Below are positions 1-64,000 of a stretch of DNA of 64,000 bases, piece after piece (within the stretch, counting starts at the first letter, position 1; each line of letters starts with the position of its first letter). The translations under genes were made by a program, and so were the position numbers. The DNA is taken from assembly GCA_025617375.2 (NCBI GenBank), contig JAMYGW020000001.1, positions 2,914,001 to 2,978,000 on the forward strand. The letters are read 5' to 3'. The notes beneath the pieces are model-generated. The model saw nothing but the letters and a program-made list of their open reading frames with translations, made no database searches and had not been told where the DNA came from. This DNA is from Acarospora socialis (lineage: Eukaryota > Ascomycota > Lecanoromycetes > Acarosporales > Acarosporaceae).

Positions 1-375
1 GAAGAAGGTTGACGTTAAGGACGGGGCTTCATAGAAAGGGTGATTGGAGAGTCACCTCTGGTTCTGCTCTCAGCGTGCCGTGGTTGGACCCGATTCTGCT
101 TGATGATCGTACAATAGTTGAGCTTAAGGCTCGACTGGATCACCTGTAGCATACTATTCTACAGAGCCTTGCAAGGACGGAATCTTGCCTCTTCCCGGTC
201 TGCCAACTCACGTATGACTATGGAAAATGTAAATAGACGTATCGGCAAGACAAACCGCTGGTCTAACGCTGTACACAACACCAAGGTACCACACTCGAAT
301 CGAATCAGATTCGCTAAACACCCAAAGTTCTCATATGTTACATTTACCTCCCATCTACACCTCTTGCTTGTGACC
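1..375. other. Left-edge non-coding stretch
   Basis: No gene can be supported here. A ten-codon open end (bases 2-34 on +, stopping at a TAG) could be the tail of a gene cut by the window edge, but it is too short to judge. The rest is probably 3' flank of the CAP gene, which ends at 376 on the minus strand. Confidence 0.4.
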
Positions 376-2253
376 TCACGCAGCATGCTCGACTATTTCA
401 CTAACAACCCGCCCATTCCTGATCGTACTCCTGATCTGCTCGGGGAGCGGACATTCCTCGTAGTCGTCATCCTCCATCTCTCCGGGCACATTCACATTGA
501 CGCCCGCGCTCTTGCTCGTGAAGATCTCCGTGCCCAGACTTTGCTTTCCCAGATAGATGGTCGCACCGTCGACCTGATCGAGCATGATTGTCGGCAAAGT
601 GCCGAGCACCTGGAGCGCGAACTTCGGACATTTGATGACGTCGACGGAGGAGACGAGGGAGTCGATGACTAGAGACACGGAGGTGCAGTTGTCGAGCGAG
701 ATCGCGTTGGCTTTGTTGTGGATGCGGATGGCGGTCTTGCTGCAGCGGGAGATGAGGATGGAGTGGGAGATCGAGGCGTCGATTTCGATCATGTTGCTCT
801 CGTTCTCGATATTCTCGATGATCCATTTGTTGCCGTCGAGTTCTTTGCGTGGCGGTTTCTTCGTCCGCATGCTTTCGGGCTTGGGCTTTTTGCCTGGTAC
901 GGGAGATTTGCCGCGGCCGGACGCGGATGAGATGCTCGTTTGACTATCACTGCGGGTTGGAACGGTGGCGCCGGCACGGAGTGAGGGGTTTTTGTGCGTC
1001 ATTTCCGTCTTGTCGACTTTGCGAAGGCCGGCGGTGACACTTTCCCCTTTGCTGAGTTGCTCGAAGACGGCTCCCATGTCCCCACCTTTCGATGCCCTTG
1101 ACGGTCCTGACGTTGGTGGTGACGGCCCATCAAATCGGGGAAGAGGTGGTGGCGGTGGAGGAGGTGGCGGGCCGCCGCCTAGAGGGGCTGAGGCCGACTT
1201 TTGACCTGATTGGACTTCGATGAGGGCTTCCTTTGCATCGATGCCACCCTTGTTGTTCCATGTCACGCCTTGGGGGTATCGGTGCTTTACATAATTTGAT
1301 AACGACTTGAAGATCTGGTAGAAGGCGTGTACCCACTCTACATGAGTATACTCTCTGTTTTAAATTTAGCCATCTTCAGTCTTACGTGAGACGACAAAAG
1401 CACCTACTTGTCCTTGTATTCCTTTAAAACCCTGTTGCCATAGAATTGCGCACTGGCAAGCGTCTCATTCACGAAGTCTGCCGGCTTTGGCTCGATTGTG
1501 ATCCAGCCAAGCATTGCAATCCCTTCTGACACTGTAGTAAGGTGGTTGAACAAGACAGAGCCACGATTGGCTTCTCTTATATCTCCAACTGCCCCCATCA
1601 TCGTCTGCAACTCCTTGAGAATCTCCATATATACTGGTGACTGAATGTCCGGCTTTTTAGCTTTGGTGGTGATGATTAAAAACTTTCGTTCCGCTGCGAA
1701 GGCTCTCAATACTGCTGCAGACTGTGGAAGGCGAATCAGCTCTGGACAACAACTGAATTATACGGGGCACCAAGTAATGGTGCTGACCCGAATTCCCTTT
1801 TCGTTCGATTACCCGTACCTGCTCTGCCACCAGTCCTCCTAGCTCCTCGCTCATGTTAACAAACTTAACCACGTCACCATTGATGAGACCGTCAAAGTCG
1901 TCAAGGGCTGGCGGCAATGGTTCAGGTGCTTGGTTCTGAGCGTTCGCATCGTCGCCATCACGGTCCGCACCCGTGTCTGCTGCCACCGCTGTTCCCGATG
2001 TCGTTAATACGCCATTCGTTGGAACTGATGGATCTATAGTAGCTTGCGCCATGTCTTCGAGTCGCGATGTGGCTGCCTCGAGCCTGCAGACCAACTTAGT
2101 CAGTGCTGATTGAACCATCTTGACTAACAACACAAGGAATCCGGCGAATGTTCCAGTAAGGCCTAGCGAAAGTGATGGAGATAAAGTAGAAATGTTGGAC
2201 TTGACATACCGCTTTATAAGGGTCGTCAGGTTATGCATATTGTTCGACGCCAT
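376..2253 (-). CDS. srv2: Adenylyl cyclase-associated protein (CAP/Srv2)
   Basis: CAP recycles cofilin-bound G-actin and tethers adenylyl cyclase to Ras signalling, acting in the cortical cytoplasm. Model: complement(join(376..1354,1408..1739,1819..2083,2210..2253)), 539 aa, normal for the family. The N terminus starts MASNNMHNLTTLIKR and splices into LEAATSRLED, the cyclase-binding coiled coil. The helical folded domain follows, with the RKFLIITTKAKKPDI motif. Then come a run of nine prolines (profilin/SH3 ligand), a WH2-like segment around LRKVDKTEMTHKNP, and the C-terminal CARP beta-helix ending near residue 539. Intron 1 (126 nt) is a multiple of three and has no stop, so an unspliced reading looks open, but the homology jumps across it. 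The intron 3 acceptor at 1355 was chosen because it alone restores KEYTHVEWVHAFYQIF. Family assignment is firm; the symbol is by analogy. Confidence 0.93.
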
Positions 2254-2549
2254 TGTTACGGGTTTCTGCTTGAAGCAAGGAGCTCTCTAGTATGCGGACA
2301 GGTGCAGCGAATGTGAGCTGGGGTTGAATGACCCCTCAGTAGTCACAAATAACTCTCAGGAAGAAAGATCCGTCAATCGCTGCCTGTCAAATTGTAAGCT
2401 ACAGACGTCAACATGCAGCTGTTACGAGGACAGGAGGTAGAGCTTACGACAGGGGCAGCTCCGATGCTTACATAATCAAACACCGCGTAGCCATGCAAGT
2501 AAACTTACCCCACTGAGCATTGACATGTGCAGATAAATACCTTTATATT

Positions 2550-3824
2550 ATGGAGACTGTTATGGAACTACGAGACACTGTCGAAATCGATTTCTGTACC
2601 CTGGGCATGTTCATTATTGGTGGGTTCTCAGCGATCCTGAAACTCAAGGTTCTAATCATACAACAGACGATATCGAGTTTCCACCATCTAGAGAAGCAGT
2701 CAAGGATATCTTAGGAGGTGCGGGATCGTGGTCGGCCCTTGGTGCACGCCTCTTCTCCCCTCCACCAAAATCGAACTCTGTTGGATGGGTTGTCGATGCC
2801 GGATCAGGCTTTCCAGTGGAACTCCTTCAAATTATCCAATCATGGGAGACCAACTGTGTCTTGCGTGAGAACCCTAATCGAAAGACCACAAGAGGCCGTA
2901 ATATATATTGCGAGAATGAAGAGCGAGGCGAGTCTGCTGTCGTCTAATGAAGGCCTGCAACCGACGAATATCATGAACTGATCTGGAAGCCACATTTCCC
3001 ACCACGAAGCTTTCACATACGCGGCGCCGAAGTTGCGGCTTGACCATACAGCACTGCCAATATCTCATCTTCTCGCCAAATCTTTCCACCTCATTTGGAA
3101 CCCTACACGATGTATTGACCTAGTCACCAACATTTTAGCTGGACGAAACAGGATCGAACGAAGCTGTTCCCCTCCCTCAATACTCTTACCGCTTCCATTG
3201 TTCATTTGGGAACCAGTTCCAGACAAGTGCACTGAAGGTGAGAAGGACAACATGTACGAAGCCTTGAATTTCGTCGACGTGTTGAGCCCAAATTACCTTG
3301 AGCTCAGTGGGTTCTATGGCGATGCTTCAGGTCCGCGTGGAGAGATCGACAGGGAATGCTTAACTTCGATGTGCACTGATCTTCTTCTCAGAGTGTTTGG
3401 CACTCAAAGAAAAGGTGCTGTGGTAGTCAGAGCCGGACGCGAAGGGTGCTATGTCGCAACACACAGTTTGATGGAGTGGTTCCCAGCATACCACCAACCC
3501 TCCAAAGATGCCCAAGCTGGCCCGAATGTGCGCGTCGTCGATCCGACCGGAGGAGGTAATGCATTCCTCGGTGGACTCGCTGTTCGTCTAGTCAGAACAG
3601 GATCTGGTCCAAGTCTGAAGAACGTTAGCGTGGCGGCAGCCTTCGCTTCGGTGGCTGCGAGCTTCGCGATTGAGCAAATAGGTATGCCCACATTAACGAC
3701 AGCCCCTGATGGGTCGGAGCTATGGAATGGTTTCTCTGTAGCGGAGCGTTTGCACGACCATATAGATGGGTTGGCGTCCTCCGCAATACCTTCAGCCGCA
3801 AAGTCGCCTGACAAAATAACATAA
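2550..3824 (+). CDS. Mak32-like PfkB-family carbohydrate kinase homologue
   Basis: This resembles yeast Mak32, a PfkB/ribokinase-fold protein needed to maintain a dsRNA killer virus; its biochemical substrate is unknown. Model: join(2550..2619,2667..2927,3010..3824), 381 aa. The N terminus has FCTLGMFIIDDIEFPP followed by a GGAGSWSALGARL glycine-rich segment. The middle has FHLIWNP and PLFIWEPVPDKC, typical of the Mak32 branch. The C-terminal PfkB signature reads DPTGGGNAFLGG. In active PfkB kinases the last polar residue of this motif is the catalytic Asp; here it is Asn, as I recall for Mak32 relatives, so kinase activity is doubtful. Intron 2 needs a GC donor (CGAG|gcgagt) to yield EERAFTYAAPKLRL. 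Two in-frame Mets (2550 and 2565) could start the protein. Confidence 0.85.
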
Positions 3825-4111
3825 GGCGCAGTAGCTTCAAATCCCATCCTCAATTTGAGTATGCACATGTGGACACCATACACCCCTCGGTGTATCAGCC
3901 TAGGGGTGCTGTAGCTGAGTACCTCCCTACTGCATCTTGATGTAACCCTCGTTGTGCCGTGCGGGACAAGTCGAAGGTATCATTTCTTGGGTAATCGCAA
4001 ACCAGCATGAACAACCAAGACGATGTGTTGTAGCTAAACATACACCGCAAATCATGGGCACCGTAAATCGAACAGTGCATTGAACCTGCAACGATTGTAT
4101 TGTATCTCCTA

Positions 4112-4414
4112 TCATCTACCCTTCGCTAACCGCTCGTGCTCTATGATCTGCTTGCTCCACCTATTGAAAGCGCTGTCAGTGGTGAACCATGCGAATGGCT
4201 TTCGACTCTCATAGACTGACCACCTGCTTGGGAAGAACCTGCCCTCCTCGGGAAATCGAGTCCGTTTTTCTCTTTCGGCGCTGACGCTCCACACCATGGC
4301 TGTGATGCCAATGATTACACCAGCCATGATTGCCGTGTTCGCTTTCCAGTTCGCAGGCTGCGCGTACCAGCCCCCCGATGGTGACCAAACATGCTTCGGG
4401 TACCTGAACATCAT
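4112..4414 (-). CDS. Small single-pass membrane protein, possibly mitochondrial
   Basis: Model: complement(join(4112..4160,4224..4414)), 79 aa. The sequence begins MMFRYPKHVWSPSGGWYAQP, followed by NWKAN, one hydrophobic helix (about residues 28-45, AIMAGVIIGITAMVWSV) and a basic C-terminal tail. The GGWY-x3-P-x2-W-K-x-N-T pattern before a single helix is reminiscent of small accessory subunits of mitochondrial complex I, but I cannot name the subunit, so this is only a guess. The 63-nt intron is in frame and stop-free, so the unspliced frame reads as a 100-residue protein. Splicing gives FFPSRWSKQ, with a good donor and a TAG acceptor after a pyrimidine-poor tract. It is divergent from MRPL3, a mitochondrial ribosomal gene, with about 340 bp between the starts. 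Confidence 0.65.
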   Translation of the reverse strand: MMFRYPKHVWSPSGGWYAQPANWKANTAIMAGVIIGITAMVWSVSAEREKRTRFPEEGRFFPSRWSVYESRKPFAWFTTDSAFNRWSKQIIEHERLAKGR

Positions 4415-4753
4415 GGCTTAGAATCCTGCTCTGCATATTTGTGACAAAGGGTAAAGTGTACGGAATCTTTCCTCCACCTGAGTGAGACACTGCAGCCCCT
4501 TTGGCTTGGACGGTTTTAATTGAGTGATCGCTCTCCATCGTGTTGCCAGTCCACGCAATGGTACGAACTTCGACATGCGGAGGGAGTCGAACATGCTGCG
4601 CTGTTGGTCGGTGCAAGCGACCGTAGTCGGTCAAGCTACGACAGCATCTTAGACTTTTTTAGGGAGCGACGTATAGAGATATTGCTGCGAACTGTTCAAC
4701 GCCGATCGCAGAGCTTGAACGATCTACTACATGCCTGAAATTGGTCTTTACAG
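4415..4753. promoter_or_regulatory. Divergent promoter, small membrane protein / MRPL3
   Basis: These 339 bases separate two divergent start codons and so must hold both promoters. I see no clear TATA element or recognisable factor site. The organisation would allow co-regulation of two mitochondria-related genes, which is inference from position only. Confidence 0.4.
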
Positions 4754-5956
4754 ATGAAAGCTTTGCGATTACCAAGATGGAGCGCCTCGATCCTTGCACA
4801 TCAGAGGAGACCTTGCGGCGGGCAATACCAACTAGCTTTGAGCGTACGACTTCAATCATCCGCAGTCTCAGCACTGCAAGCAGAAGACGTTCCATATTCC
4901 GGTGACACACCTACGTCACATATCGGCGAGCCGTCGATGATCCGAGATCTTACGCAGTTACCATCACCACCACCTGAAGCCGCTCTACGCTCAGCAAAGC
5001 TCTCAGCCTTGCATTCAAGATTGTCATTATCTCCTCGCCTGCCTTTACAGACATTAGCTCGATGTCTGGTCGATCCTTCCGCCGATTCCAATCCTTCGTT
5101 CAATAACCTCTCCCTTCGCCTTCTTGGCGAAGAGCTCTTTAGCTACTATACCTGTGAAGAGATAATATGCCGTTACCCTCGCCTTCCAATAGCCGTCATC
5201 TTCGCCGCGATGTGGGCGTATGTCGGCCCAACCGCTTTAGCAGCAATAACACGAGAATGGGGTGTCGAAGTCGCGGCAGAGCCTGGGGGAGAGGTGGATC
5301 CAGGGCTGTTGCAAGCGAAGCGTATCCCGGCCGGTACGCATGAAGAAGTGGATGAGGGCCATTCTGAGCGCCCGAATGCGGAGAAAAGATGGAGGAAAAG
5401 CATCAGCTCAAGGACTCTCTACGGCGGTTCTTTGGGGAATGAAAGTACATCTCCAAACCGAGAAACAGATGTGAAGACCCGAGAGGGGCCGCGCGCCGTG
5501 ACATTGGAGCGAGCTAGCACCAATTTCGCTAGGGCCGTCATGGGTGCCGTGTATCTCCACGGTGGACGACCTGCGGCAAAGCAGTTCTTCAGACAGCACA
5601 TCTTGAGCAGAGAGTTGTCCATTGCGGGTTTGTTCGACTTCCGGCAGCCGACGCGGGATCTGAGTCGGTTGTGTGCTCGTGAGGGCTTTGACTCGCCCGT
5701 CGCCAGGATCATCAGTGAGACGGGACGAAAAAGCCGGCATCCGGTTTTCGTCGTTGGGGTCTATTCCGGCTACGACAAGCTCGGTGAAGGGTCGGGAGGC
5801 AGTCTCGACGAGGCACGAACAACAGCAGCAATCGCCGCGCTGAAGGGTTGGTACCTCTACAGCCCGCTCAACGTGAAGGTGCCCAGCGACGATGCGGCAG
5901 ACCGAGGCAAGTCATGGGAACCCGTTTTTATTGATTGCGGGGAGGTCATTGTGTAG
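4754..5956 (+). CDS. mrpl3: Mitochondrial large-subunit ribosomal protein mL44 (MRPL3)
   Basis: This is a structural protein of the mitochondrial 54S ribosomal subunit with an RNase III-like fold that is no longer catalytic, followed by a double-stranded RNA-binding domain. It is a single exon of 400 aa. The N terminus is Arg-rich with few acids (MKALRLPRWSASILAHQRRP), fitting a mitochondrial presequence. Residues about 95-185 hold the RNase III-like part (LSLRLLGEELFSYYTCEE, then RLPIAVIFAAMWAYVG), characteristic of the MRPL3 branch. A low-complexity acidic and basic insert follows near residues 195-250. The dsRBD-like C terminus begins near HPVFVVGVYSGYDKLGEG and ends with LDEARTTAAIAALKGWYLY. 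The classic RNase III catalytic acidic box is not evident, as expected for this ribosomal branch. Confidence 0.88.
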   Translation: MKALRLPRWSASILAHQRRPCGGQYQLALSVRLQSSAVSALQAEDVPYSGDTPTSHIGEPSMIRDLTQLPSPPPEAALRSAKLSALHSRLSLSPRLPLQTLARCLVDPSADSNPSFNNLSLRLLGEELFSYYTCEEIICRYPRLPIAVIFAAMWAYVGPTALAAITREWGVEVAAEPGGEVDPGLLQAKRIPAGTHEEVDEGHSERPNAEKRWRKSISSRTLYGGSLGNESTSPNRETDVKTREGPRAVTLERASTNFARAVMGAVYLHGGRPAAKQFFRQHILSRELSIAGLFDFRQPTRDLSRLCAREGFDSPVARIISETGRKSRHPVFVVGVYSGYDKLGEGSGGSLDEARTTAAIAALKGWYLYSPLNVKVPSDDAADRGKSWEPVFIDCGEVIV

Positions 5957-6470
5957 GGAGGGCCTGTTGCGGTAGGGCTCCGGGTTGGAATCTTCGATGA
6001 ATGTCTTAAAGTATGGGTTACACAAGAACTTGACCTGATCTCGGCTTCGTAAATAGAGTGGTTGGTCGTGTATAACAGCATCTGTGGATTCTGTTTCTCT
6101 TCCGCAGAGTTTACGGAGGGAGTCCTGTGCCTTGGTCGTTGTATATAATCAAAGGCTATCCGCTTTCCAGTGTCGGACGTTCTGTTCCACTGGGTACACC
6201 ACTCCGAGACAGAATCTAGACCGTTATGGGACTGGGTAAAAGGGTTCTGTGTCCTTGCGGTTGTTGTTGGTTCAACTCCAAACGTAAAGTACAATTTCTC
6301 TCCTCTAATCAATATCATGTTCTCGATCACATTAACTCTAGCCGCGCTTATTCCCTCTCCGTTACCTCCGTACAGCCTCCACAGGTTTCTAACCCCGTCC
6401 TTGGCAAACGGTTTGTCTAAACAGCACTGCTATCAACACGGATTAAAGATCTCACTTTCTTAGGGAGTAT

Positions 6471-6547
6471 AGTTCTAGGTCGTAAATGAATGCGTTCGCT
6501 TAGCCCTGCTCCGGCTGAGAAAACGCATTCATTTACGACCTGGAACT
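6471..6547. repeat. 77-bp hairpin with 26-bp arms
   Basis: The left arm (6471-6496) and right arm (6522-6547) are inverted copies with a single mismatch, around a 25-base loop. The arms begin AGTTCTAGGTCGTAAATG. I see no transposase and no second copy in the window. It could be a MITE-like relic, a small-RNA precursor or a terminator-like structure. It sits 500 bp after MRPL3 and just before the decayed F-box locus. The spacer from 5957 to 6470 holds nothing else I can support. Confidence 0.75.
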
Positions 6548-6611
6548 GTATGCGGCTGACTGTTTACCGGTGCGAAATTGATTGTACCGTACATCTACCG
6601 CCCGAGTAAAG

Positions 6612-8121
6612 ATGACTCAGTTATCTTCACCACTGTTTGGACTTCCGAATGAGCTCTTGTCAAGTATCTTGTTTTGGGTCAGACTTGCTTCAGGCGCACG
6701 TTCCTTTCTATCATGCCTGCTCTGCTGCAAAGCCTGGCTTCATGTTGCACGCAGATACTCTATGTAGAGGTGAGAACGCATCTATATTTGATGCTTCTAC
6801 CTATGATTGTACAAGCACTGCAACTAAGGGTATTTGATCCTTCAAGCAAAAGCAAAACACAACAGACTCTTCCAACCGTCTCACTTCTTTCCTTCAGGAC
6901 ACCTCCTCATCATCATCACAGCATAGATTCTTGTCATGTCTGTTCTTATACCTGTCACATCTCTTTTTATGTTGATGCGTTCATCGGTAGCCTGATCAAA
7001 GCATTTCTCCATTTGACTAGACAAATTGAGAAACTGACTCCGTAGAGTGTAGTGATTTGTACTGATGCTGATAGCAATGATTGTAGTTGAGTAGACAAGG
7101 TATTTAAAAACTGAGAATATCAGCAGAGTTTGTCACTGCTGTTGTAAGAACTCACAGGCAAGTGTAAAGTGACTTGACATGATTGAATATGAAGAGTTGT
7201 CTGACTGACTGAGCTGTGTGAGGATAGTGAAGATTTGCTATCTTTGTGAGTAACTAGTCTGAACTCTAGAAGAGACTTTGATTTACCAGGAGTACTCGTA
7301 GCTGAGGATGGAGTTGCGGTTGTTTGAAATTGCAGGAAGAGAGCAGAGAGTGAAGGGACAAAGGAATGGTGACGCTATCTTCGGTCCCGTCTTCAATCCC
7401 ACTGATCCGAACAAGTATTTTGTCGATTTCAGATTACTGTCTGCACTATACCTAGGAACGGTGCAGGAAACTGTTTCCTTGGCTCGATATTTCAGAGGAA
7501 AGCCAACGTCTGCGGCACTTTCGAACATATAGCTCCTACTCTCCTCGAATCCCGAAGCTTAAACCGCCGTAGTGGGTGCTTTATGCCATGCCGTCGACCG
7601 CAACAGCTATCGCGCTGCGAAACGACTTTGGATCATGCACTCCCTCATGATATTTCCGATGAGTCAGTCTACGCATCCTCAACCGACGCGATATATTAGA
7701 GACTTCGACATGGGCTCTACCATTCCGGAACATAGCAGTTTTTTAGGCGGATAGCTTCCTTATTCGCACCCCGGATGGTGAGGAAGTCATGTCTTACGCA
7801 TGGGGCATCGAAGCCCTCGCCGAAGGAGAGACTTGGATGGAAACAATCCAAGTGTTCCGGCTTCCTGCCTCGCTATTGAGAAAGGCAGAGTCTACAATCT
7901 ATATTGAGGAAAGTCTGCCAATCGAAAGCACAGAGGCTTGGAGAGCCCGGAATCCAAGGAAGGGCTGCCTGTTGTGGCTTAATGAGAAGATGGCTAGGGT
8001 TCGGCTGCTGGTGGCTGAGGGAAGGGAGAATCTTACTGACAGCACGCCTGTAAAGGAGAGAACACCAGCTGGATGGCACAGAATCAATAATGGATCTGAA
8101 CTGCAACGTAACGAACCATGA
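6612..8121 (+). pseudogene. Decayed F-box-type locus with downstream orphan ORFs
   Basis: From the ATG at 6612 about 50 codons encode an F-box-like start (SSPLFGLPNELLSSILFWV, then CCKAWLHVARRYSM). A stop follows at once. F-box-like text then seems to continue in another frame (LYVEVRTHLY, then ALQLRVFDPSSKSKTQQTL), which suggests a frame-broken F-box gene. Further on, 7308-7532 and 7789-8121 are open frames of 74 and 110 residues of unknown kinship. The second could start at a good acceptor (TTTTTTAG at 7747) reading ADSFLIRTPDGEEVMSYAWG. Either this is one degraded multi-exon gene or the parts are unrelated. No function can be assigned. Confidence 0.4.
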
Positions 8122-8615
8122 TCTTAGCAAAGATCAGCGATATTGAAAGTCTTATCATAATCAATATAACATTCTTACCAATGTACACGACCAATGTATC
8201 TGTTGACCACACGCATGAAGGCCTAAGTGTCTGGAAACTGAGCACAAAGTTGAAGAGATTTCATCCATCGAGCCCACGAATGCAGGGAGCCATTTATCTA
8301 CTATGTGAGCAAGGTAACAGTTATGCCGGAAAGGGCAATTGGTGTAAATGCAGCTTGAAACGTTCAGATGATGGTTTCTTATGCAGACAGACATGCGATA
8401 GAGGATATGCTCTGATGTAATCGGGAGAATTACGGAATTAGAGGAGACCAAAACCCTAATGGTGTTGAACGTCCGCTGAGTAAGCTAGTACGGATCTTCT
8501 ATCCACCGAGTGCCAACCGGTTATAGCTAGCGTCAAGTCCACCCCTTCTGCGTGTTGAACTTTTGCGACTGCACAACGCACAACGAAAGCCCAAGAGAAG
8601 TAATTGAACGTCACA
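8122..8615. other. Spacer upstream of the L1-domain gene
   Basis: No supported gene. One open frame of 100 codons (8118-8420) has no recognisable domain and begins inside the preceding ORF; I treat it as chance. The 3' part should contain the promoter of the gene that starts at 8616. Confidence 0.4.
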
Positions 8616-9983
8616 ATGGCACCCGAATCTACTGCCTTGATACCGAGAAAGGAATCCGAATCACCATACCAACTTGATTCAAACCAGGTCAATAGAATCT
8701 CTTCAGCTTCTGCGCCGGATAACTCATTGCATAGGTAGACTTTGAAAGCCTCCACCGCTCTCCTCAAACACATCAAATCCGAAACGAAGCGCAAAGAAAG
8801 CGAATCTGCGACCAAGAACCTCCTCGCAAACACCGAAACTGCATCAGACGAAGATAACTCACCGGGAGACGACGAGCCAATCTGGCTTACCCTCACGACA
8901 AAGAAGCACATCGTCGATAAGAAGCGGCTAAAACCCGGCAAAATCCCTGTCCCTCACTCTTTCCACGCGTCTCCCACGACGACAATTTGCCTCATAACAG
9001 CCGACCCGCAAAGAGCATTTAAAGACGCCATCGCACACGCCTCATTCCCTACCGCGCTATCCAAACGCATCACCCGAGTAATTGGGCTGAAGAAGCTACA
9101 AGAACGATACAAGAGTTTCGAGAGCCGCCGTCAATTACTCCGTGAGCACGACGTCTTCCTGGCCGACGACCGCATCATCACGCGCCTGCCGCAGCTCCTA
9201 GGCAAGACGTTCTACAAAGGCAGCAAGAAGCCCGTACCAGTCAAACTGGAGGCTTACAAGCCCAGGGACGAGAATGGAAAACGTAAGAAGCCGGAGAAGT
9301 CCGGAGAGGACGGGAACAAGAGAGTCATGGTTGCGCAACCGCAGCAGGTAGGGCGTGAGATCGAACGGACCCTCTCCACAGCACAAGTATATCTGTCTCC
9401 GGCAGCCACGACCTCAGTGCGCGTGGGCCTAGCGAGTTTTACTCCACAGCAACTGGCGGAGAATATCGAAGCCGTGGTGGGTGGCTTGGTGGAGAAATTC
9501 GTGACGAAGAAATGGAGGAATGTACGAGCTGTGCACATCAAGGGACCGAACACGATGGCGTTACCGATTTGGTTGGCTGACGAATTGTGGGTTGACGAAG
9601 GGGATGTTCTGGGTGATCAGGAAGCTGTCAAGGCCATCGAGGCGGGGAAGCAGAAGGGGACGAAGAGGAAGGGGAGGGAAGGGGATGATGAGGCGGGGAA
9701 AGGTGATGGCCAAATCGAAGGGGCAGATATGAAAGCAATCAAGTCCAAGAAAGCGAAGAAAGCAAAGACGATCGAAAGCACGGACGTGGACATGAGTAAG
9801 GAGATGGTTTTACGGAGGGAGAAGCTGAGGGCTCAGAAGGCGGAGGTGAGGGCAGTTGCGGGGGAGGGAGAGGAGGTGATATCTGTTGAGAAGACGAAAG
9901 TCGTGAAGCCGACAGATGAGGGGATTGGAAAAGTCAAGGTTAAAACTAAGACGAAGAAGAGGCGTGTTGTAGCTGCCGCTTAA
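8616..9983 (+). CDS. Nucleolar ribosomal L1-domain protein (Utp30/Cic1 type)
   Basis: Proteins of this family bind pre-rRNA in the nucleolus during ribosome assembly. Model: join(8616..8687,8739..9983), 438 aa. The start was moved upstream because the long exon has no ATG near its start; a 24-codon first exon splices over a 51-nt intron to give YQLDSNQTLKASTALLKHI, the usual opening of the L1 domain. That domain fills about residues 20-310. It includes ITADPQRAFKDAIAH, VIGLKKLQERYKSFESRRQ, HDVFLADDRIITRLPQLLG and GKTFYKGSKKPVPV. A segment of RNA-binding face ends near VRAVHIKGPNTMALPIW. The last 130 residues are a charged Lys/Glu-rich tail with repeated KKAKKAK-type nuclear or nucleolar targeting signals. 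The choice between Utp30, Cic1 and Rsl1d1 orthology cannot be made by eye. Confidence 0.85.
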
Positions 9984-10799
9984 ATATCTTATCAAAAAGA
10001 TACATCGAGATGGTTTGCATAGCGCTGAAACACACCTTCACTGCCTCTGAAGTTTATACAGCCCCCTTGCTATTTAGCTCGATCGATGAATAATATCACA
10101 GCGCTTAGAGGTCTTCTCTATGTCGACGGCACACGATCATACAAAACCTCATCGTTTGCAGTTCTCCATATCTCTGATCGCACGGCTGCAAGACAGCTGC
10201 ACTATCAAGTGCCGGTCTCGTACGATACCGTTCTTTCGTACAGCATTTGGAGGTAACCGCTGATAAGCAATGGGGAGTACCTTTAACCATTATTGAAAGT
10301 AAGACTACCCAATCTGAAGTATGGGGGAGGTGTGACCTTAAACGGGCTGTGGGATCTATCCGTCTCTTCAATGTAAACTTCAGCAAGCACTTCTGTTGAA
10401 ATCAATGCGATAGTTCCAGTGTTGCCTGCGTCAGCGACCATCGTGAGATACAACCCTGCATTGCCTTGCACTTGTTAGGTTGAATTTGATAGAGTTGCTC
10501 TACCGCGCTATTTGAACGATCGATATATGTGATGAGGAAATTTAATCTCATATCTGAGGCAGCCTGAATAGTAATGACTGCTACCTTGGAGTTGCCGGCA
10601 AGTATGATGATTACTAATCGTTGAAAGGGCTTTCGCTTAAAGCCGCCAAATTAGCGCAAGATATGACAGCGGGAGAAAGCTTGTAGTGCCGATCTGGGAG
10701 ATCAGGCTAATGCCGAGTGGCGGCAACCACATTTCCAACACAGCTGCATCCTCAGAGCCTTCACCTACCTTGCTTAATCTTTCGCTCGGACAACGAACC
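9984..10799. other. Spacer between L1-domain gene and thioesterase gene
   Basis: 816 bases with no gene I can support. Short minus-strand open frames (10105-10471) show no domain or codon pattern. The right end should contain the promoter of the thioesterase gene. Confidence 0.4.
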
Positions 10800-11851
10800 A
10801 TGGCTCGACTTTTGCCACAGATCCTGTCCCTACTGACACTCTTACGCCTATCCATCTCCTCCATCCTCCCCCAAAACCCTCTTACCCCTCACCCCCTCGC
10901 CGCAGCCTCATCACACAAACCTACCCCTCTCCCCCTCGTAATCTGGCACGGTCTCGGCGACAAGTCCGTTTCCCTTCCCATTCCCAATCCCTTACCAATC
11001 GACCACAACCTCCACTAACGTCCTACAGCTACGCTGCCGACGGCCTCCACTCCATCGGCGACCTCGCCAACGAAACCAACCCAGGCACCTACGTCTACTA
11101 CATCCGCCTCTCCGACGACCCCTCGGCCGACCAGCGCGCCTCCTTCCTCAGCAACCTGACCGAGTCGCTCGAAAAAGTCTGCACCGACCTCGCCACCCAC
11201 CCCGTCCTCTCCGCCGCGCCCGCCATCAACGCCCTCGGCTTCTCGCAAGGCGGCCAGTTCCTGCGCGCCTACGTCGAGCGCTGCAACACGCCGCGGGTCG
11301 CAAACCTGGTCACGTTCGGCGCCCAGCACAACGGCATCGCCGACTTCCAGAACTGCTCCCTCGACGACTGGCTCTGTCAGGGCGCGCGGGGCATTCTGCG
11401 CGGCAACACGTGGAGTGCGTTCGTGCAGAGCCGGTTCGTGCCCGCGCAGTATTTTCGTGATCCCGAGGATCTGGAGAGCTATTTGAAGTATAGCAATTTC
11501 TTGGCGGATGTCAATAATGAACGGGAGGCGAAGAATGCGACGTATAAGGCGAATATGAAGCGCTTGGAGCGGTTTGCGATGTATGTGTTTGGGGAGGATC
11601 AGACGGTTGTGCCGAAGGAGAGTGGGTGGTTTAGTGAGGTGAATGGGACGAGTGGGGAGGTGACGAAGCTGCAGGATCGGAGTATGTATGCGGAGGATTG
11701 GTTTGGGTTGAGGTGGTTGGATGAGGAGAAGAGGTTGGAGTTTCGAGAGGCGCCGGGGAAGCATATGGAGTTGAGCGATGAGCTGTTGGTGGATGCGTTT
11801 CAGAGTTATTTTAGGCCGAGAGCGAAGGGGAGTTTGGGTAGGGAAGTGTAG
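10800..11851 (+). CDS. Palmitoyl-protein thioesterase (PPT1)
   Basis: PPT1 removes palmitate from cysteines of proteins in the lysosome or vacuole. Model: join(10800..10963,11029..11851), 328 aa, close to the usual size. A hydrophobic signal peptide (MARLLPQILSLLTLLRLSIS) is followed by the oxyanion motif PLVIWHGLGDNYAADG, created across the 65-nt intron (GAC AA|C TAC). The nucleophile elbow GFSQGG is near residue 125, and FGAQHNGIADF follows. The catalytic His is probably in GKHMEL near residue 298, with an Asp in the VFGEDQTVVP segment. Several N-linked glycosylation sequons are present (NLT, NGT, NAT). The 5' half is C-rich and the 3' half shifts to G-rich codons, which produces a long meaningless open frame on the other strand. 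Confidence 0.92.
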
Positions 11852-13256
11852 GAAGGGCCGAGAGAGTGTCCAATGAGGTTCTATATTGTTACTCTTCGCT
11901 GTCTATATTGTCGCTTCCGCAGAAACGCCATACCCTATCTAGTGTGACAGTTCCCACATAATGTCTCTCCCAGACTCGGCACACAACCCGCCTCTACCTC
12001 CTCTTTTTAATCATCCCTTCCCAACCTCGTCCATCAGCTATCCCTTCAGGACCGGCCCATCGAGCCACCGATATCCGCCGACTACCTCCTGGACTACAGT
12101 GTCCTCTATACCCTGATAGAGCCCTCAGGCTGTGCGATCAATTTGGTGAGGTGCTGCATTTCGACTTTCACCGTGCCATCGGGACAGGCTGAGAATTGAG
12201 CCGCGGATTGTGGTACGATGTGAGTTGACCGAAGTCTGCGCGTGAACAACGCCAAGGTTATCAGCGAGTAAACACGGACTTCTGTCAGCGCCCAGCTGTC
12301 CCCTCGGGAAGGCGCAGACCACGCTTCCGACATGTCGGCTGTGTGGAAGAACCGCTGGCTTCGCCTTGTAGACGAATGCTCTGGGCCAGCGTGTTATACT
12401 CGTCCTCCATACCTTCAAACGTGATTGTCGTGTGCGTTCAGTGTGCGTAGCCGACAGTAACATGACCGTCGGATTGTGGAGAGCTCGTCTGGTATAGGAT
12501 CGCCATGTCGAGTTTCAGTGGCATCTAGAAGCGGTGAATCCAGGATGGATCGAACGTAGGACCGAACGTCGGCGGTCGCAAAGATAAAAATTTACCCTTT
12601 GCATTCCTCAACCGTGAAGAACCAGTTCCTCCTTTTCCTATCGTCTCTCGCAAAGCGATCAGTTGTATTGTACCGTCCGGTCTATTGTGCCGTTGACTTG
12701 TACCTGAAAGCTCTGGGAGTCGCTTGCTTCCGGATAATCACAGGGTTATTCCCACGTGCGGGATCGAACGCCCAACCGAAAGTGGAATCGAACGATCTAA
12801 CGCTAAACCGTAAAAGAATGGAGCAATTTGAGCCACGAATCTGAGGCGCTCAACTAACGCCGGGAGTCGAGTCAATTAGCGCGCTCAATTGACGTTGCTA
12901 GTGGCTGATTCGGCATCGCGCATAGTCGTAGAACCGGGCGTTGGCACTGCTTGATCACAAGATCTGATCTCAACTGCACACCAGGATTGAAGTGCAGCTG
13001 TTCCGGAGTGGGTGCCGCGTGTGGCGCGGCGGACGACGAGAATTGTCGTCAGTTTTGACAAGACCGACGGCGTTGACAGCGTCAACGTGGGGTAAATTTT
13101 AGGCGCAGATCTCTTGATCAGACCTACACCGAATCCGGTCTAGGTCACCACCACCCACATGGTTCGCGTACTTTAACGTTGGCGGCTTCTGCCGAACCGG
13201 AGCGTCAACTCGTAAGACCCTGTCTCCTCGTCTGTACATTGTGGCTCGTTGATTAG
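11852..13256. other. Gene-poor spacer, 1.4 kb
   Basis: No gene, tRNA or mobile element can be supported. Open frames on both strands near 12106-12463 and 12599-12844 lack domains. A short imperfect palindrome lies around 12872-12894 (GTCAATTAGCGCGCTCAATT). A T-loop-like word on the minus strand near 12765 is not accompanied by tRNA stems. Confidence 0.4.
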
Positions 13257-13525
13257 CTAAGCTATCCAGCTACCGTCGGAAACTCGTTGGAAGTTCTTCG
13301 TACCTTGTTGTCTGCGACGGAGACGCTTCAATCGCAGCATAAGCACAGCGAGAACTATCGTAACAACACCGATAATAACGGCTAGTAGGCCAAAGGTGAG
13401 GTTGATGGTGTTGTCACGGGATAATTCGCGCCGTTCTGTGAGAAGGAGAGCGTAAGGTATGGATCATAAGTTCATAACAGCCAAGGTAGAATGGATGACT
13501 AATCGCAACTCGGGCACTTACCCAT
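13257..13525 (-). CDS. 60-residue single-pass membrane protein, two exons
   Basis: Model: complement(join(13257..13435,13522..13525)). The first exon is only ATGG, followed by a canonical GTAAGT donor, an 86-nt intron and a CTTCTCACAG acceptor. The product starts MERRELSRDNTINLTFGLLA, has a hydrophobic helix at about residues 13-36 (VIIGVVTIVLAVLM), then a very basic stretch LRLKRLRRRQQ, and ends FQRVSDGSWIA. The positive-inside rule predicts a short outside or lumenal N terminus and a cytosolic C terminus. Clean splice signals, a non-repetitive amphipathic design and an in-frame stop support a real gene; its function is unknown. Short TM-plus-Arg proteins like this are common in filamentous fungi, but I cannot name a family. 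Confidence 0.6.
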
Positions 13526-13829
13526 GTTTAACAAACTCAAGGTGCAATAATGATCAAAACATAGCGAGGCTGCGAATATTTGGGAAGAATGTTTCTGTGA
13601 TGAGTATGTGCTGGACTGAAAGTCCCTATGGAGGGTGACTGAGGGCTATATATGTGTAAACACGGAAGGACTACGAGTAGAAGCACGGTCTTTGGTGAAC
13701 GCCTACCCAAATCGTGATGGATCTGGGGGGGAGGGAGGATAAGCAGAGGCATTGCCACCGCAGTACGTACCTAGTCTCATTCATGTGTTTTGGTACCGAG
13801 CTATCCGGCTCTGTAATATAAACATTCGG

Positions 13830-13948
13830 GTCGGTCAACATGATACAGGTCACGTGAAAGCATATCTTAAGCGTACCGGAGTTGTCTGAGGACGGAAAGC
13901 GTACCATATTCTTCCACGTGACTTATACCTTTCCGAGAGCCGCGAGTA
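13830..13948. repeat. Diverged copy of the 14-kb hairpin element
   Basis: Bases 13897-13948 match the right arm of the hairpin at 14215-14266 over its whole 52 bases with scattered substitutions (shared AAGCGTACCATAT, CCACGTGAC, TTCCGAG and CGCGAGTA). A much weaker left arm, best seen as GTCACGTG and neighbouring bases near 13850, lies upstream. It looks like an older, decayed member of the same element about 250 bp from the good copy. Confidence 0.65.
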
Positions 13949-14048
13949 CACCCTCTCCCTCCCACACCGATTCAGGCCCGATGGAACGGCACCGACTCCC
14001 ATTGCCCGTAACTAGTGGTGCTTTAAAAAAAGTCTTCTATCCGCGACG

Positions 14049-14062
14049 ATGTTTTAAAACAT
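14049..14062. repeat. 14-bp perfect palindrome ATGTTTTAAAACAT
   Basis: Self-complementary sequence. Its first part with the preceding G (GATGTTTTAAAAC, 14048-14060) recurs at 14380-14392, so 13-bp direct repeats bracket the 14,145-14,266 hairpin. They may mark the ends of a small non-autonomous element. Confidence 0.6.
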
Positions 14063-14144
14063 TTAGCGTGGTTCTTCATGTTTAGCGGTCGTTTGATCTT
14101 AATGGTATGGTCACATGATTATGAGTATGAGTAATCAGATAAAA

Positions 14145-14266
14145 TACTCACGCCGCTCGGGATGGCACGAGTCACGTGGAGGGATATGGTACGCTTCAGT
14201 TCTCGGTATAATGTAAGCGTACCATATCCCTCCACGTGACTCGTGCCATTCCGAGCGGCGCGAGTA
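14145..14266. repeat. 122-bp near-perfect hairpin element (52-bp arms)
   Basis: The left arm (14145-14196) and right arm (14215-14266) are inverted copies over 52 bases with two mismatches, both transitions, around an 18-base loop. The arms contain GTCACGTGGAGGGATATGG and its complement, including a CACGTG E-box in each arm. No coding capacity. It has the form of a MITE-like foldback element or the precursor of a small RNA. A diverged copy lies at about 13.83-13.95 kb. Confidence 0.85.
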
Positions 14267-14412
14267 GAACTTTATACATATCTACGCATAACCCTGAATG
14301 AGCACTTCCCCTAGCATAAAGTCTATGTATAACCTTAATAATCAAAATTAACGTGTGTGTTTTATTCGGACAGTGCCCAGATGTTTTAAAACGCTAAAAG
14401 GTCGACCTTGGC

Positions 14413-14432
14413 ATTAAAAGACGTCTTTTAAT
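14413..14432. repeat. 20-bp perfect palindrome
   Basis: The sequence ATTAAAAGACGTCTTTTAAT reads the same on both strands. It is the third palindromic structure within 400 bp. No function can be assigned. Confidence 0.6.
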
Positions 14433-15205
14433 ATCTCGGACCCTTGCTCGAAACTCCCACACTGCATTGTCAAGTCTCGCTAGGCGGTGACATCGGCGGC
14501 GACAGTCGGCGCGCTATTGGGGCCTTTGAGCCTTACCTTAGTGCGGACATTGACACATTTTGATGCAACTGAACCGTGCTGGACCTTCTCTGAGGGGCGA
14601 TGCATAACCCACTAGCTCTGTCCAAACACCAAATCAGTACTATTGAGTCAAATTGACTCGCCGTTCTCGGCTGAGAATGTTAGTATGTAGCACTGGCACG
14701 GGAGATGCAAGCATATGCGACTCGACTTGGGCAGCGGGAAGCCTGATCGTTCCTTCTCTAGCTGCCGCTGCAAAACACCATGAATGGTTATATAATACCT
14801 TGATCATGATAACTAGGTACTCAAGGCATACTACCTAAGGATTATATGAAACCTGGTATTGACCATTATGGTGCGCGGCGTAGCATTATGCTACATTCCA
14901 TTATTACCACATTTGAACGCAACATCGCATGACCCTATCAGAGAGTTCGCCAACGTCTTAATAGGTCTGTATGGTAACTTAGATATGGAAGTTAGACACA
15001 TAGGGTAGAGTTGGTTCCTATACGAGTAATATCTTATGCTTGAAAGTACAGAGGGCGTGTTTTTAGGTCTCCAGGCAAGAATTATCTGTTAGATCTTAGT
15101 CAGCGGAGCTGACATCGAAATCCGGATAAAGCTTCCCCAGCTGTATGCTTGGCATACCCTACATATTACGGACCTCAATCAAAATATGTGATTCCAAAAC
15201 ACGTT
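14433..15205. other. Spacer upstream of the Ctk2 gene
   Basis: About 770 bases with no supported gene. The ORF frame of the following gene is open upstream to 15149 but has no ATG there, so this is taken as promoter and leader. Confidence 0.4.
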
Positions 15206-16616
15206 ATGGCTTCAGCAAAGCCAGATAATTCTTCTCCAGGCGCTGACATTGGAGATTCAGGACCCCACCCATCTTTCATTCAAGTCGCAAAGCCTTATGT
15301 TTTCCAGCAGAAGCTGCAGGAATGCATGACAGCAATCGGCGTCAACGAGGCAAAGGAGGACAGTGTCAGATTACAAGGGGTCACTTGGATAGACAATGTG
15401 AGGAAAGCATTGCAACTGTTAGCTCCAAACGCGTCATCTCATGGAAGTTGTAATACTGAGTGATCGTTCCAGACCAATTCGTACCTACAATACGGCCGTT
15501 GTATACTATCATAAGTTCAGGCTCGTGCATGCGGACAACGAGTACAGCTTCATTGTGGATCAATCTGCCTCCTCTTTAGCATGAAGATTCACTAACGAGT
15601 AGCTAGGATGCCGCAGCAGCAGCTTTGTTCACGGCTTGCAAGATTGAGGACACCTTGAAGAAATCAAGGGAGATCCTATGCGCTGCTTATAATCTGAAGC
15701 TTTCACCGGGGGAGCAGCTCAGTGCAGATGATGCGGTACGTAATATTTCCAAGTCAAGAAGAACTTACGAGGCTGATGCCATTCTTCTTAGATATTCGAG
15801 ACTCATTCGAAAACAATCATAGGCCTAGAGCGCCTCATGCTCGAAGCTTCAGGATTTGACTTCCGCAATCGACATCCACAAAAGCTCTTGCTCAAGCTGG
15901 CGAAGCTGTACGATGTCGACCGGGAAACAGTCGGCAAAACCGCTTACAACATGTGCCTTGACCTTTATCGTACGTTTGCGCCGCTGAAGCAGACGACGCC
16001 GACTATGGCAATTGCGTGTCTTGAGCTCTCCGGGAGAGTCTTGGACTCGCGCATAGAAGAGTTGGAGATGGGCAGAGGGTACAAGAAGTGGAGGATAACA
16101 CGCGCTGAAGTTATGGGTGAGAACCCAGCCTGGAACATCACTGTTCTGCTCAGATGAGTAGTTTACCTGACTGGGTACACAGAAACGCTGCTTGATCTTC
16201 TCGACCTCTACACTCACCACCGCGCCGTCACCATCGTCGGACTGGAACACCCACTTGAAAAGTTTATCGAAGTGCGCATCACTCTCAATCAAGAGGCGTC
16301 CGCCCACAGGTATCCTCGATACACCCAGTGGATCAAGAAGAAAGCTATCGCCAACGGCGTCAGAACATCCAACGGCACCAAAGACCCCAAAGACACTCGA
16401 GACGAAACCAAAGACCGCAAATCCCCTCCGGCGATGGGTCCAGCCTCAGCCACCGGGGCCAGGGGCAGGGTCGGCGAGCGCGGACGTGACGGCACTGTGC
16501 GATTTATGCTCGACGGCGAGCGAGCGAGGGACGAGAAGAACCTGGTTGCCGAGTACTTCAAGGTCGAGGAAGAAGAGTACGAGGTGGAAGTGGAGCGCGA
16601 GCGCAGAAAAATTTGA
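15206..16616 (+). CDS. ctk2: CTD kinase subunit beta, cyclin Ctk2
   Basis: Ctk2 is the cyclin of the CTDK-I complex that phosphorylates Ser2 of the RNA polymerase II tail. Model: join(15206..15417,15473..15554,15607..15735,15792..16116,16183..16616), 393 aa. The start is the first ATG in the open frame. The cyclin fold begins with PSFIQVAKPYVFQQKL, then TYNTAVVYYHKFRLVHADNE, the DAAAAALFTACKIEDTLKK helix characteristic of Ctk2/CycK-like cyclins, and the second repeat from TIIGLERLMLEASGFDFRN. The exon junctions restore each of these motifs. The C terminus after residue 300 is low-complexity, Arg/Lys/Asp-rich and probably disordered, ending in a Glu-rich stretch. All four introns are 50-66 nt. 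Confidence 0.9.
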
Positions 16617-17310
16617 GCACATCTCGGAATTTAGAGTTTTACGTTGGCTATGTGGTCTAATGTTTTTATAGGCAGGATCTTGATGGGGAAGATGGTGTTG
16701 TTGGAAATCAGGAAAATGTGGGCGCTCGCGGCTTAGGGGAGTCGGAGGACTTTGTGCATCCGGATAGGAGGCGGCTGGTGCTGCCGGGACGGGATTGACA
16801 CATTGTTGTGGTGTCCTGGGTAAGGATTCAGATAGCGTACGGTGGTGTCATGTGCTCATTCGCCGTTGTCTAGTACTCTGCATGGATTAGAAGCCGTGCA
16901 AGGTTTCACGACGCAGGGAAAACTGGCCCTCGGGAAACAGTAACGTGGCTTGGCATCAAAGCGCTCGGCGGTCCCTTCGTAGCATATGCTCTGGGAGCTC
17001 CGCTTTTGCTGGCGTTGCATGAGGGCATGAATTATAGCTAGACGCTTGTGGTGTTTGCTCTATTACCGGAGCACTCTCAGTGGCGCTGAATAATTAGCTC
17101 GGGCGTCCGGGCAAATCAAAACTTGTTATAGGTATCCAGTTCCGTTTAATTGCACATTTGCGCTGAACATTATCGCCTTAGCGAAGGGTATACAGAAGTC
17201 CGAGTTGAGCTGAGCTTCACCGCACGACCCCGTGCGATCAATACCAACAAAAGAAAAGGAAGGCCCGAATTGTCCCACTCCAAGAAAAGAGCCACGTCCC
17301 GCAACACAAC
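16617..17310. other. Convergent spacer between ctk2 and cds1
   Basis: 694 bases between two convergent genes; presumably both 3' ends. Small open frames show nothing recognisable. Confidence 0.4.
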
Positions 17311-18975
17311 TCATCGTCTCCGTAGCTCCATGTTCAAACACTCGACTACCTAAACGTTCCGTCAGCACAACCTTTGCCTTCCGTCCCTACTCTCAGACCC
17401 ACTTCCCCATTTGCCGCAGAGAAGAGAACGGAGAGGCGTTTCCACTAACCTTCTCCGACACGACCCCCTGATTAAACAGATACTTCGCTAACCCCCTCAC
17501 AACCTCGACCTGCTCCTCGGGCCTCAACCCCGTAATCGCCGTCTCGATGACGCCGCCCACACTCGCCTTGTAGACGGCGATGAAACTCTGATAATACATA
17601 AAGGCGAAGAAGCCCATGATAAACTGGCAGTCCATGCGGTCCGTGATGCCGCCGTGGCCGGGGATGGACTCGCCGAAGTCTTTGACTTTGAAGGTCCGTT
17701 TGAGGCCGGATGCGAAGAACCCGCCGAAGGGCGCGATGAGCGAGGCGAAGGTTGCGAAGACGAGGATGTGGAATTGCATGGGCGCGATGTGCAGGGTGAG
17801 GAGGCGGGGTGGGAGGGGGAGCCAGGTGGGGAGGTGGTAGGTGTGCGGGAGGAAGACAGGGTTCGGCGTGCACTCGAGGCTGGTGAAGATGTTTGCGCCG
17901 AGGTCCTGTTGTTTGGGGAACGTTGTCAGTGTGGGTTCCTTCTGAGTGGAGAGGGGAGGAAAGGGGTAGTCACGTACGTTGACGGGACAGATAAAGTACT
18001 TGTATCGCATGAGGATGTTAGTCATGGCGAAGCCGAAGATGATGGTCAGGATCCAGGCGCCGACGAAGCCTTCGACTGTTTTCTTAGGAGAGAGCTTGAT
18101 GAGCTGGGTGCGGCCGAACGTGATACCGCAGATGTAGGCGAAAATGTCGTTGGTGATGACGAGGGAGACAGGGAGGAAGAACCAGATCATGCCTTCGAAG
18201 ATGTTGTTCATGATAAAGTGGGCTTGCACCACGATAAGGTAAAGGGCCATGTGCGTCCAGGCGAACTGCGTGAACTGGAATCGGTAGTGGCCCTTTTGCA
18301 AAGAGCCGACGAAGAAGACAAAACCTAAGTAACGCATTAGTGAGAGGCATAGATGCGGGCTGGAACACTCTTCGTGAACGAGAACTGACCCATGACATAG
18401 AGCATGAAGCTGATGAAGCGGTGGTGAGTTGCAAAGGGTAATAGAACCTTATCTACCAGCACAATATGCTTGAAGTAGTATATCACACTCTCCCCGTATA
18501 AGAAATACATGGTCGTTCCTAGAAAGTACCAATTGAGAGATCTGGTGAACTTGAGATTCTTGGCGCGACTGGGAACGTTTGCGATGGCGATGACTTCCTT
18601 GAACGACACAATCTGGACCGCAGTAACGAGGCCAATTATATAGATATGTCCGGCAAACATTGCTACGAAGAAGACGGTGATCATAATCAACGTCCATATT
18701 GTTCGAGTTATGAAGGTCTGCTTTTTCTTTTCATATTCTGCCGCAGGATCGTCTCCGACCTAGGAGTAAACACATTAACGATACGGTTCTATAAGGGTAC
18801 AATCGCTCAGAAAGTGGTTGCGGCTTACGGTGTCTTTCCCGCCATGCCCACTTTTAGTAGGACTCCCCGCTTCTGACATGCCCTCGCTGATGTCTGATAT
18901 ACTTTGCCTCCGCGCATCCCCGTTGCTTACACTTCCTCGATGCTGGAATTTGACGTTCCGTCTTGGTTTGGCCAT
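17311..18975 (-). CDS. cds1: Phosphatidate cytidylyltransferase (CDP-diacylglycerol synthase)
   Basis: This enzyme makes CDP-diacylglycerol from CTP and phosphatidic acid in the ER, feeding phosphatidylinositol, phosphatidylserine and cardiolipin synthesis. Model: complement(join(17311..17349,17450..17905,17978..18324,18390..18759,18829..18975)), 452 aa. A polar N terminus (MAKPRRNVKFQHRGS) precedes several hydrophobic helices starting near IMITVFFVAMFAGHIYIIGL. The KLSPKKTVEGFVGAW motif and the family signature KDFGESIPGHGGITDRMD are complete. The intron at 17906-17977 is in frame and stop-free; splicing gives CPVNDLGANIF. A 13-codon last exon (VVECLNMELRRR) was added because GAGAAG|gttagt plus a TTTAG acceptor extends the typical C terminus; without it the frame runs into unlikely residues. 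Confidence 0.92.
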
Positions 18976-19462
18976 GCTGATGGGCTGTTGGGCCAGCTGT
19001 CTGTCGCTTCTTCAGTGCCCGTTTCCGAACGTAGGCGCGCAAGGCTGCGAGTGACTCCTGAAAACTTTCCAATTGCTGAGATTCAGAAGATCTGCGAGTT
19101 TCTTCCCCGTAGGCCAGTAACCTTCTTCCGTTGAATGCTCCGACAGTCCTACTGGGAGCTGAAGTGGGGTCGTCAACACCTAGGTCTTGGCAAGTGAGTT
19201 ATCGCTGGAGCAATCTAGGCGATGATGCCGTGTGAAGGCTGCGACAATGGCTACAAATCGTGTTTGACAAGATCCGTAGCATTCGCGATATCGGGGATAA
19301 TTCTCGACGAGGCGTGTCGTGAAGGCTAAACGGGCCGCATCACCAGTGACACAAGCCTTGGCATGTGATCCTCGCGGAGGATGCCGTTGCGATAAGTTCA
19401 ACTTCGCGTTCTAACCGAATACCAGATGACTACGAGTATTGGACGAGCACCAGGCAGATGGC
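18976..19462. promoter_or_regulatory. Divergent promoter cds1 / ATRIP gene
   Basis: 487 bases between two divergent start codons. No distinct factor site is recognised. The region must hold both promoters and 5' leaders. Confidence 0.4.
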
Positions 19463-22166
19463 ATGGACGACAGTGAAGAAGATGGGGTGTACTCGGATGA
19501 TGGTCTGGACGCGTTACCAGAGCATGCGTTGTCGGAGCTTGAGTTCAAGGCAGTACAGTCCACGCAGCAGAACAACCAACTCATAACCCATGGCCAGCGT
19601 CAACAGAATCAGCAGTCCTTACCTTTCCTTCCTAAACCTTCGGAGCAGATAGTTCCTGTACAACCTCGGTATGATGGGAGAAAAGCGCAGCAATACGCTC
19701 AGAGTGTTGACTATCCTCAGCAGCCATCGTCAGACTATGGGAACCTTGATGATACGGACATTGGAGCTGATCTGCTTGACGCTGGTGATTTCACCAATCT
19801 TGCAGACGAAAATCAAAGAGGGCTAGTAGACAGAAGTATAGCGGGGTCTACTCAGCGTGAGGGCTGGAGACAGCAGCAATATGGTGCCCCACCTAGCCAT
19901 CAACTGGCTATGCTGGGAGTTCAGCCTACCAGGCGACCAGAAGTGATTAACGAAGAAACATGGCGGGAGGCAGATGCTGACAGGGAGTATCGAGGAGGTG
20001 ATACCCATGCAGACGAGGAAATGCTGGATGGTCATGTGGTCCAAGGGGAGCCAGTGCCGACGAGTGGTGCTGAAGGGCAGCGCAGCGATACCGTAGATGC
20101 GCTCCAACTTCAGATTCAAGAGGCATGAGATGCAGACAAACCGTCTTCGGAGGAGTATTATTGCTAACTATTACATACAGCTCCTACGCGAACGAGCCGA
20201 CTTACAGCAAGCTGTTCAGACTGCGAACTCCAATGCGTTTGCCAAAGCCGGGGAAATCTCAATTGTCCGGGCAAATCATGCCAAGACGGCAAAGGAGTAT
20301 GAGCGGAAACTGAGAACCGCCGAGAAAATGTATGCAGACGAAGCGGCAAGACAAAAGACCCAGATAGAAAGTGCAAAAGCGGAGCTACAGAATATTACGA
20401 CAGAGAACATGTTTCTGAGGAAGGACTTGAACGACGAAGGAGAGCAAAGCAGTATGTTGAGAAGGAACCTCAAGAATGCTGGCGCCGGCGGCCAAACAGT
20501 CCTGGCCAAACCCACTGCAAATGGAAGCCCTGTGACTACGCCGAAGAAGCACAAACCTCTCCCTTTCAGGGATGGTTTTGATGATGATGAGATTATGGTA
20601 GTTTCACCGTCCAAGGGTGCTTCGAAGGCTAAACGAGGCACACCCAAGGTTGGTGATAAGAGAAAGCGGAAAGTGGCCGAAGACAGCCCTGGACAGCCCC
20701 TGCAGCTGAGTCAGTCGAGAGGGAAAGATACAGTGCCAGATGGCCAACAACCAAACGTCCAGCAGGAAGATGCTGCATTGCAAAGTCTAGGCAGAGAAGA
20801 CGATCGATTTCTGGTGAGTCTGTTGCTTCCCTGCATGTCCACTAAAACTAAGTGAAGTGAAGTTTGTACAAAGTGTGTTCAATCATCGACTACGTCCAGG
20901 GCACGATCGCACATTCGAGGCCTTTACCAAGATAGCATTCCCCACAGCACCCGAAAGACCTTTCTCATCAATCCTCCTTGACGGCTTAGCATTACTTAGT
21001 GTTAAGAGAGATGTTGAAAATTTCACCGCTATGTTCACCCAGATGGTCTTGTCTATGTGGTCACAGTGTGTTGAGGAGAAATATGTAACAGCCCCTTTAA
21101 TGTCTTGAGCAGGATTACCTGGTAGACTTGCAGCTGATGGGGTTTAGTATCCGCCTTTAGAGATCCTTCTAGACCTTGTAAAATTCATCCTTCTGCAGGA
21201 TATTTCAGGCGCAGCGGCTCCATTGGCTAATGCCCTTGTTCCCTTGGCACAAATAACCGCCGATATCAACGCAATACCTCGGTTCAACCGCTTTAAGCGG
21301 GGACCCCCAACTGAGTTGCAAGCTGGAGTTGATGTTGAAGAATGCCTCAACATCCTGTATCTCGTCGCCGGCACTTGCAAGCGGCGAGACGAGGATATCA
21401 AACGCTTTTGGCGGCTGATGAGATGGGACTTCGTGTTCATAATGCTCAAGGCAAGCCAGCCACTCGAGCATATAGAGATCATGCTCGACATCCTAGGCAC
21501 CAGCATCCTCAAAGACACGTTTGGGCCCCTCATCTTAGGCGACCAAGACCAACGAACCAACGAGAAGCACATCATCGAGCGCTTGACGGCGTTGTTGCTT
21601 GAAGATCCCATCTTATCAGAAGGGGACGAGCCCTACGACGCGGCTGAAATCGCCGACCTCAGACTTAATGTCCTCGGCGTATTGGACGCTATGTGCGAGA
21701 CCACGCACGGCGCAGAAGCCCTGGCGAAACACGACATGGCCATAGGCCGTCTTGTTAGAGTCATATCCGATCAACTCAATCATCTTTACGACTATCATTT
21801 CGAACACCCTCTTCGGTAAGTCATCTCTATCTATGTAAGAAATATATTTTACTTTCGCAAGGAGAACCGAATTACTGACTAACACATCAATCTCGATCGG
21901 AAAATAGCGCCTCAATAATCAATCAAACGACTCGTCTCCTCCACTACCTCCTCACAACACACCCCACCGTCAACATCCAATCCAAACTAGCCGTCATTCC
22001 CGGCGGCTTCCACAAACATCTCGTTGCTCTCACACGTTTAGCCTTCAGCGAGGGGCTTTTCCTTGAGGCGGGCATCGAGGACGATGTCGTCGACTGTGCG
22101 CATAGGTTGCTGGAGAATGCGATTACGCCGGAGGAAGGGGAGGCGTTAGCTAGTGCTTTTTCTTAG
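19463..22166 (+). CDS. uvsD: ATRIP-type DNA-damage checkpoint protein (UvsD/Rad26/Ddc2)
   Basis: This protein binds RPA-coated single-stranded DNA and brings the ATR kinase (Mec1/UvsB) to damage. Model: join(19463..20122,20181..20813,20863..21084,21148..21815,21908..22166), 813 aa. The start ATG opens MDDSEEDGVYSDDGLDALPE, an acidic RPA-binding-like helix. A Gln-rich linker follows, then a coiled coil from LLRERADLQQAV to about residue 330, a linker with PFRDGFDDDEIMVVSP that is typical of fungal UvsD, a basic nuclear signal (GDKRKRKV), and a helical ATR-binding C-terminal half. Intron 1 has a GC donor (GAG|gcatga); no GT donor keeps the frame. The other junctions restore DDRFLFVQSVFNHRL and EEKYYPPLEILLDLVKF. 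The C terminus is HRLLENAITPEEGEALASAFS. Confidence 0.85.
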
Positions 22167-23159
22167 GGAATGTGACTCCGCCTGCTTGTGAAGATTCGAT
22201 ATGCTTCTTTTGCGGATTGTCAGGTGGAGTTCTGGATTTTGCTCGGCTGACTGCGTGCAGTGTTGGGCATCTCGAATGGAGCTGGCGCTGATGCGCTAGG
22301 AATTGTATAGATGGATGGTTTGCGTTGATCTCTCCTCCCCATTGTTGACACTTATCTAATATGTGGCTGCACTCATTCGACGCGCTCTGATTAATTTTTG
22401 GTCTCGTCTTAGCAATCCCATAAGATTCAACGTCTCTAGTCCTCAGGAAGCCGAAGAAAATGTCTTGCGAAATACGGGACGTCGTTGTTCCTCATAGGGC
22501 ATGGTGATTTCTAGAGATTATTGCCCTCTCTGTACGGAATACAGGCTCGGTATCGCTGAGCCGAGTCTTATTTAGCATGAATGAAAGTGATTCTCTACCC
22601 GTGTGCTAGAAGTCCTGAGTGACTCAATCTCTGGGCGGAAGTGACGATTTTGAGCGCCTGAGGAGATCTCTAAAAACATAACATCAAAATACGAGTAATA
22701 GAACTGTTTCACATTGTTTATTCACAACGATGTTCTAATTAGGGTCGTTCGAATCTGGTTGGATGGCCAAGTCATCTGTGCAGCCAAGGAGCAAGCCACG
22801 ACTTCCGACCTATAAGTTACGGCTTCATCAACCACAGTGTGAGCATGAGGCGCATTCACCCTTGCAGACAGATCAACTAGCGTGCTGCTACGCGAAGCCC
22901 AGGTACCATTATCGATAGCGCATCTCAGTGTTAGATGTCAACGACCTAGGTATGACAGTGCCCACCTCACTTCTAAATTTCCATTTGTATTTCACGTACA
23001 CAGCTTCGACAAAACGGACGGCATTATCCATGCGACCCTTGGATCACAGCTGCGTGATCTTTCCTTTTGCTCACATGAAAGGGCCTTGACTCAACACGAC
23101 TGTGTTCCGCTGGAACCCTCGTCACACCACGTCTCGCGGCGCACAACCCATTCACGCCC
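22167..23159. other. Spacer between ATRIP and UPF2 genes
   Basis: About 1 kb with no gene. Open frames near 22882-23265 lack domains; part of that frame overlaps the first short exons of UPF2. The right half should hold the UPF2 promoter. Confidence 0.4.
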
Positions 23160-26100
23160 ATGGACCCGGGGAGAAAACGTATGTGTTCTACCTTCTTCTC
23201 GAAAGCCCAATTGGGTCAGCGAAGCTGATGCGTTATTTGAACATAGGCGAATTGCGCGAGCTTAATGCGCGAGCTTGGGCGGGAGAGAAAGGTAACTTGG
23301 ACTGCAGCTGCTGATCACCCTGGGCTTAAACTTGGTGTCAGACATCTTCCCAACGAATGCGTCTCTGGACTCCTCATTGAAGAAGAACACGGCATTTATC
23401 AAGCGATTACGAACTGCTGTTACAGGCCCGACTCTCAATACCTTCCTGCAGGAAATTCGGACCTTATCGTTGCACAAATACCTCTCCGAGATAATCTCTG
23501 CCTGCTACGAGGGTCTTTGCAAGCTTAAATCCCCGGGAGAGATCGACGCTGGTATCGAGATTGTCAGTGCGCTGCATCAGAGATTCGGACCTTCGGAGTT
23601 CACAACGTATCTAGGATGGCTGCTAGGGAGGGGTATGAGCACGCCGGAAAAGGCGCAGCTCAAGGCATTAGGAGCAGATGCCAGAGAAAGAGAGGAGAAG
23701 GAGCGATTGGGTAGACAAAGGGTTTTACTCAAGGTGATCACCGAGTTATGGCTCGTTGGAGTCTTGAAGAGCTTGGAAGATGTGCTTAGGCCTGAAGATG
23801 CGGCAGCCCTAGTCGGCAAGGGAGCGGATCAACACAATAAAACGAAACCGACCGTCACCGATCTGAAGGCAGGCGACTCTACGGATGCCGAGCCTTTCCC
23901 TCTGGAGGTACTCAAGGACCTACTTGGACATGATCGAGAGCACGCAAACTTACCATTAGTGGTCGCCTTCGTCAAGAGTTTCGCATGGGACTTGCTTGGG
24001 GTCAATCCCTCTAGAGCTGAAGGTCGCAAGTCTGTTGAAGCCGATGGTGGCACTGCGACCGCTGCGGACGAGCCAGGTTCTGCAGAGGAAGATCTTATTG
24101 ATAGTGTGGTTGGGGGCGACCCTCCTTTTGCTTCTGTGGAGCTCCAAGAGCGTTTCAGGAATATCCTCAACCGCTACTTCGATGATGTCAAATCTCATGT
24201 TGTTCGAGATCAGAAGATGATCGTTGCTCAAGGGCGCCGCAACGCCGAAGCCTATGTCAAATCCGGTGAGGTCTTCGAGGACCGCCAGGCAAACTATGAG
24301 AAACAGCTTAAGGTGCAGGAAAGGCTTATAGCCAACGCTCAGATTCTTTCCGATGTATTAGGTTCTGAAATGCCAGATCTGCAAGAGAAAGATATTCCCG
24401 ACGCGGTGGGCAATGGTGGCATTGGCTTGATCAAAACCGAAGAGTACTTGCGCAGTCAGGCTGATGGAGCAGGCATCTGGGAAGACGAGGAGGAGCGCCG
24501 CTTCTACGAGAACCTGATCGATCTGAAGGATCGAGTCCCTAGTATCCTGCTTGAGGATGTCAAGAAAAAGAAGGCGGATGGTGATGAACAGGTTGGCAGG
24601 AAGGTGAATGGCGCAGCTGCGAGTGTAACTGCAGTAGAGTGCAAAAATGATGCACAAACTGAAGCGGCACCGTCATTGACCGCTACAAGGTTGACGGACA
24701 CAGACGATCAGTCTACTGCGATCACCAACAAGACTGTGGGAGCGCAGGTCGATGCACTTTTGGCTCGTCTTCCCGAACTCTCCAATAAGGATATGATTGA
24801 TCAGGCCGCCATTGACTTTTGCTTCCTCAACTCCAAAGCATCACGAAATCGCCTTTTGAAAGCTGTCCAGGAGGTCCCCAAGGGTCGATCTGACTTGCTC
24901 TCATCATACGCTCGGCTCGTTGCTACGCTTGGTAAATACTTGCCTGATATCACTCAAGGGTTAGTCGCCTATCTTGACGACGAATTTCGAAGCCTACAGC
25001 GTCGGAAGCAGAAAGATTTTCTTGGCCAGATCCGCACCAGCAATATTCGCTACCTGGCCGAGTTAACAAAATTCGGGGTGGTCCCTGAGCATATCATCTT
25101 CCACTGTCTGAAGGTTGGTCTAGACGACTTCTCCAGAATGAACATTGAAATTCTATGCAACTTACTGGAGAACTGTGGACGGTACCTCCTTCGGAATCCT
25201 GAGACGTCTCCGAGAATGACATCCTTTCTTGAGACTCTTCAGCGCAAGAAAAGTGCTCAGCATCTGGGCCAACAAGAGCGTATGCTGATTGAAAACGCCA
25301 TGTACTACGTCGATCCGCCTCAGCGAGCGGCGATACAGCAGAAAGAGAGGACGCCAGTCGACTTGTACATCCGCAAGCTCATATACTTGGATATGAACAA
25401 GCGTAATTATACGAAGGTACTGAAGTCGATTAGAAAGCTGCACTGGGAGGAGCAGGCGGTACGTTGGTATCCATCATACCTAAGAAAGAACGTTTGGCTA
25501 ATAGACAGCAGGTGACGTATACGCTGGAGAAGATATTCTCAAAGCCCGGAAAAGTAAAGTACAGCAACATCCATCTCCTCGCCATTCTCGCAGGGGCTCT
25601 GTACCGCTATCATCAGGACTTCGTCATCACGGTGGTGGACAATGTGGTGGAACAGATAACTCTAGGCTTGGAACAGAACGACTTCAAATTTAATCAACGC
25701 CGTATCGCGGAAGTCAAGTATCTCGGGGAGCTCTACAACTACAAGATGGTCGATTCGCCGGTTATCTTCGATGCTTTGTATCGGATCGTGACCTTTGGAC
25801 ATGGCAAGACCTTGAAAGCTCTCCACAGTTATAGAATGTCTACTGACTAGCATTCGGTGTAGAAAATGGCACTCCTACGCCACAAAACCTGAATCCACTG
25901 GACATGCCGGACGATTTCTTCCGGATACGGCTGGTTTGCAATGTCCTTGATACCTGTGGGGTCTGCTTCGACCGAGGCACGGCCAAGAAGAAGCTGGAAT
26001 TCTTCCTCACGTTCTTTCAGGTAATACCTCGGTCAGACTGCCACGTCCATGGCGCTGATGGAGATTTTAGTACTACATCTATACCAAGGATACCGTTCCA

Positions 26101-27163
26101 ATGGACATAGATTTCATTGTTCAAGACACCTTTGCGCTTGTCAGACCACAATGGAAGTTGGCAACTAACCTTGACGAAGCTGGTCGGGCCTTCGCCGACG
26201 CGGTAGCGCAGAACTACAAGACTCAAGAGGCTGCGAAACTAATAGAACCCGACGAAAGTGACAGCGAGACCTCGTCTGAGGGCGCAGTCGGGGAAGACGA
26301 GCTCCAAGTTCCTGAAGCGGACGGCGAGGAACAGCAATCTTCCAGCGAAGATGTTGATGCTGATGTTCGTCTATCTCTATGTTGTGGTGCGCGATTGTGT
26401 CTGACAGTACGTACAGACACAAGCCAACGGAGCACACAAAGCTACTGGTTCTGATTCCGATGATGAAAAGATCATTGTCACCCTTCAGCAGGAGGAGCGG
26501 GACCCTGAGGCGGATGCTGAATTTGATCGCGAGCTCGCAAAGTTGATGGCTGAAAGCTTAGATTCGCGCAAGTTCGACCGTAAAGCGATGTTCGACGTGC
26601 CGTTGCCATTGCGACGGGCACCCCGGGAGGTGTCTTCTGCTGCCGACGATAGTGCCGGAGAAGGTGCCGCGACCCCGCCGAATACGATGGCATTTTCTCT
26701 GATGACAAAGCGAGGTAATCGGCAGCAGGTACTACACATATGATATGCACCTTGACACGTTATGTGGCTGATAATTAGGCAGACACGAACAATCGAAATG
26801 CCCTCGGATTCGCACTTCGCCGTGGCCATGAAGACGCAACAGCAGGCTGAACGGGAAGAGCAACAACGTATCAAGAACCTGGTCTTGAACTATGATTTAC
26901 GGGATGACACAGATGCCCACGATGGTGACCACGACTATTTCAATTCTGTCCTCCCGCCCAATGTGAATACTAAGCGATCTCAAGGCCTCGAGAGGCACAG
27001 TGCTTCTCACGCGTCGCACCCACACGTCAGACCTGCAGACAAGTCTGGCCCGAGCCGCAGCGGTCAGCGCGCACGGAAGTTGCAGCTCAGTGATGTCGAC
27101 TGGTATGACCAGAAACCGGGCTCCCGATCCTGGCGGCAAGCGGACAAGAAAACCCTTGGCTGA
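23160..27163 (+). CDS. nmd2: Nonsense-mediated mRNA decay factor UPF2/Nmd2
   Basis: UPF2 bridges UPF1 and UPF3 in nonsense-mediated decay in the cytoplasm. Model: join(23160..23178,23247..23291,23342..25458,25512..25803,25851..26020,26071..26364,26417..26728,26783..27163), 1209 aa, usual for the family. Two tiny first exons give MDPGRKRELRELNARAWAGE, which continues into DIFPTNASLDSSLKKNTAF, the start of the first MIF4G domain. Two more MIF4G-like domains follow, the third including YSNIHLLAILAGALYRYHQ. An acidic stretch lies at about residues 935-980. The C terminus has HFAVAMKTQQQAEREEQQRI, the UPF1-binding helix region. Intron 4 has a GC donor (CATG|gcaaga) and is 47 nt. Its splicing restores TFGHAFGVENG. 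The exon 8 start at 26783 was picked because the nearer AG breaks the frame. Confidence 0.93.
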
Positions 27164-29549
27164 TGTGCCCCCACTGGGGCCTTATAGGACATGATTTGAT
27201 CGCATGCGTCCTCGTCGACACTGGACCCATCTATTGCTTATGCAAGCTATCCCTATACCGGTTCCCGCCGAGCGAACGCGTCTCAAGCAGATTCTTCTCG
27301 GGAGATGATCAACCGAACAACTGCTGCATCTCTGCTGACTGGCAATCAGTCTGAAGAGTACTGCTCGCGGCGATATCCTCCGACACGTGTAGTCGGGAAA
27401 AATTGACTAGGGGTACGACAGCTGGGGGTCGATCGAGCTGCCTTCAGCTACGAATACGGCATGGGTGAGAATTTGCAGATCCTTCGAGAATGTCACCATT
27501 TCCTTTCCTGACGTTTTTCGGCACCTGAACTCGTGTACTTGGGTCTCAGTTACTGGGTGTCGGGTCCTTAAACGGGTTCCTCGAGTAGCCAGGCTCAAGG
27601 CACAGTGAGCGGGTGGATACGTAGTTTGCGGGTGCAGCTACGAAAGCTATTGTGGGAGTTTTGTATTCTCTTCGGAAGCGCAGCTGCAATCGAGAGATCT
27701 GGTATCATCGCTAGATCCTGCTCATCAAGCCATAAGGTAGCCTGTCAAATTTGTTCTTCTGCAACAACATACCGTATGCAACCTTGCTGCACGTAGAATA
27801 CGTACCCGGGCAAACACGGACCCAGCATATCACCTGGGACCGGCTATACCGAGCTGGTGCCTACAACGTACATTATTCATAATTACCTTACATAACTCCA
27901 ACCTTACCCCTATCCCCGGCCCATTCGCAGCAGTCCATCTTCCAAGAACCTGCTTCGCTGTCCTTCGGAGACTGGAAGGATCTTGCGCTTAAGGCGAGAC
28001 AATGAATGTGTCAAAGATGGCATCCCTGTTTGATCAGCAAAGGGATCACCCCTGCAAAAGTTTCTGCCCCTGAAAGGTACTTCCAAGAAGGATGCTGTGA
28101 CGTGCGGCATGCAGGATAGATCTCTATATTTAGACTGGATGAGGGCACAGCATGAACCCACCACCTGAGCGTTCAAATATTCTATACCTCCAACCTATGT
28201 TGCACTGGAATGATGATCCAAGGACAAACCGGATTCAAGAAAGATATCTGAGTCCTTCGATGTTATGACTTCCAATCAGGGGTCAAATCAGCAATATGAT
28301 TTGTGAAGCTTTCTCATTCGGTGAAACAACCTAGGAGCTCAACCCGCGTTTAGCGTTAGGAGCCGTTTGTGTTCCACTCCGGCTAGACCATTTCCGACCT
28401 AGCTGAGGCGGATGACTCGCATCAGAAACAGAAAGCCTCTTCCGTCCTGGTGCACTCCGAACGCTGCTGCTGCTAAACGAGTGGACCGCTTGGTCAGTTG
28501 TACTCCAAATAATGAGGCCAAGAGACTTTGAGGCGCCCGTTGGATGCTGTACAACGTGTTTGCATGCTAGATACGAGAATGGCCCGCCGACTGCGGTTAT
28601 GGAGCGAATGAAACAGGCAGGTCGTTGGACTTGCACCAGTCGACCCATCATCCTGTCTCGACCGCCTCAATTGAAATATGAATATCCATCTCTGTTCCTG
28701 ACCCAAACTCCTATTCTTTCTTGAACGTTCTTTCTGACAGGTGTCTACTACGTCATTCGCTTGGATATAATTTGTTATTCTCGTTCAAGACTCTCATTCA
28801 CTGCGGTCACCTACTTCCTACTCTTCCTGCTAGTGTCTAATTCATACCTTACTTGTGTGGAGTCTTATCCCGCAAGATTCACCTGGAGAGGAAATTCGCA
28901 ACCCAGCCAAATCTCAAATTCTCCCGACTGGCCTGTTTCAGCGGTACCTGACTTGCTTGGGTAACTCCCAGCAAAGGATCTCACACTCCTCGCTACCTTA
29001 ACTTCCCAACTCTACCTATTGAGCCTACCTGCATCGTTAGCTAGCTTTGTCTGGCAATCAGGTTATGCTGTAGGTATACGACATCCTGGGAGCCACAACA
29101 ATCTCTCTTGCCATCAGCGACGCAATCCGTCCAAGCTAGTAGGAACCTGGGAAAGGGTCCCTTGATAAACAAATGGGGATCAAGAAACAAACCTAGGAGT
29201 CAACGTGATCGTCAGACCTCATACTCTTTATTCAGTACGTGTTCAGACATAATTTGGAATTTCCCAGAGTGTGAGCATAACGTGTTATTCGTTGGTTGCT
29301 GGTAACCTCTCCGAAAAATCTCTGAACTCGCTAACTCTGTAACACAAAGCAGTTGTTCGCTACCCACACTACATCAAGCGCGGAAGCCTGCATCAGATCG
29401 CATCATGCTAGAGAATACACGTTAAGATTGGAGAGCACGTATGCCTACACGGATAGATAAGCGACTACCTCAGATAAGCTTAACACGATCGGAGTCAGGG
29501 TCAGGTACGCGGCAGAACGTCAGCCCACGAGCAATTCAGTCAGCTCAGG
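27164..29549. other. Long intergenic stretch before the chitin synthase
   Basis: 2.4 kb with no supported gene. The minus-strand frame at 28331-28651 (106 residues, Ser/Arg-rich) and small plus-strand frames have no recognisable domain. I see no repeat or tRNA. A long leader or promoter for the chitin synthase is the simplest reading. Confidence 0.4.
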
Positions 29550-32342
29550 ATGGGGGAATACGATAATGGTGTACCGCCAATTACGGCGCCGTGGCCGAAG
29601 GCAGATGTACGTTCATCATCAGATGGTGGAGAGTCCTGTCGAGAAGAGAAGCTGACGTCGCCGGTTCCAGATCGTCTATGTCTCCATTATGGGAACCGTC
29701 ATGCTGGCAGCGTTTCTCGAGTGGTTCTTGTGGCTCGCCGCTTTCCTATACTGCCTGGTCAAGGTCTTTCAGAAAGCAGAACATTGGAGCATCCGGTTAT
29801 TGGCTGCAGTAATGATGATACTATTCACAGCCTTGAGGTAAGTTGCTGGTTCTACGATTATGGGGAGTCGAAGCTGACCCGAAGACGGCACAGAGCTATA
29901 TTCCTTCCGATTATGGTGGTGACTCTTCCTCTACCAGCACAAGTTACCCAATACTTCCCGGAGCGTATGGTCTCAGTCCTGCAGTGGTTCGCCTTTTGGT
30001 CCTTCGCTGGACTACTGACTGTACCTTGGCTTTTCTGTGTCTATCAACTGGTAACGAACTCCCTGGGACGGACTAAGCGGATAACGCACGTACTGGACGA
30101 AAATTCGGCGCCGAAGACTGTTATCGTTATGCCGGTGTACAAGGAAGAGCCCGAGGTTCTGTTGACAGCAATTGACTCCGTCGTCGATTGCGATTACCCT
30201 CCGTCATGTCTTCACGTCTTCCTCTCCTTTGATGGCGACCAGGAGGACGAATTGTACCTTAAGACCATCGAGAAACTAGGCGTGCCGTTGACGCTGGAGA
30301 GCTACCCTAAGAGTATCGATGTTACCTATCGAGACGCTAGGGTGACGGTCTCGAGGTTTCCGCATGGTGGGAAGAGGCACTGCCAAAAGTCGACATTCAA
30401 GCTGATCGACAAGATATACACCGAGTACCTCAAACGTAACGACAACCTCTTCATCCTATTCATTGATTCGGATTGTATACTGGACAAAGTGTGCATCCAG
30501 AACTTCATGTACGAAATGGTATGTCACCGTTCCCCGCCTGGCGTTGAGGCCTAGGAATGTTACAATGACATTCAAAGAAAAATATGAGAATGTTCATGCT
30601 GACCGTTGACCTTGCGTACGTAGGAGCTCAAACCTGGAAGTAAGCAGAACATGCTCGCAATGACCGGGATAATCACATCGACAACTGTGAAGAATTCCTT
30701 AATCACCCTGTTACAAGACATGGAGTACATACACGGACAACTATTCGAACGTTCGGTGGAGTCAGGGTGTGGATCCGTTACATGTCTGCCTGGCGCCTTG
30801 ACCATGCTTCGGTTTTCCGCCTTCAGGAAGATGGCCAAGTACTACTTTGCTGATAAAGCCGAGCAGTGTGATGACCTATTCGACTATGGAAAATGTCATC
30901 TGGGCGAGGACCGGTGGTTGACGCATCTGTTTATGATTGGAGCAAAAGAGAAATACCAGATTCAGTTGTGTACAGGAGCCTTCTGCAAAACAGAAGCTGT
31001 ACAGACATATCAAAGTCTTCTGAAACAACGTCGAAGATGGTTTCTGGGCTTTATCACCAACGAGGTCTGTATGTTGACCGATATCCGGCTCTGGAGGAGA
31101 TATCCATTGCTCTGCATAGTAAGGTTCATGCAAAACACCATTCGGACGACCGCATTACTGTTCTTCATCATGGTCCTTTCCATAATTACGACGTCGAACA
31201 AGATCAAGAACTTACCAGTCGGGTTCATCGCGGTATCCCTCGGCCTCAATTGGCTGCTCATGCTCTACTTTGGTGCTCGGCTTCGTCGGTTCAAGATATG
31301 GTTGTATCCTCTGATGTTCGTCATCAACCCTTTCTTCAACTGGGTTTATATGGTTTACGGTATCTTTACCGCCGGTCAGCGTACGTGGGGAGGTCCTCGA
31401 GCCGATGCTGGCGCAGCGGACCCGCACACCACAGCACAGCAGGCGATCGAACATGCAGAAGCTACTGGCGATGATCTCAACATCGTACCTGAAACTTTCA
31501 GACCTGCCGCGCACGCGCAACGGAAGGGTTCTGTGCCTCTACAGCCATCCGACCATCTCGAAGGTCGCTTCGCTCCGGCGGAGAGGCTTCCCGGAGGCTG
31601 GTATCAGCAAGCCAACGACTCCGGGCTTACGCTGCCCAATATGCTACCGAGAAATCCGAACGTACCCCGTATACCATTACATCCACGTGATTCCTTCGAT
31701 TCTTTCATCTCGAACACGACCGGTGTCAACTCGGTATATATGCCACGTCGTGTAGAGAGCATCATGGGCGATGAAGATCGGAAAAAGTACCTCTACGCAC
31801 AGCAGGCTCAACGAGAGTCGAGTACTTCGTACCACGACGAACGATCTCGAGGCCACGTTTACGAAGTTGAGGATGAGCACGATCATAAGGACGACTGGAG
31901 CGAATCGCTTGAATCACTCGGATCAGAGCATACATACCCTCAAGAGTATCAACGACCACCACACTCAAGGGAAGGCAGTTACAACAGTCATCACGCTCTT
32001 GACTCACGTTCACCTATCGTCCCGCCTAGGTCGTCTACTAATTTGGAGAATGAGTTAGGCAACGGCAGGAATGTCAGTCTAGCCGTACCGGAAGCGTCAC
32101 TCAACCCTGGCGAGCGAACGTCGTTACCGTCGAGGAACGGCAGGAGTCCACTCGCTCGACGGAGTTTTCAGAGATCTGCCGACGAGGGAGGCTTCGAGCT
32201 GGCGCATTGGCAGCAAGAGCAGGCATTGATGGCCGATGATCTTCATTCACATCCAACCACTCATGACGCACCGGCCGATGACCGTCAAAGAACGGCCGGG
32301 AGTCGAGCAATGCAACGACCGAGGAGTGATGGAGGGTTCTAA
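29550..32342 (+). CDS. Chitin synthase, division 2 (class VI/VII-like)
   Basis: This enzyme polymerises N-acetylglucosamine from UDP-GlcNAc into chitin at the plasma membrane. Model: join(29550..29606,29671..29837,29894..30518,30624..32342), 855 aa. After a 19-residue soluble start, exons 2 and 3 encode several membrane helices (MGTVMLAAFLEWFLWLAAFL and following). The family-2 glycosyltransferase domain has the nucleotide site SFDGDQED, the DxD motif FIDSDC, the acceptor/catalytic EDRWLTHL, and the processivity motif QRRRW. Further helices end near YMVYGIFTAGQRTW. The last 250 residues are hydrophilic and probably a regulatory cytosolic tail. There is no myosin motor and no cytochrome-b5-like domain, which excludes class V and argues against class IV. 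The choice between classes VI and VII needs a tree. Confidence 0.9.
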
Positions 32343-33153
32343 CGCAGGTTCTAAGCGATTTGTTCTTACGCCCGGAAAAGAGGCGTTCAAAAGCGTCATG
32401 ATCAGATTCAAAAGCTCTTCTTTCCTTCGAGCATGAGAAACAGCGTGTCATGTGCCTTCAGCTTAGTGCCATTGCTTTCAGCGTGAAATGGGTTTTTTTT
32501 GGCAGCGCGGAGTTGCATGGGCATCGAAAGGGCGTTTAATGCCTTACGGGGTGCAGTCTGTTTTAATGATTTGCTTTAGCACATCGAAGGCGCCACTCGA
32601 TGGATGATTTTATTGAAATATTGTGCAAAGAAGTCTAGTAATCAAGCAGAAGCGGAATGATTGATAGAGAAATGATTGATGTGGTAGTCAGAGCTGTTAG
32701 GGCTTAAAACTCGTGGATGCTGACGTTGAGTGATGCCTATCAAATCGTGAATAGAAAGTTCCCTGTTGGTGAAAGCGTTATGTTGGAGGAGGCCCGTGAA
32801 GGAGCACGCAGTGAATTCAATAGTATGACTCTGTTATAGTGCAGTAAGAGGCCACGCAAAGCTGCCAAGTGTCACTTCAGTTGCGGAGTTAAGCGAATGG
32901 ATTGAAATGCGGCTCTGCGGAACAATTGGAAGGCTCGCGCCAATTCGAGAAGAATCTCGACAAACTTCCCTTTTACTTGGCCAGAAAAACACAACTGGCA
33001 CAAACGTCACATTTCGTAGTACCCCTGCACTCCTCACCGCCTGCATTTCCCAACCATCACAACACCTTAGAAGCTCCTTCGTGCTTCCTTTGAGACATTT
33101 CGAAGCTTGAGAATCCTTAACGACCGTTTGTTCGCCAAGAAAACGCCAGCACA
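32343..33153. promoter_or_regulatory. Spacer with the Hsp110 promoter and a heat-shock element
   Basis: 811 bases between the chitin synthase stop and the Hsp110 start. TTCGAGAAGAATC at 32944-32956 fits the heat-shock element pattern TTCnnGAAnnTTC with one mismatch in the third unit, about 200 bp before the ATG. This is a plausible Hsf1 site in the right place. Nothing else stands out. Confidence 0.5.
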
Positions 33154-35626
33154 ATGAGTGTAGTGGGGGTTGATCTGGGTACGCTCAACACCGTCATTGC
33201 GGTCGCGAGGAATCGGGGCGTCGATGTCGTACGTCTATAGAATCAGTCTTTTCCCCTCAAGTCCGAGAACGAGCTGACCGGTGGGCAGATCACAAACGAA
33301 GTCTCAAATCGAGCTACACCGTATGCTATGCCTCCGACCTTCACCGCCATGTTCGATACTGACTTTATGCTTTCAGATCCCTCGTAGGTTTTGGACCTAA
33401 GAGTCGCTACCTCGGAGAAGCCGCGAAAACACAGGAAATCTCGAACCTCAAGAACACCGTTAGCTCTCTCAAGCGATTAGCAGGTCACTCCATCAACGAC
33501 CCGGACGTGCAGATCGAGCAGGATTATGTCTCGGCACCGCTGGTCGACGTCAACGGCCAGGTCGGCGCCGAAGTCACGTACTTGGGAAAGAAGGAGCATT
33601 TTACGGCCACGCAGCTGGTGTCGATGTTTCTCAACAAAGTCAAGGCCACCGCGTCGGCAGAACTCAAGCTACCTGTTTCGGATATTGTTATGAGCGTTCC
33701 GCCGTGGTTCACGGACGTACAGAGACGAAGCTTGATGGACGCCTCTGAGATCGCAGGTCTGAAATTGCTGAGGTTGATCAACGATACCACCGCCACGGCA
33801 TTAGGGTATGGTATCACGAAGCTGGACCTTCCTACTGCCGAAGAGAAACCAAGACGGGTGGCGTTTGTGGATATCGGACACAGCAACTTTACATGTTCGA
33901 TTGTAGAGTTCAAGAAGGGTGAGCTGGCCGTACGGTCTACGACTTACGATCGGCATTTCGGTGGACGCAACTTCGACAAAGCCTTGGTTGATCATTTCGC
34001 CAAGGAGTTCAAAGAAAAGTACAAGATCGATATCAAAACGAACCCGAAGGCTATCGTGCGTGTTGCAGCCGCAGCGGAGAAGCTGAAGAAGATCCTTTCC
34101 GCCAACGCACAAGCGCCTCTCAACATCGAATCGCTGATGAACGACGTTGACGTGCAATCGATGCTGAAGCGAGAAGAACTGGAAGAATTGGTGAAACCAT
34201 TGCTGGATCGCGCCACGATACCTCTGGAGCAGGCTCTTACCGAAGCAAAGATGAAGGTCGAGGATATCGACGCTATCGAGATGGTCGGTGGCTGTACGCG
34301 TGTGCCGTCGCTGAAAGATCGGATCAGTGCGTTCTTCGGCAAGCCACTGTCGTTCACCCTCAACCAGGACGAGGCTGTTGCCCGTGGCTGTGCCTTCAGT
34401 TGCGCCATTCTTTCCCCAGTCTTCCGTGTACGCGATTTCTCTGTTCATGACATTGTGAACTATCCCATTGAATTCACTTGGGAGCAGTCACCTGACATTC
34501 CGGATGAAGATACCAGCTTGACGGTCTTCAACAAGGGTAACGTCATGCCGTCAACGAAAATCCTCACTTTCTACAGGAAGCAGCCTTTCGATCTGGAGGC
34601 GAGATACGCCAAGCCAGAGATGCTTCCGGGCAAGATGAACCCTTGGATTGGGCGGTTCTCAGTCAAAGGCGTCAAGGCCGACTCGAAAGATGACTTTATG
34701 ATCTGCAAGCTCAAAGCAAGACTCAATCTACATGGCATCTTGAACGTGGAGTCAGGGTATTACGTAGAGGACGTAGAGGTCGAAGAACCAATACCGGAGG
34801 AGAAAGCGGGCGAGAAGAAGGACGGTGATGTAAGTCACCCCGATCCTTCCACACCCGTCAAGCGACGCAAACTGAGTTCTGACCTGACAACGTCCAAGGC
34901 CATGGAGACAGACCCACCGAACGGCAGCGCCGACGCCAAACCGAAGACGCGCAAAGTCAAGAAGCAAGTCCGGAAAGGCGATCTGCCACTGTCTGCGGGC
35001 ACGGCGTCGCTCGACCAGGCTTCGAAGGACGCGGCGGCCGAGAAGGAGAGCTTGATGTTCATGGAAGACAAGCTCGTTCTGGATACCGAAGACAAGAAGA
35101 ACGAGCTCGAAAGCTACATCTACGAACTCCGAGGCAAGATTGACGATCAGCTGGCAGAATTCGCCAACGAGGATGAGAAGACTAAGCTGAAGGAGAAGTT
35201 GGAGCAGGTCGAGGTATGTCTATCATTTTCTATCTTTTCCAGCAACTACAACAAGACAGCGAGGACTGACTTTTGGGGGAACTGTAGGATTGGCTCTACG
35301 ACGAAGGCGACGACGCGACCAAAGCCGTCTACGTCTCCAAAATGGACGACATCCGCTTCATCGCCGGCCCCATTGTGCAGCGGTACATGGACAAGGTCGA
35401 GGCGGAGCGGCAGGCCGTGCAGAAGGCGGAAGAGGAGAAGGCGGCGAAGAAGAAGGAGGAGTTGGAGGCGAAGCGAAAAGCCGACGAGGAGGCCAAGAAG
35501 GCGGCCGAACCGAAGAAGGAGCAGGGACAGGGCAAAGAGGACGAGGAGATGAAGGATGTCGGCGCCGTCGAGACGCTGAGGCCGGACGGCATCGAGGAGC
35601 CGGGTGAGGGGGAGAGTAAGAAATGA
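33154..35626 (+). CDS. sse1: Hsp110-type chaperone (Sse1/Hsp88)
   Basis: Sse1 is a divergent Hsp70 that acts as nucleotide exchange factor for cytosolic Hsp70 and helps dissolve aggregates. Model: join(33154..33228,33289..33320,33377..35213,35288..35626), 760 aa. The first exons give MSVVGVDLGTLNTVIAVARN and ITNEVSNRATPSLVGF, as in Sse1/Hsp88 rather than canonical Hsp70. The ATPase domain runs to about residue 390, with VAFVDIGHSNFT and EMVGGCTRVPSLK. A beta domain with an extended acidic and basic loop follows (residues about 500-570), and then the helical lid. The tail is Lys/Glu/Ala-rich without an EEVD end, as expected for Hsp110. The junction EQVEDWLYDEGDDATKAVY is restored by intron 3. 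Confidence 0.94.
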
Positions 35627-37019
35627 ATGCGCTCTGTTGTCGGGTGAGGCCTGGCTGGGTCGGTGTGGGGTGGGGTGGGTTAGAGTAGAGATTTTAGTTT
35701 GCGGCTGAGATGATGGATCGACAGCACAGCACTGAGCGGAATGGAGCGGAAGGGAAACAGAAACAGAACAGAACCAGGCATTTTCTCTTGCAGCTTCTTG
35801 TGCGCTCTCTCTCTCTCTCTCTCTCTCCTCTTTTGACGTCGTCGGCGTCGACGCACGTTCGCGGTTCCGTTGTTGATGTCGGTAGTTTACTACTCCTACA
35901 TAGATCACGATAGATAGAAAACTTCCAAACGTCAGAGATTCAATCAAGCAGTCAAACAAGCAGGCAGTCCAATCAACTCAACTGCTAGTCAATCATTCAC
36001 GTAACCCGTGCCTTTCAGCGCCTTTCCTCTGGGTATTGAGAATAATGTACTTGCACCTGTAGGTAGGTAAAGGCAAACTGACTTTCATATCTCTGTGACC
36101 CATCCTCGTTGCAGGAGGGCAATGAAGGCGGAAAGGAAGAAAGAAAGAAAGGGATCTCCAAAAGGGGCGCATACGATCGTTCTCGTTGGCGGGCTTAATC
36201 TCCCTCTCTCCTTGTCGGGTCGAGGATGGAGGCATGTAGTATGCTCGGTGGGAGGGAGTGAAGAGTGAGTGAGTGGCGGAGGGGTGGGAGAATACGATGG
36301 GAGGAAAGTGGTCGGTCGGCGCATGATAGTGTAGTATGGTGGAGGGCAAGGTAGGAGGGAGAGTTTGGGAAAGGGAGTGCGGGTTCTGGAGTGTGGATGG
36401 GAATGCGGGTGAAGGTTGGAGTGGGTTTATGTCTGAGGGAGCTGTGGTGTGCGGGTAAGTGGTGTGGATGAAGGTGGATATGGGATGAGTTGGTGGATAG
36501 AGATCACGGTTGAGGATGGGAACAGGGGTGTGTGTTGAGGTTTGGAGATTCTGGGGGTGGGGAGAGAAGAGAGGTTTGCTCTGTTATGCGTCTGTGGCGG
36601 TTTGAACATAAGGTAAGGTCATGTCTTTCCTTTGTGGAGTTAGGGCGAGTGCGCGACGGTTATGGGTTTGAAGAGCTGGGTTATAGCGTGCTGTGCAAGT
36701 TTGGCCTTTGCCGTGTGATAGGGCTGGCAGTGTGTGGTGAGGGTTAGAGCGGAGTTGTAATCAACGGTCCAGAGTCTTGGCCCGAATGTGGTGGAGAAAG
36801 GGAGGGTGGAGATGTGTAAGATACGAGGAGAGATAAAGGGTTGTGTATCCCCAGAATGTTTGTCAATAATGGAGGGTTGCTGTAGCTACGAAATCAATGG
36901 GGGATAAGTAACTCTTTATACGGAGATGAGAAGGAAGAAATGGAGTGCTTTGGATATGTGGATGGTTTTGGATGACGACTTGTCCTGTACGTCACCTTAA
37001 GGATCTGCAGACAGACATG
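35627..37019. other. Convergent spacer, low-complexity
   Basis: 1.4 kb between two convergent genes. It contains the (CT)11 microsatellite at 35805-35826 and then a long G/T/A-rich purine-biased stretch (36100-36900). No supported gene. Confidence 0.45.
35805..35826 (+). repeat. (CT)11 microsatellite
   Basis: Eleven uninterrupted CT units, about 180 bp after the Hsp110 stop. Simple-sequence repeat; likely length-polymorphic. Confidence 0.95.
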
Positions 37020-38201
37020 CTAGAGCTGATATGCATCGTTCCCGGTTTCAACGACCCTGTTTGCTTCCCACTCCGGCCTGGATTGATCCCGAATGAAGGT
37101 CTCCAACGCATCAGCTTGGGTTGTCCAGATGCGGCGTCCTAGTGCCCTCAGCTTGGGCCCGAATTCCTCCAGCACTACCTTTACATTTTCTCCTTTCTCA
37201 TCACGATCGGCAGTCCTGTTACGGAACGTCGCATTGTACAAGAATCTCTTATACCTCTTCAACGCAATCTCGGCTTCCGCACTGTGCGGCTGTACATCCT
37301 TCGCGACCATATAAAAGGAGGATTTAACCGCATTTGCCCTTTTCGGCTTGAAGAGCTCGACCTTGGCAAAAGTGCAAAATGATCGGATCAACATCACCGA
37401 GTCAAAAGTGTCGAGCCTGTGTAGCAGAATGATCAACGTCCAGCCAGATTTGATCCGTTGCAAACCTAATAGCAGTTGCGCCATCGTAAGCCGAGTTTCT
37501 TCGTAACGGCCACGGTAGCTGTGCCACATTTTTCCATAGAGGACTTGACCATCGCAAAGCACAAGGTCATAATTTTTGTCCTGGTATGGACGCAGAGATG
37601 TAAGCTTTTGCGCATCAGCGTAGTCGGTCGGGATTTCCGTCATGTCAACACCGTACTCGGTCGCTAGCATCGTAATATCGGTGAAGACAATAGAGACGCG
37701 AGGATCTGCCGACCCGAAAGGAATGAGAACTTCATGGCCTCCGTCTTCAGACGGCAGAGAAATGCCATCGATGCTCGCCGTCGGGTTTAGGCGGAGGATG
37801 GTTGCACTGTAGCCTCCAGGAGCCATACACAAGTCTAGCACTTGCGGAGTAGAGGCACCATCGAATGATAGTGCACCAGTATTATCATTCATTTCAGCAG
37901 CAATATCCTGTAACGTCTGATAGAACATCTCGCGTTGAGAGGGGTCGGCTGTCATTGCTTCTTCGTATTGATCCTTGAAATATTTAGAGCCGGATTTTTG
38001 TTCCCAGCCCTGATCAATAGTTAATATCTCTCCGCTGATGAGCCTCAGGGTTACCGGAGATACCTTTTTTCGTAGCTGGTTTAACCTAGCGAACTCCGGC
38101 TCATGCTTGAGAAGGAATTCCTTAATGAGGTCCCTCGAACTGTGAGTCTCTGTAGTTGGCGCGGTATCTAATACCGCAAAGATAGACGGCTGACCAAACA
38201 T
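37020..38201 (-). CDS. FtsJ-fold (Rossmann) methyltransferase-like protein
   Basis: A predicted S-adenosylmethionine-dependent methyltransferase of the FtsJ/RrmJ fold; the substrate, possibly RNA, is unknown. Single exon, 393 aa from the first ATG at 38201 (MFGQPSIFAVLDTAPTT); the open frame extends 13 codons further without ATG. The SAM-binding loop is LDLCMAPGGYSATILRLNP. The next strand has VSIVFTDITML, and motif IV reads YDLVLCDGQVL. GWTLIILLHRLD occupies the place where FtsJ enzymes have the third catalytic residue, often Lys; here I see His/Arg, so the canonical K-D-K-E tetrad is not obviously complete. A KPKRANAVKSSFYMVAK strand closes the fold. Similar proteins are widespread in filamentous ascomycetes without experimental function, as far as I know. 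Confidence 0.8.
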   Translation of the reverse strand: MFGQPSIFAVLDTAPTTETHSSRDLIKEFLLKHEPEFARLNQLRKKVSPVTLRLISGEILTIDQGWEQKSGSKYFKDQYEEAMTADPSQREMFYQTLQDIAAEMNDNTGALSFDGASTPQVLDLCMAPGGYSATILRLNPTASIDGISLPSEDGGHEVLIPFGSADPRVSIVFTDITMLATEYGVDMTEIPTDYADAQKLTSLRPYQDKNYDLVLCDGQVLYGKMWHSYRGRYEETRLTMAQLLLGLQRIKSGWTLIILLHRLDTFDSVMLIRSFCTFAKVELFKPKRANAVKSSFYMVAKDVQPHSAEAEIALKRYKRFLYNATFRNRTADRDEKGENVKVVLEEFGPKLRALGRRIWTTQADALETFIRDQSRPEWEANRVVETGNDAYQL

Positions 38202-39499
38202 GACTGTAAGGTCTGGGGTTAAGGCGAGCAGCGTGTTCAACAGAAGTCCCTAGGCCTGTACAGTGTTTGTGCAGGTGCTTCGAAACCGTCAGGAAGAATT
38301 GTGACGTTCTTATATGAAGCCTGTGCACCTATTGCCAGGTGCTCGTTCAAACCGAGGATGTTACCTGACCAGCTGTGAGCTGTTCTGTCTCTTTTAAGGT
38401 CTTGGGAGCCGGCAAAGCGAGCATTCCCTTCCCACAGCCTTGTGGAGCGGTCGTGCCACATCAGACAGGCCGCCACTTCCAGAGAGGCCATCCTCTTCCC
38501 AGCTGACCGCGCAGAGGTTATGTGGCCAGCCACGGTCGACTGGATCCGTCACCTCGACACGATCAACTCTCTTGTCAAGTCGTGAGGGTGTTGTGCATCT
38601 GGCCTTCATAGGTGACTGAGATCCTAGAATATGTGCATGTGCACTGTGTGGTACATAATATATTCAGGGTCAAAGCACCAATCAGTATGCCATCCTGGGT
38701 CTCGCTCTTTCTGTGGTAAGAGTGCCGGTGGAAGAAGCCATCCTCGACCAGACATCGCCAACAGGCTTGCGGCTCAATGTCACATGTTGGACCAACTTCT
38801 GCTTGCTCTTGGGCTAATTCTCAACGCCAACCGAATGGTAAGATATCTTTCCCATTGCTATTTTGTACTTGATCGGTGATGTGACATTGAATAATAATTG
38901 TCACTGAGTTCCCTTTGCGAAGCTTGCGTCCCACAGAAACTATGACTTCAACTTCGTCTGTGCAGTCATCCACGACATCACTACTGAAGACTACTGATCG
39001 CTCTACATGCATTTTAAGCTGTTGAAAAGCGTAAAAACATCATGGTTCGTTATATTTCCAAAGAGGGTTCACCATCCGAATCCTCATACGCGGAGCAGAA
39101 GTTCAAACTCACTTGTTATTAGCAACGGGTTCAGTGAATGAGATGATGTCTTAACCTTTCAATGAGTAAACAAACACAAATGATATTCAGCTCTCTTACT
39201 CTTGCATTTCGCCTCACTTCGCATAATCAATTTTTACAGTCAAATCTCACTTCTATGGTGACTCTGTATTTTAACTTCCCTTATCAACATCGTCCTCCGC
39301 ACAACAATTATTCTCGAGGAATGTAGTTGAGTAAGAACTTCTACTCACACACGAGCACTAAGACAGACGAATACGGCAGATCTTTCGAGAAAAGGGAAGA
39401 AGCGCTCACCAGCCAAGAGCTACGAAGCAGACACACCTTCTATCCCAGTCCGTGGACACAACCAAGGGCCACAAGACAGCGGAAGCCAGACTAGACAAC
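38202..39499. promoter_or_regulatory. Divergent spacer, methyltransferase / F-box gene
   Basis: 1.3 kb between two divergent genes, so both promoters lie here. A minus-strand frame at 38237-38533 could be an upstream exon of the methyltransferase, but nothing recognisable is encoded. No repeats noticed. Confidence 0.4.
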
Positions 39500-41079
39500 A
39501 TGGTACCGAAAAGCAGACGCCTGAAGCGGAAACGAACAGGACAAGCAGATTCTACCTCGAGCACCGTTGGCGTTGTGGAGCGAATTCCGCAAGATCCTTT
39601 CCAGTGCCTGAGCAGTGTAGAGGTTGGCCTTGTCATTGAATCTCTACCTGTCGAATCCACGCACACCTTGAGGTTGGTCTCTAAGTTGTGGAAGGCTTGC
39701 TCGGAGTATCATAATGGTGTTCTTGCCATTCGAAGACATTTTCCTCACAGTAACCTGGCCAAGAAGACTTACGAGACACGGGAGCAAGCAAACCTACAGT
39801 TCCGGAGACTCTGTAAGGATCTCAGAACTCTCAAGCTGTTGATAGCCTACTAACGTCGGGTGCTCAGTATATCACCAGGAGAGTTTAAAGAAAGGTTTAG
39901 CTACACGCGCTACGAGACTTAGATCCGCGACGTTCTGGCATCTGAACGCCAATATGCTACTCTGGGCTAATAATAACACCGTATCGATCCTGAATCTCCG
40001 ATCTACCAACAATGCTTCGTACTCGCTGTCAGATACCTTAACCATAAGTCTTGGTGAACATCTAAGGCCGTTTCAGTCTCTATGTGGGGCATGGGTGACT
40101 GCCCAGGGAGATTTCATAGTCCGTGTTGAACCCTACAATGATAGGATGGCATTGGCAGCATATGACTTAAGGTATCACTCTCGCTACAACGATATCTGTA
40201 TAGGCTGATGTTGAACATAGTACTCACCCCGTGGGCCTGGTCAGATTGTCCCGTAAAGGAAAGGCTCTCTGGGAAGCCCCTCACACGAGTCGTGATCTCG
40301 TCGGAAATTTGGTTGTTGGTACGACGGTTCTCTATTATATCTTTGGATCACCATCAATGCACAAACATGCTTTCGTTGCAAGAAGTGTAGAGGATGGGTC
40401 TGTTATCCTTCGAGAAGATGTACCCTTTGCACCAACTGATTATACAGCTTGTCGTCTCCACCTCTTCGGCAATGCGGAACGGGCTGCATTTGAAGACCAA
40501 GATACTAACGTCTGGATCATAAATACCAACTCCGGGAGAATAATAGATCATATTAACTACGGAATAGACAGCCGACTGTTTCTCAGTCCTACGGAAGCTA
40601 GAATCTGGGAAATCCTGTACTTTGATATAGAGGACTTTTGGCTAGCTTCGGAGGCTACCTACGGTTCCAAGGTAAAGGCAATGATTAAAAAGGACCTTTA
40701 CCTGAACTTCGGTCTGACGCCAGAGATCTCCTTCTGGGGGTTCGATGGTGATCGCCAACTCTCCTTCTGTGCAGAAGTTGATGAGCGACTTACAGCGTCA
40801 AGACTCTCTGTCGGACCTCTTGCACCTCGAACAGGTCCGGGATACCTTGAACCGGACGGGACAAGATATCTAACACCGCCCGAGATCTCACTGACGACGG
40901 TGACTTTGCCTGCTCGCTCAAACCGCAAGGGTCTGACTAGGCGAGACCTTGACATTGCTCGCCAGTACGACGTGCGCCGCCGCGGCGAAGGATTCTGTGG
41001 TATGATTGGAGACCATCTGGTTATTCCTGCTCTGAAGGAGAGAGAACTTATCTTGGTGGATTTCTGGCCCACTTGGTAG
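39500..41079 (+). CDS. F-box protein with propeller-like C-terminal part
   Basis: Probably the substrate adaptor of an SCF ubiquitin ligase. Model: join(39500..39812,39868..40171,40245..41079), 483 aa. A basic N terminus (MVPKSRRLKRKR) is followed by an F-box-like region at about residues 35-75 (PFQCLSSVEVGLVIESLP, then LRLVSKLWKACSEYHNG). The rest contains repeated short strands, for example FWHLNANMLLWANNNTVSIL and NVWIINTNSGRIIDHINYG, suggestive of a beta-propeller, though WD motifs are not clear. Intron 1 has a perfect TACTAAC branch site (39849-39855), which strongly supports the first junction. Intron 2 restores YDLRLSRKGKALWE. The substrate is unknown. The F-box assignment is by pattern and moderately sure. 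Confidence 0.7.
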
Positions 41080-41654
41080 TTTTCCATCTACAGGGTTCTG
41101 GTCTTCGTTTGATGCTTCAGGTTTCTCTGGCCGGAGAAGTGGGGGGAAGACTGGATCTGGCTCTCTTGAACATTGGCGTTCATCACATTTCGAACAGCGA
41201 CTTTCCTCAGCTGCCTCTTGCGGACAACGATCAAACATCTCTGTTTCTGGTAATCTGCTAAGAGGTCGGTTGCTGGTAGGGCACAACAACTAGCTGGTTC
41301 TCCACTACGTGCAACACTTGATACCGCACTGCGTGGCAACTGTCGTTCGATCTAAGTTGATTGACATCGCTCAAGTGGTTCGAAATGGCATTCTAATCAA
41401 GTCCTTTCGACAACATGCGTCGCCGTCACTAAGCACACCCAATGTAATCTCACTCCGCCACCTCATCGTCCCACCTCCTAATTCAGCTCGATATATACAT
41501 CCCAAGCCACCCCATTGATGCAAGTGTCTTCTTTCCAACCCCCAATCCAGCCCACGACTCCGTATATACATCTCGGGACCCACCACAACCCGAACTTCTA
41601 TCCCTCTACACTCCCTGTCCTCCCCTAACCCCAACCCCAACCCACCCCTTCCAC
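41080..41654. other. Convergent spacer with C-rich repeat
   Basis: 575 bases between convergent genes. Near 41623-41646 there are CCCCTAACCCCAACCCCAAC-like units, giving G-tracts on the minus strand. No supported gene. Confidence 0.45.
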
Positions 41655-42011
41655 TCACTTCTCCGAAAACCCCCTCTCCCTCCCTCCCTCGCCCACCATC
41701 AACCGTTCCTGCATCGCCCTCTTCATATCCTGCTCACTCTGTCCCACCGCTCTACCCGCACCCTCTTTCCCCCTCCCCTCCCCTAGCCCTTTCTCCCCCC
41801 CTTCCCCATTACCGTCGCCATAATCGACACTCGCCTTCCTTAACGTAAACGCATCGCTGCTGGCATGCACGCCCTTCTCGGACCGCGCCTGCGCTTCCGC
41901 CTGCGCGTAGTTGTAGCTGCTGCGCGTCGGGAAGGTGGGGCGGAAGGTGGGCGGTAGGGGCGGGTGCAGGGCCGTGTGGGAGGCGGAGGAGGGGGGTTGG
42001 TTTTCGGCCAT
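41655..42011 (-). CDS. Small low-complexity protein, unknown
   Basis: 118 aa from MAENQPPSSASHTALHPPLP. The open frame extends further upstream to 42374 through a His/Asn/Pro-rich, repeat-encoded stretch that is unlikely to be protein, so the start at 42011 is preferred. The part after residue 25 looks ordered (PTRSSYNYAQAEAQARSEKG, then SSDAFTLRKASVDYG). A Gly/Glu-rich linker follows, and then a helix with SEQDMKRAMQERLMVGE. The Ser/Ala/Glu pattern and the DMKRAMQERL helix look like real coding sequence. I do not recognise the family. Confidence 0.5.
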   Translation of the reverse strand: MAENQPPSSASHTALHPPLPPTFRPTFPTRSSYNYAQAEAQARSEKGVHASSDAFTLRKASVDYGDGNGEGGEKGLGEGRGKEGAGRAVGQSEQDMKRAMQERLMVGEGGRERGFSEK

Positions 42012-42059
42012 GCTGGACTTGTGCGTGAGGGGCTGGTTGGTTTGGGTTGGGGCTGGTGA

Positions 42060-42120
42060 GGGGGGGTTGTGGTTGTGGTTTTGGTTGGGGTTGGGGTTGG
42101 GGTTGTGGTTGTGGAAGTCG
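42060..42120 (+). repeat. G-rich (GGTTGG/GGGGTT) tract
   Basis: A run of GGTTGTGG and GGGGTTGGGGTTGGGGTT units on the plus strand, with four or more closely spaced G-tracts, enough in principle for a G-quadruplex. It lies just upstream of the small low-complexity gene, on its template side. The rest of 42121-42410 is G/T-rich without a supported gene. Confidence 0.7.
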
Positions 42121-42410
42121 ATGGGGGGAGGGGGGTGTGAGTGATTTGGGAGAAGCGGGGAGTTTGACTGGCTTTGGTTTTGTGGAGGTCCGCTGATGGA
42201 GGTGAGTAGTTGTTGGTGGTGGAGCCAGTTGAGGGAGGTTTGCGCGGAGGGTTGTGGAAGGGTAGGGTTGAAGGAGGTTGGGTGAGTGGTGGTGGTGGGT
42301 CGGAATGTGGGGTAAAAGGTACCATTGGCCCGTACTCTACTACTCGTACTCAACGAGGGTTTTGATATAATCAAACCTATCGAAAGCTTTCTATTTCAAA
42401 TAATTCTATG

Positions 42411-44445
42411 TTATATAATGGATAGTTTTTGTGGCTCAGACTCCCAGAATGGTGTTCTTCCATCAATCCCAACAACCATTGTGTGTATAAAAACATAGCC
42501 GAGTCTTTCATAGGTAAACGCGCGATGTTTCAACAGCTTCAAGGCTAAAGCTGCTGACCGATGCACTGTGTTGCACACTAGAAGACAAAAGAAGATGCTC
42601 CCATAGGGTTGGGGAGCAGTATCGAATCTTATGAAACCAATAGGTTGCTCATCCAGTGTGTATATATCTGTACCCTGTCCCAAGTATGACGTGTTCCTCA
42701 GAGGTTCTGGAGTATAAACAACTTGGATGAGCTGGCCCTCAATTTGCAATTGAGCACCGGTAATATCCCCATAGGGATTGAGCCCTGTCAGTTGATAAGA
42801 CAATTCAATCACTTTGCAGCAGCTGTCAAGTGTCATCGACCTTTCCATTGTGGAATTCCAAAAGTGTACCGTACTCTTTGAACGGGCCCATGACCAGGAC
42901 GGCAGTGTGTGTGAAATAGGTTCACTCGGCTTCGACTTATACCATAGAATTCCTGCAATAAGGTCCTCCTGCCATATGCCTGCGATGTATGTGCATCCAG
43001 TCCGCGAGTGGAAGTCTTTCGCAACTCCGGATATCGCAGGCAGCTTGTCCGAGTCAAAGGTCAAAGTCCGACGGGTGTACTCGGTGACGACACTGTACCA
43101 TTGCCAGTACCTGGCTGCTTGAGCCTGCCCATGTGCCTTGGGAATGACTACATTGAAGTCGATATATGCTTTGAATTGATGTGTATGCAGTTCATCTTGG
43201 GAAGCATCATGATGCTTACCGTCCTGACGTATAGCAGTCTTGGCGCACTCCCAGTACAACTGCTGAGATCCAAAATACAGAATACGCGGCGAAAGTAACC
43301 TTTCTTGTAACACCCATGCTCTTTTATCTAAAGGAGTTTCTCTGAGTCGCTCTGGCCGAACACTGGCGACCTCACGTACATGGAACCAGTGACCGATCCA
43401 TCCGCCGACCTGTACTCAAGGCGGCAGGCGGGAGGTTCTGCTGCCCGTGGGATGAAACAGCCTACTTCGGCGTTTGGTGCACCTCTTGCGGCGATGTTGA
43501 GATAACTGGACGCATAGATGTCGCCCATGACTGCGGACTCTTTCTCCCAATCTGTCCGCGAGTCCTGTATGATGCATAGCGCATCTATCCAAAGGTAGTG
43601 TATACCAAGTCTTCGCGCTGTGATGACAGCTTCTTGAAAAGATCTGGGTAATGAAATGAACGGGATCGATTGCTTTCTTTCCTCAAGTGTACTAGAGGTG
43701 GTGGTCAAGGGCAATTTTTCAATGACTTAATGTGAGATAGGTTCCCGTCCTTCTGCTGGAGACAAGAAGATATGGTTCCATCGACCCATCAGACTTGACC
43801 CGCGTTGGAAGTCAATGACCCGTGTTGGAAGTGATGCCTCTCTAGACCTTGGACAGGCTTCATGGTTGCATAAGCAATCTTGCAGCCACTGTGTCACAAG
43901 CTCGAAGTCCTCATCAGAGCCCGCAACCTGAAGTAAGGCCTACCACTTATTCCGCCATGCCACGCCGCAGGATCGTCTGAACACATCAGCTACTGAGGTC
44001 ACAGACCTTGACAGCAGATTGGACAGATACCTGAATAGGCGTATAAATCGACTACCACATCTACCCCTATGTGATGGTCGGGATGCATGATCGGATCTGA
44101 AGGGGCATCCTCATCTGACGCCGCAGAAGATGGTGAAGAGGGAACCGAGCCTGTTGTGGTGACATGGATGCGGTCAAGCGTGCGTCCAGGTCCACCCCAG
44201 GCAACGAGTGAGATTTCTCGACCAGGATACCGCTCCGAACCATGGGACAAGGCAGCGCGATAGCCGTCTTCTCCCTTCGAGACTCCTTGTTCTAGAGCTA
44301 TCTATAAGAAGTTGCAGAGCTGGCAGCCGTTTTCGGCCGATCTCCTTAGCGTAAGAAAGCTTGGTTGATGGCGCTGCATCCGATCGAGCTCGGGGCCGCG
44401 TATTTGGTCAAGGGATAAAGCTTGGCAGAAGGAGCAAAGAGCCAT
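42411..44445 (-). pseudogene. HET-domain heterokaryon-incompatibility gene, broken
   Basis: HET-domain proteins trigger cell death when genetically unlike hyphae fuse. The whole length of such a gene can be followed on the minus strand. It begins with a CSFCQALSLDQIRGPEL N-terminal segment and the HQPSFLTLRRSAENGCQLC motif. The HET domain follows (SFQEAVITARRLGIHYLWID, then ALCIIQDSRTDWEKESA and MGDIYASSYLNIAARGAP), then PLDKRAWVLQERLLSPRIL. A long C-terminal part ends FWESEPQKLSII. At least one ordinary intron is visible. The locus appears broken in about three places and one conserved HET core motif is lost, so it is read as a relic rather than an active gene. It appears fairly young because most of the text is still legible. 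Confidence 0.8.
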
Positions 44446-46083
44446 TTCATTTAGCTGTTGCAAGCAACGTTTTCTCGAGACTGAGTTACAGAACCTTGAC
44501 CGATGAATATTGTGTTGTAGCTGGGTCTGCAAGTAGCGAGCAGATCACGTGGGCTCGGGCCAGGTAGGGTAATTGATGGGTAAGATAGGGTTAACTTTTC
44601 AGGTAGTGGTTAGGGTCTAAGTTACATGTTACCAGCTGTATCCAAATCACGTACCTGAGATACGGCTCCGTGTTTGTCGCACGAATGCTAGGGTATCGAC
44701 TGGAACATGTAAACTGAGATATCCACTACCACAATGCACAGGGCATGATGGCGGGCGCAGGAAGTGAAGCGACAGGGTTCCTGGATGAGAATTGTGGGCT
44801 GGCTAGTTCCCGTTGCCGATTTGATGGGAGTGCAAGTGGTTGTCTAGAATGATGTGTACGGGCAAGGAAGACGGACTGGGAAGAACGGAGCGGGAATAAG
44901 GAGGCGATGAGCCGGTTAGTTGGTGGTGGTGGTGGTGGTGGTGGTGGTAGCTTGCCGTGTGCCCTACTCTGATATACGGTCCTGGCCGGGTCCTCTCTAC
45001 CTCGCCTTCGCATCTCGAAATTGGTAATCAAGGATCTAGCGGCGGCTTCAGCATGTTTTCTTTGCGTTTTCCGGGTTTGTCTTTGCGTTGGCCTGGGGAT
45101 ATGGGGAGGAACGGATTCGCTCGGTCTTAGAAGAAGCTGGGGTCGGCGAGCGTGGAAGAGGATTAGGGTTGTGGGAGGCTACTGTAAGATCTTGCTGACT
45201 CAATCTGCTTACCTAAGCCCAGCTTTGAACACGGAGAATCGACATCGCCAAGGAGAGTTTCGGCGTGAGGGGTGTCCTAGGATGGGGATAGGGAAGTATG
45301 CGGATTCTGTAGGTTGAGGACACAGTATATCACGTGGTAACCCAACGAGGAGGCCTTTGTGAACCATAGTCAGGAAGTCTCGATACTAGTCCCAAGTGCG
45401 AAGTTTGACGGACAAGGAAGTTGTTAGATAGACCCGAATGCATGCCTGTAGATGAAGAGAGCGAGAAGGAAAGGGTGAGGTATTGAAATATGCTGTGTTT
45501 CGATGATGGCCAAAGAAGTCATTCCATATCGAGACAATCTTTCATACCGGTGAAAATGGGATTGATGAGATCGACACTAAGACATATCGAGCTATCAGTG
45601 AAGAAGGACACGCCGCTAATGCTGATGACATCGGGGTATTGAGATCGGTACTGTTTTGGGATGACGGTAGAGGTTTCTCGTCTTGGTTCATGATCTGACA
45701 CGATAGAGTCTCGGACAAGAAGTCACATATAGGGAAATCTGACAATGAAGCAGCGAGATCGAGACACTTAACTGGGTCCGTCGACACATCAACTGACAGA
45801 TAAAAAATTGGGAATGAACATGAGTTGGAATTGGAAGCGCTATGCTATGCAAATACACAAACGGAGGGATGAGATTGGGGGCTTTAGATGTTATGATGTA
45901 TGTGTAGACGTGGTATGAGAGGCAGAGATTGAGACCCGATATGGTGGAATGTGTGTTGTACCGAATGGCAGACTATGCCACAAGATGATGTTGTGACCTA
46001 GGGCTTCTTTGGCTTCCTCCAATAGTATTGCTGGAACCAGTATTAGACGCTATCTCAACATATATCTAGATAAACTCGCGCTG
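44446..46083. other. Intergenic stretch, 1.6 kb
   Basis: No supported gene. Minus-strand frames at 44726-45031 and 45542-45787 have no domain. A (GGT)9 microsatellite is at 44922-44948. GGTTAGGG-like words near 44560-44620 do not form a telomeric array. Confidence 0.4.
44922..44948 (+). repeat. (GGT)9 microsatellite
   Basis: Nine uninterrupted GGT units. In a minus-strand frame it would read as polyproline, but that frame is otherwise unconvincing. Confidence 0.95.
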
Positions 46084-47616
46084 TCATACCTTGTGCTGCT
46101 TCCTGCAAGCCCTAAGCCCCGGCTTCTTCAACCCATCAACTACAGCTCCTCTCCTCTGCTCGTCGGTATCGAGCTCGGCAATGTAGTAATACTCGCTCTC
46201 CAAAGGCTTGCCGGCCGCATCTTTGCCTTCTCTGGCCACTTCGCCGATACACGACGTAGCGTCTAGCATCCGCTTCAGATCTTCTTGTGTGAGGCCCTTG
46301 TTCTCCTTGCAGATTGGACTTGCCCCTTTCAGATCAGCAGGGAGGTTGTTCAAGATCGTGGACAGTGGGGTGGACGACAATCGCGAAAAAGCGAGCTGAT
46401 TCATCACGTGGTTCATAACTTGATGGTTGTCGGCTTGACGGGTCGTCTCCGAGCTGGAGCGGCGCCGGGGTGACGAAGAGGCCTCTTTGAGTGGGCTGAG
46501 GTGGCGTCGATAGTCAGGGGATGCCCCGGCCGTGAAGGAAGTCATACGAGGAAGAAGATTGTCACCGAACGGACCGAAAGAGTGGATGATCGGATCGTTC
46601 TCCTCGTCTCGGTCGGAGAATTCGTGCGATTCGCTCAACGTGGTGGAGTTGGATACCAGCAGACCAGTACCAAGGGGTTGAGACGCGAATTGTGTGGACT
46701 GCGATGTTCCTGCTGCGTCTCGATCACCCGCCGGTGAGCCAGACAGGCGCTCGTCCTCATACACCAGGATCGTTGGTGGCACAACTGGGTTTGACTGGAT
46801 TAGGGTCGATGAAGGTGCAAAGGCTGCTTGGACTGATGGTGAAGGTGAGACTGGCGACTGCAAACGAGGTCGACGTCGAAGTGGACTCGACTGAGGAGAT
46901 CGTTGTTGGGCCGCTGCGATAGCTCGTCGAGGGGAGTTCTCGTCGTCCCAGGTTGAGTCCGAGTGGACCGGTGTCGATGACTTCCTCTCACGCTGAGGCC
47001 ATTGGACCACGACTCTAGCATCCTGAACGTCCAGCATGATATCTGCATCTTCCGTCTCCGATGTGAAACTATCCCCTTTTCCAAGCTCCCACGCTCTGTT
47101 TTGACAGTGTACCTTGACTCCATTCCAACCCATGCACAACACCTCAACCTTGTTCGGCATCGAAGTAGAAGTTGCTGGTATGTAAGCGACGCGTACATGG
47201 ACGCGTGATATCAATCGGTTGGCAGACAACTGGTAGTGTGATGAGTGGCTCGACCTGCCCATAAGGATAGGCTCTCCATTGTCCTCCAGCGTGATTGACG
47301 GGACGGCGGCAAGGGGGGCACGTTCTGAGACAGCCGACTGAGTTCGTTGCATAAGTGGCCGACGAGATGAGTGCACCGGAGGTGGAGAGGAAGATATTAT
47401 ACCAGTTGAAGAAGTCGGCACTGGCGTGGGATATTTTTGAGTCAATGCTACATTTTCGGAAGGTGGAACGCGAGCTTGGCGTTTCGCTGGTCGAGGAAAG
47501 CCTGGGGATGAGGAAAATGGCTCGAATGGTGGTAATAATGACGGCGTCGGAGCAGAGCGTTTCACGCCAGCTACAGGAGATACCTGCCCGGTTGCTCGCT
47601 TTGGCGTTGACTTCAT
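46084..47616 (-). CDS. FHA-domain cell-cycle protein, Tos4/Plm2-like
   Basis: Tos4 is a chromatin-associated FHA protein of the G1/S transcription programme that binds histone deacetylases. Single exon, 510 aa. The N terminus is Pro/Ser-rich with basic patches (MKSTPKRATGQ and PAKRQARVPPSENV). The FHA domain spans about residues 105-210, with ILMGRSSHSSHYQLSANRLISRVHVRV, in which the GR...S...N.(I)SR.H pattern is the phosphothreonine-binding core. A long disordered linker rich in SPR/SP sites (likely CDK targets) follows. The C terminus has a conserved helix (LTQEDLKRMLDATSCIGEV) and a YYYIAELDTDEQRR segment, found as I recall in fungal Tos4 proteins. Orthology to Tos4 is probable but not proven by eye. 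Confidence 0.78.
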   Translation of the reverse strand: MKSTPKRATGQVSPVAGVKRSAPTPSLLPPFEPFSSSPGFPRPAKRQARVPPSENVALTQKYPTPVPTSSTGIISSSPPPVHSSRRPLMQRTQSAVSERAPLAAVPSITLEDNGEPILMGRSSHSSHYQLSANRLISRVHVRVAYIPATSTSMPNKVEVLCMGWNGVKVHCQNRAWELGKGDSFTSETEDADIMLDVQDARVVVQWPQRERKSSTPVHSDSTWDDENSPRRAIAAAQQRSPQSSPLRRRPRLQSPVSPSPSVQAAFAPSSTLIQSNPVVPPTILVYEDERLSGSPAGDRDAAGTSQSTQFASQPLGTGLLVSNSTTLSESHEFSDRDEENDPIIHSFGPFGDNLLPRMTSFTAGASPDYRRHLSPLKEASSSPRRRSSSETTRQADNHQVMNHVMNQLAFSRLSSTPLSTILNNLPADLKGASPICKENKGLTQEDLKRMLDATSCIGEVAREGKDAAGKPLESEYYYIAELDTDEQRRGAVVDGLKKPGLRACRKQHKV

Positions 47617-49513
47617 TGCGTTGGTTCAATGCCTGAGGCAGTAGTAGCATCAAAGAAGGCTCTCTGTGACAGTCACGGCTGTCAATCGCGTAGAACATAA
47701 TGGTTACGAAGGTTACATACCGAGAATGAAGACAATTGATTCAGGAAGAGGGAACACAAGGAACGGAAACAATGTGCTGCTGTACCAAAGAGGCAGTAGT
47801 AACACGAGACCCGCGGTCGAGAGAGATCGAGGTCAGTAAGAGCAAAAGAGGCCGCACCGCGAGACCCACCAGCGGTCAGATTGGAATGTCTGGTGGAGGT
47901 ATATTCGGACCCGTACACTCTTGGCGTGTATTCGGGGAGACGCGACGTGAGAAGCTAAGGTTGAACAAGCGACTTCGTACTTTTATGCAACCGATGACGT
48001 TACTATTTTCGTATTTCCATTCACTCCGCCAGAGATTCAGGCAACTGGATGCTGTGAATACTCTGCGTAGTGACACTATTCGTGATCCCGTCAGAGACGA
48101 ATCTCGAGATTTACGGCGACTTGATTGTCCAGCCACTTAAGGCAGGCAGAAGCGCCGTCTCGACTTCGGCTTGCCGAAGCATAACCGGAACTCCACATCA
48201 TAACTTCCTCGTACTGGCCCAGCCACCTCGGACTCACGATGCATAACTACGCGCCGACGAGACACTTTTCGGAAATAAGTGAGATCCACATGGATCTTCC
48301 AAGTTTGACTCCAGCATCCTCACCAGAACAAATCTCGTCGACTTGGCCTCCACCATCATTGAGTGGATCCTGCTCTGCCCACCGTGATCACGGGAGCTCG
48401 GGTTGCATCCTGGCTGCTCCAGACATCGTGAGCCATCGTAAGGTAGCCATCGAGAGCATTGCGAAAGCGATAGCAGCAGGACTCGTAGCATACATAAGGC
48501 CTCTCACCGTGCAACATACTGGAAGAAGGGAATCGGTACCCAAAAGTAAAGCGGGGTCCTCGACTGTCACATGACTGCGTGTGTTGAACCATCTTTCATC
48601 GCGGCGACCTATTCGACATCACATCGTAAAAGATGGTAGAAAAATTCTATTCAAGCCAGCCATGGCTTGGACTAAGATTTCTTCAAGTCGGAAGATCTCA
48701 AAAGCTCTAGGATTCTACCCAGTCGAGATACCTTACTGCTTTGAGCTCAGAAATCTTCTTTCTCACTAGCGATTTGGTAATATAGGGAAACCATGGCAGT
48801 CCACGTCCACGCCCACCAGTCTCAAAGTGCGACATAACCTCTACAAGAGATGGGACTACCTTATCTTTGCTCTCCAGCATGTGGCTAGATGATAGTCAGA
48901 CAGTGCCTCTTCGCCTTATCAACACCATTACCCCTAGTACCTGTCATACATTTCCATCCATGCCCTGCTGTTCGGGGCTGAAACCGTGGGGGCCTACCTA
49001 TACATACAGCATGCACGATTATCTGCTCTTCCGGCATCCTTCCTATCTGTTCTCTTTCTCTAACTTGATTGCGTCTCGAGTTGGTAGCGTCAAAGGCCTC
49101 GTACTTGTACGACTGGTACTGGATTTGTCTGCATCTCCCGCCTCACGCTAACTGCTTTCGGAGCTTATAGATAAGGAATCCTGGACGATGCCCATACAGG
49201 TCCTCTGATCCACAGGGCTACTTTTGGTGTCTTCTGCTTACGATCTGGACCAGCCACCTCCGCGGCTGCTTTATCTTCAGCAACTCATGTCTATTCTTTT
49301 TTTTCTCTTACCCCATATCATCTGCCTGGTTGGCTTGCAGCTGGAGGATGACGCTGTTCGAGAGATCCTTGCGCCCAATGCGCACCTTGTGCCTTTACTC
49401 TTACACTATGCTCTTGACTCTTAATTGCTTACATTTGGTGCTTCGCTATTTCCTCGATGAAAGTTGCTTTCGCTTTGTACATATTCTAATACATCTGATT
49501 ATTGAGACGAAGT
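47617..49513. promoter_or_regulatory. Divergent spacer with the niaD promoter
   Basis: 1.9 kb between the FHA gene and niaD, with no supported gene. The niaD-proximal 650 bp hold several GATA cores as AGATAA or its complement TTATCT (48861-48866, 49169-49174 and 49271-49276) and a plain GATAA core as TTATC at 48916-48920. These are AreA/NIT2-type sites for nitrogen catabolite control. The NirA-type site is listed separately. Confidence 0.6.
49258..49265 (+). promoter_or_regulatory. NirA/NIT-4-type binding site CTCCGCGG
   Basis: A perfect match to the CTCCGHGG consensus of the nitrate-specific Zn2Cys6 activator NirA, 249 bp before the niaD ATG and 5 bp from a GATA core (TTATCT). Pairing of a NirA site with a GATA site is the arrangement known from Aspergillus nitrate genes. 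Confidence 0.7.
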
Positions 49514-52360
49514 ATGGAAGACCCAGGGTCACAGAGCGCCCATGACATAGACATTATTCAGAAGCACGAAGAGCTTCCACCGTCCCCGCCGGACACAGAT
49601 GAGAACGGATCCGAGGATAGCTTCCATCCAGACCATGCCGACATCCCCCTACCACCGCCAACTACCATTCCGGAGAAAGTTCTTGACCTTGACAAGAAGA
49701 CACCAGACGCACACGTACCCCGTGATCCCCGATTGATTCGTTTGACGGGAGTACATCCTTTCAATGTCGAAGCCCCTCTTTCTGCCCTTTTCAACGAGGG
49801 CTTTCTCACTAGTCCGGAGCTGTTCTATGTTAGAAATCATGGAGCAGTTCCTAACGTCGATGAGGAAGATATTCCAGACTGGACTTTTACCGTGGAAGGG
49901 TAAAATCTGCATCCATGACTTGTTTATAATTCATAGCTGATGGCGCGCTAGGCTTGTTGAGAGGCCTCTAGCGATTAGTCTTAGGCGTCTCATCTCCGAT
50001 TACAAGCAGATAACATGCCCTATAACGCTTGTTTGTGCTGGTAATAGACGAAAGGAGCAAAATCAAGTTTACAAGAGCAAGGGCTTCTCTTGGGGCCCTG
50101 CTGGCGTCTCAACTGCTCTATTCACAGGCGTGGCAATGTCGGAGCTGATCAAGAAGGCCAAGCCAAAGCGACGCGCAAGGTTCGTGTGCATGGAAGGAGC
50201 AGACAAACTTGTATGCACGAGGAATCCGTTTAGGAACGATGAAAGCTGACGGAGCAGTAGCCTAATGGATATTACGGGACTTCTGTCAAGCTGAATTGGG
50301 TGATGGACCCCAATAAGGGTATGATGCTGGCATATAAGATGAACGGGGAGATGTTGAGGCCGGATCACGGCAAGCCTTTGCGAGCGGTCATACCGGGACA
50401 GATTGGAGGTAGAAGCGTGAAATGGCTGAAGAAGCTGATCATCACTGACGTCCCGAGTGATAACTGGTACCATATATACGACAACCGAGTGTTACCGTAT
50501 GTAAACTGGGTGTTACCCAGAGAAGGGATTTCGAGGCGCTTACGGATGATAGGACCATGATTTCTCCCGAAGAATCCGCGAACAACCCGAAATGGTGGAC
50601 AGACGATCGTTATGCTATCTACGAACTCAGCGTCAACTCGGCTATAGCGTATCCGGCCCATGAGGAACAGTTGTGCATTGTCAACGGCCCGGAAACTTAC
50701 CGAACAAGAGGCTACGCATATGGTGGTGGTGGCCGTCGAGTAACTCGCGTGGAGATCTCTATCGATAAAGGCCGCTCTTGGAGGCTTGCAGATATCGAGT
50801 ACGCCGAGGACCGGTATCGAGACGTAGACCAAGACCTGTTTGGCGGGAAACTGGACATGTCATGGCGTGAGAGCTGTTTCTGCTGGTGTTTCTGGTCCTT
50901 AGACATACCGGTATCTGAACTCAAGGAGGCGGCGGATATCATGGTACGCGCGATGGACGAGAGCATGAATGTCCAGCCAAGGGATATGTATTGGAGTGTT
51001 CTGGGTATGATGAACAATCCATGGTTCCGTGTCACGATCAGTCAGGAAGGGGATTATTTACGCTTCGAGCATCCAACACAGCCTGCCCTACAGCCTGGCG
51101 GATGGATGGAGAGAGTCAAGAAAGCGGGCGGGAACCTCAGCAACGGGTACTGGGGCGAGAGAATCGGGGGTGAAGATACCGAGGCGCCAGTGAGTGAGGA
51201 AGCGAAGGAAGTCAAAATGACTAAAGATGGGTTGAAAAGAACCATCACGATTGATGAGCTACGGAAACATGATAACGATGAGAATCCATGGTTTGTGATA
51301 AATGGGGAGGTTTACGATGGCACGGCGTTCATGAAGGAGCATCCAGGAGGGGCGCAGAGCATTGTTTCCGCAGCCGGCATGGATACGAGTGATGAGTTTC
51401 TCGCTATTCGTAAGCTGCTCTAAGAGGATTACGAAGTTAAAAAGCGCTAACAAACTTCTAGACAGCGAGACTGCCAAAGCTATGATGCCAGGCTACCATG
51501 TGGGCACTCTCGACGAAGCCTCCAAACTTGTCCTCAGCGAAGGCGAAGTCCAGGAGTCTGCTGACTCGTCGATATGCCGCTCGACTTTCCTTCAGCCGAG
51601 AGCGTGGACTAAAGCGGTGCTCTGTCAGAAGAAGACAGTCTCCTGGGATACGCGCATCTTTACTTATAGACTTGAGCACGAGGATCAAACCCTTGGTCTG
51701 CCGATCGGCCAGCACCTGATGGTTCGCCTCCGCGATCCGGTGACGAGAGAAGCGATCATCAGGAGCTATACTCCGATTTCCGAGGTTAGCAAAAAGGGGT
51801 ATCTCGAGTTACTCGTTAAAGTCTATTTCGACACAGGAGAGGTCAAAGGAGGAACGATGACTAAAGCCATGGACGCGCTGCCGGTCGGTCATTCGGTCGA
51901 CTTCAAAGGCCCCATCGGGAAGTTCGAATATCTCGGGAAAGGTAACTGCGTTATCAGCGGCTCACCTAAGCACGTTCGGTCCTTCGTCATGATTTGCGGT
52001 GGCAGCGGCATCACTCCAATATTCCAAGTCTTCCGAGCCGTAATGCAAGACAAAGACGATCGAACGAAATGCGTCGTGTTCGATGGGAACAGACTGGCAG
52101 AGGACATACTTTGCAAAGAAGAACTGGACGCGTTGGCCCTCGGGAATGAGGACAGGTGCAAGTTGCTCTACACTCTTACGAAGGGCACCGAAGAGTGGAT
52201 CGGATTGCGGGGGAGGATCTCGGGGGAACTGGTCAAAGCGCATTGCACGAAGAACGATGATACTTTGGTCTTGATCTGTGGGCCTGAGGCGTTGGAAAAG
52301 AGCATTCATGTTGCGCTGCTCGAACAGGGCTGGAGAGACGAGCAGCTTTTGTTTTTCTAG
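49514..52360 (+). CDS. niaD: Assimilatory nitrate reductase (NADPH)
   Basis: NiaD reduces nitrate to nitrite in the cytosol with NADPH, using molybdopterin, heme and FAD. Model: join(49514..49899,49952..50210,50261..50496,50553..51409,51462..52360), 878 aa, normal size. The sulfite-oxidase-like molybdenum domain includes PELFYVRNHGAVP and PITLVCAGNRR, whose Cys157 is the likely Mo ligand, followed by GFSWGPAGVSTA. The dimerisation domain has VTRVEISIDKGRSW. A cytochrome b5 domain carries heme ligands His557 (EHPGGAQ) and His580, the latter encoded across the last intron. The FAD domain has RSYTPIS, and the NADPH domain has GGSGITPIFQVFR and CGPEALE. The acidic N-terminal extension is about 100 residues. 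The gene is followed head-to-tail by niiA and is probably controlled by GATA and NirA sites upstream. Confidence 0.97.
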
Positions 52361-53125
52361 GGCTTAACCATCGTAGCTTTTAATTTAGGTACGAAGTACA
52401 GTAGATAAGTTGAATATAAGCCTGTTTCGGGTAGTGCATAGTCGGTACCACTAGCAAGCATGCTCATATGAATCTCTTGGATCCAAGCCCGTCAGTTCCG
52501 GAGAAGCAGAAGAAAAGTGCTCAACGAGTGTATGGTAACTTTCTAAGATAGGTTTCGATAGCCCTCGGACGGACACATTCTTCGACCCGCACTAGCGTCG
52601 AATGCTTATCGCAACCACACGACAGCCCACTCGGAATTCAACGACGAGTCTCATCCTTATCAGCTGCTAAAAACAACAGTGCATGTGCCTTATCTCTGGC
52701 GCCACCGTGGAGATGCCCAAGACTTTGGTGGCTGTGGCTGATTTACACAGACTCGTAGCAGGGGTATCGATAAGGGGCATGTCGATAATGGGACGCAGAT
52801 ACGGTACGAAGTCGGAGGACAGTAGACCCGGCAGGAGATACGCGAAAATCCTTGCGGCCAACTGTGGGGACTTGTGTCCACCGACTTCGTACCTCATGGC
52901 TTTCTCCGGGACCGCGGTGATGCTTGGGGGCAAGGCTTGCGTGGGTGGTGGGCAGGGAGGCTGAATGTGGTTCTTGGTGGACTTTTGCTTGCTTCGTGTC
53001 TCTTCAGTGACTTTCACGATTCAATCACTTTGGTGTTTTTCTATCATTCGAATTGCCATGCTGTCATCTCTTGACCATTTACCCTTCTTCTGATCCATAT
53101 TGAGGTATTTCAGTACCTTGCAATT
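52361..53125. promoter_or_regulatory. niaD-niiA intergenic promoter
   Basis: 765 bases. At least five GATAA cores: GATAAG at 52404-52409 and 52769-52774, and its complement CTTATC at 52605, 52656 and 52689. These fit AreA/NIT2 control of niiA. I found no perfect CTCCGHGG; the closest is CTCCGGGA near 52904. The open frames on the minus strand here are not convincing. Confidence 0.6.
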
Positions 53126-56100
53126 ATGTCTTGGGCTGAGTCTTCGCCGGGGATGATGGCAGGCCAGACGCCGGTCAATGGCCATCATCCCGAGGAAGAC
53201 GGAGAGCAGTACCCTTTGCCGCAGAGCAAGAGGAAGAATGTCGTGGTTGTGGGGCTGGGAATGGTTGGGATTGCCTTCATGTTCGTCTTCTGAGATAGTC
53301 GCGGTGCGGGAGGATGGCTGACGAAAATGTCTCCAGAGAGAAGCTCACGAAGCTGGACGCCAAGCGACGTGAATACAATATCATAGTCATCGGAGAAGAG
53401 CCTTACCTAGCATATAACCGTGTGGGACTCACGAGTTTCTTTCAACACCGCAAGGTTGAAAACCTGTACTTGAACCATCAAGATTGGGTATGCCACCTGC
53501 TCTTACATCCAGACGATAAAGCGAAGTGGGTCTGTTAACCTTGTGCGGGAGTTGCAGTATGCTGGCAAGTCGGAAGCGTTGAACTATCACCTCAACACCA
53601 TAGTCACCGAGATCCATCCTGATTCGAAGGTGGTATCGACTTCCAAAGGCGATACCGTTCCCTACGACATCCTGGTGCTAGCCACTGGCTCTGACGCTGT
53701 CGTTCCACGACATACACCTGGCCATGATGCCAAAGGTGTATTTGTCTATCGGACGATCGACGATTTGCAGAAGTTAATATCATACTCCGCAACGGTAAAT
53801 GGCTCGACCGGCGCCGTGGTCGGTGGAGGGCTTCTCGGGTTAGAAGCGGCGAAGGCGATGATGGATTTGGAAGAGTTCAAGCACGTCAAGCTCATCGAAC
53901 GGAATCGCTGGGTTTTATCGAGGCAGCTGGATGGGGATGCCGGAGGGATGGTCGTCGACCTTGTTCGACAGCTTGGATTGGACGTTCTGCTAAGCAAAAG
54001 AGTTGGCAAAATAGAGGTCGATGAGGAGAACACGGTCAAAGGCGTCGTGTTCGAGGATGGAGAAAAGATGGACTGCAGGTGTTTGATGTTCGCCATTGGT
54101 ATCAAGCCGAGAGATGAGCTTGCAAGAAAGGCGGGTATCAAATGTGCTGATAGAGGTGGTGGGATAGTCATTCACGCCGACCTCTCGTCAAGTACATCGG
54201 ACATCTATGCTATTGGCGAGTGTGCCAGCTGGGAGAATCAAACGTATGGTTTGATTGCGCCGGGCATCGAAATGGCTGATGTACTGGCATTCAACCTAAC
54301 GCAAGCTAAGGTTCACGCACCACGGAAGTTTAAGAGGCCTGATCTGAGCACCAAGTTGAAGTTATTGGGTGTAGAAGTTGCTAGCTTTGGTGATTTCTTC
54401 GCCGATCGGGATGGGCCAAAGGACCTGCCTGTGAGGCTCCATGGAGTAAAGAAAGACGACAAAGGAAAGGGCGAAAATGCAGTGAAGAACTTCACAGATG
54501 GCCCTCCACCACCGCCGGTCAAGGCGCTCACATACAAGGACCCGTTCCAGGCAGTGTACAAGAAGTATCTGTTCACCTTGGATGGAAAGTATCTGCTTGG
54601 TGGCATGATGATTGGCGACACCAAGGACTACGTCAAGCTGGTACCTATGGTGAAGAATCAGAAGCCATTGGAGGTACCACCGAGCCAGTTCATTCTCGGC
54701 ACTACCAAAGAAGGCGAAGATGATGCCGATGACTTGACAGACGACACACAGATATGCTCCTGCCACAACGTCACTAAAGGGGACGTTGCTAAGGTAGTCA
54801 AGGATGGCACTTGCAAGAGTATTGGGGATGTCAAGTCGTGTACGAAGGCGGGTACAGGATGCGGTGGTTGTATGCCACTTGTGCAGACCATCTTCAACAA
54901 GGAGATGAAAGCCATGGGCGCTGAAGTCCTTAACCATCTATGTCCGCATTTCGAACATTCCCGAGCCGATCTTTTCAATATCATTTACGTGAAGAAGCTG
55001 AAAACGTTCTCTGATGTCATGAAAGACTGCGGCAAACACCCCGAAGCTCTGGGTTGCGAAGCTTGCAAACCAACCATAGCCTCTATCTTGGCTTCACTGT
55101 ACAACCAACATATCCTCGATAAACCTCTACATGGCTTGCAAGACACCAATGACAGGTTCCTGGCCAATATCCAGCGGAATGGTACCTTCTCTGTTATTCC
55201 GCGAGTTGCTGCTGGCGAGATCACGCCCGAAAAGCTGATCGTCATCGGTACCGTGGCGAAGAAGTACGGTTTGTACTGCAAGATCACGGGTGGCCAGCGC
55301 ATCGATATGTTTGGCGCGAAGAAGCAGGACCTCGTCGATATCTGGACCGCATTAGTCAATGCAGGGATGGAGTCCGGCCACGCCTACGCCAAGTCTCTCC
55401 GTACTGTCAAATCCTGCGTAGGCACGACATGGTGTCGATTCGGTATCGGTGACAGCGTGGGCATGGCTGTCAGACTCGAAGAGCGGTACAAGAGTATACG
55501 AAGCCCGCACAAGATGAAGGGCGGCGTTTCCGGTTGCGTTAGAGAGTGTGCGGAAGCCCAGAACAAGGACTTTGGCCTTATTGCTACCGAGAAAGGCTTC
55601 AACATCTTTGTCGGTGGAAACGGCGGCGCGAAACCACGACACTCCGAACTCTTAGCTAAGGATGTTCCCCCTGATGATGTTATACCCATCCTGGATCGCT
55701 ATCTGATGTTTTATATGCGCACCGCGGACAAGCTGCAGAGGACGGCACGGTGGGTCGAACAATTACCGGGAGGCATTAAATATCTACAAGAGGTCATCTT
55801 GCAAGACAAGTTAGGTCTTTGCGCCGAGTTAGAGAAACAGATGGAAGAGCTAATTGGCACATTCTTCTGCGAATGGACTGAAGTGATCAACAACCCTGAA
55901 CGTCGGAAGGCGTTCCAACAGTTTGACAACACGAGCGAAACTGCCGAGACGGTGGAAAGAGTGGAGGAGAGAGGGCAACAAAGACCCACATACTGGCCCA
56001 AGGACAGCGTTACGGAAGATTTCCGAGGCACGAAGTGGAGCAGTCTATCATGGCAACCCATCATCGAGAGCAAGACCATCGTCGACAGACCCACCGGCGC

Positions 56101-56599
56101 AAGCGCCAACGTCAAGAGAGGCGACACTCAATTAGCCATCTTCAAAGTCAAAGGCAAATGGTACGCGACGCAGCAAATGTGTCCGCACAAACGAACCTTC
56201 GCCCTCTCGGACGGCCTGATCGGCGACGACACGGACAAGAACCGACTCTGGGTCTCCTGCCCCTTCCACAAGCGCAACTACACGCTGAACGGCGACGACG
56301 CGGGCAAATGCAGCAACGACGACAACGTCAGCATCGCTACCTTCCCCGTCGAGGAGCGGGACGACGGCTGGGTGTATTTGAAGCTGCCGCCGGTCGAGGA
56401 GCTGGATGCGGTGTTGGGGACGAAGAAGTGGCTCGTCAAGAAGGAGGAAACGCCCAGTCCGTTTACGAAGTTGGATCAGAAGCTCAAGGGCTTGAAGGGG
56501 AGGCAGCCGTTTGGGGATAGTCATTTGCCGAATGGGTTGGGGGAGAAGAGGGCTGCGCAGGCGATTACGGCGGGGGGCAATGGGGGGATAGACTGGTAG
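53126..56599 (+). CDS. niiA: Assimilatory nitrite reductase [NAD(P)H]
   Basis: NiiA reduces nitrite to ammonium with six electrons from NAD(P)H through FAD, iron-sulfur centres and siroheme. Model: join(53126..53280,53337..53487,53558..56599), 1115 aa. The FAD/NAD(P)H oxidoreductase half starts [19 protein letters not shown] and has [14 protein letters not shown] and [19 protein letters not shown]-like [2Fe-2S] segment with [10 protein letters not shown] lies near residue 502. Two sulfite/nitrite reductase half-domains follow. The siroheme-[4Fe-4S] Cys pairs are in [10 protein letters not shown] (about residue 722) and [15 protein letters not shown] (about 761). The C terminus carries a Rieske-like domain (CPHKRT and CPFHKRN), as in fungal NiiA. 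The exon 1/2 junction restores [19 protein letters not shown]. It follows niaD on the same strand. Confidence 0.97.
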
Positions 56600-57298
56600 T
56601 TGGTGAATAGGGGGAGCTTTTACGGCGGGAGTGTAGATGTAGGGCTGATTTTCGATGCTGCCTAGAAATATGGGTCACCTCTTTTCGCACTTTAATTGAG
56701 TCAAAATGTATCCTATGTAGGCGATGGCGTACACTTAGTCTACCTTGTCTACTTGTGATATGTTACTCATCTGGATCCAATAACATAAATCAATCGCAGA
56801 ACTCGAATGTAGGCAATAACCTGATCTTAGCACGCTGAAGGCACCCTGTATTTCGAGACCAAGCGTACACTAACCATCCACGTGACTGTCTCCCTATCCA
56901 GCCTTGCGAGTATCTCCCTGCAACGCGAAATGCATCAACTCTCTGCAGGCGTCGCACCGCACATGAGTAGACAAGTGCACCGACAAGTATTTGTTAACCA
57001 TTTTGCTTTGATTTTGATACCTAAGCGCTGCGGTTGCAACTCTTGAGAAGGCTATCTTAGCTCGCGCTGCAGAGGAAGAAAACATTATGTGCTGTTGCAC
57101 GACAGAATGTGCTAAGTCTGATTGGACGTGAGCACCTCGCGATGAAAGCGAACCAACCCCCACCATCGGAGCCTCCTCCACCAGACGGCACGCAAGGCTG
57201 AGTCCATCGTTCGGCGAAGCGTCATCGAACTCCACCTCCTCTGGATATATTGAGAGACGGTAGCTGGTTGGGACTTATCTCGCTCTCTACCCGCCAAA
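56600..57298. other. Spacer between niiA and the GTPase gene
   Basis: 699 bases. Several minus-strand frames here (for example 56894-57235) have no domain. The right end should hold the promoter of the Zn2Cys6-GTPase gene. Confidence 0.4.
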
Positions 57299-60200
57299 AT
57301 GTCAAGGAAGGCCTTTGACCTTACATACTCCCCATCGCCAACTACTGGTGTGCGCAGCGGAAGTAGTCGAGACGTAAAAGGAAAGCCTCCCGTACCGTCC
57401 GAAAGCCTTAAATGCAGAGCGTGCCGTGCAACCAAGAGTAAATGTGATATGGGAAAGCCCAGCTGCCAGCGCTGTCGCGAATATGGTCTCCAATGCGAAA
57501 CTCTGGAACCTGGTCGGCCTGTCTCTGATGATGTCTTTATTCTCGTTATGGGTGCTACGGGGTCTGGCAAAACTTCTTTCATCAATCAATGTGTGGGCTC
57601 TCAAGTCCTCCAAGTGGGTCACGGTCCTGAATTGTGTAAGCTCCGGATTCCCCTTAACCCTAATCGTTGGCTGATTGGGCCCAAGATACATCTGCTATCG
57701 CTGAGGCAATATTCGAACTTGATGCCAAGAAGATTCACCTTGTAGATACGCCAGCCTATGATGTTCGCTCTTCAAGCTCTCGGGAGGTCACGGACTGGTT
57801 AACATTGGCGTACGGCATCCATACAGAAGTGAACGGTGTAGTGTACATGCACCGCATTCCCGACAGTGATATACTTCAAGCTGTTCTGGCTTGCCATTTC
57901 ATTGCTGCAAACTTGTTGGGAAAGAAAGAGTTCTTAAATATTGCGTTTGTAACAACGATGTGGGATGAAGTAGACGAGGAGACTGGACAGGCAAGAGAGC
58001 TGGAAATTTCTTCTCGGTATCTAAAGCCTTTTTTACTCGAAAAAGGTAGCTCTATGTACCGACATGATGGTACGGAAGCCTCTGCGCTCGGGATTGTCAG
58101 TTCGTTGAATTCTGGCAAGAGAGTCAAGTTGTTACACCACCGTGAGTTCGTCAACGAAGCTCGACTGCTTGCATGCTAAGACGAAAGTAGAAGCCCAAAT
58201 CGAGCAACAAGAGCTACAAGTGGCTCACAAAGAGTTTGATCCGAGCGCTTCAAAAATAACACACTTGGGGGACTTCAAGCTCGATCCTCTCAGTGGTATC
58301 GATTCGCCATAACTCGTGTGCACACTTACCAAGCTGACGTTGAAGGTCCCCTACCACCCTCCAAGAGATCGAGCTCGATCGAACAAAGGCAACGAAAACT
58401 TGAAGTCCATACCAGTGACAGTGAAGACGCAGCCGATGGCTTCAAGCCAAACCTGGCGCGAAATCAGAACCGATCAAGAGCAAATGAAACCGGGACTTCG
58501 AAGCGCGAAATCGGGACGAGATATGCGGAAATCAGATCCAGGCAGCTTCGTCGACGAGCCTTACACGAAGAGCGAGTTGCCTTACGAGCGGAAATCTACC
58601 GGACTAGTCTGCACGCATTGAGAAGTCGCCTTCTTCAATATGCATCATCCGACAGCCTAGGAGAACAGATACACAAGGAACTCAAGACCTTGGAAGAAAA
58701 TATAGGTACATCCATCAGCAGTCAAAACAGCGGAACAGTCCAAAATCTGGACTTTAACGCTCAAAGTCCCAAGTTTCCAATTGACAAGGGCATCCAGGAT
58801 GTATTACACGACGAGGATTTACGGAAGAGACTTGGAATCAATGCAGATTTAATCAGCCATTGCCTATACTCCAGGTTTTGGCTTTGTCGAAATTTAGGCA
58901 TCGTGGTCTACAGGAATTGCTGCCGACTGCAGACCGCCCACCTTGCCGATGGCTTCCTGAGTGCTTTAGTTCCAGCTAACTCATGGTCTGATGGTGGGCC
59001 ATGTGTTGTCAATCTCAGACGCATCCAAATTGCGGATATCGGAGCTCTCTTGGACACGCTGGCTGATTGCATTCGCAACATTTTTCACCGGGGGTTACAC
59101 ATTCTCTCTGGACAACAAGACATTCAACTTCTTGTGGAATGCCTTTTCGATATCCAAGCCAGGTCTGGAAAACTGTTCGCAAGCATAGACCCAATGGATG
59201 CTTTAGAAAGTATCAGTGCACATGACCTCAAAAGAGAACTGGAGGAAATGTATGCTGGAGGACCTCTTCAAAGCAGTTACTTGGAATCCATATTCGCTAG
59301 ATGTCGAACCACATTCCAGGCTTTGGATCTCGTCCTGCTTGCCTATGAGGGTGCTCATGTTCCGGACTTGGAAGAGCTTACACCTGACAACACTGACAAG
59401 CGTACCATTCTTCTCAATAAGGGTTTCCCTACCTTTGCTGAAGCACCAGAGATCCCAACCACCTGCTTCCGGCGCTTGCCGATGAAATGCCTTGCACCAC
59501 TTCTGGGAAACCGTGACGTTTGGGTCTTTACGCATACGAGGCTAGATTGTCCACCAGCCTTGTACTTGAAGACAGATATTGAAACATTTGCAGATGTGTG
59601 GGGTCCGGTCTGGAAGGTCAAAGATCAGCATGAGCCGGATAAGACCGCAAGATACAATGTTGGGGAAGGAACTATCATACCATGGCCCTTCGATCCTGTG
59701 GTCCATCCTACTCTCGCAACGAATGAGCGTCTATGTCACTGGAGGAGCAACTTCGATTTCATCAACAATGATGCTAGCTCTATTGACGATGGTACGTCAG
59801 TTGCGACTAGAGTAGAGAAATCTTCATCTCTGAGACTGACTCCATTCAGATTCATCGTCCACTAGCAGTGACGCAGGCGAAGATCCGACCGACGACGCCA
59901 TAAGTGGTAGATTCGACGGATCCGAGGTCCTCGTCATTGGTGCCGAATCAGGCCCGCAGCTGGAATGGAAACCCTGTAGCTGCTCCGTTGACGAGCTCAA
60001 GAAGCAGTTAAGAGAAGCAGGACGCTTGAATCACATGCTAGCGTCCAAATCCTATCGCTACGTCGATGCTCAGCAAACCTCACTAGTCGTGGGTAGCCAT
60101 GGCATCCAGGCGGGAAGAAGCAAAGTCTTCAAAGACATGAAAGAAGAACCTCTCAAGAAAGGATTGTTGGCAATGTGGGAGAATGAGCCCGAACTTCGAA

Positions 60201-61069
60201 ACCCTCGAGAGTTCGAGAACTTTTGGGGAGTGGCTGTGTCTTTATGCACGATGAACGCTCGCCGTGTGAGGCTCGTTGAGCTTCTTCGCGAGGACAGCGT
60301 TACATGTCTTTTAGAGCGCTTCCAATGGAGCGATCTCGATGCTGAAAAGAATAGCGAACGTCGCAGCTCGTTTTTCAAAGCAGTCAGCAGTGTCAATCCT
60401 TGTGCTCTGGGGGACTTGTGGGACGGTAACCCTTGCTGGCGAGAAGAACTCGGCAAAGCCCTGCTTATCTGTCTCAGGGTCCTCTCCAGAACAGGATACG
60501 ATGTCAATAGAGACGAATTCCACATGCTATGGCTTCCTAGCGGTTCCCGCGCTCCAAGACGCGTCACCTTGCGGCCCACAGACCAGAGCTGGATTAGATT
60601 CCTCAGAGACACAACATATTCCATGACCACAGCCGTGATCGTGGAACGCAGCCTCGGCGGACCATCTTGCAGCCGCAAGCGGCCGCAATGGTTTGGAGTT
60701 CCTTCGGTTCTTGAAACTGCTCTTTGCATCAACCGCACCCTCGATCCTGCACCGAAACTCAAAAGAACTCCTGGCTGCCCGGACGAAGTTAATCTGATCT
60801 CGCGGAGGGATGCGCAAAGATGGAAGCACGTCTGGAATGTGTCCGGGCTGGCCAGGGGAGAGCATCTATGGGTGGGTTCGGAGAATCGTCTGAAAGTCCT
60901 CTGGCCACTCTCGGACTGGCGTTTACTGTTGGAGGTCGACATTGTCAAAAGAGCGCTGCTTCGGGAAATGATCGGCATCAGGCCTAGCGAGCGGGTTAGT
61001 CATTGGGAGTATACTGGTGAAGAGGAGGAGCCTATCGACATACGACCGATTCCTGTGCACATCATTTGA
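57299..61069 (+). CDS. Zn2Cys6 cluster fused to a P-loop GTPase and a large C-terminal region
   Basis: Model: join(57299..57635,57686..58141,58188..58295,58334..59791,59850..61069), 1192 aa. Residues 39-66 are a canonical Zn2Cys6 cluster (C-x2-C-x6-C-x6-C-x2-C-x6-C, starting CRACRATKSKCD). Only 18 residues later, in the same exon, is a Walker A motif GATGSGKT (85-92), then HLVDTPAYD (Walker B/G3-like) near 130 and FVTTMWDEV (G4-like), as in AIG1/septin-like fungal GTPases. A coiled-coil-like Gln/Glu segment follows. The remaining 890 residues are alpha-rich, with DVWVFTHTRLDCPPALYL, ADVWGPVW and ARRVRLVELL motifs that recall a widespread uncharacterised accessory family of Pezizomycotina. The 38-nt intron joining the halves is short and is the weakest point. 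If it is wrong, the first part is a 305-residue protein ending at 58312. However, the second frame has no ATG for its first 290 codons, which favours fusion. The function is unknown; it may be a nuclear signalling or incompatibility-type protein. Confidence 0.7.
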
Positions 61070-61655
61070 CTGCTGGCGAGAAAGGGATGCCGTTGTCTAG
61101 GTGTAAGACGGGCCGGTCTAATGATAGATACAAGTTCTTCGGCGCCACTAATCAGCTCTCTCGGCGCCCTTGTCATAGAAGGCTGGCAATAACATAGTTC
61201 GTTTACGTCGTATTATGATTGGCTGTAGAAACCCCTGAAATGGGACGGTCTATATTTGGTCAAAACTCCATCTACTGCTGTTGTCTTCAAGATGGGTAAT
61301 CTGTGCCAGAGAGATAATGAAACAGCAGCAGCTGTCCGTGACGGCAAATATGCGTTCAACCACCTTCCACCCTGACCTATTCCCCTACCACCAGTCATGG
61401 AGAAGGCCAGGAACATCGACTGCCTCAAACACTAATAGTAGTCCAACTCACATGATTCTAAATAAAGTTACTGATCAATACCACTCAGATCAAATTACAT
61501 CTTTATTATGCTTGAAACAACAAAGTACGAAGGCCGCGTAAACCCTCGTCGAAAGTACATCAAATCAGACGCGTTCTGAGTAAAGGTCTTCCACCACCAC
61601 CAACCACGCCAGCCATCACAGTCACCCACCCGCTATCCCCTCCAAACCTCCAACA
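61070..61655. other. Spacer upstream of the Fta1 gene
   Basis: 586 bases with no supported gene; small frames on both strands only. Probably the 3' end of the GTPase gene and the promoter of the next gene. Confidence 0.4.
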
Positions 61656-62921
61656 ATGCCCTCACAAACCCCCTCCCCCTCAACCAGTACCGAAACAGAA
61701 GCACCACCCCACCCGCTCTACAACACCACCTACACCCTCCACCGCCTCTCCCCACTGCACCACGCTCGCACCACACGCCCCTTCCTCGCCGAAGCGACTC
61801 TCGCCCAGCACGCGCAGCGTCTCACCTCTATCCTTCGCGGCGATGTGCTGCGCGGGGTACGCGTCGGCATCGACCATCTTGATGGCGAGGTTGGCGATGA
61901 GGGGTTGGGAAGGGCGGGGGCGTTGAGGGGGTGTGAATGGACGGTCCATAAGGAGGAGGAGAGGGAGGGAGATGGAGACGGAGACACGGGACGTACGGGC
62001 AGAGGTACGGGCACGCGAACGAGGAGGAGAACGCGCAGGAGGTCAGCGGCGGTCGAAGACGAAGCGGACGAGGAGGAAGAGAGAGGCAAAGCAGCAGGCG
62101 TGCACATCGCCATCCACTACGAGAAGAGCACCTACACAGCCCTCCTCCTACGCGCTCCCGCACTCCCTACCGCAGCGCACAACTTGCAGCACACAGACGA
62201 CGAAGAAGACGAGTCCTCCAGTTATTTTCCCCTCCTCCTAACGCGTATGCCCGCTTCCCTGCGCGCGACGCTCGTTACGTATCTAGCCAGCACGTTCGAC
62301 TGTCGGGTCTCGGCGCTGAGATTGTCGTCCGGATTTGTATGCGGGGCGCTGGAGGCCTTTCTGAAGGATCTACAGGGCGGTGATGGGTCTGGATCTGGGA
62401 CTGGGATGCCGGACGTGGATGCGAAAGACATGATAAAAGACATCCACCTAACCCTCTCCTTCCCACCGCCCGTCGCGCCCTCGCTCAAGAGTCTCGACAT
62501 CGTCGTCCCTGCAGCCGATGTTGAGCGCTTCGTGAGGGCGGGGGAGAAGATTCTACGGCAGCAGGGGCGGCAGGTGGAGAATGATGCGCAACGTTCGCAA
62601 CGCCGGAAACGAAAGCGGGTGGGTGCTGATAGGGAGGATGGGGATGTGGAGGGGGAAGGAATGGGTAGGGGCCCTTTCATGGCGGCCTTGGGGCGGTATT
62701 TGGAGGCGCAGTTGGCGATGAGCGTTGGGGGTGAGGGGGTGCTGGTTGCGAGGATTGCGTGTGGGGGGTTTGTGTTGGCGGCGGAGGGGAGGGTTAGGGT
62801 TGTGGATTTGCGGCGTGGTGGTGGTGGAGATGAAGATGTAGGCCAGGATATGGGAGAGAAGGCTACGAGGGGTCTCGTGGCGCGCTTGGTGGGACGGGCT
62901 GCGGGACGGGAGGAAGGCTGA
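61656..62921 (+). CDS. fta1: Kinetochore Sim4 complex subunit Fta1 (CENP-L homologue)
   Basis: Fta1/CENP-L belongs to the inner kinetochore CCAN and pairs with Chl4/CENP-N next to CENP-A nucleosomes. Single exon, 421 aa. The N-terminal motif YNTTYTLHRLSPLHH is typical of fungal Fta1, followed by LAQHAQRLTSILRGDVLRGVRVG. A charged insert rich in Glu and Arg (about residues 100-150) is probably disordered. The core continues with FPLLLTRMPASLRATLVTYL and ASTFDCRVSALRLSSGFVCG, then DIHLTLSFPPPVAPSLKSLDIVVP, and the C terminus ends in a Gly/Asp-rich tail. The 5' part is C-rich and the 3' part G-rich, a composition that yields spurious antisense frames. Assignment is by motif memory and quite likely. 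Confidence 0.75.
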   Translation: MPSQTPSPSTSTETEAPPHPLYNTTYTLHRLSPLHHARTTRPFLAEATLAQHAQRLTSILRGDVLRGVRVGIDHLDGEVGDEGLGRAGALRGCEWTVHKEEEREGDGDGDTGRTGRGTGTRTRRRTRRRSAAVEDEADEEEERGKAAGVHIAIHYEKSTYTALLLRAPALPTAAHNLQHTDDEEDESSSYFPLLLTRMPASLRATLVTYLASTFDCRVSALRLSSGFVCGALEAFLKDLQGGDGSGSGTGMPDVDAKDMIKDIHLTLSFPPPVAPSLKSLDIVVPAADVERFVRAGEKILRQQGRQVENDAQRSQRRKRKRVGADREDGDVEGEGMGRGPFMAALGRYLEAQLAMSVGGEGVLVARIACGGFVLAAEGRVRVVDLRRGGGGDEDVGQDMGEKATRGLVARLVGRAAGREEG

Positions 62922-63837
62922 GGCGTCTGGTGAACGGAACGGGAGGGCTTGTAATGGGCGCGCGGACAGGGTATTGAGTGGGAGATAAGAGATATGGTTG
63001 CTCAGGGCATGCTTACATCGAGAGTCGACCAGTCTGACCCTACTTGGGTACTCACAAGGAGATCATGATACGCTTAAGCTCTTACTCTTCTCCACCGTTC
63101 ATGGTCAGCCGCATCAAACGCCAAAGCCCCCGCTATCAAAAATCTAGATTTGATATACGCATACTATCAAGCTCACCTTTTCGCACCACCACGCATATCA
63201 CGACCGCCTCACCGATCCCAACCCAACCGAAACCGTATCCAATTGTCGTCATTTCATCTGGCTTTCAGTTGCCGAAACCTGCACTCAGAGGGCGAGCACG
63301 GCTGTGCTCCTCGCCAGGAAGCCCAAGTGCGTTGTGGAATCTGCACCTGCAAGACAACTGTTTGCGTTTGTTGGTCCGTCTGCTGTTTGTTGTCTATCGG
63401 AGGCGTTAGATGCGCGGGTCGAACTAGGACGGCGGAGCTGTGTGGTTTCTGTTAGGGCTCGTTTGGGATGGTCAGCGGAGGGGGTTGGTGCTGGTATTTG
63501 CTGTTCTCTTCTCCTCGGGGAGTTGAGGGATTAAGAATGGGGTTGGGGATGGACGATGTGCGTGATGGGATGGGGTTGAGAGGAACGAGGTGTGAGGGGT
63601 GGGTGGTGTGTTTGCTGGAAGGGCGTTAGGGACGGAGCGAGTGGTGGATGAACATGTACACATGACGTGCATAGTTAGGAAAGCCCACTGTTCGATACAG
63701 GCGATAGATACGATGACTTTTTCTTTTGATACGAATCCTATGATGCAATTTCCCACCCAGCTAGCTACTCAATCCACCAACCTAAATGTACAGCGCTCAC
63801 ATCCCCCTACCCTTAGCACAGCTCACGATCCGACCCC
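62922..63837. other. Convergent spacer at the right edge
   Basis: 916 bases between the convergent Fta1 and thiolase genes. No gene recognised; it should hold both 3' ends. The 63.0-63.5 kb plus-strand frames show no domain. Confidence 0.4.
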
Positions 63838-64000
63838 TCAAACCTGCTCATTAACAAACAACCCCGCCATCCCCTGTCCCGTCCCAATACACATACTCGT
63901 CAACAGAATCTTCTTGCCCGTCCTCCGCGCCTCGCTCAATCCCGTACAGATCTGCCTCGTGCCCGTGGCGCCCAACGGATGTCCCAACGCAATGGCCCCA
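63838..64000 (-). CDS. 3-ketoacyl-CoA thiolase, C-terminal end (partial)
   Basis: The last 53 codons of a thiolase enter from the right edge. Thiolases cleave 3-ketoacyl-CoA to acetyl-CoA in beta-oxidation. The visible text contains GAIALGHPLGATGTRQ, with the active-site His, and LLTSMCIGTGQGMAGLFVNE, with the C-x-G-x-G motif bearing the proton-abstracting Cys. The protein ends NEQV before a TGA at 63838. Motif form (GHPLGATGTRQ and MCIGTGQGMAG) fits a degradative 3-ketoacyl-CoA thiolase better than acetoacetyl-CoA thiolase, but the localisation signal is not in view. The gene continues beyond the window, so length and introns are unknown. Confidence 0.9.
   Translation of the reverse strand, partial: GAIALGHPLGATGTRQICTGLSEARRTGKKILLTSMCIGTGQGMAGLFVNEQV

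Follow-up and report, generated by a model that had tools for sequence, protein, structure and literature searches.

The 64,000-base window analyzed here (C1:2914001-2978000, from a genome of 31.1 Mb in 38 contigs that was searched as a whole) contains a gene fusion that is real and unusual and that is tied, unexpectedly, to an NLR encoded elsewhere in this genome. The presence of HET, NLR and Zn2Cys6 genes suggests a filamentous ascomycete. In one reading unit, a Zn2Cys6 cluster is followed by a P-loop GTPase-like domain, a basic linker and a long C-terminal module. Both large parts, GTPase and module, have kin elsewhere in the genome, and the module is common to three other genes, one of which encodes the NLR. 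The fusion is a single case in one genome. Tentatively, we read this one gene as encoding a modular sensor, in which the NLR-shared module would sense and GTPase domains would pair the Zn2Cys6 heads on DNA.

The gene model comprises five exons, which join to a protein of 1192 residues with a terminal stop codon. Its features, in window coordinates, are the following:

57299-57635, + strand: exon 1, with start methionine, Zn2Cys6 cluster, linker and P-loop; no in-frame ATG precedes the one at 57299 in this open frame
57413-57496, + strand: Zn2Cys6 cluster, Cys39 to Cys66 (PF00172, E 6.4e-8; 2.6e-8 in the six-frame genome search)
57551-57574, + strand: Walker A motif (G1), GATGSGKT
57636-57685, + strand: intron 1, 50 bases, GTAAGC..CAAG, phase 1
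57686-58141, + strand: exon 2, remainder of the GTPase-like domain
57745-57756, + strand: G3 position, DTPA replacing DTPG
57952-57966, + strand: G4-like motif TTMWD, the same in the paralogue L017
58142-58187, + strand: intron 2, 46 bases, GTGAGT..AAAG; the paralogue alignment continues once it is joined
58188-58295, + strand: exon 3, end of the GTPase region and linker
58296-58333, + strand: intron 3, 38 bases, the least certain, with 58296-58345 as an equal alternative
58334-59791, + strand: exon 4, basic linker followed by the module's first half
58873-61066, + strand: C-terminal module, split by intron 4, start approximate
59792-59849, + strand: intron 4, 58 bases, GTACGT..TTCAG
59850-61069, + strand: exon 5, the module's second half and stop codon

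In the four-intron splice model of the initial annotation, intron 3 is doubtful. By eye, the splice sites of introns 1, 2 and 4 look good. Two paralogous GTPase genes, L017 and L018, have introns predicted from their sequences that agree with intron 1 in codon and phase, and this agreement supports both the gene model and common descent. For intron 3, an acceptor at 58345 gives 50 bases and keeps the frame, and further in-frame pairs exist. The proteins resulting from the 38- and the 50-base version differ by four residues.

Cysteine pattern and Walker A motif had been placed in one uninterrupted exon, 18 residues apart, and this is borne out: both corresponding Pfam domains exceed their cut-offs, and 18 residues separate the last cysteine from the Walker A motif, which starts at residue 85. 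Between 57413 and 57574 the last AG dinucleotide is found at 57469, inside the cluster, and hence no GT..AG intron can part cluster and P-loop. The frame of exon 1 offers in-frame ATGs at 57299, 57449, 57548 and 57722. The second of these lies inside the cluster, and a start at the third would presumably cut the first strand of the G domain; every in-frame start that leaves the G domain intact thus retains at least half of the cluster. Codon statistics do not favor the modelled frame over the Zn cluster: in three 120-base steps this frame scored -5.4, -8.2 and 5.8, and in the middle step (57419-57538, the Zn cluster) another frame scored +4.4 against its -8.2. The 24 kb of the window used for training are, however, too little for a decision on the frame of exon 1. 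Among the candidates that were considered and rejected are an intron between cluster and P-loop, for which an acceptor is absent, and two separate genes, the downstream frame being without a start codon.

As anticipated by the initial annotation, the gene continues into about 890 uncharacterised C-terminal residues: in our Pfam scans, no family exceeds its cut-off in this part of the window protein or in the module. Judged by homology, some 700 of these residues constitute a newly recognised module, present in at least four genes whose N-termini all differ, namely Zn2Cys6-GTPase (window), ubiquitin (C11), a Cys-rich segment (C13) and hydrolase-NB-ARC-TPR (C12). A genome search with the C-terminal 892 residues retrieved C13 (E 8.9e-48), C11 (E 6.6e-7) and C12 (E 0.0095), and the homology to these copies extends over several hundred residues. 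In a small-database blastp the window copy matches C13, C11 and C12 from residue 485. The start of the module is set by the homology to the C13 copy, which begins at that residue; for the profile, the cut was made at residue 481. Searches starting from the C11 and C12 copies each recover all four genes, while the search from the C13 copy recovers C11 and the window gene and misses C12. No fifth full copy was seen among the matches listed, and with the candidates limited in the search, four genes are a lower bound.

Direct similarity between the window copy and C12 is weak (E 0.0095) and becomes firm only via C11 and the profile. When C12 is left out and a profile is built from the other three copies only (window, C13 and C11), the profile still detects residues 1237-1643 of the C12 protein with E 1.1e-21; among 500 shuffled versions of the C12 tail, the best reaches E 3.8. 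Scanned against 353 real frames, its own members aside, the profile reports only C12 and the second piece of C13 (2.8e-4) before E 7.9. Residues identical in all four aligned copies include those of a W-x2-VW stretch, of HW and of S-x-C-x3-ARR. By sequence, no credible solved structure was found for the module, the one match (E 0.15) being a designed protein. Single-sequence structure predictions for either half of the module reached pLDDT values of 34.1 and 35.6 and are useless as models. Of the pattern matches in prokaryote and viral contigs (24 and 87, respectively), none was confirmed as a module relative.

The C12 gene (L023:999-6284 and L049:4632-5511, + strand) provides the link to NLRs. 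Its product contains NB-ARC (3.7e-10) and TPR_12 (2.8e-62) and carries the module at the C-terminus, and the joined upstream exons match the DUF676 esterase family just over the cut-off (21.1 versus 20.3 bits). On the strength of these domains, it is a fungal NLR of the hydrolase-NB-ARC-TPR kind. Such a layout, sesB-like/NB-ARC/TPR, is described for fungal NLRs in the available part of PMC4986451; the C12 protein has the same layout and ends in the module. The window protein, in contrast, has a GTPase and not NB-ARC or NACHT, shows no TPR match and bears a head of the DNA-binding type. Because neither NACHT and NB-ARC nor WD40, ANK and TPR repeats match it at E up to 1 in the Pfam scan, it is not an NLR. 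The proposed NLR-like sensor gains indirect support from the module, which also ends the C12 protein. The genome search gave 11 NB-ARC places, 10 of them over the cut-off, and in the searches made only that of C12 carries the module. The NLR link runs through one protein, and the shared tail may be structural.

The remaining carriers are of a different kind. The C11 gene (L022:2767-5445, + strand) starts with a ubiquitin domain (E 2e-17) that ends in LRLRGG and is followed by the module, and by analogy to other ubiquitin fusions the protein might be cleaved after GG. The C13 gene (L021:4207-7113, - strand) has a Cys-rich N-terminus and an in-frame TAA within the module, which possibly reflects an intron, an early end or decay. 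The C11 gene has a partial relative at C4:2300.9k (L036:1405-1686, + strand), where about 95 residues, 66% identical, cover the end of the ubiquitin-like part, without the LRLRGG end, and the stretch that follows it. A relic of 31 residues at C8:840k (L051:1830-1994, - strand) is 77% identical to the same gene. A separate copy of the Cys-rich segment of C13 is located at C8:1577k (L050:1545-1907, - strand; 33% over 64 residues), for which no Pfam family was found at E up to 0.01.

Since the module stands behind four different heads, one of them with a receptor-type NTPase, the simplest reading is that the module recognises or docks and that the heads differ in output. Applied to the window protein, the module would recognise a ligand or partner, and recognition would change the pairing of nucleotide-bound GTPase domains. 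Zn2Cys6 factors usually carry a linker and a coiled-coil dimerisation element behind the cluster, and the GTPase domain would occupy the position of this coil; the paired heads would then bind DNA and change transcription. G domains of the septin/AIG1 type pair through their nucleotide faces, and nucleotide-dependent pairing of the DNA heads is therefore a natural hypothesis. An extension of this reading, which we consider rather doubtful, is a receptor-to-DNA device: a single chain would combine the NLR-associated module, as the part that recognises, with a GTPase-type switch and the head of a transcription factor, and would turn a non-self or stress cue into gene regulation and not into cell death. 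In fungal NLRs, N-terminal domains are swapped, and the available part of PMC4986451 names lipase-like, phosphorylase, protease, kinase, HET and HeLo-type domains as well as prion motifs. If the device were real, a chain whose NLR-shared tail is preceded by a Zn2Cys6 head and by a GTPase would extend this swapping to direct transcriptional output, and the fungal NLR scheme would also gain a different nucleotide switch. Beyond that, the four-gene module offers a handle, as a ligand or fold found for one carrier informs the others.

The head itself resembles that of Zn2Cys6 transcription factors (PF00172) in being a clear Zn_clus domain near the N-terminus. Residues 39-68 match the family with E 6.4e-8 (33 bits, cut-off 21), a value that rules out a chance pattern of cysteines. 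The six cysteines, residues 39, 42, 49, 56, 59 and 66, follow the spacing C-x2-C-x6-C-x6-C-x2-C-x6-C, with R, K and K between the second and the third, and solved relatives by sequence include PPR1 (1pyi, E 2.6e-4) and PUT3 (1ajy, E 0.012). The protein differs from these transcription factors in that a P-loop GTPase replaces linker and coiled coil, and in that Fungal_trans is missing: in agreement with the initial annotation, this middle region is absent from the nine Pfam matches of the whole protein at E up to 1. Some zinc-cluster factors lack Fungal_trans as well.

The fusion of Zn cluster and GTPase is represented by a single gene. Although the genome has at least 68 Zn_clus matches, none of these scored places is nearer than 100 kb to any of the four further GTPases that we found (the nearest is 105 kb away) or nearer than 25 kb to the three further genes with the module. 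Even a loose six-Cys pattern gave no place in eight stretches around the other GTPase and module genes, L017-L020 included. A literature search over full texts returned no paper with both Zn_clus and MMR_HSR1; supplements and sequence databases may still contain such proteins. The word Zn2Cys6 does not occur in PMC9815663, PMC12258605 or PMC4986451, and no NLR based on a Zn2Cys6 cluster or a GTPase is mentioned in the available parts of these papers on fungal NLRs. Nor was any mention found of zinc, GTPase or DNA-binding in the available parts of PMC9815663 and PMC4986451, of Zn_clus in the former or of transcription factor in the latter.

The confinement of the cluster to one of the at least five GTPases is also what an integrated bait or a protein-binding zinc knot would look like. 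The protein would then be a cytosolic sensor that mimics transcription factors targeted by an invader, or binds a partner, and regulates no gene. According to the available part of PMC12258605, zinc fingers rank among the most frequent non-canonical domains that NLRs of the Sordariales carry, and roles as sensors or decoys are considered for them; however, they are C-terminal in 52 of 57 zinc-finger NLRs and of the C2H2 and treble clef types. The window cluster, on the contrary, is placed close to the N-terminus, like that of transcription factors, and R, K and K stand between its second and third cysteine. We regard the bait or knot as unlikely, if less so than the other alternatives.

The Pfam scan of the 1192-residue protein yielded nine families at E up to 1, two of which, Zn_clus and MMR_HSR1, exceed their cut-offs. 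MMR_HSR1 (PF01926) covers residues 81-167 with E 9.9e-6 (26.1 bits, cut-off 21.9) and, together with the Walker A motif, identifies a P-loop GTPase. AIG1 (PF04548; E 7.3e-4, 19.4 bits, cut-off 27), Dynamin_N, FeoB_N and the remaining families stay below. The previous label AIG1/septin-like was right as a lead, but AIG1 as a family name has to be dropped; over its cut-off, this family was not found anywhere in the genome either, as far as single exons are concerned.

Genome searches that took residues 1-300 of the protein and L017 as queries, and in which the best candidates were scored, reveal at least five GTPase members: the window gene, L017 (C8:1277k), L018 (C7:1134.7k), L019 (C8:417k) and L020 (C2:3628k). 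A blastp of the window GTPase within four sequences, L019 being left out and L020 represented by one exon, gave E 1.9e-31 for L017 and 1.8e-20 for L018. Five or more homologous G domains, an intron common to three of them and a TT-x-W motif are features in accordance with fungal septin/AIG1-like P-loop GTPases, which we take to be of the TRAFAC class. Among the five found, however, Zn cluster and C-terminal module occur only in the window member, which also departs from these GTPases by DTPA at G3. An orthogroup set aside in a Sordariales NLR survey, OG0000027, shows overlapping MMR_HSR1, RsgA, Septin, AIG1 and Dynamin_N matches (PMC12258605, available part). Four of these five Pfam families recur in the scan of the window protein, and its GTPase family possibly belongs to this orthogroup.

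In Ras-like GTPases, the glycine of G3 is required for the switch II change. The window protein does not have the DxxG motif, its G3 being DTPA, whereas L017 and L018 retain DTPG and L020 has DCPG; L019 looks degenerate at this position. Nucleotide binding by the window G domain is likely, while GTP switching and hydrolysis are uncertain, and the suggested GTP-gated regulator is unproven and has lost ground. The same difference favors a DNA-binding protein with a degenerate GTPase, in which the G domain would hold a nucleotide or scaffold a dimer and would not switch. An intact Walker A motif and the kept TTMWD speak against degeneration, and we consider this explanation unlikely.

The C-terminal part very probably belongs to the same gene. 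The downstream frame 58240-59862 is open for 541 codons, which none of 2000 base shuffles achieved throughout, and contains no Met for 318 codons, the first one occurring at 59194. Such a frame without an early Met indicates that the C-terminal 890 or so residues are spliced from upstream. An artefact or decay would instead imply that a Zn2Cys6-GTPase protein ends at the stop at 58310-58312 and that the C-terminal frame belongs to a different gene or to a remnant left by a frameshift. The 38 bases of intron 3 as drawn, coding statistics that are weak in places, and paralogues that have the G domain without the module would fit this. Yet the downstream frame not only lacks a Met over so long a distance but also overlaps with the GTPase frame at its start and aligns to paralogues. 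We therefore judge an artefact improbable, and even if it were true, the Zn2Cys6-GTPase fusion would stay.

The neighborhood holds no functional hint apart from one of low rating. Directly upstream of the window gene, nitrate-reductase-like frames (FAD/NAD part scanned) and a nitrite reductase occupy 49499-56599 (+ strand), and a gene for the kinetochore protein CENP-L follows directly downstream at 61584-62918 (+ strand; PF13092, E 6.7e-80). Nitrate regulators of the NirA/NIT4 type are Zn2Cys6 proteins, and the position directly after nitrite reductase, itself preceded by the nitrate-reductase-like frames, would suit a pathway-specific regulator of these assimilation genes, but in view of the missing Fungal_trans region, of CENP-L as the other neighbor, and of a GTPase and a module that to our knowledge have no link to nitrate, this is very improbable. 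Approximately 14 kb upstream, at 43331-43726 (- strand), a HET domain (PF06985, E 6e-21) is encoded, and the frame 42411-43415 probably continues this HET gene.
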